This document shows, piece by piece, positions 1 to 64,000 of a DNA stretch of 64,000 nt. Each line of letters begins with the position of its first letter. Positions within the stretch are counted from its first letter, which is position 1. The position numbers and the translations under genes are program-made. The notes below the pieces were generated by a model, which was given only the letters and a program-made list of their open reading frames with translations, had not been told where the DNA came from and did not search any database. Source of the DNA: Lota lota (Eukaryota; Chordata; Actinopteri; Gadiformes; Lotidae); contig JACYXH010000363.1 in NCBI GenBank assembly GCA_026745465.1, positions 1,573,501-1,637,500 on the forward strand, given 5' to 3'.

Positions 1-119
1 GTGTTATTTAAACATTTAATTGTATTGCTGGAATCAAGCAGGTGGCCAACTTAACAGATAACAGCTATGGTAGCTGCAAAGAGGTCACTAGTGAGAACTA
101 AAATGGCTGACCATCAAAG

Positions 120-340
120 CTGTGTATTTGTAGGGACGGACCCTCTCTGTTTGTGTTTGTAGGGACAAACATTCTATGACTTTGAAGGGGCAGAAATTCT
201 ATGTCTGTGTGGTTAGGGACAGACCATCTACGTTTGGAAGGACACACTTTCTCTGTCTGTAATTGTAAGGACAGACTATCACTGTCTGTAATGGTAAGGA
301 CATATTATTGCTGTCTGTAATTGTAAGGACAGACTTCACA
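120..340. repeat. degenerate ~31-bp tandem repeat
   Basis: Repeated phrases 'gtagggac', 'gtaaggacagac' and 'ctgtctgtaatt' recur about every 30 bases for roughly seven units. The right-hand units (240-340) are the most alike. No coding meaning is apparent. Confidence 0.7.
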
Positions 341-1368
341 GGCTGTTTTTTTGAGGATGGGAAGACTCCACAAGATAAGTGAGTTGACTGACAACGCAGG
401 TCAAAAGACTCACGTGTGAAGGAAACATGAGTACTAAAAATATGTAGGAATTCATTGGATTTGAAAGAATGCAATACACAATCATATCGTTTAGACAGGG
501 TTTAGGAAGATGAATATAATGGGATATTGACCTGGTCGTTACTTACAGGTAATATGAGTAGGAATAAGCATGTCTTCTGAGGCGTCGGTGCGTTGGTGAA
601 AAAAAACAAACGGTTGGAAACGCCAAAGAGAAAGATAAAACACAGCGGATTAGTAGACGTTCACACTAGATACTGTTCTCTGTGCTTCCTCAGCATCTAT
701 TTATTATAGACCGCTCAATATGGTCGTAATGCATAGTATCAATAATGTCTACCTAAAATGTCTCTAATGTTTTACATGTATTTTAGGAATTGACAATGCA
801 ATCTGTCTTGCAAAACTGTTGTCTTGCTGTCTGAATCCCTTGCTTTATACCTGTCTGCCTGCCTGTCTGTGTGTCTGCCCCTCTGTGCTGTGTCTCCTAC
901 TCCTACTCCTACTAGTGGGTCTCTGTTTTCTGCTAATCCCGGCTATCTGTCTGTATTTTATCAGAATGTGCCTTAGAATAGGGTCGATTGAGGGACACCA
1001 ATCAGGTCCTTTTATTCATAGTGAACTACCAATTAATAGAAGCTGATACACTGGGGGCAGGAGCTAGCTGTCTCTCTGAATTACTAACAATAATCATAAT
1101 AATAATAATAATAAAGACAATAATAAAATGGCCTGTTTGTTATTATAAAATACAATCACACACATCTGACTCCTGTATCACAGAGACAGAGAGAGACAGA
1201 GAGAAACAGAGAGACAGAGAAATAGAGAGGATGGAGAGACTTAATGATGGAGGGAGGTAAAATAAGGGAGGAAGAAATGATGGAGGGAGAGAAAGAAATG
1301 GGAGATGACTGTAAGCATGTGTGTGTGTGTGTGTGTGGGGGGGGGGGTGTATACAAACGGGAATAGTG

Positions 1369-1472
<104 letters not shown>

Positions 1473-1696
1473 CTGGTGACTGTATGTTTGCGCTTGAGAC
1501 GGTTTTAGCTGACTTGGCAAAGATTTGCAGCACCAATAATCTTCTGAGGGGCAGGTATGTGGTTACACACACACACACTAAAGACACAACCACAACCAAA
1601 CACACACACACACACAAACACACAAAGACCAAAGGATGCACACTATCAGACACATTCACACACAGATATCTATTGACGTGCGAACACACACATACT

Positions 1697-1697
<1 letters not shown>

Positions 1698-1752
<55 letters not shown>
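1698..1752. repeat. (CA)n microsatellite
   Basis: About 27 perfect CA repeats in a wider CA-rich stretch (1564-1752). Confidence 0.97.
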
Positions 1753-1756
<4 letters not shown>

Positions 1757-2357
1757 ATATATAGACACCTAGCCAGTGAATCATGCATTATGCTGACATT
1801 GTCCATTATGGTCTTAATAAAGTCCTGATGATAAGAATAAAATGTTATGCGCAAAGCCGCTAAAACCTTCCATCAATATTAATACACCATCTGAAAAACA
1901 GCTCACTACCAATGTCTCACTCTCCACCCCCCCTCTCTCTCCCTCTTTATAACCATCCCTCAAAACAATTGTCTCTCTCCCACACTCTCTCTTTTACCAT
2001 CACTCTCCACTACTGTCTTTCTCTTGCTCTTTCTCTCTCCATCTCTCTCCCTCTCCCTCTATCCCTCTCTCTCTATCTCACACTTGCTCTTACTCTATAG
2101 CAATCACTATCCAATACTGTCACTCTATCTCCCTCTCTCTCTTTCATTTATTCCTATTTCTCAAAATAAATCAATGTAATGTTATCTCTGTTACTCTTTC
2201 AATAGACCAGCAAATACAGATTTATTGTAATAGGTTTTAAGAAATAACCAAACACAAATATATAAAGACTCATTACCAAACACACACACACACACACACG
2301 CCTATCTTCCATTCCTCCCCCACCCTCCAACCCGACTTACACACACACAAGCATCAT

Positions 2358-2432
<75 letters not shown>
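2358..2432. repeat. (CA)n microsatellite
   Basis: About 37 perfect CA repeats. CT-rich DNA lies to the left (1910-2145) and GT-rich DNA to the right (2590-2785). Confidence 0.97.
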
Positions 2433-2433
<1 letters not shown>

Positions 2434-3617
2434 TGTAAGATATAGAAAGAATATGAGAAAAATATGAATGGCATCAACACCATAACATATAAACACAACC
2501 TGACTACATAAACCCTTTTTCACTTTACTCTCTCTCCCTCTCTCTCTCCGTAAATATATTTAGCTCTGTCTGTATGTACATTTACATGTATGTTGTGTGT
2601 TTGTGTGTGTGTGTGTGCATTGGTACTGTGTTTGTGTGTGTGCCTGTGTACTGTGTTTGTGTGTATTTTTACTGTGTGTGTGTGTGTGTGCATGTTTACT
2701 GTGTGTGCATTTTTAGTGTGTGTGTGTGCGTATGTGTACTGTGTTTGTGTGTATTTTTAGTGTGCATGCGTGTGTGCGTGTGTGGACAGTACTCAGCACC
2801 TAGCAGCTCTCTAAGTGGACTGTCAAGCATTTATCTCAGAAGCAGCTCAGTCCGTTATTCAAGCATGTGCCACATCTGCCAAGCGGGGGTCAGGCCTGAT
2901 GTGTATGTGTGTGTACGTGTTAACATCACCAAATTATCTGAGAGTAAGTGCAAGGTTATTGCCTGGTAACATGGGAGCACTTAAGAATCTCTACTGCGAC
3001 ACACACAGAAACAGACACACGAGCACACAAACACACACACACACTTACACAAGAAGAACACATGAATGCACACACAAACACAAACACACATCCACACAGA
3101 TACACACACAGACACACCCTCCTCAGAGCTATTTCTACGTTTTGGCCTTGTAAGCATGTCCGTCAGCGATGGAAACAGACCATTCCCCAGATTGACATCA
3201 ATTACTAATCGTCTTCATTGTCTTGTCACAGCGGGGACCTTGCATACGGTGTAACACAGGGAGTCAGGATGTCTCGTTGAGCTGTCTGCTTGCTGAGAGA
3301 CGCTATTTGTTTCTTAGGGTTTAATAAATGTCTGAGGGCAGGTATTATTTTATTAAGCGCTAGGGGTTGCGTCTCGGCTGTCATAACACAAGATTAACAT
3401 GCTGCTTTTTTAAGCGACTTACTCCTCCAACACATCCAGTCATGTTCTCTAAAGGACCAACAGATACGTGCTGTAACTGATCATCTGTCCTAAACAACAA
3501 GACTCCCCTTTTCTCAGAATCCGTTAACCCTCAGGTATAACTTCCACAAGAACTCCACCGATCAACCCTGGACCTTTCGAACAATTGGTCAGTTGGTTTG
3601 TAAAAAATGCCACCCCA

Positions 3618-3713
3618 CTGAATGTATTTGTACAAAATGTTTCACATGCAACAAAATAATAAGCAGACTTACTATTTTGTTGCATGTGAAACATTTTGTA
3701 CACATACATTCAG
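3618..3713. repeat. 41-bp near-perfect inverted repeat (hairpin)
   Basis: Left arm 3618-3658 and right arm 3673-3713 are reverse complements over 41 bp with one mismatch, separated by a 14-nt loop. The arms begin CTGAATGTAT and contain ACAAAATGTTTCACATGC. Outside the arms the flanks are unrelated. It could be a MITE end-to-end fold, a snapback insertion, or a hairpin RNA precursor if transcribed. Confidence 0.9.
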
Positions 3714-3929
3714 ATTGAAAACATATGGTTCTTTCCGGACCATTCAAAACAAGACAGCAGCATTCCACACGCACAGGCGGGCTGTGGAGTGTGTTGGTAG
3801 TCGTTCTCTGTGTTCCACCAGCGACAGACAAAACAACACTGATCACGGTTTCACACACCAGATCACGGCGAGGCATGCTACGAGTTATGAAGAAACACGT
3901 CAACAACGGCTATGAAGCGATGACGCAAC

Positions 3930-4195
3930 GGTGACATAAACATTATGTACCCATGACATAAGGATGAAATCACAATCACGCAACGACAACGGAACGATGC
4001 TGAACCTCAACGCACCGATGATGTAAGGATGACATCGCCACAACATAAGGATAACGTAATGATGACGTGTTGCTAACATAACAACGACGTAACGATGACG
4101 TAACTATGACATCACAATCACGCAACAATGACATAACAACGACGTGACGATGACATCACAATTACATCACAATAACGTAACAATGACATAACAAT
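3930..4195. repeat. degenerate array of TGACG/TGACAT motifs
   Basis: A loosely periodic 11-14-bp repeat of forms such as GATGACGTAAC, AATGACATAAC and CATCACAATCACGCAAC. The array contains several TGACGT(A) sequences resembling CRE/ATF half-sites. There is no reading frame. Confidence 0.7.
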
Positions 4196-4939
4196 TCGGA
4201 AATGGAGGAGGTACAAAACAAGGTTTGGGTCAGCATGGAGCGTTTGATGGCTAGAAATAAACATACAATACCCCACGCTCAGAGTTCTCCACGTGTGTAT
4301 CTCTCTAGCGGAGGGCGGGGCAGGAAGGGGAGGAGCCAAGGACAGGAAACAGGAAGATAGAGAGAGACATAAAAGGAGTATGAGACTCGAGTCTGAGAGC
4401 TTATAGCATGAGAAACCATGACACCCCATTCTTTTTGCATTTCTTCATCTAAAAATATCTGAAACTTTAGCTTTTTCCCATCTCTACCTTTCTTCACTTA
4501 TTCTTTGTGTTGACTATGATGTTTCTGTATTACTATTTAATGAGCTTTTGTGTACTCCCTGGCATGTACTAGTTTACATGTGCTTTAGGTCTATCCTATG
4601 TCCTATATCTTATTTGTTAGTGTTTGTGTTGACCAGTACCACCCAAGATAAAGTCTGCAATGCAATGAAAAAAATCACAAAAACATAAATATTAATACTT
4701 TTCTTTAAAGTGGATTAACTGCAAGGCCATGTGATTTAATTAATTAATGCTGTAATACAAGTGAGAAAGTCACAGCGATTAAAAAGAACAGTTCTGAAAC
4801 TGAGCAGTTATCTAAGAGGAAGTTTGTGAAATAAAGAAGTTAAATAAAGTTTTGTTTTGTATCAGTGCAAAACTGCAGTTAAGTGTCGTCCAAGTTATGG
4901 ATTAAAAGTAGGATGCTTAGAAAGTGCAGGATAGAAAAG

Positions 4940-4976
<37 letters not shown>

Positions 4977-5319
4977 CAGGTGTGAGTGTGCAGTAGGAGG
5001 GTGGACGAGGAATGGAGGAAAGGCGCCTCGAGATGATATTCATGTTGCTAGCGCGTGGCGTGTGGTGTGTAGCATGTAGCATGGAGTGAGTGGAGAGTGG
5101 ATGTGAGTGGGAAGTGGGCATGGGAGAGAACAATGGCTTGGTGGATATTTTGGAAAATAACCTGTTTCACCAGGTATGTGTGTTATTGTGTCTGTTGAGA
5201 CAGCCTGTACTTCACCAACCATCCGCACACAATATTACAAGAACTCCTCAGTTCAACAAACAATCCCTTTTTCTGATTCCAAATGCTACATAATCACCCT
5301 GGTATCATGTGATCATGTA

Positions 5320-5360
5320 TTCATTTAAAATACGCTTTCATCCAAAGTGAGTGACAGTTG
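5320..5360 (-). mobile_element. SINE/LINE 3'-tail fragment
   Basis: 'ACGCTTTCATCCAAAGTGA' is the reverse complement of the common teleost tail TCACTTTGGATGAAAGCG. Only the tail is evident. Confidence 0.5.
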
Positions 5361-5861
5361 ACTTGTTTAGATAGATGTCACATGTGTGTCTGCCTGTTTT
5401 GTGGCCATCCCTCTCTTGAGGGCGGCCTTTTTGTTTGTTTCATCCCTATGTCTGGGGGTCTGTCTGTCTGACCCTACTCCTGAATTCCGATGGAGTCCAC
5501 CGTCTCTGTATATGTGGTTCTGCGGTGAATACTGATGGTCTAGTGGAGGTTCACAATGACGAAGCCCCAACTACGATATTCTCAGGCCTCTCCATGGCGT
5601 CCTGATTTTATTCAAACGAATAGTGCAGAACATATCTGAAATACCTGGTGACTGCCACAGTCTTCCATAGCCTTTGGGGTTTTGCAGAAAACATGTAGGA
5701 AAACTACACCAACGGGATGTGGCTTTAAGGGTCCGATTTCCGACATCCAAAAAAGAAAAACTACTGTTCCTAAGCTATAACAATGAAATGTAGACTGAAC
5801 TCTCTTTCTACATTTGCTGGTTTGCGAGAAGGTCTCAGGATCGGTGGACCTTTAGAGACAA

Positions 5862-6773
5862 CGAGGGAGCCATGTGAACTCTATAGACCAGAGAACCATG
5901 TGGACTCTACAGACCAGAGAACCATGTGGACTCTAAAGACCAGAGAACCTACAAACCAGAGCACCATGTAGACTGGATTACCATGTGGATTATACAGACC
6001 AGAGAACCATGTGGACTCTACAGACCAGAGAACCATGTGGACTCTACAGACCAGAGAACCTACAAACCAGAGAACCATGTAGACTGGATTACCATGTGGA
6101 TTATACAGACCAGAGAACCATGTGGACTCTAGAGACCAGAGAACCATGTGGACTCTACAGACCAGAGAACCTACAAACCAGAGAACCATGTAGACTGGAT
6201 TACCATGTGGATTATACAGACCAGAGAACCATGTGGACTCTACAGACCAGAGAACCTACAAACCAGAGAACCATGTAGACTGGATTACCATGTGGATTAT
6301 ACAGACCAGAGAACCATGTGGACTCTACAGACCAGAGAACTATGTGGATTCTACAGACCAGAGCTCAATGTGGACTCTAGAGACCAGAGCACCATGTGGA
6401 CTCTACAGACCAGAGAACCTACAAACCAGAGAATCATGTAGACTAGATTACCATGTGGCTTATACAGACCAGAGAACCATGTGGACTCTACAGACCAGAG
6501 AACCATGTGGATTCTACAGACCAGAGCACAATGTGGCTTATACAGACCAGAGAACCATGTGAACTCTACAGACCAGAGAACCATGTGGACTATACAGACC
6601 AGAGCACCAAGCGGACTCTACAGACCAGAGAACTGTGTGGACTCAGAAGACCAGAGAAAGCGAGAACCATGCAGACTCTACAGCCCAGAGAAGAAGAGAA
6701 CCGTGTGGACTCTTCAGACCAGAGAAGAGAATCGTGTGGAGTCTACAACCCAGAGAAGTAGAGAACCGTGTGG
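5862..6773. repeat. 26-bp minisatellite with higher-order units
   Basis: About 35 copies of a 26-bp unit reading approximately ACCAGAGAACCATGTGGACT-CTACAG. Variant units carry 'CCTACAAACC' and 'GACTGGATTACC'. The CCTACAAACC marker recurs at about 5947, 6058, 6169, 6254 and 6417, giving spacings of 111, 111, 85 and 163. Since 26 is not a multiple of 3, the same peptides appear in every frame; these are not genes. Units decay toward 6660-6773. Confidence 0.95.
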
Positions 6774-7302
6774 TACTCCTCGGTGGAGAAGAAGTTCACT
6801 GTTGAACTAATCCTGACCTGCAGAGTCCTGCGGGGACTAGCTGCCAAGGACATTAAGGAACTTGAAGCACGCAGGATTACAACAGGAAATACTTTGGCAA
6901 ATGTTTAGCCAATAGAAACGTCTGTGCAAACAAGTGACTTAACGTTGTCAAAACCACCCTTCATCCACATGTCCATCTGGACGGCCCTGGTTGTGTGTGT
7001 GTGTGTTCTGTGTGTGTGTGTGTGTTGTGTGTGTGTGTCTCTCTCTCTCTCTCTCTCTCTCTCTAAATGTGAATACTCTCCTCTGTTGCCAATGTCAATA
7101 TTGGTTTTAAATACCTAGAGAGCATGAACACAGACAACCACACACACACACACAGACACAAAGCACTCACTCACGCACACACACAGTGTGTGCCAGTGAA
7201 GATAAGGCTATCCACCATAAAGCAAGTGATCTGGCACTAACAGTGATAACACAATTTATGGCCATTGTCTCACAAAATACAATAACTCTCTCACAGATAC
7301 AG

Positions 7303-7304
<2 letters not shown>

Positions 7305-7362
<58 letters not shown>
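7305..7362. repeat. (CA)n microsatellite
   Basis: About 29 perfect repeats, with imperfect CA-rich DNA continuing to 7490. Short GT and CT runs occur at 6992-7064. Confidence 0.97.
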
Positions 7363-7363
<1 letters not shown>

Positions 7364-10300
7364 AGACATACATACAGCTACACATGCAGACACACACGCA
7401 CACCATACAAACACACACACACAACCACACACATACAACTGCACATGCAGACAAACTCACACACACACACAGAGCTACACATGTGGACACACAATGAATC
7501 TCAAGTCAGCCACGCATAAATAATCAGATTTTAAAGCAGTTTCTTGTCTATTGTGATGAGAAAATACTATGTGTGTATGTGTGTGGTTGTGTGTCTGCAT
7601 ATGTGTGTGTGTGGCTGTGTGTGTGTGTGTGTGTGTTGTGTGGTTGGGTGTCTTTGTATATATGTGTGTTGAGGATAAAGACTATAAAGTCCAATATGTG
7701 CTGCTTCTACCAATATAATGATGAGCCTATGACGAGTGGACCATGCTTGCTGTCTGAGTGGAGATTTCATAAGAATAATCTACACAACACAGTAACTACA
7801 TTTTAGCCAGATACCAACCACACGCTAATTCCAAGCTAACCTCTAGCTAAACTAAACTCTAAACTAGCGTGAGTTCAGGGGACGGTTGCATCAGCTTTGC
7901 GTAAGTTCAAACATAGTGTAGCTATGTAAGTAGCTACACTAAATAGCTAATGTAAGTGTTTACTAAGTCATGGTTTATACATTACTAAATCAAAACGGTT
8001 TGCACAAAATAAACTAGGATACACATTATCCTGTGTAGAGAGAGGCTGCCACTGCTGGGTTCTGCCCAGGGTGTACTGGGCGCTGCGGTCCTAGCCACCC
8101 TCCCCCATAATTATATTGCTTTTTGTCATCAACTGCCACCATTTACACCGCTTACACATGCACAGAGGTAGTTGTAAATATTGAATAACAACTAAGCTTA
8201 AACTTTTTAACTGAGTACAACAATACAAACAGTAAATTCAGACTGTGCCATGAACATCTAGTTCCTCTCCGGTATTCTCAAGCTCAGCCTTGTTTACAAT
8301 GTAGCCTGTTGTTGATCTGTAACAACTTGGTTGTCGTCACGTTGAGGCGACAATTAACTGCTTTGGTTCAGTTAAGGTTAGGGTTAAGTTGTTACAAATA
8401 AGGACATTACTTACGTACTGGTGGGGCAACTGAATTTAGTTAACGGCTAGTTTGAAAATAAGAAGTGGTTACGAAGCACTTAGTAAGGACTTTACTTTTA
8501 ACCGGTGCAACCAAGTCCAGATCCGGAACATCATATTATAAAAACATGAATGATATATTAAAAAAAGACTGCACTGACAACTCCGTTTATAATATTTTTG
8601 GGGGGATTTCATTGATCATAACAAAAACTCCATCACAAAGTTTCTGGCATACAACCCAGAGAATGCATCATTCCACAGAAGTGAGAGCGGCTCTTCACGC
8701 AGCCTTCAATGCTTGTTGAGATATTTTGAACCAGTAGGTGAGGGACCAGTTGGAGAACAGCTTTATCAGAACTTGGCACCACCAAGTTTTCACCACCTGT
8801 TCATTCCAAACACGACAGCGTTTGACCCTGATGTTGTGGTAAACCCACCAGCACCATTATCTGTGCAGGGTTTATTTGAAAATATGATCGGTATTCCAGT
8901 GTTGTTTTTTTAGTTTGGGAGGTGATTAAAAACGATCTTGGTTGTAAGGGAACCCTTGAAAGCAGTTTCTGGGGCAAGTGAATAATTCATGGCGTTCTCT
9001 GACTTCGATCCGTGTTTAAAACCCAATGTCTGGACGGGCACTTGGTCTACCATCTGTGTTGGAGAGCAGCGAGGGATGAACATAAAAGAGCTATTAAGAG
9101 TGTGGTTCCTAGCGACTACATCATGAGTAACATCCTCTCCTCGCCCCACTCTACGCGGCGCTAGGATCAACGCAGCCCTCGGCGAGGTCCGGGAACACGT
9201 GTAAGAAAGCGCTGAAAGATTAATCGGACACCAAACGTGCTCGCAACACAGTCAAGCTCTGCCAAGAAATAATTGATGGCCCTTGAAAGGAGAGACACTT
9301 TGGATTGGAGAAACAGAGCGTCTGGCCCAACAGGATGAAATATAGATGACGGCAGAAGAGTATCCATGATAGGGTAGAATGATGATCGCTCTGCATTTAT
9401 CCCTGTCCTTTTACCCTCGCTGTCTTTTTAACCTTTACCTTTACTTTATCTTCCTCCAAGTCTCTCGCTCATTCCTTCTCCCACAAGCACTTTCTGTTTT
9501 TCTCTATCTCAGCCACACGCTCCATCTCAACAAGTTAATAGGATCCTCATGATTTGTTTATTTTATTTTAATGATTAGTCTTGTTCCATCTATAGTTTAA
9601 GAAAAGTCAAGTCAAAAATAATTTCAATGTTCAGAATGGCCCTGCGTTATCTGCACATATGTTAATAAAAACCCTTTGACTTTGAGATTGTATAGGCTAA
9701 TATTACGATTTTCAGATTGTCTTGTTATTTTCCCAATTTTGGACTGTCCTTCTAATGTTACGATTGATTTACTTACATTAAGATATTCTTGATAAGAATT
9801 TAGCTAGTAGTAAGTCAACTTCATAATATTGAATTCATCTTTGTGAATATCAAGATTGTCTTGCAAATATTACAGTCCGCTTGTGAATATTTAGTTCGCC
9901 CTGCGAATATTTCGGATTATTGTGATCGTTTTGCTGATATTTCGAGTGTGAGGCCGAAGGGCATTTTTCTTTTATTTCTCACTGCTTATTTCCGCGCCCA
10001 GTTTTTCTTGCTCTTTGCTTCTGACCTTTGCCCCCTGCTCAACCTTTAAATATTGATGTTGTGCTTTTAGCACATAGTTAGCATAGTGCCTTGCATAGTA
10101 TGAAGTCTGTCTCTTCGCTTAAACAATCAGTTATTCTCCTCCCCTCATGCTCTCCCTCTCTTTTCCTCTTTCCTATCTTTATTTACTTTCTTTTGGTCTG
10201 GTGGTGTGTATCGTTGACCTTGACCTCTGAAGCCTCTTTACTGTTTATGGGCTGTCCTCCATCTCATTAGCATCTCATTAGCATAATACACTTGACCCCT

Positions 10301-10708
10301 CCATCCTCTTAGGTGAACTAAAGCTCCTTGCTTCATCTTTCTATCGGTCCCCTTTCTGCATTTTTCTTCCTCACTTCACTGTCTGCCCATTTTCTTCAGT
10401 TACTCATGCTGTCCCACCATTTCTGTTAAATATCTATCTTCTCTGGTCCTTATTGTCGGTCAAAAAGGACCAGGTTAGCATGCTGTTTGGTGTGCTTTAG
10501 CCTGGGTTAGCCTCTGAATAGCATATCTGCCGAACCTGACCTCTCTGATTCCTGTCTGAGTCGCTCTGCTCCCGGCTCAGAAAGTAATGAAATTATTCAG
10601 ATGAGATGCGGGCCGAATACAGGCACACCTCTCTCATTCTCCCATCTATTTCTCTCTTTCTTCCTGTCACTCTTCCTCTATTTATCTCTCCTTTTCCTCC
10701 CTCTCTAA

Positions 10709-10709
<1 letters not shown>

Positions 10710-10750
<41 letters not shown>
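10710..10750. repeat. (AT)n microsatellite
   Basis: About 20 AT repeats at the left edge of the adjoining SINE-like element. Confidence 0.95.
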
Positions 10751-10751
<1 letters not shown>

Positions 10752-10905
10752 GTTTGATGGTAAACCATCCGTAAAGGTTCTCAGTTCCAGCCCCATGTCG
10801 GCGTCGTAGAGCTAGATGCTCTATCGCCTACCTGCTCATGAACAACTTGTATCTCTATTTAGTGTAAGTCACTTTGGATGAAAGCATCTGCTAAATGACA
10901 AAATA
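10752..10905 (+). mobile_element. tRNA-derived SINE (plus orientation)
   Basis: A tRNA-like head with a B-box-like GGTTCTCAGTTCCAGCC is followed by a body and the conserved tail GTAAGTCACTTTGGATG then AAAGCATCTGCTAAATGAC. This tail is shared by many teleost SINEs with L2-type LINEs. It adjoins the (AT)n run. Confidence 0.7.
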
Positions 10906-11601
10906 ATGAACGTAATAGTAAACAGTTAACATTGATGTGCGATGGCGGTTGTCGCTAATGGCTAACGGGGGTCCTGGAACCTGATTGGTATTCAGTAGGG
11001 ACACGGCATGGACCCCGGACCGAACGCACGAGAGAGGAGCTCAACAATATCTCCTAATCCTGAGTCTCCTTCTGCCTCACCGTCACTACGGCAAACTGGG
11101 ATGACGGGCGCGAGGGTAATGAGGAGTGGCGGGAGCCCTCAAGGACGGTGCTAACGGGCATGGACCCCAGGGTTTACGATGGCATACAATGAAGCGCTCA
11201 CACAGAATGACAAGCAGCCGCTCGGAGTGGACGGACCAAACCACAGCTGCAGTTTGACGAGGGGGCAGAGCTTCATTTTGAGTGGCGAGATTCATTTTCC
11301 TAGCTATCCAATTACATTTGAGTTGTTTGAATCCTGTTGTTAATAATCCACCGGCCCAGAGGATAAATGATGCCCATATGCTTTATTAAATCATATATAA
11401 ATATACAAATCTCTTTGCAGTTTTTGTTTTGAAAACTGTTTTCAATGTTAATTGTTGTTATGCTGCACAAATTTCTATGAAGGAAATGCTGAAAAAAAAT
11501 CTCATCTAATATTGATTTACAATAGCTGGTATGGTATTTCACTACAGCTACGACTTCAACATAATGCCTAAAGTACTAAAAAATATCTGATTAGCATACA
11601 G

Positions 11602-11635
<34 letters not shown>

Positions 11636-11871
11636 TTGTGTGTTTAATGGTGGTAAATAGATGGCTAAGAGATGAATAATAAACAAAAAAAAATCGAATG
11701 GCAAACGATACGGTAAACCAGTAGTGATTCATGAAGCAAAATGATGAGAATGGAACGAGGCTAGAAGTGTGATTAGGTGAAGAGAGATGTAGAGAGACAG
11801 AGAAAGAGAGAGCGAGCAGGGATCAAGGTAAGCCAGTGTGCATTTTACCTGAATCACCTGGGCCTCTACTG

Positions 11872-11901
11872 TAATATAGTTTGGCCACCCAAACTATATT
11901 A
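11872..11901. repeat. perfect 13-bp inverted repeat, 4-nt loop
   Basis: TAATATAGTTTGG and CCAAACTATATTA flank CCAC. Weaker pairing (ACTG with CAGT) continues outside after a 3-nt bulge. Confidence 0.9.
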
Positions 11902-12043
11902 AAACAGTATTTTTAACGATTGCTGTGTTGCCTTAACTAATACATTTTAACAGAAATATATTTTCATTTCCATGTGTGCAATATAATGCATTTTCTCTAA
12001 ACAATGACATGCGATTCCTTTTAAGGTTGCACATTTGTCTTTC

Positions 12044-12044
12044 C

Positions 12045-12089
<45 letters not shown>
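12044..12089. repeat. (CTGT)n tetranucleotide microsatellite
   Basis: About eleven perfect tetramers, located 170 bp from the ptprt transmembrane exon on its donor side. Confidence 0.97.
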
Positions 12090-12261
12090 TCCTGCCTGTG
12101 TGATAGTGTGAAAGGTCGTGGTGAGGTAATGGTTTGGTCAGGATGAGGTAATAATTTGGTCATGTTAAGGTTAGAGTGAGGTCATGGCGTAGTCATATTA
12201 AGGTCAAATTAAGGTCATGTTTAGGTCTCAATAGGGTGGTGAGGTCATAATGAGGTCATAC

Positions 12262-12397
12262 CTGCGTTTGAAGGTGAGCAACAGTCCCAGCAGGATGATG
12301 ATGAACATGAGGACTCCAGCGATGACGCCCGCCATCTTCACCGTGCTGTCCACCTGCTTCTCTGGCTCCATCGCATCAGAGTCCTGGGTGGAGGCGC
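12262..12397 (-). CDS. ptprt: ptprt transmembrane exon
   Basis: 136 nt, phase 1 to phase 2, acceptor TATAG, donor GTATGA. It encodes the extracellular stalk [18 protein letters not shown], then [10 protein letters not shown] and a hydrophobic helix of about 21 residues (roughly AGVIAG to LLLTF), followed by the stop-transfer bases FKRR. The wording [21 protein letters not shown] and MFIIILLG is distinctive of PTPRT; PTPRM and PTPRK read differently in this helix. In the pre-mRNA a (UG)n tract of about 28 repeats touches the acceptor with no separate U-rich tract. The length is not a multiple of three, so skipping would frameshift the product before the membrane. The next (juxtamembrane) exon was not found in 1-12261. 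Confidence 0.97.
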
Positions 12398-12398
12398 C

Positions 12399-12401
<3 letters not shown>

Positions 12402-12458
<57 letters not shown>
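12402..12458. repeat. (CA)n tract abutting the transmembrane-exon acceptor
   Basis: About 28 CA repeats on the plus strand, read as (UG)28 in the ptprt pre-mRNA. Only TATAG separates the repeat from the first exon base, so the repeat occupies the place of the polypyrimidine tract. More CA/GT blocks continue to 12585. Confidence 0.97.
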
Positions 12459-12463
<5 letters not shown>

Positions 12464-12545
12464 ACACACACAGGTACAAACACCACACACACAGAGGTAC
12501 AAAAGCACAAACACACACAGGTACATACACACACAGTTACAAACA

Positions 12546-12587
<42 letters not shown>

Positions 12588-14599
12588 AAAGATCATAAAG
12601 AGGAGCATGGAGATATTACCCATGGGAAGTCTTCTCAGACACAGGGACACGCACACATGCACATGTACTCACGCACATACACACAGTGAAAGTTGATGTT
12701 TGAACATACACGTCATACCGTAGAGGATAACATAAAGACATATGTCCTTGAGGATCCCAAGGTGAACAATACACACACAGGAACGCACACAACAAAACAC
12801 ACACACACACATCAACACACACAGAAGGCAACAGGGAGGGTAAGCCACAAGCACTACTTGACAATGCCGTGTCGTTTTCCGAGAACTTCTGCGAGATACA
12901 CCAGCAGATTGATTCAATTGGATGGTTTGTGAAAGACCCATCAGACACACATAGACACAAGCATAAACCCACATCTACACACAATAATCAACAAACAATA
13001 TGAATCATCTTCACTTAAAATGAGCCGTGGTCACAATGTGGAAAAAAATATATATTCCAGTCTCCAGTCTATTAATTTGACAGCCAGGATTAATGAAGAC
13101 ATACATTTTAATCAATGTCTTGTTTGCCAAGTCATTTGTAATTAAATAATGATATTGTGAATAGTGTCTCTAAATGGATAAAAAATGAAGTAAAGTGAGG
13201 GACCAGGTATTGAGTCGTTTCTCGCTGAGAAATGCATACGAAACACAAACACAAACACACACACACACACACACACTCTCTGGGGTAAAACCTTGCAACA
13301 CACACACACACACTGCTTGACATTGTAAACACATACCGCTAAACATAATGGACATAAACAAACGTTAATAAAAAGGACACATTTTTATTTTCCCGTTGCA
13401 AGGTTTTTCCATCATATGGATGATTCGTTGGCCATGACACACCCACAATATCCACACATCAAGCGTTAATATATATACCCTCGATACCCACACATTAACA
13501 CAACACACCCTCTATGCGTCAAACATGAGCACGATCGATTCTTAACACCTGAAAACCCATACAGTATATGACGATGCAAACCCCAACTTAACGTGATGAG
13601 AAACCCACGTGTTAGGGTCGGAAAAGGATGCATATGGAACAGGAAGCTGGATGTGTGTGGGTGTGTGTGTGTGTGTGTCTGTGTGTGTGTGTGTGTGTGG
13701 GGAGGGGGGGGGGGAGGTCGGGGGGGTGGGGGGAGGGGGTAATTTAGTGATAGAAGAGCAAAAAAAGCTAAATCTAGAACAACTGCAGGTGAACATGCAC
13801 AGGGTAAGTGGACCCACACTACAGTCACAGTATGTTCAGGGAATGTAATGAAAGGAAGGGAGGGGGGAGGACGCGAGGGAGAGATAAGGGGAAGGTTGGA
13901 GAGGAGAGGAGAGAAATAAGGGGGTGTGGGAGAAGAGCATCGTGCAGTCTGCTTGCAGTTCAAACTGTTCATATTGAGAACCAATCGGAAACATCCTCTT
14001 CCACTGAGGGAAATTAAAAAGGGTTTCCTGAGCTTGTGTTGCTATACCCTTGCAGAGACGCTGAACCACAGACCAGACAATAGACTGCTCCGTTGTCCCG
14101 TTTCTTCCCACAGCAACCCCAGAGCTGAACAAAGTGTGTTTGGCTGTCTGCAATTTTTACTCCAGGATTCCGGAACTCTGCAACCATTGTTTTCCTTTTT
14201 AAAGAAGACCAAGATGAACAGCCTCTTCTTCAAAAAAGGAGTCTGCATCTGCCTGCACCCACACACAGCCAGCGAACCGAGGATATATCAAACACGCTAC
14301 ATCATTAAACAGAGCTGGAGGTCAGGGGTCAACCATCACATACATCCCAGCCATCCCTTGCCGTGTGTCCCCTTAGGGCATAGGGAGAGGTCAGCTGATC
14401 AAAACAAACACAGCTTTATTGTTCTGGCGTACCTCCCCGACAGGAAGTTACTCTCGGATCGGAGAGAAGAGAAGGTGGAAGGTCAGACATCCACGTTCAG
14501 GTGTTAAATACACTGTGTCAATGAGAGCGAGAGAGAGAGAGGGAAAGACAGAGATAATGAGAGGATAGAGCCGATACAGATAGAGACCAGAATAATGAA

Positions 14600-14745
14600 T
14601 ATGTTCTTTCTTAGGTTTATTTGCCTATTAGTATTAGTGTTATTATTGTTAATTGATGAATGTGTTGGTTTATTTCAGCAACACGTATTGTATATATGGC
14701 CTGCTAATAAACCCAATTGAAATGAGTTGAATTTAATGGAGAGAA
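14600..14745 (+). mobile_element. LINE 3'-tail fragment
   Basis: The phrase GCTAATAAACCCAATTGAAA followed by a GA-rich tract matches the 3' end seen at 27530-27560 (GCTAATAAAGCAAATTTAAT followed by GA repeats). Probably a diverged copy of the same non-LTR retrotransposon. Confidence 0.45.
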
Positions 14746-14838
14746 AGAAAGAACCAGAAACAGAGAGAGCGAGAATAGAGGAGAGAGAATTTGGATAAAG
14801 AGAAAGAGAAAGAGAAAGAGAGAGAGAGGGGGGATAGG

Positions 14839-14940
14839 GAGAGGAGAGGAGAGGAGAGGAGAGGAGAGGAGAGGAGAGGAGAGGAGAGGAGAGGAGAGGA
14901 GAGGAGAGGAGAGGAGAGGAGAGGAGAGGAGAGGAGAGGA
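14839..14940. repeat. (AGAGG)n pentanucleotide repeat
   Basis: About 20 near-perfect 5-bp units forming a pure purine strand of about 100 bp. GA-rich DNA precedes it. Confidence 0.95.
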
Positions 14941-15398
14941 GTGTCTTGTCATCTGTCTGACTGTGTTAATATTCCTCTTGCAGCCATTTGTGTGGGTCTC
15001 ACCTTGACAGACAGAGACAGGCCATTGATTGGGGGGGGGGGGGGGGTTCCATTTAAACACATGTCTCTCAGCTCCGCCCACTCAGGCACACACCACATAA
15101 CACTTGACCTCTGATCTCTGCATTTAGGCTGGCAGATGACATATCACTGGCAGACGCCCAAGGGGAATTGAACCTACGCACGGCCAGGCCAAGTCAGATG
15201 CTACAGCCTCTCTCTGGTGGATACCAACACACAACCCTCCAGCTGAGGCCTCAAAGATACAGATGAATAACCGGTTTCATATGTGACCTACGACCTGTGG
15301 CAGGTGTGTTTGAATACCAAATACACTACCTGTCCTTGTCTTCATGAGGTCAAGCCACAGGAAGTTATTGGCCATCGAAGCAAATTATTGCATATTCA

Positions 15399-15522
15399 TA
15401 TTGGTATTTGTTTGTTTGTTGTTGTTTTCCACATCAGGTGGTGGTATTTTCAAGTCTCCTTATTGGTATTTGTTTGTTTGTTGTTGTTTTCCACATCAGG
15501 TGGTGGTATTTTCAAGTCTCCT
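15399..15522. repeat. exact 62-bp tandem duplication
   Basis: Bases 15399-15460 and 15461-15522 are identical as far as I can read. The unit starts TATTGGTATTTGTTTG and ends TTTTCAAGTCTCCT. No divergence is visible, implying a recent event. Confidence 0.93.
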
Positions 15523-15990
15523 AATTTACCATTAAAAAAGAACAATAACAACTTAGTCAAGCAATTGCGGGGAATTCCACTGCGATCATTTGCTACTGGT
15601 GTGTAGAATGAAAGCCATTTGCTAGCTAGATGTTTATTGCAGATGTATAGAGGCATAGCGCTACTGTAGCTACAGGGGTTTGGAGGCACAGTACTATGCT
15701 AACTAGTCGGAAGCTGCACCCACATCTCACTCCCTAGGCAGTTTATAATCTCACAGGTGGGTGAACCCGCCATTTCCTCCTCACTGTGCCGCTGCCCACC
15801 GAGCCACACTTTGATTGGGTACAGCAGATCATGATGTCACAAGCAAGAGCACAAATAGGGAGCAGGTTCAGCTGGTCTGATTGGACAGCTTGGCTACTGC
15901 TCAGCCAATCAGGTGAACTGTCGCAAGTTCTGACCGCGGGGGCACAGAGGGGGTTGAGTTGGTCAGGTTGCCATGGGCAACGAGGGGGGT

Positions 15991-16025
15991 CCCATCTCAA
16001 ACACTATTCCTAGTGTTTGAGATGG
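15991..16025. repeat. perfect 15-bp hairpin with 4-nt loop
   Basis: CCATCTCAAACACTA, then TTCC, then TAGTGTTTGAGATGG. A GC-rich stretch with a short run of overlapping ORFs precedes it, and a GA run follows. Confidence 0.9.
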
Positions 16026-17761
16026 AGAGAGAGAGACGACCAACCTAGACTTGATGTGGAGGAATATAGAGGACTAAATTCACACTGAACTGAACCATTA
16101 TATTTAGAGTTTTTGTTCATCAATAATTAATTGCATTTATGAAGTACTTTTCAAGGCATTCAAAGCGCTTAGCATAGTGGTTAGTTGATTTGATTAATTA
16201 ATCAATCAAAAAGTAATTTCAGTATATGCTTGATGATACATGATTTCATAATTTAATGAGATCTGATTTGATGTAATTTTAACCATTTAACCATTTTATA
16301 TACTATGTATACAAAATTAAAATACAAAATATCCAAATACAAAACTAATGAATACTTTGGTTATGCGAATATTTGGGTCCGGCCCTTTATTTTTACACGA
16401 GCATTGACAGAAAACAACAGAAAGTGACGATTTTGTCAAAACAAAATGTTACTGTTTATTTAATATTGTTAATCGGTCAAAATTATATATTTGGTTGTTA
16501 AATGGTTGACTGTTAACATCCCTAATACTTATTGAACAAATATGTAATATGTGTAAAAACCCTGCACAACAGGGTGTTCAGAAGGGTGCTCAGGCCGTGG
16601 AAGTGATTATCTCCGTAGCAGAAATAGCTAACCTTTATGAAGCCTGCATTTTATTATTAAATAATAATAATCTTTATATATGCTCCGGTGTGGAGTCCTG
16701 TGTCTCCACCACAGGGACTATCTGTCTACTGCAGAAGGTCAGGCAACAACACCCTGTTTGTTTCTCTCACCCTCTCTCTCTCTCCCTTTCTTTCAATTTT
16801 CCCTGAGAGAGAAACCTCCACACATCGATTGAAAGGCAAACAATGTTTGGCTCGTTCTCTCTCTTATTCCCACTCTCTCTCTCTCCTATTCCCTCTCTCT
16901 TGTTCTCCTCTACACTCTTTCTTTTTCTACTCTCCTTCACTCTCTCTCTCTCTCTAACTCAAAGCACAGAAAACGATGGCCTTCTCACAAGGCTGTTAGC
17001 TCTAGATAGACTGTAAAATAATTGATAGGTTGCAGTTAAAACACACACCCATACACACAAAATGTCTCACAGTGTCCCACCAGGCTGTGCTCAAACAGGT
17101 CCTATACAAACCCTCTGGCCCTTCTAGAGTCTAGAAGAGTTCTATAGAATAAGAAAATAAGAAAAATAAAGAAATAAATATATATAATTAAACATGGTTC
17201 TATTCCAAAACCTTGCCCACGGTTCCATCAATTGTTTTGTCGAGCTATTTGAAACCACAGTCTTGCAATAGAAACATGTTTGATCAATAAGTGTTATACT
17301 GGCAAACACTATAAGACTTTGGCTTTTTAGAAGAAACACTGAAGAATAGCGTTGAATATAATTCAAATATACTGTACTGTAATACTGAGACTTTGGTAGA
17401 TTCATTTGGGTTAAGGTTAGTGTTTATTAAAATTAAAACTACTGAAGCATACAGAATGTTTAATAGAGTTCAGTTATACTCTCAAACACTGACATTTTGG
17501 TAGAATCGTTAGCATTAGGTTTGAGGTTGTTTTTAAGAGTACAACTTCTGAACCGTAGGTAACTTTGTTACCCCGTTTTTTTTACTATGGCAGAGAAGTG
17601 ACATGTTCGACGCCAGTCCGTGTTTCTGTTCCAACCATGAGCCACTGCTATTGTTTCCTTCTTCCACCATATTCCTTCAATTTCTTATTCCCTCGACGCC
17701 CATAAGCTGTGTGCGTGTGTGTGTGTGTGTGTTTCTGTTGCAATGTGTGTCCATCTGTAAC

Positions 17762-17766
<5 letters not shown>

Positions 17767-17803
<37 letters not shown>

Positions 17804-17805
17804 TG
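17767..17805. repeat. (GT)n microsatellite cluster start
   Basis: GT runs at about 17719-17732, 17767-17805, 18087-18110 (plus strand), a CA run at 18125-18160, and GT runs at 18305-18322, 18639-18685 and 18867-18896. All are simple, with short unique spacers. Confidence 0.9.
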
Positions 17806-18123
17806 TGTGCCTGTATAATATCCGTTTCATTTCAGCAATTCCTCAGGTTTTTCATTTTATTTCTGCTACTCGCGAGTAGAGTAAAATTAAGTCTAAGAAA
17901 GGAATTATGGGTAAAATGGGAGATATTAAAAAAACATAATCTCATCCAGAGTGTTTCTTTCAGTGGAATGCACAATGCAGCCATGGCATCAAATGTAGCA
18001 ATACCACGCATGCTCGCTTCTGTGAATAAGTGTGTGTATGTATCAGTTGGTGTATATGTGTTTGAATGTATGTGAGTGAGTGAGTGAGTGAGTGTGTGTG
18101 TGTGTGTGAATCTGTATATCCAT

Positions 18124-18161
<38 letters not shown>

Positions 18162-18634
18162 TTGTGCCTATTCACATGGAACACTATTACCATGTGAACT
18201 GTGGTTGTGATGTTTTATAGGAGGGATTTATTCAGAGGACGGTCAAAGTTGTGTCCTTAGTACAGGTCTCTTCCATTAGTTCAGGAGAAAAGGTCATTGT
18301 GTTTGTGTGTGTGTGTGTGTTTGGGGGTGCGTGGGTGTGTTTGTGTCTGTGTGCATTTTCACATCTGAATGTAGATAGCTGTGCATTAGTGTATTGTGTA
18401 GATTAATCTTGATGTACTGTATCCATATGTACAGTATATGTATGCTGGCATGCAAGCATGTATGTTTGTACATTTACATACATACGATTGTATGACTAAA
18501 CAAATGAATTAATTAATTATGAACACATGAACATCTTTTGCAAAACCATGTTTGTTAAATATTGCTAAACTATTTATATCAGTGCCTTCCCATTTATATG
18601 ATTTTGTCTGAGTGTGTGTGTGCATGCATACATC

Positions 18635-18687
<53 letters not shown>

Positions 18688-18860
18688 ATGAATGTGTTCA
18701 TCCTTGTTTGTGAGTGTGTATAGTCTGTCAGTAGTCATAGCTGCCATTCTTTGTGGATTAGTTTTAGCGTTAGCCCGGCAGAGTGTGTTCAACAGGATTA
18801 TGTTATATATTATATTACTAATCTGAGATTTGCTGCCACAGCATTAAGGACTCTGTGTGA

Positions 18861-18897
<37 letters not shown>

Positions 18898-19894
18898 TTT
18901 TATATGTTTTTGCTGATACTTTGCAGAGTGTTTGTGTCCCAGTGTAACTGCAGATGAAGAGAAAAAAAAATAGCCTGTCGTGTATGTATATATGTGTGTG
19001 TGTGTGTATGTGTGTGTTTGTGAGTACCTATGAGTGCGTTTTACGACTTTTGTAAAAGGTAACCTTCAGAAAGTTTATTTGAATTATTTGCGGTTTGTAT
19101 TTGCATTACAGATTCTCAAAATAAAACAAATATGAATATCTGTTTAACTACTTCATATGCGTGTATGCGCTGCGTATGTGTATGTGTGTGCAAGTGTGTG
19201 TGTGTGTGTTTTCTTGATGTGTCCATGTGTGTCTTTTTAGTTTGAAAGAGGTGGATTAGCATATTATTAATCTGCATAATTCAAGAACAGAGACAATGCT
19301 CTCTCACACACACACATAAACACGCACGCAAACACACACACACACAGATCCATTAAAGTTGAACCTCCAACATGCAGGTCACATGGTCATGCTTTGGTAG
19401 TACTTTAGAGCTTTTAACATCTCAAATGAGTTCAAAATGACATAATCTGGTCTCTGCATAATGTTGGGGGCCAGGGAAATTGCTTCTGTGTGCCTGGTCG
19501 ATGATGTGAATGTAGCTTTGTGTATGTAAAACTGTGAACGTGTGTTGTGCGTGTGTGGGTATACAAGTCTGCATGAATATATTTGTGTGTGCATGTGCCA
19601 ATGGCTGTGTACTTATGTGTGTCTGTGCGAGTATGTGTGTGTTTATATATGCATACATATAGCATGGTCTACTAGTGTGTGGTTTTAGCGTGTTCTGTTG
19701 ACAGCTACATGACAGCCTCCGTATCCCCAGTGCGTCTATTTCTAGATGAAAACAATCCCAGCATGCCTTGCGTTGGGCCATGAAATGACTAAAACAATTA
19801 CGAGCCGACACAAACGCTTTGTGTTCCCACAGAAACTTCTTTCCTACCTCAGAGGTCTGTTGACAAGGTAACACCTGAACTCAGCTGTGTGTGT

Positions 19895-19929
<35 letters not shown>

Positions 19930-20738
19930 TTTGCGCATGTGTGATGTGTGTGTGTGTGTGTGTGTGGTCCTGGCATTGTCGCTGGATTTATATATTTTTA
20001 ACTTTCACTTATCCTTGCTGTCTGGGATTTTACTTTTCTCTATCACTCCCCCTCCTTCTCTTCCTCTATCTACCTCTCTCCATCTCATTCTCTCTATTCT
20101 TTTCTATATTATTGGGTCTCTACCTAATGTATGCCTCTATATGTCTCTCCTGCTCTGTTTCTCTCTCTGTATGCTTGGGTCTCTCTACCTGGCTGTGTCG
20201 CTCTCTCTCTCTCTTAACCCCAGATTCTGAACAAGCCTGGTCTCCAAGCAATGTAATCACTGCTCTAGACGTGTTGTCCTTAAAGTGTCACATTTCTGTA
20301 TTCACCGGAGCACCTCTTTCTTCTCAGCCTCTATTATTTATTACAATTCTTTATTTCACCGGCCGATCTGACTCAATCTTTTGCAAATCCGTGAGTGAGT
20401 GATCAAACAGCAACCAGACAAGCTTTTCAATGACAGGTTTCATCCTTACAGAGAAAGCAAGGTCTTTGTGTGTTTGTCTGTGTGTGTGAATGTGTGTGTT
20501 GTCACGCAGTGTTGTCATACAGTGACACAAGTACACAATCACACACACACACATTTAAACCCACACACATGCGCATACAGACACGCACACACACACACAC
20601 ACACACACAAACCCACACACATGCCCATACACACATGCACACACACACACATAAACACACACACACACACACACACACACAAAACACACAGTGCACACAT
20701 TGCATCACTCTTGCAGGAGCCACCTCAGCAGTGGAACA

Positions 20739-21479
20739 GGTATGCTAGAACAGGACGTATGCTAGAGCATGAGGTATGCTAGAGCAAATCCTCTAGAACA
20801 GGTATGCTAGAACAGAAAATATGCTAGAACATGAGGTATGCTAGAAGAGGTCCTCTAAAACAGGTATGCTAGAACAGGAAGTATGCTAGAACATGAGGTA
20901 TGCTAGAATAGGTCCTATAGAACAGGTATGCTAGAACAGGAAGTATGCTAGAACATGAGGTACGCTAGAAGAGGTCCTCTAGAACAGGTATGCTAGAACA
21001 GAAGTATGCTAGACCATGACATATGCTAGAAAAGGTCCTCTAGAACAGGTATGCTAGAACAGAAAGTACGCTAGAACATGAGGTACGCTAGAACAGGTGC
21101 TCTAGAACAGGTATGCTAGAACAGGAAGTACGCTAGAACATGAGGTACGCTAGAACAGGTGCTCTAGAACAGGTATGCTAGAACATGAGGTATGCTAGAA
21201 CAGGTCCTCTAGAACAGGTACGCTAGAACAGGTCCTCTAGAACAGGTATGCTAGAACAGAAAGTACGCTAGAACATGAGGTACGCTAGAACAGGTGCTCT
21301 AGAACAGGTATGCTAGAACAGAAAGTACGCTAGAACATGAGGTACGCTAGAAAGGTATGCTAGAACAGGAAGTACGCTAGAAGTACGTGCTCTAGATCAG
21401 GACATATGCTAGAACATGATATATATGCTAGAACAGGTGCTCTAGATCAGGTATGCTAGAACTGGTAAATGATCTAGAG
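20739..21479. repeat. minisatellite, ~62-bp higher-order unit of 13-17-bp subunits
   Basis: Subunits GGTATGCTAGAACAG, GAAGTATGCTAGAACAT, GAGGTACGCTAGAACAG and GTCCTCTAGAACA cycle about eleven times. Most cycles carry one TCTAGA palindrome. The array is interrupted by a hAT element at 21480 and resumes briefly as TCTAGAACAGGTATGTTAG after 22304. Confidence 0.95.
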
Positions 21480-21997
21480 CAGTGGTTCTTAACCTCTTTG
21501 GAGGTACTGAACCCCGCAAGTTTCATACGCGCATTCACTGAACCCTTCGTAATTGGAAAAATAAAGTAAGGTATTTGGGATAACTTATTTTCAGCAGCTT
21601 TTCCCAGCATGATATTCGCGATCTTCAACAAAGCTGGTTTTACGAGTGTTTCACCAATGGTGTGCGGTTTGCCCTGCTTTGCTATAAGGTAAGCAACTTC
21701 GTACGATGCTGTGAGGATCAGTTTGTCGATGGGTACAAAGCTAAGAACAGGCAGAGTAGCCTTTTCATCAAATCTAAATCTCTTCACCTTGAATTCAGTG
21801 AGCTTAATGTTCTTGTATTTCCCATCTCCATGCAACTTATGGAAGTGTTCCCTTAGTTTTGCCGGTGCTAGACTACAATTTCTCAACTTGGCACTGCAAA
21901 TCATGCATTGAGGACGCTGACTCCCATCACGTTCCGTTATACATGTGAATCCATATTGTACGTATTTGTCCGACCACTTTCCTTTTTTGCTCGACAT
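21428..21997 (-). pseudogene. truncated hAT transposase (BED zinc finger N-terminus)
   Basis: The frame starts with ATG at 21997 (MSSKKGKWSDKYVQYGF). A BED-type finger is visible as C31-x2-C34-x16-H51-x4-H56. The segment around residues 97-143 (ASYEVAYLIAKQGKPHT, then ETLVKPALLKIA and GKAAENKLSQIP) matches the N-terminal region of ZBED5/FAM200-like hAT transposases as I know the family. After about residue 143 (near 21568) the similarity stops, and the frame reads through the left TIR and out into the minisatellite. The RNase-H-like catalytic domain and dimerisation region are missing, so it cannot be a working transposase. The retained part has no stop or frameshift. Confidence 0.85.
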
Positions 21998-22296
21998 AGT
22001 TAGTATGAAGGGATTAAAATATTAAGAAGGAAATCACAAATGAAGTGCAATCACGACAGTCACAAGTCGACTACTGAGCGCACCAAGTTGCCTGTAGCAC
22101 AGATATTAAGGCCAAACGATGTGGCGTGATCAGCTGCAGTCAATGATGGCCAAGCGGAGCGTGACGTCACGAAGTATACGAGTGGGGTGAACGGAACGGA
22201 TACACACACAGTGTGTGTGTCTTGACCTCCGCCGAACCCCTGAGGCTGACTCACCGAATCCCTGGGGTTCGATCGAACCCAGGTTAAGAACCACTG
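21480..22296 (-). mobile_element. hAT-Charlie-type DNA transposon, internally deleted
   Basis: The 817-bp element has perfect 16-bp terminal inverted repeats, CAGTGGTTCTTAACCT at the left end and its complement at the right end, matching the classic Charlie-type CAGTGGTTCT terminus. It is flanked by 8-bp target duplications ATCTAGAG (21472-21479) and ATTTAGAG (22297-22304), 7/8 identical and fitting the nTCTAGAn preference of this group. The 8-bp TSD, TIR and internal BED-finger ORF on the minus strand all agree. At 817 bp it is much shorter than an autonomous element and lacks the catalytic domain. Confidence 0.95.
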
Positions 22297-22304
22297 ATTT
22301 AGAG

Positions 22305-23520
22305 TCTAGAACAGGTATGTTAGCATGTGTTAACAGGTACACTAGAACATTTACAAAATAACACTGGGACTGCTAGCACAGGTAAACTAGGACATCGGTC
22401 TATGGCTTACTATTGGTGTATCTGCTACCATGTGAGACCATCGATTACTATGGACCCTTCTATGACAGCTTCAAAAAAGCAATTCTCTCCTAGACAATAA
22501 ATACAGCTGTCATGTAATCCAACATTTCATCAGAACTCATGGAATACTAAATATAGCATACATATCAGGAGACACGAGTGGCGTGTTTGTCACTAGTTGC
22601 TGTGGATCAAGTAAAAAATTGAATAAAATCTAACTACTAAACTCTTGTTTTTTACTTTTCTCTGCTTGAATGAATCATTGAAGTAGTCACATGGAAGTAC
22701 ACACTACAGAATCATACCCCACATAGTGTCTGAGGAAAGCTTGTGTTGTACATGTATTCCACAATAAGGAGGACATATTTTATTCTGTCTTAAATCATAA
22801 TTTTCTAAGAAATGTGGGGTGTGGTTGGTTGGCAATGTGGAAGTCGAAAATTGGTTCAACATAAAATACAAGATCAAGGTGATTCAAGATCAAGGTGCTT
22901 ATGAACTAACATCCACTGATATCAAAGCTGACTGAGAATACGGCTGAAATACGACTCACGGGGCTCAACTTCTCAGGCTTTTACAACTCTCTCAGGGGTT
23001 TTAGTTGAACACAGGGATTTTACAACTAGCTCAGGGAATTAAAAAGAGACATGTGTAGCTTCAATAATGTTGAATGTTTATTCAGATAAACATATCTCTG
23101 ATAACTAAACGGATCCACAACAAATAGGATCTCTATTGGATGCCAGTAGTTCAGAAGCATGACAAAACAAGACAACACTGTACTGTAAACCTTTATCTTA
23201 TCTTTATTCTCTCTTACGTGCTATGTCAATAGTGGGTAAGCATCAAAGCACAAAGCATGGAATGCTTGTTCTAGAAACCTTAGCACTGGCCAGTTCGCTA
23301 GCTAGTGAGGATTAGTCAGATAAACACCACAAGTCTGTCTACCTATTCAACTATTTTTGTCTTAAATAGTTGAATAGTTCAGCAAGTAGGGCAACAAAGA
23401 GCAGCTGTCTCGCAAAAAGTATTTTGTATTATAATTCACATAAAAGCTCATGTCAGGTCATACTGCTAAGCTCAACAGAAAATTCGAATGGCACAGTTGT
23501 ATGTCAATAGAAAGGAAATA

Positions 23521-23524
<4 letters not shown>
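22305..23524. other. intron sequence after the hAT insertion
   Basis: Starts with the last remnants of the minisatellite (to about 22350). The rest is AT-rich unique DNA with short repeated phrases ('gatcaaggtg', 'ctcaggg') and a small hairpin at 23343-23377. No gene seen. Confidence 0.7.
23343..23377. repeat. perfect 14-bp inverted repeat, 7-nt loop
   Basis: CTATTCAACTATTT and AAATAGTTGAATAG flank TTGTCTT. Confidence 0.9.

Positions 23525-23571
<47 letters not shown>
23525..23571. repeat. (GT)n microsatellite
   Basis: About 23 repeats. Confidence 0.97.
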
Positions 23572-23575
<4 letters not shown>

Positions 23576-25324
23576 GACCAGAGTTGCCATGCAAAACAAA
23601 AAAGAAAAACAACAACTAGGCGACGATGCAACTGACAACATGGCAAAAAAAGGCGGGAAAACCAAAGCAGTAATGATAGGGGTGGGGAGGACGGGGAGGG
23701 ATGAGGGGTCATAGTTCAACTCAGGCGAAACAAGGAAGCAATGGTGTGAGGTTGATGGCTGCTTTGAGATGGATTAAAACATGAACCAAAGAAACAACAG
23801 AAGATAGGAACGAGTTCTGCCTGTGGATAATCACCTTCGCTGGGGATGACTAGAATGTACGGCGTGGTAATTTGTCCCCTACCTATCACCACTAACGCCA
23901 GGGCAGACCATCCCCGGGCGTGGAGGAGAGAAGGAACAAAGACAGAGAGAACAGAAGGAGAGAGAGAAACCAACAGAAGGGGGGAAACAGAAAGTAGAAA
24001 AAAAGGTCTAAGAAAAAAGCCATTTCTCGTCGTTTCTTTATTCATTTCATCAAGTTATCAATTGTTTTTCCTGAGGAGAGAACATTTTGATCAAATGAGC
24101 GGTTGAGACATTAATATTATTTATAAAATAAACTGGCACTCATAAGGTGGACAGGGATTGGTCGGTTAACAGGAGGTTAGCATCAGGAAGTTAGCATAGA
24201 TTAGCATCTGGGTAGGAGTACGTTAGTGGTGGATCTAACTGAGTCTGTGGCGTCAGTCTGGATGAAGGTGGGGGCGGGGTCGTTAATAAGGCAGGCGTGA
24301 CGGGGGGGGTGGGGGGGGGGGGGGGTGAGTGTGGGTGATGTCAAACATTAACTTTGAACTGTGAACCTGTCTCTCTGGAGAAGGTTAAAACCAGAAGGGG
24401 AATATAATGGATCGTGGAATGAGGGCAAAAAAACAAACAAGCAATGACTTGCAAGGTGATAAAATGAAATAAAACCAAAAAAATGTGATGGTTACAGCCC
24501 AGTGGGGGTCCGAGGAAGGTCCCTTTGTCCGTCTGGACGTAGAAAATACAAAGCTCTGATGAGGTCATGAAGTTGCCAAACTTTCCCTTTATGCTACTTT
24601 AGTTTAAAACACACTCAAATAACTTGACAACACATCCTATTCAAGGCATGCATTGAGTGGTACAGTAAACAGACTTTGGACCGCAGTGCAAGGCAACACA
24701 TTTTAAGATACAGTCAGTTTATTTGATGGACAGGTAATAAAGGTAATTAGCTATTTTCGTCTCATCTCCTGGCCTGTGCTTCCCTTACAGGGTTTGTTTG
24801 GTTGGAGTTTGGTTTCCCTTCAGCTCAGCAACTGTTCCGCTCTTTTGTTTGTGGAGTCGGAAGGTGTGTTTGCCCCAGATTGATGCACAGACAGGCGGAC
24901 AGCTGACCCCTCTCCCTCCCTGGACCACTGGACCCCCACCCAACACGCTACGCCCACGAGCAGCACGGAGACGGGAGGATGGAGAGACGAAGAGGAGGAG
25001 GAAGAGGAGGTGCGAAGCAACAGAGTGCAGGCGAGAGAATTTAAAGCTCATGAACACACAGACATAAATAACAGGAGAAAGAGTGATAAAGAGAGACAGA
25101 GGGGGGAAGATATAAAGAGGGTTGGATAATTGAGAGCAGGCTAAAGAGTGTTAAAGTACAAGGTCTGCTGTACAGATGTGTTGTGGATGGGCTACTGTTG
25201 ATTATCAGCTAGGATGGCCGCACACACGGAGATGGTGCTAGTGTTATGAAAGAGACAAGGAAGGACCAGAGAGAGAGATGAAAACAACATAGAGGCAGCA
25301 GGAAAATGTGACACCAATGGGGTC

Positions 25325-25430
25325 ATGCAGGTTATCAGGTGGTGCTGGGTTGGGGGGGGGGAGGGGGGGGGGGGGGGGGGGGGGCGTTGTGACCCGAACT
25401 AAAGGTTGTGGGTTCCAATCCCTCCTCACT
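25325..25430 (+). mobile_element. SINE head fragment split by a poly-G run
   Basis: A tRNA-like B-box phrase GTTGTGGGTTCCAATCCC follows a G-rich run (25352-25384). The rest of the body is not recognisable. Confidence 0.4.
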
Positions 25431-25619
25431 AGATGTGTGTGTATGTGTATCATGCATGTCGTCATGGTTCCTGTCTATAACATGTTATGACAGTCTGGGT
25501 ATTCACTGCTAATCAGTACACAGCTACACACGGTACAGGTTAGCATGTTAGCATGTTAGTGTTTGTGGGACATCATGGGTTGTTTGGAGTGAACACAACA
25601 GTGGAACTGATGGACATAC

Positions 25620-25656
25620 CTTTGGTAGCAAGGCGGACACAGTTGATCTTAGTTTC
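25620..25656 (-). CDS. ptprt: ptprt 37-nt linker exon
   Basis: A 37-nt exon, phase 0 to phase 1, lying alone between two long introns, with acceptor CTACAG and donor GTATGT. It encodes ETKINCVRLATK plus the first base of a glycine codon, which is the expected size and content of the short exon that follows the fourth FN3 repeat in this family. The upstream exon ends ...SRANG, giving the conserved ANG-ETKINCV junction. The pre-mRNA upstream of the acceptor is a long interrupted (CU)n tract. Although tiny, its identity is secure because size, phase, splice signals and residues all match. Confidence 0.95.
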
Positions 25657-25660
25657 CTGT

Positions 25661-25692
25661 AGAGAGAGAGAGAGTGAGAGATAGAGAGTATT

Positions 25693-25727
<35 letters not shown>

Positions 25728-25728
25728 C
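25661..25728. repeat. (GA)n-rich tract at the acceptor of the 37-nt exon
   Basis: GAGAGAGAGAG begins five bases from the exon edge (CTGTA between). With short interruptions it runs to 25728. In the pre-mRNA it is a CU-rich tract ending CUACAG at the exon. Confidence 0.93.
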
Positions 25729-26179
25729 ATGTTAGAACCTGAGAGACAAAGTCAGCAAGTCATTGAGTTTGACTTTGAAACAATTTAGTGCATTTCGTTT
25801 TCTGACCAATTAACTTCATTTGCTGGTGCAGTAAAGTGATTTGACCAATCAAACACAAAGATTTCTATATCCCCTGCCTGTTGCTTTAAGATCATTGGAC
25901 AAACACGCTGACAGTTATTCACCCAATGGGAGAGCCCTACCTGAGCCAGTAAAGCACCTAATTATTCCAAACTAATCACACACTAGTTTAATATTACAGA
26001 CAGCACGCAGAGTTAGTGAACTTTCTCTACTTTTTAAAACTTTCTTTCTTTCTAACCTCGTGTACTTGTTCATCCACCCTTCCTCTCATCCGGCTTCCAG
26101 TCTGTAGTCATTCTCTCTCCCTTGCACTCTCTCTCTCTGTGTGAACCTGTGTGTGTATGTGTGTGTGGCTGTTTGCATC

Positions 26180-26213
<34 letters not shown>

Positions 26214-26889
26214 TGTGTGTGTGTCTGTAGTCGTTTTATGTGCGGAGCGACCACTAATTGGCACAATGATGGCAGATAAGAGACTGAAGCCACACTGATG
26301 TCAAGTTCTCTCGCCCAGAGAGAGATAAAGAGACAGAGAAAGATTGAGAGAGATAATAATAGAGAGAGAGATATACATATAGTGATGATGGAGAGATAAA
26401 GAGAATGAGAGGAAGAGAATAGAGAGACAGGAAGGGAAGAGAGAAATACAGAAAGTGAGAGAGAGATATAGGTACAGAGGGAGAGAAAGAGAGAGAGATG
26501 TAGGTACAGAGGGAGAGAAAGAGAAGTTACTTCAAACTAGAACAGTTTATTTTGGGAGTTTATCTAATTTCCGTTCTAATCTGTAACACAATCGGGACAC
26601 ACACACACACAGACACACACAATGACCGCTTATGTAATTGGTAAATTAGGTTTTGTCAGAGTGGAGATTATGACATGGAAAGAAATGTTTATAAAAATGT
26701 ACATACAATTTAGAGAGAGAGACAGAGAGACATAGAGAGAAAGAGACAGAGAGAGTGAGAGAGAGAGAGAAAGAGAGCGAGAGAGAGAAAGAGAGGGACA
26801 GAGCGAGAGAGGGTGAGAGAGAGAGAAGCAGAGAGAGTGACAGAGAGTGAGAGCAAGAGAGAACGAGAGAGACAGAGAGAGACAGAGAG

Positions 26890-27557
26890 ATATAGTGAGC
26901 AAATAACCCAATCCCAAACCCAAAGCCTCACGACCAGAATTAACATACAGACAAAATTAGACTCCACCACATTACATCAAACCAGAAACAAATATCACTT
27001 AAAAGCACAATGCAATGATATCTGGCCCTAAAACAATGTTAGGTGTAGCAGAGTACCTAAGCACAGTGACTGTTAAACAAACAGAGAACCAGCTAAACCA
27101 ATTACAGGCTCAGTGAGCACAACTGAAGACGTCAAGAAGGTGAGGTGGAGACAGAGCTCCACTTCCTGACAACAGCCAGTCAAATTCAGCATTATTCCAA
27201 ACACATTCTTTCAGAAATTCTAAGGGTTTAGACCCAAATTGACAGAGTTGCTCAATGAGCTCAGGCTGCCCCAGCTGCTTGGGGAAAAGCCCCAGTGTGG
27301 TACTGGGAGCCCAGTATGCGGCAGCCTGCCACAAGCTGGGGGACAGTGAATGACCCAAACCTGAATTATTCATCACTAACGGTAAAGATATAGACATTTA
27401 AGATAAAGTAATGATGTATAGATTGTTATGTGTTAATTGGTTCTTTTGTTTGGGTTTCATTTTATGTACCTGTTACAATGTTATCATTGTTGTTGTTTTT
27501 CTTCGATGCTTTGGCAATACACACGTTTTTGTAATGCTAATAAAGCAAATTTAATTG

Positions 27558-27561
<4 letters not shown>
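26890..27561 (+). mobile_element. non-LTR retrotransposon 3' end
   Basis: The plus strand contains a decayed C-terminal ORF fragment with LPQLLGEKPQC, and after a frame change AAACHKLGDSE, which resembles a LINE ORF2 end from fish genomes. An AT-rich 3' UTR follows with a polyadenylation-like AATAAAG at the very end (GCTAATAAAGCAAATTTAAT), then a (GA)n microsatellite. The 5' boundary is uncertain; similarity may begin near 26890 or only near 27050. The clade cannot be named by eye. Confidence 0.6.
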
Positions 27562-27601
<40 letters not shown>

Positions 27602-27705
27602 GAGGGAGAGATAGATAGATAGAGAGGGAGAGAGATAGATCAAGAAAAAGTGAGAGAGAAAGAGAGAGAGAGAGAAAGAGAGAGAGAAAGGGAGAAGGAG
27701 AGAGT
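27562..27705. repeat. (GA)n microsatellite at the LINE 3' terminus
   Basis: GA repeats with GGGA and GATA interruptions start exactly where the LINE tail ends. Confidence 0.93.
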
Positions 27706-28874
27706 CTTTGATCACTTGTATGGACGGGTGATGGCAGTTCTCTGAGAGCTAAACTCCATTTTGTTACGAATAAATCGCCAACAACCATTTAACAACAACC
27801 ACCAAGTATTACTGGCCAATGGATAAAGCTAATTAATTCTGGATAGCGTTGCAAATCTTTTTAAATTATAGATGGAAACATCTGATAATATAAAAGCACA
27901 GTCTGATTAACATTAGAGAACATTTATTCCACAAAGCATTAATAACGTTATTTCTTAACAGAACAAATCTCTGGCTCCAAGCAATGTCTTCAAAGAATGA
28001 ACAAAGCGACAGAAGTCAGCTATAGACATTTGGAGCTCAGCTATCTAGCATTATGAGTCAATCTTGATACAGGGAGGCACATTTGGTTGCTAGGCAACCA
28101 CAACAATTTGGAAGTGTTGAGTGCAAAGTTAACACAAGAAGCCATTTTCCACATAACCAAATAGCAAAACATGACATATTCCTTATATAGTTGAGTCGAT
28201 TGAGGAACGGCCTCTATATACAAACTACACATCTGCGATCAACTCAAATATCCGGCCATTGATGCAACCGCACAGGTTTGGTTAAACTAGCTAATGTTAT
28301 AATTTCAGAGCAGGGCTTGGAGAGCTAATTATTCATACTGTATATCAAGTTTTTCTAATATTGGAAAAGATCTTCATAGATTTGTTTATTATTTCATTAT
28401 TTGGCACAATTCAGCTTTTGTATTATAATTTGATTTTATGTGTTATATTTGTGGATGCTAATAAACACCGTCATTTCATTAATTTAATCTTCCTTAAGAA
28501 TGAATTATCCGATAATAAAAACAACATATGTGGTCTGATTTTATCATTTTAATTCATATTTTAATTGTAATCTTGTTTATTGATTTAACCAAATTTTTAT
28601 TTAATATGTGAGTATAAATAAAGTGTTGTGTTTTTTGGGAACAGAAATTAGATTAAAGAGCCAACTAACCCACTTTCAGCTGTAATTCTAATACTATGAG
28701 ATTCAAAACAATGTGTTTTGGGTTGAGAGAAAGAGGGGGGCGCCGGGCGTGTTATCCACATGGTTATGACCCACGCCAACTTTGTGTTATTTTAATATTG
28801 TCGTTGTGTATGAACTTTACAATGAGCAATGTTGAACACGAAATGCGCCATTCACCGTAGCATTATACTACAGG

Positions 28875-29150
28875 TGTCTGGGAGGCCTAACCCTCACTAG
28901 GACACGGCTATTAAATAAACCACTGTACAGACGGAGCTTCACCATCCACACACACATTAGCGTTAGACTATGTGTATCCGGGAAGCCTAACCCTCACTCG
29001 GACGAGGACATTAAATAAACCGCTGCTCAGACAGAGCTTCACCATCCACACACACTGTGGCGTTATACTATAAGTGTACGAAAAGCTACACTTTCTCTCG
29101 GACGCCGCGGCCAACCTCTGCCCATACAGAGCTCCACACGTCCACACACA
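28875..29150. repeat. ~115-bp direct repeat, about 2.5 copies
   Basis: Shared phrases CCTAACCCTCACT, GGACATTAAATAAACC and GAGCTTCACCATCCACACAC appear at about 28886-28960 and 29000-29055. A diverged third unit with CAGAGCTCCACACGTCCACAC lies near 29120-29150. Confidence 0.8.
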
Positions 29151-29173
29151 CCGCGCCGCCGGTGCCCTTTGGT

Positions 29174-29215
29174 CGTGACGTCTGAATGCCTCGGATAAGG
29201 CACTCAGACGTCACG
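29174..29215. repeat. 17-bp stem hairpin with CRE-like palindrome arms
   Basis: CGTGACGTCTGAATGCC (29174-29190) pairs with 29199-29215 with one mismatch across an 8-nt loop. Each arm includes TGACGTC. Confidence 0.92.
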
Positions 29216-29872
29216 AAAAGCGCCACCTGCGTTAGCAACAGAGTGGAACGTTCACATAGTGTTTTGGGGAGAACAGCAAAAACAAGATTTTACTCCTTTT
29301 TTTTAATTGGGGTAACAGGTACGATATGAAAGAGATTACTATGTTGACGATCATATTACCACGTTTAAAACGAAAAAAAAAGTTTGGATTCACTGGCTCT
29401 TTAAGACCTAATGCTTGCCTATAATCTAAGTGCCCTTGAAAATGACACTGAGTTTTAATCATCCCTTATTTAATCAGTAATGGAAGCTGGTCTCAGTCTC
29501 CCTGTAGAATATAGAATCATTCTAAATATATGTTCTCCATTTGAATGTGTGTTTTGAGTAAAGTATTCAGGTCAAAGTCACTCTTAGTCCTGATTTTCCT
29601 CATCAGGGGGCAGAGAATTATACATTGATGTCTATTTGTCATGCATGAATCACCTGGCTACGGTGGCTGCGTGGGCACACTTGTTTTCCCATTTGCTTCT
29701 CAACCTCCCGCCCCCTGACCCATACAAATTACACACTGATTGGATTGGCTGGGATCCAATCAAATCAGGATGTCTGATATGACTAGATTAAGACGTAGAC
29801 ACACACAATAACACACACAGACACACACACATAGGCATGACCACAGGAACACACATAGGTTCATGCACACAG

Positions 29873-29913
<41 letters not shown>

Positions 29914-30290
29914 CATCAATACAAAATGACATACACTGATACATACCCAATACACACACACACACACGTTATATCTCTGTTGAGTTGCATTCTGGGACAG
30001 CATTCTGGGAGGGGGAGGATATAACATCACGGCAGCAGCTCTGCTTGCCAAAAGGAGTTACCGTGGTTACGAAGGTGGAAAATTAAAGTAGTACTCTGAG
30101 GATTTCACTGCGATACGGAGATTGGAAAAGTGACTTTGTCTCGGGAATGAGGGATAAGGGGTGTTGTTCATTTGCTGATGGTTTAAAGTTCGCACAAACA
30201 CAGGATACTGAGAGGTACACAGTCAAATGTACTGTAGTATCTGTGTAGTGTCCTGCTTTGATAAACACACAAACACAGACACATGCACAA

Positions 30291-30336
<46 letters not shown>
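30291..30336. repeat. (CA)n microsatellite
   Basis: About 23 repeats, 310 bp from the donor of the 286-nt exon. Confidence 0.97.
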
Positions 30337-30339
<3 letters not shown>

Positions 30340-30650
30340 ACACATGTTTTGCTACTAGGCCTGTCTATGGTCTTTTGAGTACTTCACCTATTTAAGATCT
30401 TTGGCTCACAACAACCATATAGACTTAGAAAAAGACACTGTCTTGCATAAAGGCACTTGGGTTCTGCTTTAGTATAGATTACCAGAAAACTCCTAGTCGA
30501 AGTAGAAGTAAATGTTTCTTGCTGAATGACTATATAAACACAGGACTTTTTTGAGGAGGCAAAATTTAAATCCATAGATGTGAACTACAAACGCCACAGT
30601 CGTGAGGTGACCGCGGCGGCGGTGTTAGGTTCTTCGTCATGTTTACCCAC

Positions 30651-30936
30651 CCCGTTGGCGCGGCTGATGGCTTGGTAGTAGACGCTGTAGCTCTTGGCCG
30701 GGGAGAGGGGGGGATTGGAGAAGCCCCCGTAGCTCTTGTTGTCGCCCACGGTGAAGGCTGTGGGCGCCGTCATGCTGGAGGGCGGCAGCTCTGCCGCCAT
30801 GTAGTACGCCGAGTCCAACGCAGAGGCGTTCCGGAAGCTGACTGGAGCCGAGAAACAGGCTGGGGCGCTGGTACCATCGCCGGCGGCCCGGCGAGATTTA
30901 GACTTACGCTCCTCCTTCACCACCAGCTGGTAGGAG
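30651..30936 (-). CDS. ptprt: ptprt exon: body of FN3 repeat 4 with processing region
   Basis: 286 nt, phase 2 to phase 0, acceptor TGCTAG, donor GTGGGT. The frame reads [20 protein letters not shown], then [38 protein letters not shown] and [16 protein letters not shown], ending SRANG. This is the membrane-proximal extracellular region. R2B receptors are cut here by proprotein convertases, and the basic KSKSRR cluster sits at the expected place, although it has K rather than R at P4. Two sequons (NAS, NKS) are visible. Between RRAA and CFS the exon has a GDGTSAPA-like stretch that looks a few residues longer than I recall for mammalian PTPRT. The exon is GC-rich. Confidence 0.96.
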
Positions 30937-31019
30937 CTAGCAACACAAGAACATACACAATGATTGGTATCTGGGACCATTCAGTCACTTACATGCGTGT
31001 CATGAAGCAACAGGTACTG

Positions 31020-31130
31020 GTTGGGGGGCAGTTTTGCTCAAAGGATGCCCATAGGTAGACTGGGGACAATAGGTAGACTGGGGACATTAGGAGTCAAACC
31101 CTTTCGGCTAGGAGTCAAATACTCCTAGCC
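31020..31130 (-). mobile_element. SINE remnant
   Basis: TTTTGCTCAAAGGATGCC and a duplicated AGGTAGACTGGGGACA followed by 'GGAGTCAAACCC' match, in reverse, the head and body of the tRNA-derived SINEs elsewhere in the window. A small 17-18-bp duplication lies inside. Confidence 0.55.
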
Positions 31131-32530
31131 AAATACAAAAAAAAATAAAAAATAGATACAACAATTTAAATACAAAATTAACATTGTCAATAATATGTGA
31201 TCGATGCTTGTTTGTTTGTTTGTTTCATTCTTATGTATTAATGCGCAATCTTTGTTTTGAGGTGTATGTGTGTGAGTGTGCGTGTGTGTTTGTGTGTGAG
31301 AAGCTTCATGTTAATGTGTGTGTGTTTGTGTGTGTAAGAAGCTTCATGTTAATGTGTGTGTGTATATGTCTGTGTGTGGAAGACGATTCATGTCAAAGTG
31401 TACATGTCTTTGTGTGTGTGTGCTTCATGGCTAAATGGGGACGGTGTTGTGAGGTCCTTCATCCTCCTCAGACCGGTCCTCACATCGACACATAATCAGG
31501 AAAGTGTGTTGCAGCCAATTATCCCCCAGCCAATTGGCCGCTTTCAGAAAACATAAAAAAACATAAAAGAGATAATTACTGATGACCAAAGAACGTACCC
31601 ACGCCTCCCACCTCTCTCTATTCTCATGTTTATCTCTCTCTCTTTCCATTCTCCTCTCTCTTCTTCATGATTTCCTTCTCCCTCCTTCTCTTCCTCTCCT
31701 TTCTCACTTCCAATCCTTTCTTTCTGTCTCCCCATGTCTCTCGCCCCCCTGGTGAGGGTCTATATCATACAAATGGTGTTAAGAGGCAGCAGCATGTAAA
31801 CTACAGCACAGAGATGGGCCACAATTACCTTAAACCATTAATGAGTGTGTGTGTATGTGTGTGTATGTGTGTGTGTGTCTGTCTGTATGTGTGTAGAAAT
31901 GTGTTAATGCGTATGTTTTTGTTTCATCTCTGTTGTATGAATGGATGCAAATGTTTCCATGTCTGTGCATGGGTTATTAAGCATGTGTGTGTGTGTGTGT
32001 GTGTTAGTATTCATGTTTTATATGTATGCCTGTTTCCATATGCATGTTTGCATTAGCGGGAATATTAATGTCTATGAATACATTTAGAGACAGACTCATG
32101 TATGTTTGCATGTATGCACACAAGTCTGCATGAGTGTGTGTGTTTGTGTGTGTGTGTGCATGTATGTGTGTTCAGACCATCCTCTCTAAGCGTCCCTCTC
32201 AGAGCTCCAGAAGGGCTCTTATCTTATTAAAGATCCAGCATGAAATCCAGCTCTTCTCTCCAAAGTTCAGCTCACATTAAAATGTGTTCGCTTCCTCCAA
32301 GATCAACTCCCAGCCTGCCTAATAAAACTCAATCTAATCACCTTGGCTGATTATGTTCAAATCAACTTAAAAGTCAGGCTGAGACCAATTAAAACATGTA
32401 CGATCAATAGGTGAGCAGCTCCAAGTTTGATGATCTAGAATGATTAATAACAATAATAACTTAGCGATGCAACAGACTGAACTTGTGTAGATGCATATAA
32501 TTAAGGAGCAGGTCGGTGGTTAGGGGATCT

Positions 32531-32845
32531 AAATGGTAAATGGACTGCATATATTGTGTGCTATTCATACCCGTTTGTCCACTTAAAGTGCTTTGCAATT
32601 AGCGCCTCAAATACGCACAATCATATGTTGACGCCCCCGTCGGCATATGAATGTGTGTTTGTGAGGCACTAATTGTCAACCCAAGCAAGGCAGCAGCCAG
32701 CTCATCAAGGTAGTTGTTTGCAGATAGGGTTAGGTGTCTTGCTCAGGGAAACCTCAACACTAAGCTTTGAGCTGGGAATCAAACCAGCAACCTTCGGATT
32801 GCAAGGCCACCTGCTTTACATCCTGACCCACTGCCACCCCGAGCC
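32531..32845 (-). mobile_element. tRNA-derived SINE, near full length
   Basis: Read on the minus strand it starts GGGGTGGCAGTGGGTCAGGA and has a B-box GGTTTGATTCC (plus 32774-32784). The body carries CTGAGCAAGACACCTAACCC, and the tail reads AGCACTTTAAGTGG then ATGCAGTCCATTTACCATTT. This head-body-tail order is the familiar tRNA-SINE pattern of teleosts. Length about 315 bp. Confidence 0.85.
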
Positions 32846-33977
32846 ATTGCCACCCAATCTGTTCTTCTACCCTGCAGACAGGGCTGCGGACCGTGGGAAT
32901 CAAACCCCCAACCCGAACGCCTAACCTGACTGAACCTGCCGATCCTGCCGGATGGGAGTGCAGGGCGGCTGAAGGAATCAGGAGTAATACGATGTGTAGG
33001 ATTAATAAAGGAACAACAGAAAAGAGACAGGGAGAGCAGCAGGTCTCCCCTCAAGGCTCATTGGAAACAACATCCGTTCTATTTTACAGTTTTCTATTTT
33101 CACAGAGCCAGGAGTGATCGGCTGTAAGATACCCTGAGGAGGTTTTGGAAATTAACGGCAAACTTTTGACCCATGCTCGCAGCGGCTTTTGAAAACTCAT
33201 TTATTAGACGCCAACTTGTCACTACACGTACCCTCCCTCCAACTTCCCCTCCCACCACAGAATTATGTTCTCCCTGATTCCAATTAAATGGATGGAAACA
33301 CACGTTCAGAGTGAACTTTTAATTAATACACACTCTGACTTAAACAATGTGTGCCCTTTCAGAAGGAAAACCAACATGTGTGCGTTTGTGTGGCTTTGTG
33401 TGATTTAGTGGTTTGTGTGTGTGTGCTTGACTCGCATACCGGATTGCCTGTGCAGGTGCCTGTGTGTCCATGCATGTGTATGTAGGTTAGTGTATTTGTG
33501 TGCACAGACTTGTCATGAGTGTCAAATCATTTGTCAAAACTCAATGTAACAATTACCCCAGAAATACGTGCTCCCAAAAAGCTGCTTCTTTTTTAAGTCA
33601 GTGTGTCAACAATCCATTGGAGGTTAATCTCCACTCTCCTAAAGCCGCTAAGCAGCATTTTCCAAGTCAGCGGACAGGAAGTATCAAATTACTGACAGGA
33701 AGTCAAGCTTGTCACCTCTTCCCTCCCTCATATCAACAACCACACAAGGATATCAAGTAAGAGTGATGGAGTTGAAGAGTGAGGAGGGGAGAGGAGGGGA
33801 GAGGAGAGGAAAGGAAAGGAAAGGAGAGGAAGGGAGAAGAGACGAGAAGGAGTGTAGGGTGCAGATGGAATGACAGATGAAGCGGTAAACATAAGAGGTA
33901 AAGAAAGATAAGTAAAGAGATTAGCAGAGGTAAACCGTCAATGCTTAGACGGCAGGACATGACGTCATGGGGCGTAC

Positions 33978-34080
33978 CTGACGGGCGCGCCACGTGATTG
34001 GGCGGGCTTCAGCAGCAGGGTGATGGTGGTGTCAGTCTCGTTCAGCGGCGCCTCAGACTCGTACTCCGGCATCAGAGGGG
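33978..34080 (-). CDS. ptprt: ptprt exon: start of FN3 repeat 4
   Basis: 103 nt, phase 1 to phase 2, acceptor CCCATCAG, donor GTACGC. Conceptual translation across the junctions gives [19 protein letters not shown], then a leucine-rich strand [13 protein letters not shown]. This is the membrane-proximal FN3-like repeat of R2B receptor phosphatases, with PLNETDTT (sequon NET) and KPAQSRGAP as the conserved signature. The exon is shorter than the usual ORF-calling limit and was located by extending the family alignment through intron phase. Both neighbouring junctions restore conserved residues, which fixes the boundaries. Confidence 0.95.
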
Positions 34081-34114
34081 CTGATGGGGAAAATAAATGC
34101 ATATTAACACTGCA

Positions 34115-34445
34115 GGTTTGACATCACTGTACTACATTCACAGGATAACATCGCACATCAACCTAACAGTATGACATCACATGTGACATCCCAATGCGGC
34201 ATCACAGTATGACATAACAGAATGCCATCATAGTAGGATATCTTGGTGTGACATCACATGATTACATCACAGGGTGACATCACAGTATTAAATCATAGCG
34301 TTACATCATAGTACAACAGTACGGTGTAACATCATTGTTATACATTGCAGTGTGTGTGTGTGTGTCTGTGTGTGGTTGTGTGTGACATCATGGCGCAACA
34401 TCTCACGTGACATCACTTTGACATCACGCTGTGATGTCATAAGAG
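34115..34445. repeat. degenerate TGACATCAC tandem array
   Basis: Phrases GACATCAC, TGACATCACAGTATGACAT and GTAACATCAT recur about every 14-16 bp for 20 or so imperfect units, starting only 35 bp upstream of the ptprt 103-nt exon in transcript sense. It resembles the array at 3930-4195. Confidence 0.75.
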
Positions 34446-35439
34446 AAGTGGTAATCTGTACCACCCACAAGGCATTGTAGGTTAGCATTTTATTTTATTA
34501 CAGTATTAATTATGATATCATAGGGTATTCATTTTACTACTGCGGCTCCATTTCAGTTTTGACAACGTGTATATCGATTTTCCTACAAGCTATGTGACAG
34601 TGAATATCGTACATAGTTTTATCTGCGATGTGAAAACAAATAGCGTTTCAGTAATGTCTTCCCTCTTTCCTTTGCGGTTATGAATTGTATACAGTCCTTG
34701 GATTTTTTATTTATTTATTTAATAATAAGGTTGTCCTTGGTGCTAGAGTGCTGCCATAATGCTCTCACCTCAGGTGAGTTAGGGACCATCATAAAGAGCT
34801 GAGAGGCAGCGTTCCTCAGACACCTCTTAAAGCTCCCAGCCACAGCAGAGTGCATCTGCTTACGCCACAGAAGCCAAACAGATTGATGTGGCATTTAGGA
34901 AAATCACACAACAGTCAAACACCTCCCTCCTCCTCCTCCTACGCCTGCTCCTTCAATCACTCCCCTCCGTCTGTCTCTCCCTCTGTCAACTCCATTTAAT
35001 TTATCTTTTTAATCCTTTGTTCTTGGGGGGGAGATAACAAAGATAGTGGCTGGCGTGGTATTTAGGATGGGGAAGATGCAAAAAAAAACTATTTTATTTA
35101 TTTATTTTAATTCACAGATGCTAACACGTCGCCACACGCCACAGAGGGAAAAGGCCAGGAGGACTCAGCTGTCAGAGTGAGAGACAGGCTGACGGACAGC
35201 CGTTTAAATGCTAATGTGCTAGCAGAGGCGACCCGAATAGCACAGAATGCTAACAGTCAGCACCGCCACGATTCGGCAGTTGGGAGTTACATGCCAGGGG
35301 GTCAAGGGTCACAACAGCTGTTTAGAATATTGGATTAGATATGGTGTTGGATAACATATTGTTACATGATGTTGATTCTGTTCTATGCCCCCCTCCTGTA
35401 CAGAATAACAGATTGACTTTGATGTCATCACTGGCTGCG

Positions 35440-35620
35440 TTACTATTTATAAGAAACTTTAATCCAAAGCAATCGACAGTGAATTATTTTTGTACATACA
35501 TGTCATGAAAGAGAAGGGAGTGATTAGGCTATTTTACTCAGGGATGCTTACAGGTTAGGCTGTGGACTTGGATGAATCTTTCAGCTGAGGTCAAACACCC
35601 TAACGAACTAGAGTATCCGT
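35440..35620 (-). mobile_element. SINE remnant
   Basis: AAGAAACTTTAATCCAAAGC (decayed tail) with later GTCATGAAAGAGAAGGGAGTGA and TCAGGGATGC phrases in the reverse order expected for the local SINE family. Strongly diverged. Confidence 0.4.
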
Positions 35621-36653
35621 CATGGGATTGTTTTCCAGTTCCATTCCCTGTTATGCCGCATTTAACCTGGGACTGTTAAAACACATGAAATAACCTTCAG
35701 AAATATTATTGTTTTGTTCGTCTTGTGCCGTCGGTGGATCCCTGTCTGTCCAGATGGGGTCTTGCTCAATTGCTCTAGGGCAGTGTAGCATGCTGCTGTT
35801 GCCAGCTGCTCTGCATCACTTTACACGCCTGGTCACATGAATGCATGTGGTCACATGACTGCTGCGATGTCATGACTTGTGAGCGCGACACACTACACGG
35901 ACGAGTTTTATCGGCAGATTAACGACTTGGCTATCAGAGCATAGCTATTCAAGTCTCAGAAAAACATATGTTGATCACGATATGAGTGAAACAAACTGCT
36001 TATTATGCATTCCTATATTTTTTATATTTCATACATAACCCAGTAACTTTATTAAGTGACTTAGTCCAATGCGTATATATAGCCATATATGGTGTATATC
36101 AAGGTAGATAGTCAAATCACGTGCATGGGGCTGCGCTTTCATTTGCATAGAGTTAACCAAAGTTCAACTTTCGTCCCACCCTTCACCCTAAGTGAGCTGT
36201 CCCATGATCCTTTGTGCCATGCGTTGATGCATTCAGTACAAAGTGAATGGAGCGTGTTGCCTTTCCGTTGCGGTGCTGCTCAGGAGCTGCACAAGAAGGT
36301 AGCCAAACTGTCAGGGCTTGGTTCTCACTCTGCCAAACCCTGCTGCTGAATATCACCACGGAAACGGTTCAAATGGTTCAATCCAAACAACAGCAACCTC
36401 AGACACAACCGACAGGTAGAGCAGGCAGACAGATTGACAGACACACAGGCAGACTGACTGGCAGGTATAGGCAGACAGGGAGAACAGAAAAGTTGACAGA
36501 TGGTACAGACAGACAGGTAGTTCCTACAGACAGAGAAAAGACAGACAGACAGACAGACAGAGTCAATACAGATTGATAGCGAGGTAGACAAACAGATAGC
36601 AGATAGCCAGATAGCCAGGTTGAAAGAGAGACAGACAGGTATCCCAGGTGTAC

Positions 36654-36855
36654 CTGCTATCTTGGTGGCGATGCGAGTGGTGACCGGTGGGCCGAAGCCC
36701 TTATTGGTGGAGGCCTTGAGGGTGAAGAAGTAGGTCGTCCCGGGGTAGAGGCCCACAAACAGGTGCTGGGTCTCGTTCCTCAGCTTGAAGACCCGGCCCC
36801 GCTGGGTGGTGAGGTCCACGCTGGGGTCCAGAGAGCTCAGCGCCTTGTAGGTGAT
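36654..36855 (-). CDS. ptprt: ptprt exon: second half of FN3 repeat 3
   Basis: 202 nt, phase 0 to phase 1, acceptor CTCCCAG, donor GTACAC. It continues [15 protein letters not shown] and includes [32 protein letters not shown] and [14 protein letters not shown]. The strand motif [22 protein letters not shown] is the hallmark of R2B receptor phosphatases, and the RVFKLRNET wording favours PTPRT. One sequon (NET) is present. No stop or frameshift interrupts the exon. Together with the 110-nt exon it makes a 312-nt phase 1-1 domain module. Confidence 0.97.
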
Positions 36856-37943
36856 CTGGGAGGAGGCCACATGTTCACTATTCTGTCACAGACACTTATG
36901 TTTGTTCCTATTTCTGTGCTTATACTTTTCCTTATACTTTTCCTGTGCTTATAGAGTGTATTTCTGTTCTGATGACCGTCATTTGAATGCTGATTCTATT
37001 TATGTGTCTCAACCAACTAGTGCACTAACAATGTAGGTGATAGGTCAACATTGCCTATGCTGCGACCGCAGGTTTGATTCTGAACTCCAGTCCTATACCT
37101 CAATATCATTCCTTCTCTCTTTCGCAAATATTTTCTGTCCTTCTCCAGGTAGTTACCAGGTAGTGACCACATCTGATGTAATGAGTGATCAATCCAATCT
37201 GAGTAATCCATCTGGATTAAAGATAGATTACACATGACACCTCCAACGTAAACACAGCAATATGCGGCCAGTCTCTGTCAAGATGTCCCGCTCTGAGCTG
37301 GCTCAACATATCGACCTTCGGCTGTAAAACTGTCACACTGCGTACCAGGCGACTGCGGAGACAAATTAGTCTGAGAGGAAGTGGAATGTGACTGGAAGTG
37401 TTTTGCTCCCACGGTACTAAAGAGACAACAGGCAGGCGCTGACACCAAAGCGAGCTTGGATCCTCACTTTACAGCTCAACTGTTAACCACACCATCCATG
37501 TCTGTCAGCACGTCGCCCCCGGAAACAGTCCCCACTTTGTCACCGTCAATTAGACATGTAGGGCGCTCGCACACACAGAACACTGATGGACGGACACGCA
37601 AGCAAACACACACACACACACACACACACTTGTATAGTCAAAAACTAACACACACACACACACACACACACACAAGCACACACATACTTGTATAGACACA
37701 AACTATCTCTCTCTCACACACAGCCTTGGTTCTTGCTCACTTGCTGGGTCAACTGTTGGTCTGAAATGTTGAACCTTGAGCTAAATGCATCATGGGTATT
37801 TAGCCGGGAGGATATTCTGTTAACACTACACACTGGTAGGACTGATGGAGAGAGAGAGATAGAGAGAAAGAGAGAGATAAAGAGAGAGAGGCAGAGTACA
37901 GTACAGTATGTGTGTCTATTATGTTTGAGTCTGTAGGCATAAA

Positions 37944-37950
<7 letters not shown>

Positions 37951-37999
<49 letters not shown>

Positions 38000-38025
38000 T
38001 GTGTGTGTGTGTGTGTGTTTGATTG
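37951..38025. repeat. (GT)n microsatellite
   Basis: About 35 repeats with one CT interruption. Confidence 0.95.
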
Positions 38026-39589
38026 GGAGAGAGTGCATGCATGCGTGAACAATGTGTACTGCTCTGAGAGTGTCTGACTGACGACTGAACCAGTTTTGAA
38101 CTAAACCAGTTAAATCAAACCAGTAAAATCAATAGCCATTACTACAACCTGGGCGCACAATAACAGTCCCTCTCTCTCATCCACGCTGCACTACCACTCT
38201 ACTTCCACACTTTTATTTTATGACTCATAACGCTCGTACGCTCTGTATTATTATCATGACTCTTATTCTGCCTCTCTGATCTTTTATCTCTCCCTCATCG
38301 TATGCGTCTCTCTATTTTTCTCACTTCTCTCTCCCTCCCATCTCTCTCCCTTCATCCACTACGTCTCCCATCTCTCCCTCTTGTACGACATTAAAGAGAA
38401 GCGTAGGAAAATAACCGCTTTTTCATCTTTTGATTTTCACCTTAATAAGTCAAATAAAAAGACATTACCGAGGTACGGGGGCGAAGTTATCCACACACCT
38501 CCTCACGTGTTGTGTACCCAGACCGTAAGCAGACAGAACCCAAGCCAGGAGAATACAAGCCAGGAGGTTGTAACTGGACCCCTGTTCAATAGCTCCACAG
38601 TGGGCCGTTAGAGCACTAATCACGTTGGCTTACTGAAGGCCTGAGTGAGAACTAACCAGGTACAAACAATGCAGCAGAGCAGAAATTCAGATCCACGCTG
38701 TTGGGGTGAAATCATCACCTCCTTAACGGAACTAATGAAGGAAACAGGCTTCCATTAAATGGACAAGAACAACCTCTCATTCTCTCTCCTCTCCCCCTCT
38801 TCTCTCCACGCCAGAGGGTTTGGAGACATTTATTTCTGTATTTTCCTTTTCCAAGAGTGAGGTATGTATCAGATGGACCATGATAGGTTAACACCGTTAT
38901 TTACTCCGTTATTTTCTCCGTTTTTATAACTTATGGGGACGTGCTTCCCTGAGCTAATTTGTTCAGCCCCCCCATATCTCTCATTTAATATCTCTCTTTA
39001 CTCCCCTCCATTTCCCTCTCTCTTTCTCTCTCTCTCTCTCGCTCACCTTTGCCTCCCCTTCCACCACCCCTGCTCTCGTCCTCTTTCTCTCGCTCCTTTC
39101 CCCTTCTCTCTATCTCTGCCCCTCTCTCCTCCCCCCCCCCCCCCCCCCCCCCCCCCCACACACACACACTCACACACACACACACGCACACACACACACA
39201 CACACCCAGCTTCCCTCTTGCTCTCTCTTGAATGAGAGTGCAGGGCTATTAAAGCTCAGGTAGTTTTATTGACCAATGAAAAGACAGCAGTGCTGTGGGC
39301 AAAGTGCACTGTGGGTAATTTAGTGAGTCCAAGGAGAATAACTCAACAGAGCTGTTTTCACAGGAGGAGAGAGATAGAGACATGTAGAAAGAGAATGAGA
39401 ACTAGAGAAAGAGAGACAGAGAGAGAGAGATAAAGAGAGGATAAAGAGAGAAATAGAGATAGAAAAAAGAGTGAACACCACAGGTGTCCACTCTCCAAAA
39501 ATAGTTTAATTGGTTGTTCTTTATTTCATCTATTTGATTATACTATATTTGTAATATATATTTACATTTCTATACATATTTGTATACGT

Positions 39590-39965
39590 AGGAGCTGTAG
39601 TCTCCCTCTCCTTCCTCCTCTCCTCTCCTCTCCTCTCCTCTCCTAAGGAGCTATATTCTCCCTCTCCTTCCTCCTCTCTCCCCTCTCCTTCCCCCTCTCC
39701 TCTCCTCTCTGAAGGAGCTGTGTTCTCCTTTTCCTTCCTCCCCTCTCCTCTCCCTCTCTCCTCTCCTCTCCTCTCCTAAGGAGCACAGTCTCCCTCTCCT
39801 TCACCCTTCCACTCCTCTCCTAATGAGTTGTGGTCTCCCTCTCCTTCCTCTTCTCTCCTCTCCCTCTCCTCTCTTCTCCTCACCTAAGGAGCTGTGGTCT
39901 CTTTTTCCTTCCTCCCTTCTCCTCTCCCTCTCCCTCTCCCTCTCTCTTCTCCTCGCCTAAGGAGC
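39590..39965. repeat. ~60-bp CT-rich minisatellite
   Basis: Six or seven units each start with AAGGAGCTGTGGTCTCC and continue CTCTCCTTCCTC plus a variable (CTCTC)n tail. The variable tail makes unit length range from about 55 to 65 bp. Confidence 0.9.
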
Positions 39966-40286
39966 TGTGGTTTGACTCCAGCTGGATAAAAATAGACGTA
40001 TTGCCTCAGAGCAAGAGGACGTAGAGTCTATTGTTGACTTAGTTACAAGTCCCTCTACTTAGAAACTGATGTTGACAACAACATGTGCGGTACACTCTAC
40101 AAGAAAAATAAATTAAATTACTTTTAATTTAATTTAATAATAATTAAATTAATTAAACTAATTATTATTGTTCCATGATTGCGGTTTTTGTCAATTGACC
40201 CAAGCACACATGTTTTCCTCCACGCAATGCTGTGTTTTGTGGGCATGCTATTTTCTTCTGCCGTTAACGTGTTGGCTTCTTAACCC

Positions 40287-40435
<149 letters not shown>

Positions 40436-41400
40436 TATTTTGATTTAATGAAACTGATCCTTTGTGTTGGAAGAATAGAAACAACCAAAAAATCGATAAA
40501 AGCAACAAAAGGACAAAAAAGATGGAGAAAAGAGACAGAAAGAAGAGATAGAGAGAGAATAGAGAGATAGAGAGAGAGAAAAGGTATAGAGAACTCAGTT
40601 ATTATGCAGTATTACTTATAGGTTGGCAAATACTTGTTTTTAAATATATATAGTTTCATTATTATATATACTTATTAGATTTATTAATGGTGGTTATTAT
40701 AAATATTATTATTAAAACTATCAATAGTCATGTTTTATATTTTATATATGATATTATATAAGACCTGTTTGTATTGGGCTGACCATGCCTTTTTCTTTGC
40801 TGAGCAGCTCTAAACCAAGGCAAAAGATGTGTGAATTGATGCTGTGTTATCCTGTTTTGTAATTTCAACTATCCAACTGGGACAGACTGTCAAAAGTCAT
40901 ACATTCTGGGCCACAAGAAAGACTGTGTTTGTTTATTCGTACGAGTGCATATGAAAGAGAGAGAGAGAGAGAGACAGAGACAGAGAGAGAGACAGACAGA
41001 TGGATAATAATATTTCACCATTCTCTCTCCAATAGCCTGCGGGGCTAATCTATAAACACAGAACTCAACATGCGACCCCAGAGGGTATCTGTCTTAGAAA
41101 CTAAAACCTCCTCACTACGTCAGTCTGAAGGCTTTAAAATCAATCTCTTGCTCCGCCCCTGCAAACAACAACTTAAAGTTTTGAAAACGCGTCCAGGCAG
41201 TGTTTCCCGAGGGAGGGAGGGGTGGGGGCGGGGGGGAGGTTGACAGCTTTGACATGTATTACCATGCCGATGTTTCCGGGGCAATGGCTGGAGGGAACCG
41301 GCAGGAAGTGGTGGTCAGGAGACAGCTGCCATGGCAACAGGCGGCATTCGACCAGAACCCGCTTCTACTCAAATTACCTGTCATGTAAACCTCTGTACTG

Positions 41401-41403
<3 letters not shown>

Positions 41404-41461
<58 letters not shown>
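41404..41461. repeat. (GT)n microsatellite
   Basis: About 29 repeats. Confidence 0.97.
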
Positions 41462-41464
<3 letters not shown>

Positions 41465-42405
41465 ATGATTACTGATTATGTTATGTACAGGTGTTCCTCT
41501 GATGTTTTTGAATGGATGTACACCTGTTCATAGGTGGGATTAGAAGGGAGAGGAGGAGGAGGAGCCAGACTTGGCTCTTTTGGTGGGTCTGGATGAATGC
41601 CATTGGCTGACACAGCTGACCATAAGCGCTGGGTATACATATCGCTAGGTAATATAGAAGAGACTCTACAGTAAAAGTAATGAAGTGTAGAGGTGGTCAA
41701 ATCTAGCAGCTCCCTCTGGGCGGAACAGTGACACGAGGAAGATGAGAGCCAATTAAAATTACATGAGTGGAAGATTCCAACTCATGTACTGAAACATCAG
41801 CAGTTTGCTGTAATTGGTAAAGCAGATTGCCCAAGGGGGTCAATGATTGGTCAGAGAGGTAGAAGGAATGCTGTGATTGGCTCCAGGGTGGGAAGTGGAA
41901 CATTTGAATTCTTAGAGTAGAGTGGATTATTCTCAGAAAAATGCTTGTATCTGAAATGTGACTAGCAGTGTGTGTACATGAGCATGTGTGTGTATATTTG
42001 TAAGTCTCTGCCTGTCTGTCTCTCTGTATGCGTCCCATGACATTTCCTCTTGAATATCAGAGAATTGAGCTCTCCATCCAGGATCGCAAACATCTGACCA
42101 GTATGTCCCTGTTTGTCTTCATTACAGAACAGACACACAGACGCACACACTTTGGTGAGACTGAGGACTCCCTCCACACACACACACACATTCAGATACT
42201 CCTGCGTCATGGAGATCGGATCTGCTTTTATGTTGCTGTTCTTTTCGTCCGATGGAAGTCATCGGATACTTACACACACGCACATGTGTACTCAAACGTA
42301 CACACACATACACACACACACATGCACTCAAACATACACACACATACTCACACACACATGCACACACACTGAAACATACACAAACATACTCTCTCACACA
42401 CACAA

Positions 42406-42437
<32 letters not shown>

Positions 42438-42579
42438 ACACGAGACGTGAGTGGCGCTCCGCAGGGATTCTACATTTTCACCCTCTTTTTACCCACTTTT
42501 GCGTCTTGGATAACAAAGAGAGGTCATATCAACACGCTAGCTATCAGTGGAAGCTGGCTTGTTCAGATCCAGGGTAATG

Positions 42580-42660
42580 TTGTTTACTGTAGTGTAGTTT
42601 ACTGTTGTGTAGTTTACTGTTGTGTAGTTTACTGTTGTGTAGTTTACTGTGGTGTAGTTT
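42580..42660. repeat. 15-bp tandem repeat
   Basis: About five copies of ACTGTTGTGTAGTTT. Being a multiple of 3 it leaves an open frame (VVYCC repeats), which is not a gene. Confidence 0.93.
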
Positions 42661-43128
42661 CATATTTTCTAGTTTTCTGCATGTGGATGAACGCCAGGAG
42701 AGAGACGAGAGGACCGGAGAGGTGCTTAACCTCCCCTCCCTGACCGCCAGTCTGATGGTGTGTTAAAATAAACAAACAAAAAAATACTTCAAAACATTAA
42801 TGGATCCCCAGAGCTGGCAATATTAAGAAGGTCTAAGACCTCTAGTTTATAACATAATATTGTTTTTTTTAATACCATAATATTACAGTAGGCTGATTTT
42901 ACATTCTGGTTCACTGTTTCTATTGATTCTTAATCACATTTTGACATGCAATCAATAATGAAATCCCCGAATTATGAATAATCGTTTTAGAAGGGGATTT
43001 TTAATGTTTTGTGAAGTAAAACAACAAACTATTTTCTTTTGTAGGTATTTGGTGTTGTCATGATTATGTAACGGACTACTTGCCGATGTGCCTTGCTCAC
43101 CAGCAGTGTCAGACAACCTGTGTGTTCT

Positions 43129-43187
43129 GAGGGGGGGTGGGGTGGGGGTGGGGGGGGGGGGGGGGGGGTTGGGGGGGGGGGGGGGTT
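43129..43187. repeat. G-rich homopolymer stretch
   Basis: Runs of 7 to about 17 G separated by single T or TT. Likely G-quadruplex forming and hard to sequence. Confidence 0.9.
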
Positions 43188-44164
43188 GTGTATCGCGGTA
43201 GCTACGATAAGATTCAATAAAATTTGGGATACCAGGGGAGGCCACCAGGGGGAGATTACATGAACTAGTGTCACAGGTTTAGCAGGAGGGGCTTGTGGAG
43301 GTGGCTAACAGAACTAGCAGGGGCTAGAATAATGGTACAAGCAGGGTTGGCTAGTGGGGGAGGCTAACAGAGCTAGCAGGTGGCAAGCATTGCAGTGGCT
43401 AGCCTCCCCAGCTAGCCACTGAGAGAATCGATTTTGGACGCTGAGTCTGATGAGGTGTTTAGAGATGGAACTGACAACCTGCTGCTCACATCAACTCTCT
43501 CACTATCTCTCCCTCTGTCTCTCTATTTCTCACTCTCTCTCCTTTTCCATCTCTCTCCGTCTCTCTCTCCCTTTCTTTCTCTCCCCATCTCTCTCTCTCT
43601 CTCTTCCCATCTCTCTCCCTCTCGCTTTCCCTATCATCTCTCTCCCTCTCTCTTTCCCTCCCCATCTGTCTCCCTCTCTCCTTTCTCCCCCATCTCTCGC
43701 TCTCTCTCTTTCCCTCCCCATCTCTATTTCTCTCGCTCTCTCGCTCTCTCTCTCTCTCAAGGGGGTCTCTCTCTCACAGCGGTATGTGCGTTAGCTCTGA
43801 GGTCATAAGAGGTCAGAGAGCGACACACAGAGATGATGAGCCCAGCTGGTGCCTGCTGGTGTTTCATTGGTGGCTGGAGATACTGATGGAGTCACATATT
43901 AGGACTAGACTTCATATCCATCTATCCATCCACTATATCTCTACATATCGAGATATATATCCATCCATCCATCCACTATATATCTTATATATCCATCTAT
44001 CCATATATATATATATATATATAGATATCTATCCACTATATCTAGATATCTATCCATCTGTCCATCCACCTATATCTCTATATATCTAGCCATCCACTAT
44101 GTCTTTATATATATATATCCATCTGTCCATCAACCATATCTCTTTATATCTATATATATCTATA

Positions 44165-44286
<122 letters not shown>

Positions 44287-45429
44287 CATCCCACCATATA
44301 TATCTGTATCTATCTACCTATCCCTCTATATCTATCTCTATCTATTTATCTATCAATATATCCGTCAGTCCATCGGATATGAGTAGAACGTATCTATCTA
44401 ACTATCTATCTATCCATCCATTCATCCTTTGTCAATATGCAAACCCTCACAATGTTAAAAAGAAATCATGAAACTTTTGAATTATTGACAAAATCAGTTG
44501 AATAAAATCTTGTTTCTAATATTGGCAAACAAAGATTGAAGCAAGGATTTAGTCAAATAAAAAATCCTAAAGACATTCTCTTTGCATCCCTCATATTTTT
44601 CAGAAGCCAGAACATTTGGCAGCTAACACTCACCACAAATTATCAGACATGCTGCGGAACCCACTTATGTTGCCATCGCCTCTCTTTTCAGCTACCTTCA
44701 TCCCTATCACCACCCTCCTCATCCTCCTCCTCCATCTCCAACCCCCACCCTCATTGTTCCTGTGATAATTCATCTGTTCCCGAGCTTGAAAGCAGAGCAA
44801 AATGACAAAAATAAAACAAAAAAAGCGAGGAGAGAAGAGAGAGGGAAAGAGAGGAGCCGAGAGGCTACCGCAGCTCTTTAGATGTCCCAGATGATTCCTT
44901 TAATCCCCTCAATAGCAGCAATTACAGTAATTATCTCTAATGGCAGTGCATTGTTGCGCTCTGCTCCCTGGTTCTGATATGTTAAACACAAGAGGACAGA
45001 TTCATATTAATAAGACCAACACAAAACACGTCCAAACACATCCCCAGATACAGGTTCAAAATCCCACGTTGGCGGGGATGGGGGGGGGGGTATTTCAGTG
45101 CCGGCGTCCTTAAAAGAGATGATCAAAAAACAACAAGGCTATTCACCTGGGCAGCGACATCATCCATCTACCGGTCACAATACAACGCAGTAAAAGAAGA
45201 CACACAAACATCCTGTTGCTTTGGGTTATAGGTACAATGGTCGATTTGTCAATGCATTTGTACTTTTCGAAACGCTGTGAGACCGAGATAGAAGGGTACT
45301 TGCCTCTATCACGAAACAGATGTTTTTCATGATAAATGCAACACCTGAATGAACCTCAAGGTTCTGTGTCTTAATGAACAGAACAGAGAAGAGAAGAGAA
45401 AGTGGGTTGAAGAGAAGAGAGGGAATGTA

Positions 45430-45490
45430 GACCACAGGTGGGAATCAAACCTGCAGTCGCTACGAGGAGTGCCGCCTTCGTGGTTAGCAG
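45430..45490 (-). mobile_element. SINE head remnant
   Basis: GGTGGGAATCAAACCTGCAG is the reverse complement of a tRNA B-box region. 'GTGGTTAGCAGGTTGAG' follows in A-box position. No body or tail is visible. Confidence 0.45.
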
Positions 45491-45959
45491 GTTGAGATAA
45501 CGTCTCAAGATAGACACTTCGAGTGAATAGAAAAGCTTGTCATTTTCTAGTTGTTTCAGATTATCTCTGCCCTTTCAGTCAAGGCCCTTCAGAGTAACAT
45601 GAAACAGCATCGGGTCTGAATGCTCTAAATACACACCTGTGATGGTGTAAGAATTACTTGTTTGTATTAATGCGCTGCCAATCTCAAAGTATGCTAGCCT
45701 GTGTTGCTTGGCAACCATTTTGCTGTCTTGAGGAACTATATTGATTGGCAAAGACGGATTTTGCTTTTGAATAAATGACTGTATTTAATGTTGCTGTGTG
45801 TTTACTTTGGGAACTCTTACTATGTAGTCTATAGTAACGGTTTTAGTAATCGATTAATAAATCTGGCTTTGCAACATGCCTAACAATGTGCCTAACAATG
45901 CCCCCTAGCTAGTTCTAATATCACTGTAAACCACGACCTCTCGTGACTTATTGCTTGAA

Positions 45960-45960
<1 letters not shown>

Positions 45961-46043
<83 letters not shown>
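45961..46043. repeat. (CA)n microsatellite
   Basis: About 41 perfect repeats, 83 bp from the donor of the 110-nt ptprt exon. In the pre-mRNA it is (UG)41 downstream of the donor. Confidence 0.98.
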
Positions 46044-46045
<2 letters not shown>

Positions 46046-46126
46046 CAACACTTATCAATTCCTTGTTTCCTGATCTATTTTCTGCATTGCACACACCCAG
46101 CCACCTACACCCACACCCACACCCAC

Positions 46127-46236
46127 CTCGTAGAGTGTAATGACTCCGTTGGTCTCGTTTGGAGCTCTCCACTGCATGAAGATCTTCTCCTCGTAGGGAG
46201 AGTTCTGGAGAGACTCAACTGGAACCGACCCAGGGA
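46127..46236 (-). CDS. ptprt: ptprt exon: first half of FN3 repeat 3
   Basis: 110 nt, phase 1 to phase 0, acceptor CTCTAG, donor GTGGGT. With the previous exon it restores the valine codon in [12 protein letters not shown]. The frame continues with EEKIFMQW and [12 protein letters not shown], the conserved beginning of the third FN3 repeat, with the core tryptophan and an N-glycosylation sequon (NET). The acceptor directly abuts a perfect (GA)n run of about 80 bp, so in the pre-mRNA the polypyrimidine tract is pure (CU)n. The NGVITLYE motif is typical of PTPRT and PTPRM. Confidence 0.95.
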
Positions 46237-46237
46237 C

Positions 46238-46238
<1 letters not shown>

Positions 46239-46319
<81 letters not shown>
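46239..46319. repeat. (GA)n tract abutting the acceptor of the 110-nt exon
   Basis: About 40 perfect GA repeats, continuing as imperfect GA/GACA DNA to 46520. In the pre-mRNA it reads (CU)40-AG directly before the exon. Confidence 0.97.
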
Positions 46320-46327
<8 letters not shown>

Positions 46328-47052
46328 AAGAGAGAGAGAGACAGAGACAGAGACAGATAGAGACATGGAGAGAGAGACAGACAGACAGACAGACAAACAG
46401 TGAAACAGAGAGAGAGACATGGAGAGAGCGAAAGAGAGAGAGAGAGAGAGAGACATAGAGAGCCAGATAAAGAGACATGGAGAGACAGACAGACAGACAA
46501 ACAGTCAAACAGATGGAGAAACATGGAGAGATTTGATCAATGCTTATTTAATTGTGCATGATACAATGCATAATATTTCACTAAAGTAATTATAAATGTT
46601 TTCCTTTATTGTAAATCCTTTGGTAGGTGTTTTGGAAATGTGAATATGTGATCTTTCCCATGACAATACAATAATTTTAAAATGAAATGATAGAGAGAAA
46701 GTGGAACTGAGGCAGACTGGCAGAGAGAGAGACAGAGAGAGAGGGAGAGAGAGACAGAGCGACAGAGAGACAGAGAGAGAAAGATACACAGAGAGAGAGA
46801 GGGAGAGAGAGACAGAGATAGAGAAAGATAGAGAGAGTGAAATCACCCACCATGACCTGCATCGGAGCTAAACATTTAGCAACAAGCTAACCACATGTAG
46901 CAACAAGCTAACCATGTAGCAACAAGCTAAAGAAGTCACTTGTCGATGACGGGAGACAGAAGATACCACACTCTTTATTTATTTTTTTGTGTGTATGTGT
47001 GTGTGTGTGTGATTGCTTTCACAAGTCTTAAGAAAGGCATGTAAGCAGTTTG

Positions 47053-47184
<132 letters not shown>

Positions 47185-47283
47185 TTAAAGGTGTGAAGTG
47201 CCCTACAGGGAGCACTGACTGACTGTGTGAGTGAGAGACAGAGGATGGATTTTTTTGGTGTAAGCTTAAGACACAACTACAAA

Positions 47284-47318
<35 letters not shown>

Positions 47319-49007
47319 ACACATACACACATAATGTAGAAGTCCTATTGTGAAGATGTTGATTAGGAGCCCGTCTAACGATCTCATCACATTTCTTAAA
47401 AAGCTGTAATTAAACCGTCTCACATACACCTTATCACTCCCACATCCTGCCTACGTGTGTGTGTGTGTGTGTGTGTGTGTTTGTCTGTGTGCGTTGTGGG
47501 AGATGGAGACAGAGAAAAACAGGCGCCATTGTAAAGATAACAGCGTGTGTAACACATTAATCATAACTTGATTACATTTCTCTGTTCTGAACACTGAATG
47601 CTTTGCTTCATTAAGCTTCAAACTCCCATCTCTCTCTCCCTCCCTCTCACACCCTTTGTTGTATACATTTCTATTAATCTCTCAGTCTTCCCCCTACTCT
47701 CTCTCCATCTCTCTCTCTCCATCTCTCTCTCTCTCCCTCAATTCACAAGCCTCACTGTCTAATACCTGAAATGTGTATTTTCTTTGTCACTCTCTCTCTC
47801 TCTCCATATTCAAAACATCCTTGCCTTGTCTAAACAGATTGAACCTTTAGCATATTTATAACTATTGTGTTTCGACATGCTTACTATTATTTTCAACTGA
47901 TAATGACAAATGTCAAAATGGCCTATGGCACAAAATGGCTGACAGCTGCACGCACCTGACCAGTGACCAGTGTTTATTGAAACAACAAAGCAGAACACAT
48001 CCTGGTTATTATAACTTAACTATTAAGGCAGAACATAAGCCAAGGCTGGTGGAATCATCCTCGTAGCCTTACATCTTTCAGACAGCTTTTTCACCTTTTT
48101 TTAGAAAGCGTTAATACCTCTTTATGGCAGCGTTTTAACCTCTTTCAGACAAACCATAACCCATTAACTTGGCATAAAGGTCAGGCGAATTAAATACACA
48201 CGCCCAATAGAATATCAAAGGTTATTTAGTCAACATTACATTAATTAATATCATGCTTCATATATATATTTTTTCTTTTTTCTACAATTCTATTTAAATT
48301 TCTTTATTTCTCAATTCTATTCCATTTTATTGTTTAGTTCGAATCTGGCATGTATACTGGACCAAAAATATTGTTATTATTAATAAAACAGAAACATTAT
48401 AGAGATTGAAGGGAGCTGGAGACCAGATTACATTCTTGAGTTTTAAGTGAAATCTTGTTTGACGAGATTAAGATGCAGAGATTACCAAAATGTCTGATTT
48501 ATGCTCCCACTGAAGATAAGGAGCACACAGAGGACGGTTTAATTCAAATATATACTCATATACTTTAACACACATGCATAGTATATTATACTAAAATACT
48601 TAAACATAATTAGATATACTCATATACTTTAAACATGTATTTTTATGTTTTATATTTAAAACACACATTGTTAAAGATGCTCAAATACCTTAAACACAAA
48701 CATATTAGTATGAATAATATAATACTTGATTATATATACTCATATACTTTATGCAGGAAGATATTTTAGCCTGGGATCTTTGATCTGAGCGGGACTAACA
48801 CGGTTACGACCGGTTAAATAAAAACCAGAGCATTCTGGGAGACGCAGTTTAAATGGTTTCTCTTCGATTATTTGTGTGCACTCCCCCTCTCTCCAGGTAT
48901 GGCTCAGAGTGGGCGTTTCAAAACTATTTCTGAGGAAATCTCATTATGTACATCATCCCATAAATTCTGCTTAGCGCTGAAAGTTTTTCCTGCAGCATGA
49001 CAAACGC

Positions 49008-49195
49008 CAGGCTTGATATTTACTATTTAGCAGACACTTTATTTTACTGCGAATTATTTAAGAGACATGTCACTAAGGTCCAGGTAAGGGTTAGGGGGCA
49101 TCTTGCTCAAGGATGCAAACAGGTAGACGGTGAACATTGGGGATTGAACTGAGTACCTTTCGGTTGGGAGGCCAACTAGGCCACTAGTGTTTTGT
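49008..49195 (-). mobile_element. tRNA-derived SINE (minus orientation)
   Basis: Tail TTAGCAGACACTTTATTTTA at the left; body GTTAGGGGGCATCTTGCTCA; B-box complement GGGATTGAACTGAGTACC near 49141; head at the right with CTAGGCCACTAG. The order is that of a reversed teleost SINE. Confidence 0.8.
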
Positions 49196-49884
49196 TCAGA
49201 AGTATCTCTCATTGTGATGAATCACATTACACATATACCATCATACTCAACTTCATAATCACAGTTTATGAGCTGCTTAACTCCTGGGGCGCTTTTTTTT
49301 CCCCTTTAAAAATGAAGTTTTCTCCAACATCAGCATGTAACATGAAAACACCAACACAGGAAGTGACACAAACAGATGATTGATGCACCGAAAATACGCC
49401 GCAAGAGGTAAAATACATGGCTTTCACTGTATGAAATAATGTTCGCGAGCGTGAACTGTTAATTAAACACATGAATGAAACATGATCCAGTTTGTTTGTC
49501 CCTAAACGAAACGCGACCAGGAGTTGTATTTGTTGAGATTGCTTCATAATCCCTACTAGGCCTGTAACGTACACTACTTGTTTAATAACCCAAAGCTGAT
49601 AACTTCAAACTGCTGTTTGATGAGGACACAAGAAAACACAACAACAACAACAACAACAACAACACTCCAGGGCTGTGGGATGTGTTTGGTCCTGTGTGTC
49701 ACTCTGTTGTTGACTATATTTCCATTGTTCTTGCCGCTATGATCTGAGCGAAGCATCTCTGCTCACCAGATAAAAGGATTATTAAATCTGAGCGGTGCTA
49801 AATCCCAGCTCCACATCAGAACACTTCAGACATTCTGGGTTGTGAAGTAATACCCGCATGTTCAGCGGCGAGGCCATGTAGTAC

Positions 49885-49886
<2 letters not shown>

Positions 49887-49922
<36 letters not shown>
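49887..49922. repeat. 36-nt poly-G run
   Basis: Uninterrupted G36. True length is doubtful because such runs are prone to sequencing and assembly error. Confidence 0.9.
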
Positions 49923-49925
<3 letters not shown>

Positions 49926-50144
49926 AGGTGAACAGACATGCTTCTTATTGATCAGCTACCACCCCCCTCCCCCCCTTCCTCGCTCACTTGGGCGGATGGC
50001 CCCCGGTCCCAGGAAGACCTACTACTCAGTTATTAAAGTAATGATTGGAGGGAAAATGTGCTAGCTTAACCCGTTCTTCATTTATTCTTTGAGTTTGTGA
50101 TGCCACATGAAGTACTTTAAGTACTTTTTTTTCAGATAAAGAAG

Positions 50145-50425
50145 GGATTGATGAGAGGAGGTGTTAGAGGAGGGGAGGTAGAGGTGAAGAGGAGGTGTCA
50201 GAGGGTGGGAGGTGGTAGTAATGAGAGGAGGTGTGTGATGAGAGGAGGTGTCAGAGGATGGGAGGATGTAGTGATGAGAGGAGGTGTCAGAGGAGGGGAG
50301 GTGGAGGTGAAGAGGAGGTGTCAAAGAAGGGGAGGTGGTAGTGATGAGAGGAGGTTGTAGAGGAAGGGAGGTTGTAGTGATGATAGGAGGTATGAGAGGT
50401 GGGGAGGTGTCAGAAGAGAGGAGGT
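50145..50425. repeat. ~34-bp purine-rich minisatellite
   Basis: About eight units of GATGAGAGGAGGTGTCAGAGG plus GGGAGGTGGTAGT with variation. Confidence 0.9.
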
Positions 50426-51524
50426 GGTGGCGTTGTGTCCTGCCAGGGCTGCGGACAGGAAGTTGAGCGACACCCTGACAGGAAGTTGACAGATCACCAT
50501 TTCAAGGTTGGACTAATGAGCCGCTGAGCACAGAGACGACCTGGCAGCTTCAGCCCAGGCTAACAGAAGTGTGTGTGTGTGTGTGTGTGTGTGTCTTTTA
50601 TCGTTACAAATGGCGGATGGACAAAGTAAAGGAGCAGATAGGGGGATGGTGAACTAGCAAACACACACATGCATACACACACACACACACACATACATTC
50701 ACACTGAAACATACTCACGTACACACTCACACTCATGCACCTGCACACTCATACACACACACACACACACACAGTGAGTCCTCCAAGTAAGGAAATGTGA
50801 CAGTGTGATGAATGGAACTGAGTGTATGTTTAGTGGGTCTTCCTGTTTCTTAACCTCTCTAGATGTTTACCCGTCAAAAACAAGATGGACAAGGTTTCTC
50901 TGAATCATTCTGTGTGTGTGTGTGTGTGTGTGTGTTTGTGGTGCATGTATGTGTGTATGTTCAGAGTATTTGTAACATGCCCTTGTGAACAATTAGGAAA
51001 GATGATTACAAACTGTAATCTCTCTGTAACCTCAAGATTCAATACACTGTGTGTGTGAATGTGTGTGTGTGTGTTTGTGTGTGTATGTGTGTGTGTGTGT
51101 GTGTAAGTGTGTGTGCATGTGTATGTGTATGCATGCATGCATATGTGTGTGTATGCGTGCATGTGTGTGTATGTGTGTGTGTATGCGTGCATTTGTGTGT
51201 GTGCGCAGGTGATTCCATCGCTAATCCTGTAAGTACAGAGTCATTACAACGCAGACATCCTCCTCCATGTTTGCTCTGTTGTTGTGATGCTCATTACTGG
51301 GGTAGCAGATTAACTGCAGCTAAACTCTACACAATTAAGGACAAAACAATTAAGACTCTCCCCTCCCTTAGGTCACTCCAAGTAATTCCTCTTGTTATTA
51401 AGAGTCTTGCAAACAATTTGTGTGTATGCGTACGAGTGCTCATAGGTGTGTATTTGCGTTTGGCTGCATGTGTGTGTGCCTGTGCATGTGTGTGTGTGTG
51501 TGTGTCTGTCTTTGTGCGCGCATG

Positions 51525-51527
51525 CAC

Positions 51528-51579
<52 letters not shown>

Positions 51580-51601
51580 CTTTTTGTATGTGTGGGTATG
51601 T

Positions 51602-51640
<39 letters not shown>

Positions 51641-51653
51641 TGTGTGTGTGTGT
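51525..51653. repeat. (GT)n pair
   Basis: Two GT runs (about 51529-51575 and 51603-51653) within a 750-bp GT-rich zone starting near 50905. Confidence 0.93.
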
Positions 51654-52079
51654 GAGAGAGAGTGTGTGTCTGTGTGTGGCAGAGGAAGAGGAGGATATTA
51701 GTAATCAGATAAACCACCGAAGATCAAGCAGAATAAGAATGATACGAAGAAGCAGAAGAAGCAGAAGAACAAGAAGAAAAAGAAGCATCTCCGTGAGCCA
51801 TCATTACAAGCTTGCTGACTTGCTTGCTGTGCGTTTCCGTAACGACGGGAGGGCACAGAGGTTGATGCTGGGTCCTGATGCTGATGGGAAGAGCAGCAGA
51901 AGCGTTACCGTGGACACCGCGGGGCGCCCCAACGTTCCGAGAAGCAAGAGAACATTATGGCCCGCAGGGCTGGGAGCAGCTGATCGCAATTACAGCCCCT
52001 GCTCCGATCCGCTTATTGTGTCCATTTTTATTTTTAGGTCCTAAGTGTGCGTTATTACCTAGGGAGAGATATCAGTAAG

Positions 52080-52287
52080 GAGCGACTAGGTTTGATCCCC
52101 TTGCTGGCTCCAACTCTAACTTACACACATTAGCAGTAGTGTATGTCAGGCCATTAGGAAGTTAGGGGCATAAACTGTTGTTATTGCCGCTATGCCTTAA
52201 TAATAGTACTTACTCCAAATCTGATTGCATGCCGCTTCACTTGCAAGGGATTTTGGATAAAAGCCTCTGCTAAATGACTCAATGTAA
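52080..52287 (+). mobile_element. tRNA-derived SINE (plus orientation)
   Basis: B-box-like GGTTTGATCCCC near 52088 and the tail GGATTTTGGATAAAAGCC then TCTGCTAAATGAC at 52247-52279. Body diverged. Confidence 0.65.
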
Positions 52288-52544
52288 TACTGCATATTCA
52301 AATTAAAGTCTAGCCAAGGATGACTGTGTTCTCCTCTCCCTTTGTTGTTTTGGCCTCTCATGTTTTTTAGCTCTTGTTGTTGAAATTAATTGATGTATGA
52401 GTTAGAACACACTTTTTATTAGTTACTCCAATGTCGATTGTATTGTGTTTGGTTATTCTATTAGTTATTCTACTAACTTTGGTTATTCTTTGGTTATCTT
52501 TGGTTATTCTACTAACCCTAACCCTTATTATTTACTATATATTC

Positions 52545-52830
52545 ATTTACATTATTATTTTCACCCAAAGTGACTTGCAGTGAATTCTTCTCAGATACAT
52601 TAAGAGCAGGTAGGGGTCAGGGGGCATCTTGCTCAAAGATAGCTACAGGTAGCCTGCGTTCATACCCAGAACGTTTCAGGTTCAAACAGCCTAACAACTT
52701 GACTATCCTGGGTCACCTTTCTTAATCATGGATCAATATCCTGACACTTTGCTGGTATGAACCGAAGTTTCGAACCAACCATCCACTAGTTTAAGGACAG
52801 CCGATCGGCCGTGCCACTAGCCTACCTCTG
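52545..52830 (-). mobile_element. tRNA-derived SINE (minus orientation)
   Basis: Decayed tail TTTTCACCCAAAGTGACTTG; body GGGGTCAGGGGGCATCTTGC; head region with TTTCAGGTTCAAACAGCC. Runs to within about 100 bp of the 181-nt ptprt exon. Confidence 0.65.
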
Positions 52831-52932
52831 CTGTCACCCTCACATGCCAGTCTCTCTAGATAAATGCGCTTGTTAAGCGACAACATTTGACATATTAAGT
52901 ACGAATCTCTCAGGGTGGGGAGAGGGCCTCAC

Positions 52933-53113
52933 CGTCCTCCTCGGTCTGCTTCACGATCTCCTCACTCTCCTTGCTGCCCTCGGGGTTGGCCAGCACCAGA
53001 CGGAGTCGCACCGTCACGAAGGGCCGCAGACCACGCAGGGTGTAGTGGGACGAGGTCTGGATCAGCTCCTCCACAGAGTACTCCTGCTGGTTGAACGAGT
53101 ACTGGTACTGCAC
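52933..53113 (-). CDS. ptprt: ptprt exon: second half of FN3 repeat 2
   Basis: 181 nt, phase 0 to phase 1, acceptor TTTCCAG, donor GTGAGG. It joins the previous exon across a short 313-nt intron to give NLT-VQYQYSF. The frame contains [18 protein letters not shown] and [14 protein letters not shown], ending QTEED. The block HYT-RGLRPF-T-RLRL-L-NPEG is, from memory of the family, the PTPRT form of this repeat; the other R2B members read differently here. The two exons together make a 297-nt symmetric phase 1-1 module. The sequence is GC-rich compared with the surrounding intron, as expected for a conserved fish exon. Confidence 0.95.
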
Positions 53114-53426
53114 CTGGAAACCATGGAAACCACAGCCATGGACGAAAGATGGATGATAGGAGACACTTTAAAGACGGCTCAGATCCAATGGGCTGCTGGC
53201 CACTCGCTCTGCCATTGTTCGATGCTATGTACATATTGATCTTATAAATAATGATGTTTTATAAGGTACTTAAGAATGTAATGATTATTTCTGAGACAAT
53301 GGACGGGCAGACACATGAAAGACGGAATTCTGGAGTCATTTAGCCAAACAAGCTTTCAATCACAATACAATAAACTTGACATACTTTACGATGGACGGAC
53401 AGACAGACGTCTCGGTAACCACGTAC
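53114..53426 (-). other. 313-bp ptprt intron
   Basis: Short intron between the two exons of FN3 repeat 2, with GTACGT donor and TTTCCAG acceptor. No repeat is seen in it apart from short GACA runs. Confidence 0.95.
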
Positions 53427-53542
53427 CGTCAAGTTGTAACTATGGCAACGTGTCACAGCATAGCCGAACGTCTCCCACTGGATTGTGAGCTGGCGCGCAC
53501 GGATGTCCACCACGTTGACGGTCTGGGGTCCATGCACAGGGT
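53427..53542 (-). CDS. ptprt: ptprt exon: first half of FN3 repeat 2
   Basis: Most upstream ptprt exon in the window, 116 nt. It starts in phase 1 after a CCAG acceptor and ends in phase 0 before a GTACGT donor. The reading frame gives [12 protein letters not shown] then [10 protein letters not shown] and CHSYNLT, the typical A-to-C strand part of the second fibronectin III repeat of R2B receptor phosphatases (PTPRM, K, T, U). The WE core tryptophan and an N-glycosylation sequon (NLT) are visible. The protein is a type I plasma-membrane adhesion receptor that mediates homophilic contacts and carries cytosolic phosphatase domains. A (CA)n tract of about 130 bp lies almost against the acceptor. 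The assignment to a receptor PTP is very secure; PTPRT rather than a paralogue rests mainly on the later exons. Confidence 0.95.
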
Positions 53543-53548
53543 CTGGAC

Positions 53549-53686
<138 letters not shown>

Positions 53687-56600
53687 AAGAGGAGAGAAGA
53701 GTTTTAAACAGAGACTCCGGCCAAAGAAGTCACAGATTGTGGGTTGAATTCCTGGCTGTGCAAATCTAGTCTTTATATGTTGCAAACAGTTCCGTTGATT
53801 GGTTAATTGGTTGGCATTTGATTGTTTATTGATGTTTAATTGCTTGCCAATAGGTGGTTGATTGGGGCTGATAGGGCTGAATGTACTGTATATGTTTCCA
53901 TATGTGTCTTTAGGAACTAGGTCATATAATGCCTTAGAGAACGCTATTAAGGTCTACAGACAGAACCTTCAACCATCAAAACGAATCACATCATGCAAGA
54001 AAACATTCATTCACTCGGATGGCCCCCAGTGAGCCCCTGGCGACCTTTAGTGACCCCTGGTGACCTCTGGTGGATTAAAGGACTCCAGCAGGGATGACTG
54101 AGTTTGGGAATTTAGTCCTGGTATTGATCTGAAGGCTACGGGGCTGGTATGGGCTTAACCATATGTCACACACACACACAAATACTAAACACACACAGAC
54201 TATCATTGCGTGTCCATATGCTGATCTGCATCTTCGGGTTGCTTAAGCGTGGTCGGCTAAACATTAACAAGCTAATCTAACCATCTTTGTTCTGCCTCAT
54301 TAGGCTCATCAGCTAATGCTAGCTAATGCTACTTTACGCAAGTTAATGCTGGCTAGCGCAACGAGCAGCAACATCATTACATTACGATTAGCTTCCTCCG
54401 CTTAAAACATGGAAATGCTGACAGTAGCTCAAGACTCAGGCATAAGGAACCTGTCCGAGATAGCTGTAGTTTAGCTCTGATGTTAGCCCTGAAATTAGCT
54501 GATGTTTAACTGCTGTGGAGGCTTTACATACATGCACATACCTACAAATATATAAATGTTTATGTACAATAACATTGTAGTACTGTAGTTACTAAACTGT
54601 GGTCGTGTTTAGTAGTTCCCACTTTTAGAAGAACGTTACTCTCTGCCCATGGCTGGTTGCCATGGAGATTCCCCCAGTGTGTTTTTACCAGATGAGTCAA
54701 ACAAAGATGTGATCGCTAGGTTTATACTCATGTAGACAGATTACTATATTACCAGATTATTAGACTGGATTATAGATTATTCAACTATTTCAACCGCTGA
54801 AAACCCAGATAGGATTACAATGTCGGGACCAAACTCTACCTTCTGGATTGTTTGCGTGCAACTGTGTGTGTGTGTGTGTGTGTTTATGTATGTATGTGTG
54901 TGTGTGCATGCGAACGTGAGTGCATGTGTCTGTGATCCTCCCTGCAGAGTTATCTCCTTCAATAAATCTGTGTATCTGTAATCTGAACAAACCAGGGATC
55001 AAATTTGCAGACTAGCGTTGAGCAACCAGCATGCAATCAGACTTGGCTAATGAATGTGAGTGTGTGAGTGTGAGTGTGTGTGTCTCTCTCCGTCTGTCTG
55101 CCTATCTGTCAGTCCTGTGGGTGTACTAAAATTAGTATTATGAATAGCATCGATAGTAGTAGTAGTATTAGTTGTAATATAAATAGCAGTAATAACAGGA
55201 CTCATAAAAGATCATCAGCAGACATCTTACTTCATCTGAGGAAAACCTCAAAGCAAAGTCATCTGCAACCTGCAAACCAAAGTGCACACTTGCACACTCA
55301 ATTTACACACTCTGAGGACTTCCAGTGCACAGCCATAATGAGCACCCACGCAGTAATTCCTCAATTACAATTGGACCTTAATCCCTGAATGAGAACACAG
55401 AGACAGACTGGGGGAGGAGATCACAGTTAACTGTTCAATCAAAACTCCACGCATTACAACCAACCACTCTTCTCCGAAGACTAGACGCTGAACACGTCTA
55501 AACTAGGATGCAGTCACAGCTCAAAAGTTTACCTCCTCACACACACTCAAACTCACGTACGTATATGGGCCCTCCCACACACACACAGAGTTCTGTAAGT
55601 GGAGTGTACCATCATAAATAATCTGTTGTCTGATTCAACCCTGAGGCGCTGAGATGATTGGTCATTCCACATAAAAACAATCAGACTAAATCAGACAGGC
55701 TAGCGTTCGGTTTCTGTTTCTTAACTCAATAAACAGATGAATTGATGGAGAGGGGTAATGAAAAAATAAAAGAGATGGAAGAGGGGAAAACTGTACTTGA
55801 GGTAGAGAGAAGAGGTATGGGTTGGTGACAGATAGAGGAGGAGAGAAGGAAGGAGAGAGAGGTGAAAGGAAGGAAGATGAGAAGGTTGAATTATAACTTT
55901 GTTTACATCATTAAGAGGTCCAGGATGTCGCTCAGGCTGCCCTTGGTTCTGACAAATGGAAGAGAAGTAATTCCTCTCTCTCTCTCCCCCTTCTCTCTCC
56001 CCCTCACTGTCAATCTCCCCCTCACTCTGTCCCTCTCCCTCTGTCTCTCTCACTGTGTGCTGTGACATAGTAATTTCTATTGTGTATCGCCCGCTGAGAA
56101 GCTAAATATGATTTTGAGTCGTTCTGTTCAGATTTGAACAACAGAGTTTGGTTGCAACATGTGAACTTCAGTATTTCTTTCGACCTCCTCACGTTCATTC
56201 TCTTCTTTACAGTCAGTTAGTTGATGTCTGGACGGGGTGATGGGGAGATGATGGATAGTGATGGATGGATGAATGATAGATGGATGAATGAATGCAAGGT
56301 AGAATTTATCAACGATTGATAGCCATTTCCATGTGATAAAATAATGATTGATCTACAATGCCCTATAGCTGGCTCAAATACATAATTTCAAGGTTTGTCA
56401 AACAAATATTTGAATTTCTGAGAAAAGAAAGAAAAGACTAAAAGGAATTTCATAGTGACAGTCAGTGGCTTTTGGTTCCACTCATCAGTCTGAGTCCGAC
56501 TCAGTTATGACAGAGCTTCAATGTAGCCTAAAAGTTTCAAAAGACACACATAGAATCAGAGTATGCCTGTATCCAATTATCACAAAAGAAATAGGTGAAT

Positions 56601-57307
56601 AAACGTTGTGCAAAGTTTTGATGAAATTGCACTGGCACCTTTGTGGGTGACAGATTGCCATAAACGGAAAATGCGTCGCTACCTGTTCTATTCATGTTGA
56701 TTTAATTACTGAACTGTTATTATTATTATTATTATTATTATTAGGTAGGGGTTTGTGGTATCTGTTGGCCTTGTAGCTCCTTAACACGTTCTAAAACCAT
56801 TAATCGCTTGCTGCAGCCTCTCATTTCTATGGCTGCAACTGAATAGTGGGAGAGCTACCATGGAAGACAAAACCTTTATTAAACATTATTATTACAACCA
56901 GTTCGTTTAAAGTCTGGCCCTGTCGGTTTTGTCGCTTCTCACACTGGGCGGCAGGTGTCAAAATGCTACCGAAGTATTAAAATAATGTTCTAATATCCGA
57001 ATACAAAATGAACACATTATAAATTAGTCATCCTATGTTTGGCAGCCATTTTGATGGCTGCAATTACCTCAACTGAAGCGCTGACGTGAAGTGCTGTCTG
57101 GCACCCTAACATACTTTTTTGTATTTTATCACTGGGATATTGGGACAAAATGTAACCTAACCTTCTACCTGTTGTTCGCAAATATGCATAGGCATAACAT
57201 GTTATTTATTTATTAAGATTCTAATCCCCACCTAACTGACAAATATCCAAATGTTTTAATATTCAAGCTCAGCACTACATTGCATCAACAATTCCTCATA
57301 CGAACAT

Positions 57308-57540
57308 TGCCATACGATAGACACTTTTATCCAAAGCAATTTGAACCTTACATTTTAGATACATGACACTAAGGAGCAGGTAGGAGTTAAACAGTGAATT
57401 CAGATACATGTCACTAATGAGCAGGTAGGGGTTAGACAGTGAATTCAGATACAGGTCATTAAGAAGCAGGGTGGGATTAGGGGGCATCTTGCTCAAGGAC
57501 AACCTTAGGTAGACCGCAAACATACTGTCAACTAAGTTGA
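57308..57540 (-). mobile_element. SINE with internal 45-bp triplication
   Basis: Reversed tail GACACTTTTATCCAAAGC at 57320; body GGGGGCATCTTGCTCAAGGA near 57480. Between them a 45-bp unit ('TTCAGATACATGTCACTAAT' plus 'GAGCAGGTAGGGGTTAGACA') is present about three times (57352-57480). Confidence 0.7.
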
Positions 57541-57544
57541 CTCT

Positions 57545-58000
57545 TCTCTGTTTTGGCACCCCAATGGTGGAATGAACTCTGGTGAGCAGAGTCGTTCACC
57601 AGCTTCCGCAAGATACTCAAGACTCACTTGTTCAGAGTTCACCTGGACTCTGCATAACCTCCCTCCTTACCCCTCTCCTCGCTTACTCTCCTATACAAAC
57701 ACCCCCCTTACACCCTTATTGTATGTTTGTATACCCTGGCACTTTAAGTATGCACTTATTATATGTTTGTACGTCCTGGCACTTAAAAATAGTACTTAGC
57801 ATCGTATAGCATCTTATCCTAGCTATCTTTGTTGTATATGGGGAATGGGTTAAACTAGCAATTGTAAGTGCTTTGCACTGGTTCTATGAACATCCTTACT
57901 GTACTGACAGTGAAATATTGTTATTTCTCTTTTTTCTGACAAATGTACTTATTGTAAGTCACTTTGGATTAAAGCGTCTGCTAAATGCCCTAAATTTAAA
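57545..58000 (+). mobile_element. L2-clade LINE 3' end
   Basis: The plus strand encodes a decayed ORF2 C-terminus: WNEL, a stop, then AESFTSFRKILKTHLFR, matching the W-N-x-L ... S-x-x-x-F-x-x-x-L-K-T-x-L-F pattern that ends L2/CR1-type reverse transcriptase ORFs. An AT-rich 3' UTR follows with the tail GTAAGTCACTTTGGATTAAA then GCGTCTGCTAAATGCCC. This is the same tail that the local SINEs carry, consistent with LINE-driven SINE mobilisation. Confidence 0.75.
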
Positions 58001-58399
58001 TGTAAAATTATGGATCAAACCCAGAACATTGTGGATGGGATGGGAAAGAAATGGATGAACATGTCTTCTTTTAATTTCGGTGCGTAAACACGGCAGAAAC
58101 TACAAACATCAATGATTTTCTTGGCCTTGTGAGAAGCAGACAAAGACAGGTGTCGTGTCGTGGCTGCGCCCCCCCCCCCCCCCCCTCCCCCAGCGGTGTT
58201 GGACATGTCAGACTGGCAGGAGGAAGACTTATTGCATTGGGCTGGGCAGAGCTGGCCCCCCCGCCTCATTAATCACAGGAGGCGCGGCTCGTTAGCCCAC
58301 GCTGGGAGAGGAGTCGTGACACGACATGCCTGCCATGTGGCAGCAAAAGGTCAACCCTGACACGTCCTCCCAGGTTTGCCTGTCTAGTGCTAGTATGCA

Positions 58400-58680
58400 T
58401 GCAGCGGCATGATGTAGCATAGCATTAACATACATACACCTTGGCCTCAGGTGCTTCTCCAGCACAATGTAGCGTAGCATTAGCACACATACGCCGGCAT
58501 GATGTAGCCAAAGCCAAGCATAGCCTCCATACGCTGGCATTATGCCTAGCATTAGCATACACTAAAATACACTAGCATGATGTAGCTTAGCATTAACATA
58601 CATATGCTGGCATGATGTAGACTAGTGAAGCACAAACTCAAATACACCGTGTGATGTATCGTAACATTAGCTTACATAAA
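58400..58680. repeat. degenerate ~50-60-bp tandem repeat
   Basis: Phrases GGCATGATGTAGC, TAGCATTAACATACATA and CGCCGGCATGATG recur five or six times with irregular spacing. Confidence 0.7.
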
Positions 58681-59131
58681 GCATGCCCTCCAGTTCTGCT
58701 TGATTATGACACAGCCAACACACCAGCATGTAACCATGATGCGTTAGAATACCAACAGCCGCACAATGAAGCTTGCATTAGCCTACATACACCAGAACAA
58801 AACAGAACTAGCATTAACTTTTGGCTAGCTGTCACAGTGCCTGGTACATTAATGTTGTAAACACACAACAAGCTAAAGCTAGCACCTGTTCATCGGTTCC
58901 ATCAATTTCCTGACCTACATACTGCTCTCTGGAGGCTGTCACTCTCTTTTCTGACATTTATTTTAGACCAATATCAGCTGATGATCAGAAGTGTACATGA
59001 AATTATCATCACTTTACCTAAATCCAACAACTGTAATTCAACTTATAAAATATATTTTATCATCTGATCCATATTTACATACATTACATTGGACACTGCC
59101 AGTCTCATGCCTGGATATTGTACGGCCAGCA

Positions 59132-59219
59132 GTGTGTGAATGGGTGAATATGTGGCATTAATTGTTAAGCGCTTTGTGTGGCCACAGGTTAGAAATGTGC
59201 TTATAAATGCAGTCCATTA
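59132..59219 (+). mobile_element. SINE 3'-tail fragment
   Basis: Contains TGTGAATGGGTGAATATGTG, TTAAGCGCTTTGTGTGG and ATAAATGCAGTCCATTATG, the same tail type as the reversed SINE at 32531. Confidence 0.7.
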
Positions 59220-59224
59220 TGATG

Positions 59225-59395
59225 TGGATTGGCAAGTGCGGGCCATAAATCCTGGGAAATTGGGGCTCAAACCCCAATGTCAGTGATCTACCTGTTGGCA
59301 TCCTTTAATAAAGTGCTCCTAACCCCTAAACAAATTGACTGTAAGTTGCTCTGGATAAAAGTGTCTTGTAAAGGACTAGATAGTAAATAGGTCCA
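59225..59395 (+). mobile_element. tRNA-derived SINE with L2-like tail
   Basis: B-box-like GGGGCTCAAACCCC near 59262, then tail GTAAGTTGCTCTGGATAAAA and GTGTCTTGTAAAGGAC. Confidence 0.7.
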
Positions 59396-59436
59396 GTTTA
59401 ATGTCTTTAAGATAACAGCAGTTGGGAGGGGAGGAG

Positions 59437-59975
59437 GCGGTAGAGGATGTGACGGGGGAGAGGCCCAGAGGACAGAGGAGAGGATGAGACATGGGAGAGG
59501 CTGAGAGGACAGAGGAGAGGATGAGACATGGGAGAGGCCCAGAGGACAGAGGAGAGGATGAGACATGGGAGAGGCTGAGAGGACAGAGGAGAGGATGAGA
59601 TGTGGGAGAGGCTGAGAGGACAGAGGAGAGGATGAGACGTGGGAGAGGCTGAGAGGACAGAGGAGAGGATGAAATGGGGGAAAGGCCGAGAGGACAGAGG
59701 AGAGGATGAGACAGGGGAGAGGCCGAGAGGACAGAGGAGAGGATGAGACAGGGGAGAGGCCGAGAGGACAGAGGAGAGGATGGGAGGAGGCAGGGAAATA
59801 AAGGGACAGGGGGGAGACTGAGAGGACAGCGGAGAGGATGGGAGGAGGCGGGGAGAGGAAGGGACAGGGGAGATGTTGAGAGAACAGAGGAGAGGGTAGG
59901 ATGAGGCGGGGAGAGGCTGAGTGGACAGAGGAGAGTATGGGAGGAAGCGGGGAGAGGCTGGGAGGTGGTAGGGGT
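59437..59975. repeat. 37-bp minisatellite
   Basis: About 14 units of GAGGACAGAGGAGAGGATGA plus GACATGGGAGAGGCTGA. The left half is regular; the right half carries insertions. The purine bias leaves long open minus-strand frames rich in S, L and P, which are not genes. Confidence 0.95.
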
Positions 59976-60523
59976 TGGAAGAGAGATGTTTAATCGAGGG
60001 ACGAGGAGTTGGAGAGCAACCAGCAGCTTCTGACGCTGATGGATGAGGTGCGGAGGAGCACACATTAATCTGAAGATGTGTGGGAGCATCTCCTAGAGGA
60101 GAGAGGAGCACAGGAAAAAGGAGGCGCACAAATCAATCTTGATTTCTGGAACCTTTTTCCTCTGCAGCCCTGATCTCTCTTGCTCTCCTTTGCTCCTCTC
60201 ACCTCCCCTCACATCCCCTCACCTCACCTCCCCTCCTCTCTTTTCCTGGCAACCTTTTATCAGTACTAGTACCTTTCCCGGCAAGTACAACTACCTTTCT
60301 CAGTACTTGTTGGTACTTGGTTGTTCTGTTATTTGTTCACTTACAGCTCTCGGGTAAAATTGTTGAAACAATTTAGTTATAGTAATCGAGTTATTATCAA
60401 TAGATGGAAAGAGATGGATGTGAAGAGTTGCCGATACAAACAGGTAAAGAGAGATTTTGAGATGAGTGAGGTATACAAATAATATTGATATGAGCTGCTT
60501 CTCACTGTACCCTCATATTTTCC

Positions 60524-60675
<152 letters not shown>

Positions 60676-60783
60676 ATTATTGTATGCCTCATTTAACAGG
60701 GAAAGAGATAAATAGTTGTTCTTTCATCGTATATATATATTTAAATGACAAAAAATATATTAAATGTGCATGAGCCCCCAGTG

Positions 60784-60784
<1 letters not shown>

Positions 60785-60860
<76 letters not shown>
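60785..60860. repeat. (GT)n microsatellite
   Basis: About 38 perfect repeats. Confidence 0.98.
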
Positions 60861-60861
<1 letters not shown>

Positions 60862-60969
60862 AAGGAGTGGGATTATGTCGATGGGTAGCAGATGCCTTTT
60901 AGTGGATTATAATTACATCGCTCTGTGTGGAACCAGCATTGTTCTGAAACATCACAGCTAATGCCAGCG

Positions 60970-61826
60970 ATGCAACACCTAGCCCTCAGAGCTACGGTAC
61001 AACACCTAGCCCTCAGAGCTACGGTACAACACCTAGCCCTCAGAGTTACGCTACAACACCTAGCCCTCAAAGGTATGCTATGACACCTAGCCCTCAGAGC
61101 TACGCTACAATACTTAGCCCTCAGAGTTACGCTACAACAACTAGCACTCAGAGCTATGCTACAACACCTAGCACACAGAGCTACGCTACAACACCTAGCT
61201 CTCAGAGCTACGCTACAACACCTAGCCCTCAGAGCTCCACTACAACACCTAGCCCTCAGAGCTATGCTACAATACCTAGCTCTCAGAGCTACGCTACAAC
61301 ACCTAGTCCTCAGAGCTATGCTACAACACCTAACCCTCAGAGCTATGCTACAACACCTAGCACTCAGAGCTATGCTACAACATCTAGCGCACAGAGCTAC
61401 CCTACACTCTAGCCCTCAGAGCTACGCTACAATATCTAGCCCTCAGAGCTATGCTACAAAGCTTAGCCCTCAGAGCTACGCTTCAACACATATCACTCAG
61501 AACTACGCTAAAAGACCAAGCCCTCAAAGCTATGCTACAACAACAAGCCCTCAGAGCTACGCTACAGCACCTAGCTCTCAGAGCTATGCTTCAACACCTA
61601 GCACTCAGAGCTGTGCTACAACACCTAGCGCACAGAGCTACCCTACACTCTAGCCATCAGAGCTACGCTGTAACACCTAGCCCTCAGAGCTACACTACAA
61701 AGCCTAGCACTCAGAGGTACGGTACAACACCTAGCCCTCAAAAGTACTATACCACACCTAGCCCTCAGAGCTACGCTAGCTAAAACACCTAGTCCTCAGA
61801 GCTACAACATTAGCCCTCAGAGCTAT
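60970..61826. repeat. 27-bp minisatellite with open 9-residue frame
   Basis: About 31 units of CTACAACACCTAGCCCTCAG plus AGCTACG. Because 27 is a multiple of 3, one plus frame reads TPSPQSYAT again and again, broken by occasional stops (for example near 61410 and 61650). No start context, splice signals or conserved flanks support a gene. Confidence 0.95.
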
Positions 61827-62260
61827 TCCTACCTGTCTGTTAGTCTGCCTTTCCTCCTGCCTGTCTGTTTGTTTATCTCCCTTTATGTCTGTCTGTCTGT
61901 GTTTCTACCTGTCTGTCTGTATGCCTGTCTGTCTGCATGTGGTAAAAGGTCTCTTTGAAGGACCCGGCCTCCAGCAAAGAGAGGAATAGAGTTTTCTTTT
62001 GTAGAAAATGTCACTTTGTGTTGTTTTAAAACACATTCTCTTTTCTTCTCAGGCATCGATGAATCGAAGGACGGGAGCTGGGAGGAGAGGTGGAGGAGGA
62101 GAAGGAGAGGAGGTGGAGTAGGAGGGCAGAGGATGAAAAGACAACTTATTTTGCTTTATCAACAGATATTCCTCCACAAATGTCAAAACACATGCTGTTC
62201 TTTTATCTGTTGCCGTGTCTCTTTGTTTGCATGTATGTCCCTGTGTGTGTGTGTCAATGT

Positions 62261-62305
<45 letters not shown>

Positions 62306-62759
62306 AATGTGTGTGTGTGTATTTGAGTGTGTGTATGTGTGTGCGCATGTGTGTGCGCAAATGTTTGTGTGTGTATGTGTGTGGTTGTGCGTGTGTGTAC
62401 GTGTGTATATGCGTGCATTTGTGTGTGTGTGTGTGTGCGTGTGTGTTTGTATATGTGCGCATGTGAAAATATGTGTGTGTGTGTGTGTGCATGCGTGTGC
62501 ATGTGTGTGTGTATGCATGTGTGTATGTGTGTGTACATGGGTGTCTATGTGTTCGTGTGTTTGTGTCTGTGTGTGTGTGGTTGTGTGTGCGCATACGTGC
62601 GTAAATGTGTGTGTTTGTGTGTGTACATACGTTTGTGTTATTGTCTGTGCCTAACTGGGGGTATTGACCACTGCATCGCATCGCAGCGTCGCTTTAAGAA
62701 ACCAGGAGCGGAGCCATCTCAATATGCTCCTCTCTGTTGGAGGTGAACAGGCACACACT

Positions 62760-62769
62760 GTGTGTGTGT

Positions 62770-62822
<53 letters not shown>
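62760..62822. repeat. (GT)n microsatellite
   Basis: About 30 repeats with one early GG step, in a 600-bp GT-rich zone beginning near 62240. Confidence 0.96.
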
Positions 62823-62827
<5 letters not shown>

Positions 62828-63747
62828 TGTTTGGGCTCTGTGTGTTTGTGTATGGGTGTGTGTGGGTGTGTGTGTTTGTGTGTGTGAGAGTGCATGCAAG
62901 CGTATGACCTGAAGTCAAGACAAGGAAATGCAAAAACGAAAATGTTCAGCACTTATAAATGATATAAACCTCTGAAAAGCACATCGAGGAGGATTATTGT
63001 TGGCCGTTACCACGATGACTGGCAGCATTGCGGTCAGGCTGTATGACATCACACCGTAAGAGACATGATGTCATCGCCGTCTGAACTGACCTGTCCACTC
63101 TGATGGTGGCAGTGAATGAACCCAACGTTTTGATTGGTCCACTGATTCTGACTATGCTCCACAGAGATATAAGTGGAGATTCATAAAGAGCACACAAACA
63201 GGCAGACAGACAGACAGACAGGTCTATATTGGGAAGCTGATTTGATTTAACGGTTTTCAGTTAATAACACTCACTTTCTCTCTTTCTGCCTTTCTTTCTC
63301 TCTCACTTTTCTTCTCTTTCTACCTCTCCAAATCTCTTTCTATTTCTCACTCTCCATCAATGCTTTTCCCTCTCTCCCTGTCTTCCCACACGTATATACA
63401 TTCATACTTCTTTAGTACTAATGTACATACTTACTATTGCAGTACCAATTCAGGGCAAAGGAAGGCGAGAAAATAACTGAATCATTTTGCAATGACAATC
63501 ACTGTCATGAACATATTATTAAATATTATATAGTAACGTTTTCACTCTAGAGTCCAACATCTTTCTAACCCAAAACATTGAGACAAGTGGGAATTTGTCA
63601 AAGCGTAGAGTTTGTTTGGTGAATAATTAAAAATAATAGAATCCATTCCACGCCAGGGGCTCGCTAATTAAGTCTTGGAAACATTAAACGTCAACCATGG
63701 AAGAATGAAAGAAAAGCTTTGTCTAAATGTTTTATTTTATCTTCTCT

Positions 63748-63858
<111 letters not shown>

Positions 63859-63873
63859 AAACACAGATGTGCA

Positions 63874-63915
<42 letters not shown>

Positions 63916-64000
63916 AATCACAATGCAGGCAAACACATACAGACACACACACTCACACATACACACAGATGTGAACTTTCACAAACACACACACACACAC

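Follow-up and report, generated by a model that had tools for sequence, protein, structure and literature searches.

The ptprt transmembrane exon and its acceptor

The window analysed here (a 64,000-nucleotide stretch of a Lota lota contig, numbered from its first letter) carries on its minus strand the transmembrane (TM) exon of ptprt, which was placed by homology at 12262..12397 (136 nt, with AG at 12399-12398 and GT at 12261-12260). FN3 exons, the TM exon and phosphatase exons of this gene lie in order on one strand, as in a type IIB receptor tyrosine phosphatase; the FN3 exons match PTPRM structures, Pfam gives a PTPRU-type FN3 domain, and the phosphatase exons are ordered downstream. The gene is presumably PTPRT rather than PTPRM, PTPRK or PTPRU, a choice based on the human PTPRT sequence (including its NAYSYSYYL stretch), to which the TM exon is 80% identical. 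A DNA search of the genome (575 Mb, 867 contigs) with the TM exon returned a single match, the window itself (contig C363).

Two neighbouring exons were also placed by homology on the minus strand: a 37-nt exon upstream (ETKINCVRLATK-G; 25620..25656; donor GTATGTCC), the acceptor of which is a CU repeat, and a 30-nt microexon downstream, in the juxtamembrane region (RRHAYSYSYYL; 547..576; donor GTAAGT), and the junctions of the three are in frame. The microexon has the third weakest of the 47 acceptors sampled below (matrix from the local sample); its skipping would preserve the reading frame, which makes regulated skipping more plausible for it than for the TM exon. The gene, the exon, its repeat and the upstream exon at 25620-25656 had been named in a first-pass annotation of this DNA and are borne out by sequence and homology, with one correction: the range that it gave, 12262..12458, covers exon plus repeat.

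At the TM acceptor, the position of the polypyrimidine tract is occupied by a pure (UG)28.5 run of 57 nt (12402..12458, minus), which stops 4 nt short of the exon, in agreement with the five bases or fewer first described. The acceptor reads UGUGUAUAG up to the junction and GCGCC beyond it; after the repeat there is AUAG only, with no U tract between repeat and AG. Further UG runs follow upstream on the same strand, one of 13 nt a single base apart from the first (12460..12472) and one of 37 nt located 151 nt upstream of the exon (12549..12585). The longest pyrimidine run between -40 and -4 is one base, the lowest value among the 47 acceptors and tied with that of the exon encoding the catalytic motif (the CSAG exon). 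The earlier statement that no other U/C-rich stretch is present holds for the repeat itself and fails for the AG-free zone as a whole: this zone extends for 231 nt upstream of the acceptor AG (12400..12630, minus), and a sequence scan found within it a pyrimidine-rich 20-mer (17/20) from -208 (12586..12605, minus) as well as CTTTT and CCTCT between -108 and -96. The overall strength of the acceptor is mid-range, ranking 29th of 47 from the weakest with the local matrix and 20th of 47 with a matrix from the non-UG acceptors.

Local structure at the acceptor was rejected as a candidate feature, because the fold of the TM exon plus upstream tract is no more stable than that of shuffled sequence (z +1.75; 97/100 shuffles at least as stable), and an Rfam search of 11500-13500 gave no match at the gathering threshold. 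The ptprt TM acceptor was not named in the titles and abstract openings covered by a literature search. Repeats of other kinds are also present around the exon: minisatellites with units of 26 and 62 bp lie in the introns on either side (5870-6778 and 20734-21467, respectively), and the intron upstream of the TM exon (hereafter the TM intron) holds a 197-codon open frame at about 21431-22021 (minus; it includes MSSKKGKWSDKYVQYGFTC), which resembles a ZBED/hAT-derived piece; 189 amino acids of this frame had no match in Pfam.

Simple repeats at splice sites of the phosphatase family

We assessed how often such repeats adjoin splice sites in 47 acceptors of the same genome, comprising 18 from ptprt and 29 from other phosphatase-domain exons at 30 loci, the criterion being a pure run of 12 nt or longer no more than 100 nt from the splice site. 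Exon ends were set manually, guided by homology and reading frame, by a placer who knew the hypothesis. Among acceptors, one was excluded (L025, the boundary not being visible near the match); among donors, L038, L040, L042, L043 and L045 (exon extending beyond the match), L047 (marker not unique) and the last ptprt exon were excluded, and a partial duplicate of the EEQ exon was left out of the counts. That duplicate repeats the final 20 codons of the EEQYVF exon (YNIKGLTPQTNSNQVKDEFQ; L005:262-321, minus), with its own GTACACAC donor and an AC-rich, poor acceptor side; it is 75% identical to the human stretch.

By this criterion, UG runs were found at 9/47 acceptors and AC runs at none, and AC runs at 8/41 donors and UG runs at none, in what is a single gene family, whose paralogues are not independent. 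The split between the two kinds of site was significant at 12 nt (Fisher P = 4 × 10−5), 16 nt (P = 0.008) and 20 nt (P = 0.029), among run lengths of 8, 10, 12, 16 and 20 nt and windows of 50-200 nt that were tried. A threshold of 8 nt gave 10 UG and 1 AC at acceptors and 0 UG and 10 AC at donors; a 200-nt window gave 9 UG and 1 AC at acceptors and 1 UG and 9 AC at donors. The nine UG acceptors are those of the TM exon (57 nt), the KLAKK (14 nt), EALP (17 nt), CSAG (46 nt) and EEQ (13 nt) exons, and L027 (15 nt), L048 (13 nt), L049 (62 nt) and L050 (51 nt), so a UG acceptor was rejected as a feature unique to the TM exon. In the CSAG exon of ptprt (catalytic motif CSAGAGRTG), the 46-nt run ends 15 nt upstream of the exon (L005:3274 and upstream; G000:C363:1536774, minus), and the pyrimidine run between -40 and -4 never exceeds 1 base, as at the TM exon. 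Because UG runs recur in this way, including at the catalytic-motif exon, the TM acceptor is best seen as one of a class. The acceptor closest in layout to that of CFTR exon 9 is at L050 (about 1400-1502), where a phosphatase exon is preceded by (UG)n, then U6 and AG, and followed by AC after its donor.

The ptprt locus is itself rich in repeats. Across the 264-kb ptprt stretch, sense UG runs occur in 5.8% of 100-nt windows at a length of at least 12 nt and in 3.7% at a length of at least 20 nt, and AC runs of at least 12 nt in 6.5%, so that a single UG acceptor is weak evidence and unremarkable alone. Against this background, drawn from the ptprt stretch only, the family-wide counts were higher than expected for UG at acceptors (binomial P = 0.0014) and for AC at donors (P = 0.0044). 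UG acceptors scored somewhat lower than the others (local splice-site matrix; Mann–Whitney P = 0.05), and being slightly weaker they could have reduced inclusion.

One account of these patterns invokes no special recognition: microsatellites would come to occupy whichever splice-site tracts tolerate them, UG at acceptors (where it brings no AG and supplies U) and AC at donors (where it creates no GU). Filtering of this kind would also yield an orientation bias, and the CU runs of at least 12 nt at six other acceptors (6/47) are consistent with it. We regard a neutral origin as an appreciable possibility, though below even odds; tolerance alone does not, however, predict the excess of either repeat over the local background.

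Branch point and intron ends

Searching for an A upstream of the TM acceptor's own AUAG, we found none between -5 and -77 and the nearest at -78. Together with the lack of any other AG for 231 nt, this suggests a distant branch point for the TM exon. The best candidate, a weak prediction made with a consensus matrix, is UGUAAC at 12536..12541 (minus), with its A at -140. For comparison, human branch points are reported to lie 29.3 ± 11.9 nt from the acceptor (PMC9508853). Exons activated by PUF60 are described as combining a long AG-free zone with a branch point far upstream (PMC6093180), with mean zones of about 55-60 nt in PUF60-activated and U2AF35-repressed human exons in that account; among the 47 local acceptors, five have an AG-free zone of at least 231 nt. 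Human GANAB exon 6 has its branch points at -74 and -80, just upstream of UG-rich and UC-rich segments, and deletion of the UG-rich segment is reported to abolish the natural 3' splice site (PMC6093180); UG-rich tracts are also described before PUF60-activated mutually exclusive exons (PMC7969005). The TM exon shares with PUF60-activated exons such as GANAB exon 6 a long AG-free zone, the absence of an A near the acceptor and a UG tract after the likely branch point. It differs from them in that its tract is a pure dinucleotide repeat, where theirs is a UG-rich segment, and in its longer zone (231 nt).

We favour, as the better than even reading of these sequence features, a fish-type simple-repeat acceptor with a distant branch point and a normally included TM exon. 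The (UG)28.5 run would close a 231-nt AG-free linker, the start of which would be a branch point 78 nt or more upstream (140 nt for the best candidate). The U2 snRNP may be placed there by PUF60 or other factors that bind U or UG, instead of by U2AF bound to a classical pyrimidine tract, and/or through base pairing between the UG at the 3' end and AC lying closer to the donor of that intron; the spliceosome would then use the first AG downstream of the branch point, and TDP-43 on the repeat may reduce inclusion of the exon somewhat. The branch point, the factors and the inclusion of the exon are what we infer here, and the most likely combination appears to be a branch point far upstream and an AG-free linker of UG, helped by PUF60-like factors or intramolecular pairing. 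Our confidence in this reading overlaps with that in its rivals, and the separate confidences do not sum to one.

The second of these routes has precedent in fish. Introns of fish and lamprey that carry (AC)m at their 5' end and (GU)n at their 3' end have been described (Lin et al. 2016, as cited in PMC12962679 and PMC7404189), the two ends being said there to bridge the intron and replace U2AF2, and in approximately 10% of zebrafish introns (GT)n before the 3' splice site is reported to pair with (AC)n following the 5' splice site, so that U2AF is not needed (PMC6093180). Both ends are mapped for 15 ptprt introns, counted as complete on the premise that no further exon lies between the mapped ones, and excluding the introns around two N stretches. 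In these, AC clusters lay 5' of UG clusters in 74/109 same-intron pairs (within-intron permutation P = 0.036). This polarity ranged in significance from P = 0.008 to 0.056 over four settings, with one above 0.05 (unclustered runs, 317/483, P = 0.008; at least 16 nt, 65/93, P = 0.027; at least 20 nt, 47/69, P = 0.056), and the first repeat cluster was AC in 12 of the 13 ptprt introns that have any cluster.

Applied strictly, bridging would have the (UG)28.5 run pair with AC near the upstream donor, joining the intron ends without U2AF2. The polarity over ptprt introns is in its favour, as is the fact that, of the repeat clusters in the TM intron, the first consists of AC, a 45-nt run (23526..23570, minus; the first AC run of at least 12 nt) with a computed duplex of -91 kcal/mol with the UG run at 12402-12458. 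This run, however, lies 2,049 nt from the donor, within the first 200 nt of the intron the longest AC run is 9 nt, and with 13 AC runs of at least 12 nt in the 13,222 nt of the intron some partner is expected by chance; AC runs of 18 and 20 nt located 1.26-1.28 kb before the acceptor, and another after the TM exon, would compete. The likeness to fish (AC)m-(GU)n introns thus consists of a UG tract that replaces the pyrimidine tract at the TM acceptor, the AC-5'/UG-3' polarity in ptprt introns and recurrence in the family, whereas the TM intron differs in being 13 kb long with AC 2 kb from the donor. With AC at that distance, the resemblance is limited to the acceptor and the overall polarity and does not extend to the donor side, which weakens the case for a strict end-to-end bridge in the TM intron; we judge such bridging unlikely here. 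Among the 15 introns, only that from CSAG to EEQ joins an AC-rich very donor with a UG acceptor of at least 12 nt, and the other AC donors of ptprt face CU or ordinary acceptors. The strongest AC donor follows the PQDGY exon, where GTAAGTAAAT is succeeded immediately by 59 nt of AC (L006:4344-4412, minus); the 8.5-kb intron that it opens ends in a CU-repeat acceptor, which is not complementary to AC.

As far as sequence can tell, the arrangement at the TM exon belongs on its acceptor side with fish splice sites of a type already described, and it recurs in the same gene and in its family. It looks like a routine fish-type site and not like evidence for a special skipping switch.

TDP-43, repeat folding and the outcome of skipping

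The first-pass annotation had likened the TM acceptor to that of CFTR exon 9, where TDP-43 binding promotes skipping in a length-dependent way. On such an account TDP-43 would coat the UG repeat and block U2AF or recognition of the branch point, with skipping in proportion to repeat length. As in CFTR exon 9, a UG repeat lies against the acceptor of a coding exon, and length polymorphism is plausible; that part of the analogy stands, and the U tract between repeat and AG, the other part of the CFTR arrangement, is absent. The TM acceptor further differs in its repeat number, which is roughly double, in its probably distant branch point, in having sister exons arranged alike and in lacking a clear exonic silencer. 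Binding as such would be expected: 24 GT repeats are reported to accommodate up to four TDP-43 RRM1-2 fragments (PMC8523171), compared with 28.5 repeats here, and the first TDP-43 on (GU)12 to bind with a KD of 5 pM or less (PMC12697283). TDP-43 bound close to splice sites is described as repressing them (PMC13343711), and the longest pyrimidine run of one base, lowest of the 47 acceptors together with the CSAG exon, also speaks for this account. Skipping of CFTR exon 9 is, however, reported to need both TDP-43 and an hnRNP A1 silencer within the exon (PMC12171016); by eye, UAGG spans the junction at the start of the TM exon and CAGG lies near +11, with no GGGGAAU-like element. A UG tract can also act with the opposite sign, being required for exon use in the case of GANAB, and UG runs stand at eight other sampled acceptors, including that of the catalytic-motif exon; on the assumption that these exons are included in the mRNA, a UG tract alone does not imply skipping. 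A general rule in this genome by which UG means skipping is thus implausible. TDP-43 should bind the 57 nt of UG very well, and in some tissue the TM exon may be skipped in a length-dependent manner, but as the main account of this acceptor a CFTR-like repression seems doubtful to us.

Were the TM exon skipped, the membrane helix would be lost and the frame shifted, an earlier claim for which the arithmetic is right (136 mod 3 = 1). The same claim predicted a truncated, secreted ectodomain, yet a simpler outcome is at hand: after the shift, the microexon and the KLAKK exon can be read for 62 codons (52 without the microexon) with no stop reached, and 10 mapped exons lie downstream of the KLAKK exon. 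By the usual rule, such a transcript is a target of nonsense-mediated decay. An open frame of 62 codons with 10 exons to follow makes mRNA decay likelier than a secreted product on the mapped exons, and weakens the case for a simple secreted ectodomain. The next exons of the human protein were not found in the 264 kb, with N stretches in the interval where they would lie.

A looped-out TM exon, with the upstream UG run pairing across it to an (AC)16 run 627 nt after the TM donor (11603..11634, minus) and to a (GACA)n tract about 172 nt after it (12044..12089, minus; partial UG pairing in the predicted fold), so that partners about 170-630 nt downstream sequester the exon into skipping or circular RNA, is very improbable: the minimum-energy fold of 11560-12640 does pair these repeats across the exon (a fold without a shuffle control at that length), but with 103 pure AC/TG runs of at least 12 nt in the 64 kb of the window such a partner is expected, and the exon with its upstream tract, as noted, folds no better than shuffles.

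Slimmer still is the chance that the (UG)28.5 run serves as a length-gated RNA switch. The pUG fold is reported to require at least 11.5-12 consecutive GU repeats (PMC12962679, PMC12276007), a requirement that the 28.5 repeats exceed; (GU)29 is described as forming a double left-handed pUG quadruplex in vitro (PMC12276007), and pUG folding and TDP-43 binding as mutually exclusive (PMC12697283). Like long pUG RNAs, the tract has room in its 57 nt and 28.5 repeats for two 12-repeat folds; unlike them, it is part of a ptprt transcript, where TDP-43 and complementary AC would compete with the putative fold. Conceivably, with at least 24 repeats, a double pUG quadruplex would compact the 78-140 nt between branch point and AG and permit inclusion, and TDP-43, binding only the unfolded repeat, would keep the linker long and favour skipping. 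If this were true, repeat length, potassium and TDP-43 would together determine how much ptprt is membrane-bound and how much is not, and the same length-gated switch would apply to the acceptors of CSAG, L049 and L050.

The family-wide counts advise caution against taking UG at an acceptor for a CFTR-like defect, as approximately one-fifth of the sampled phosphatase acceptors (9/47) have one, and one of these natural UG acceptors serves an exon indispensable to the enzyme. Together, they constitute a natural set of UG acceptors, some without A or AG for 80-230 nt, on which AC/UG bridging, PUF60 with a distant branch point, and pUG folding in opposition to TDP-43 may be weighed against one another.
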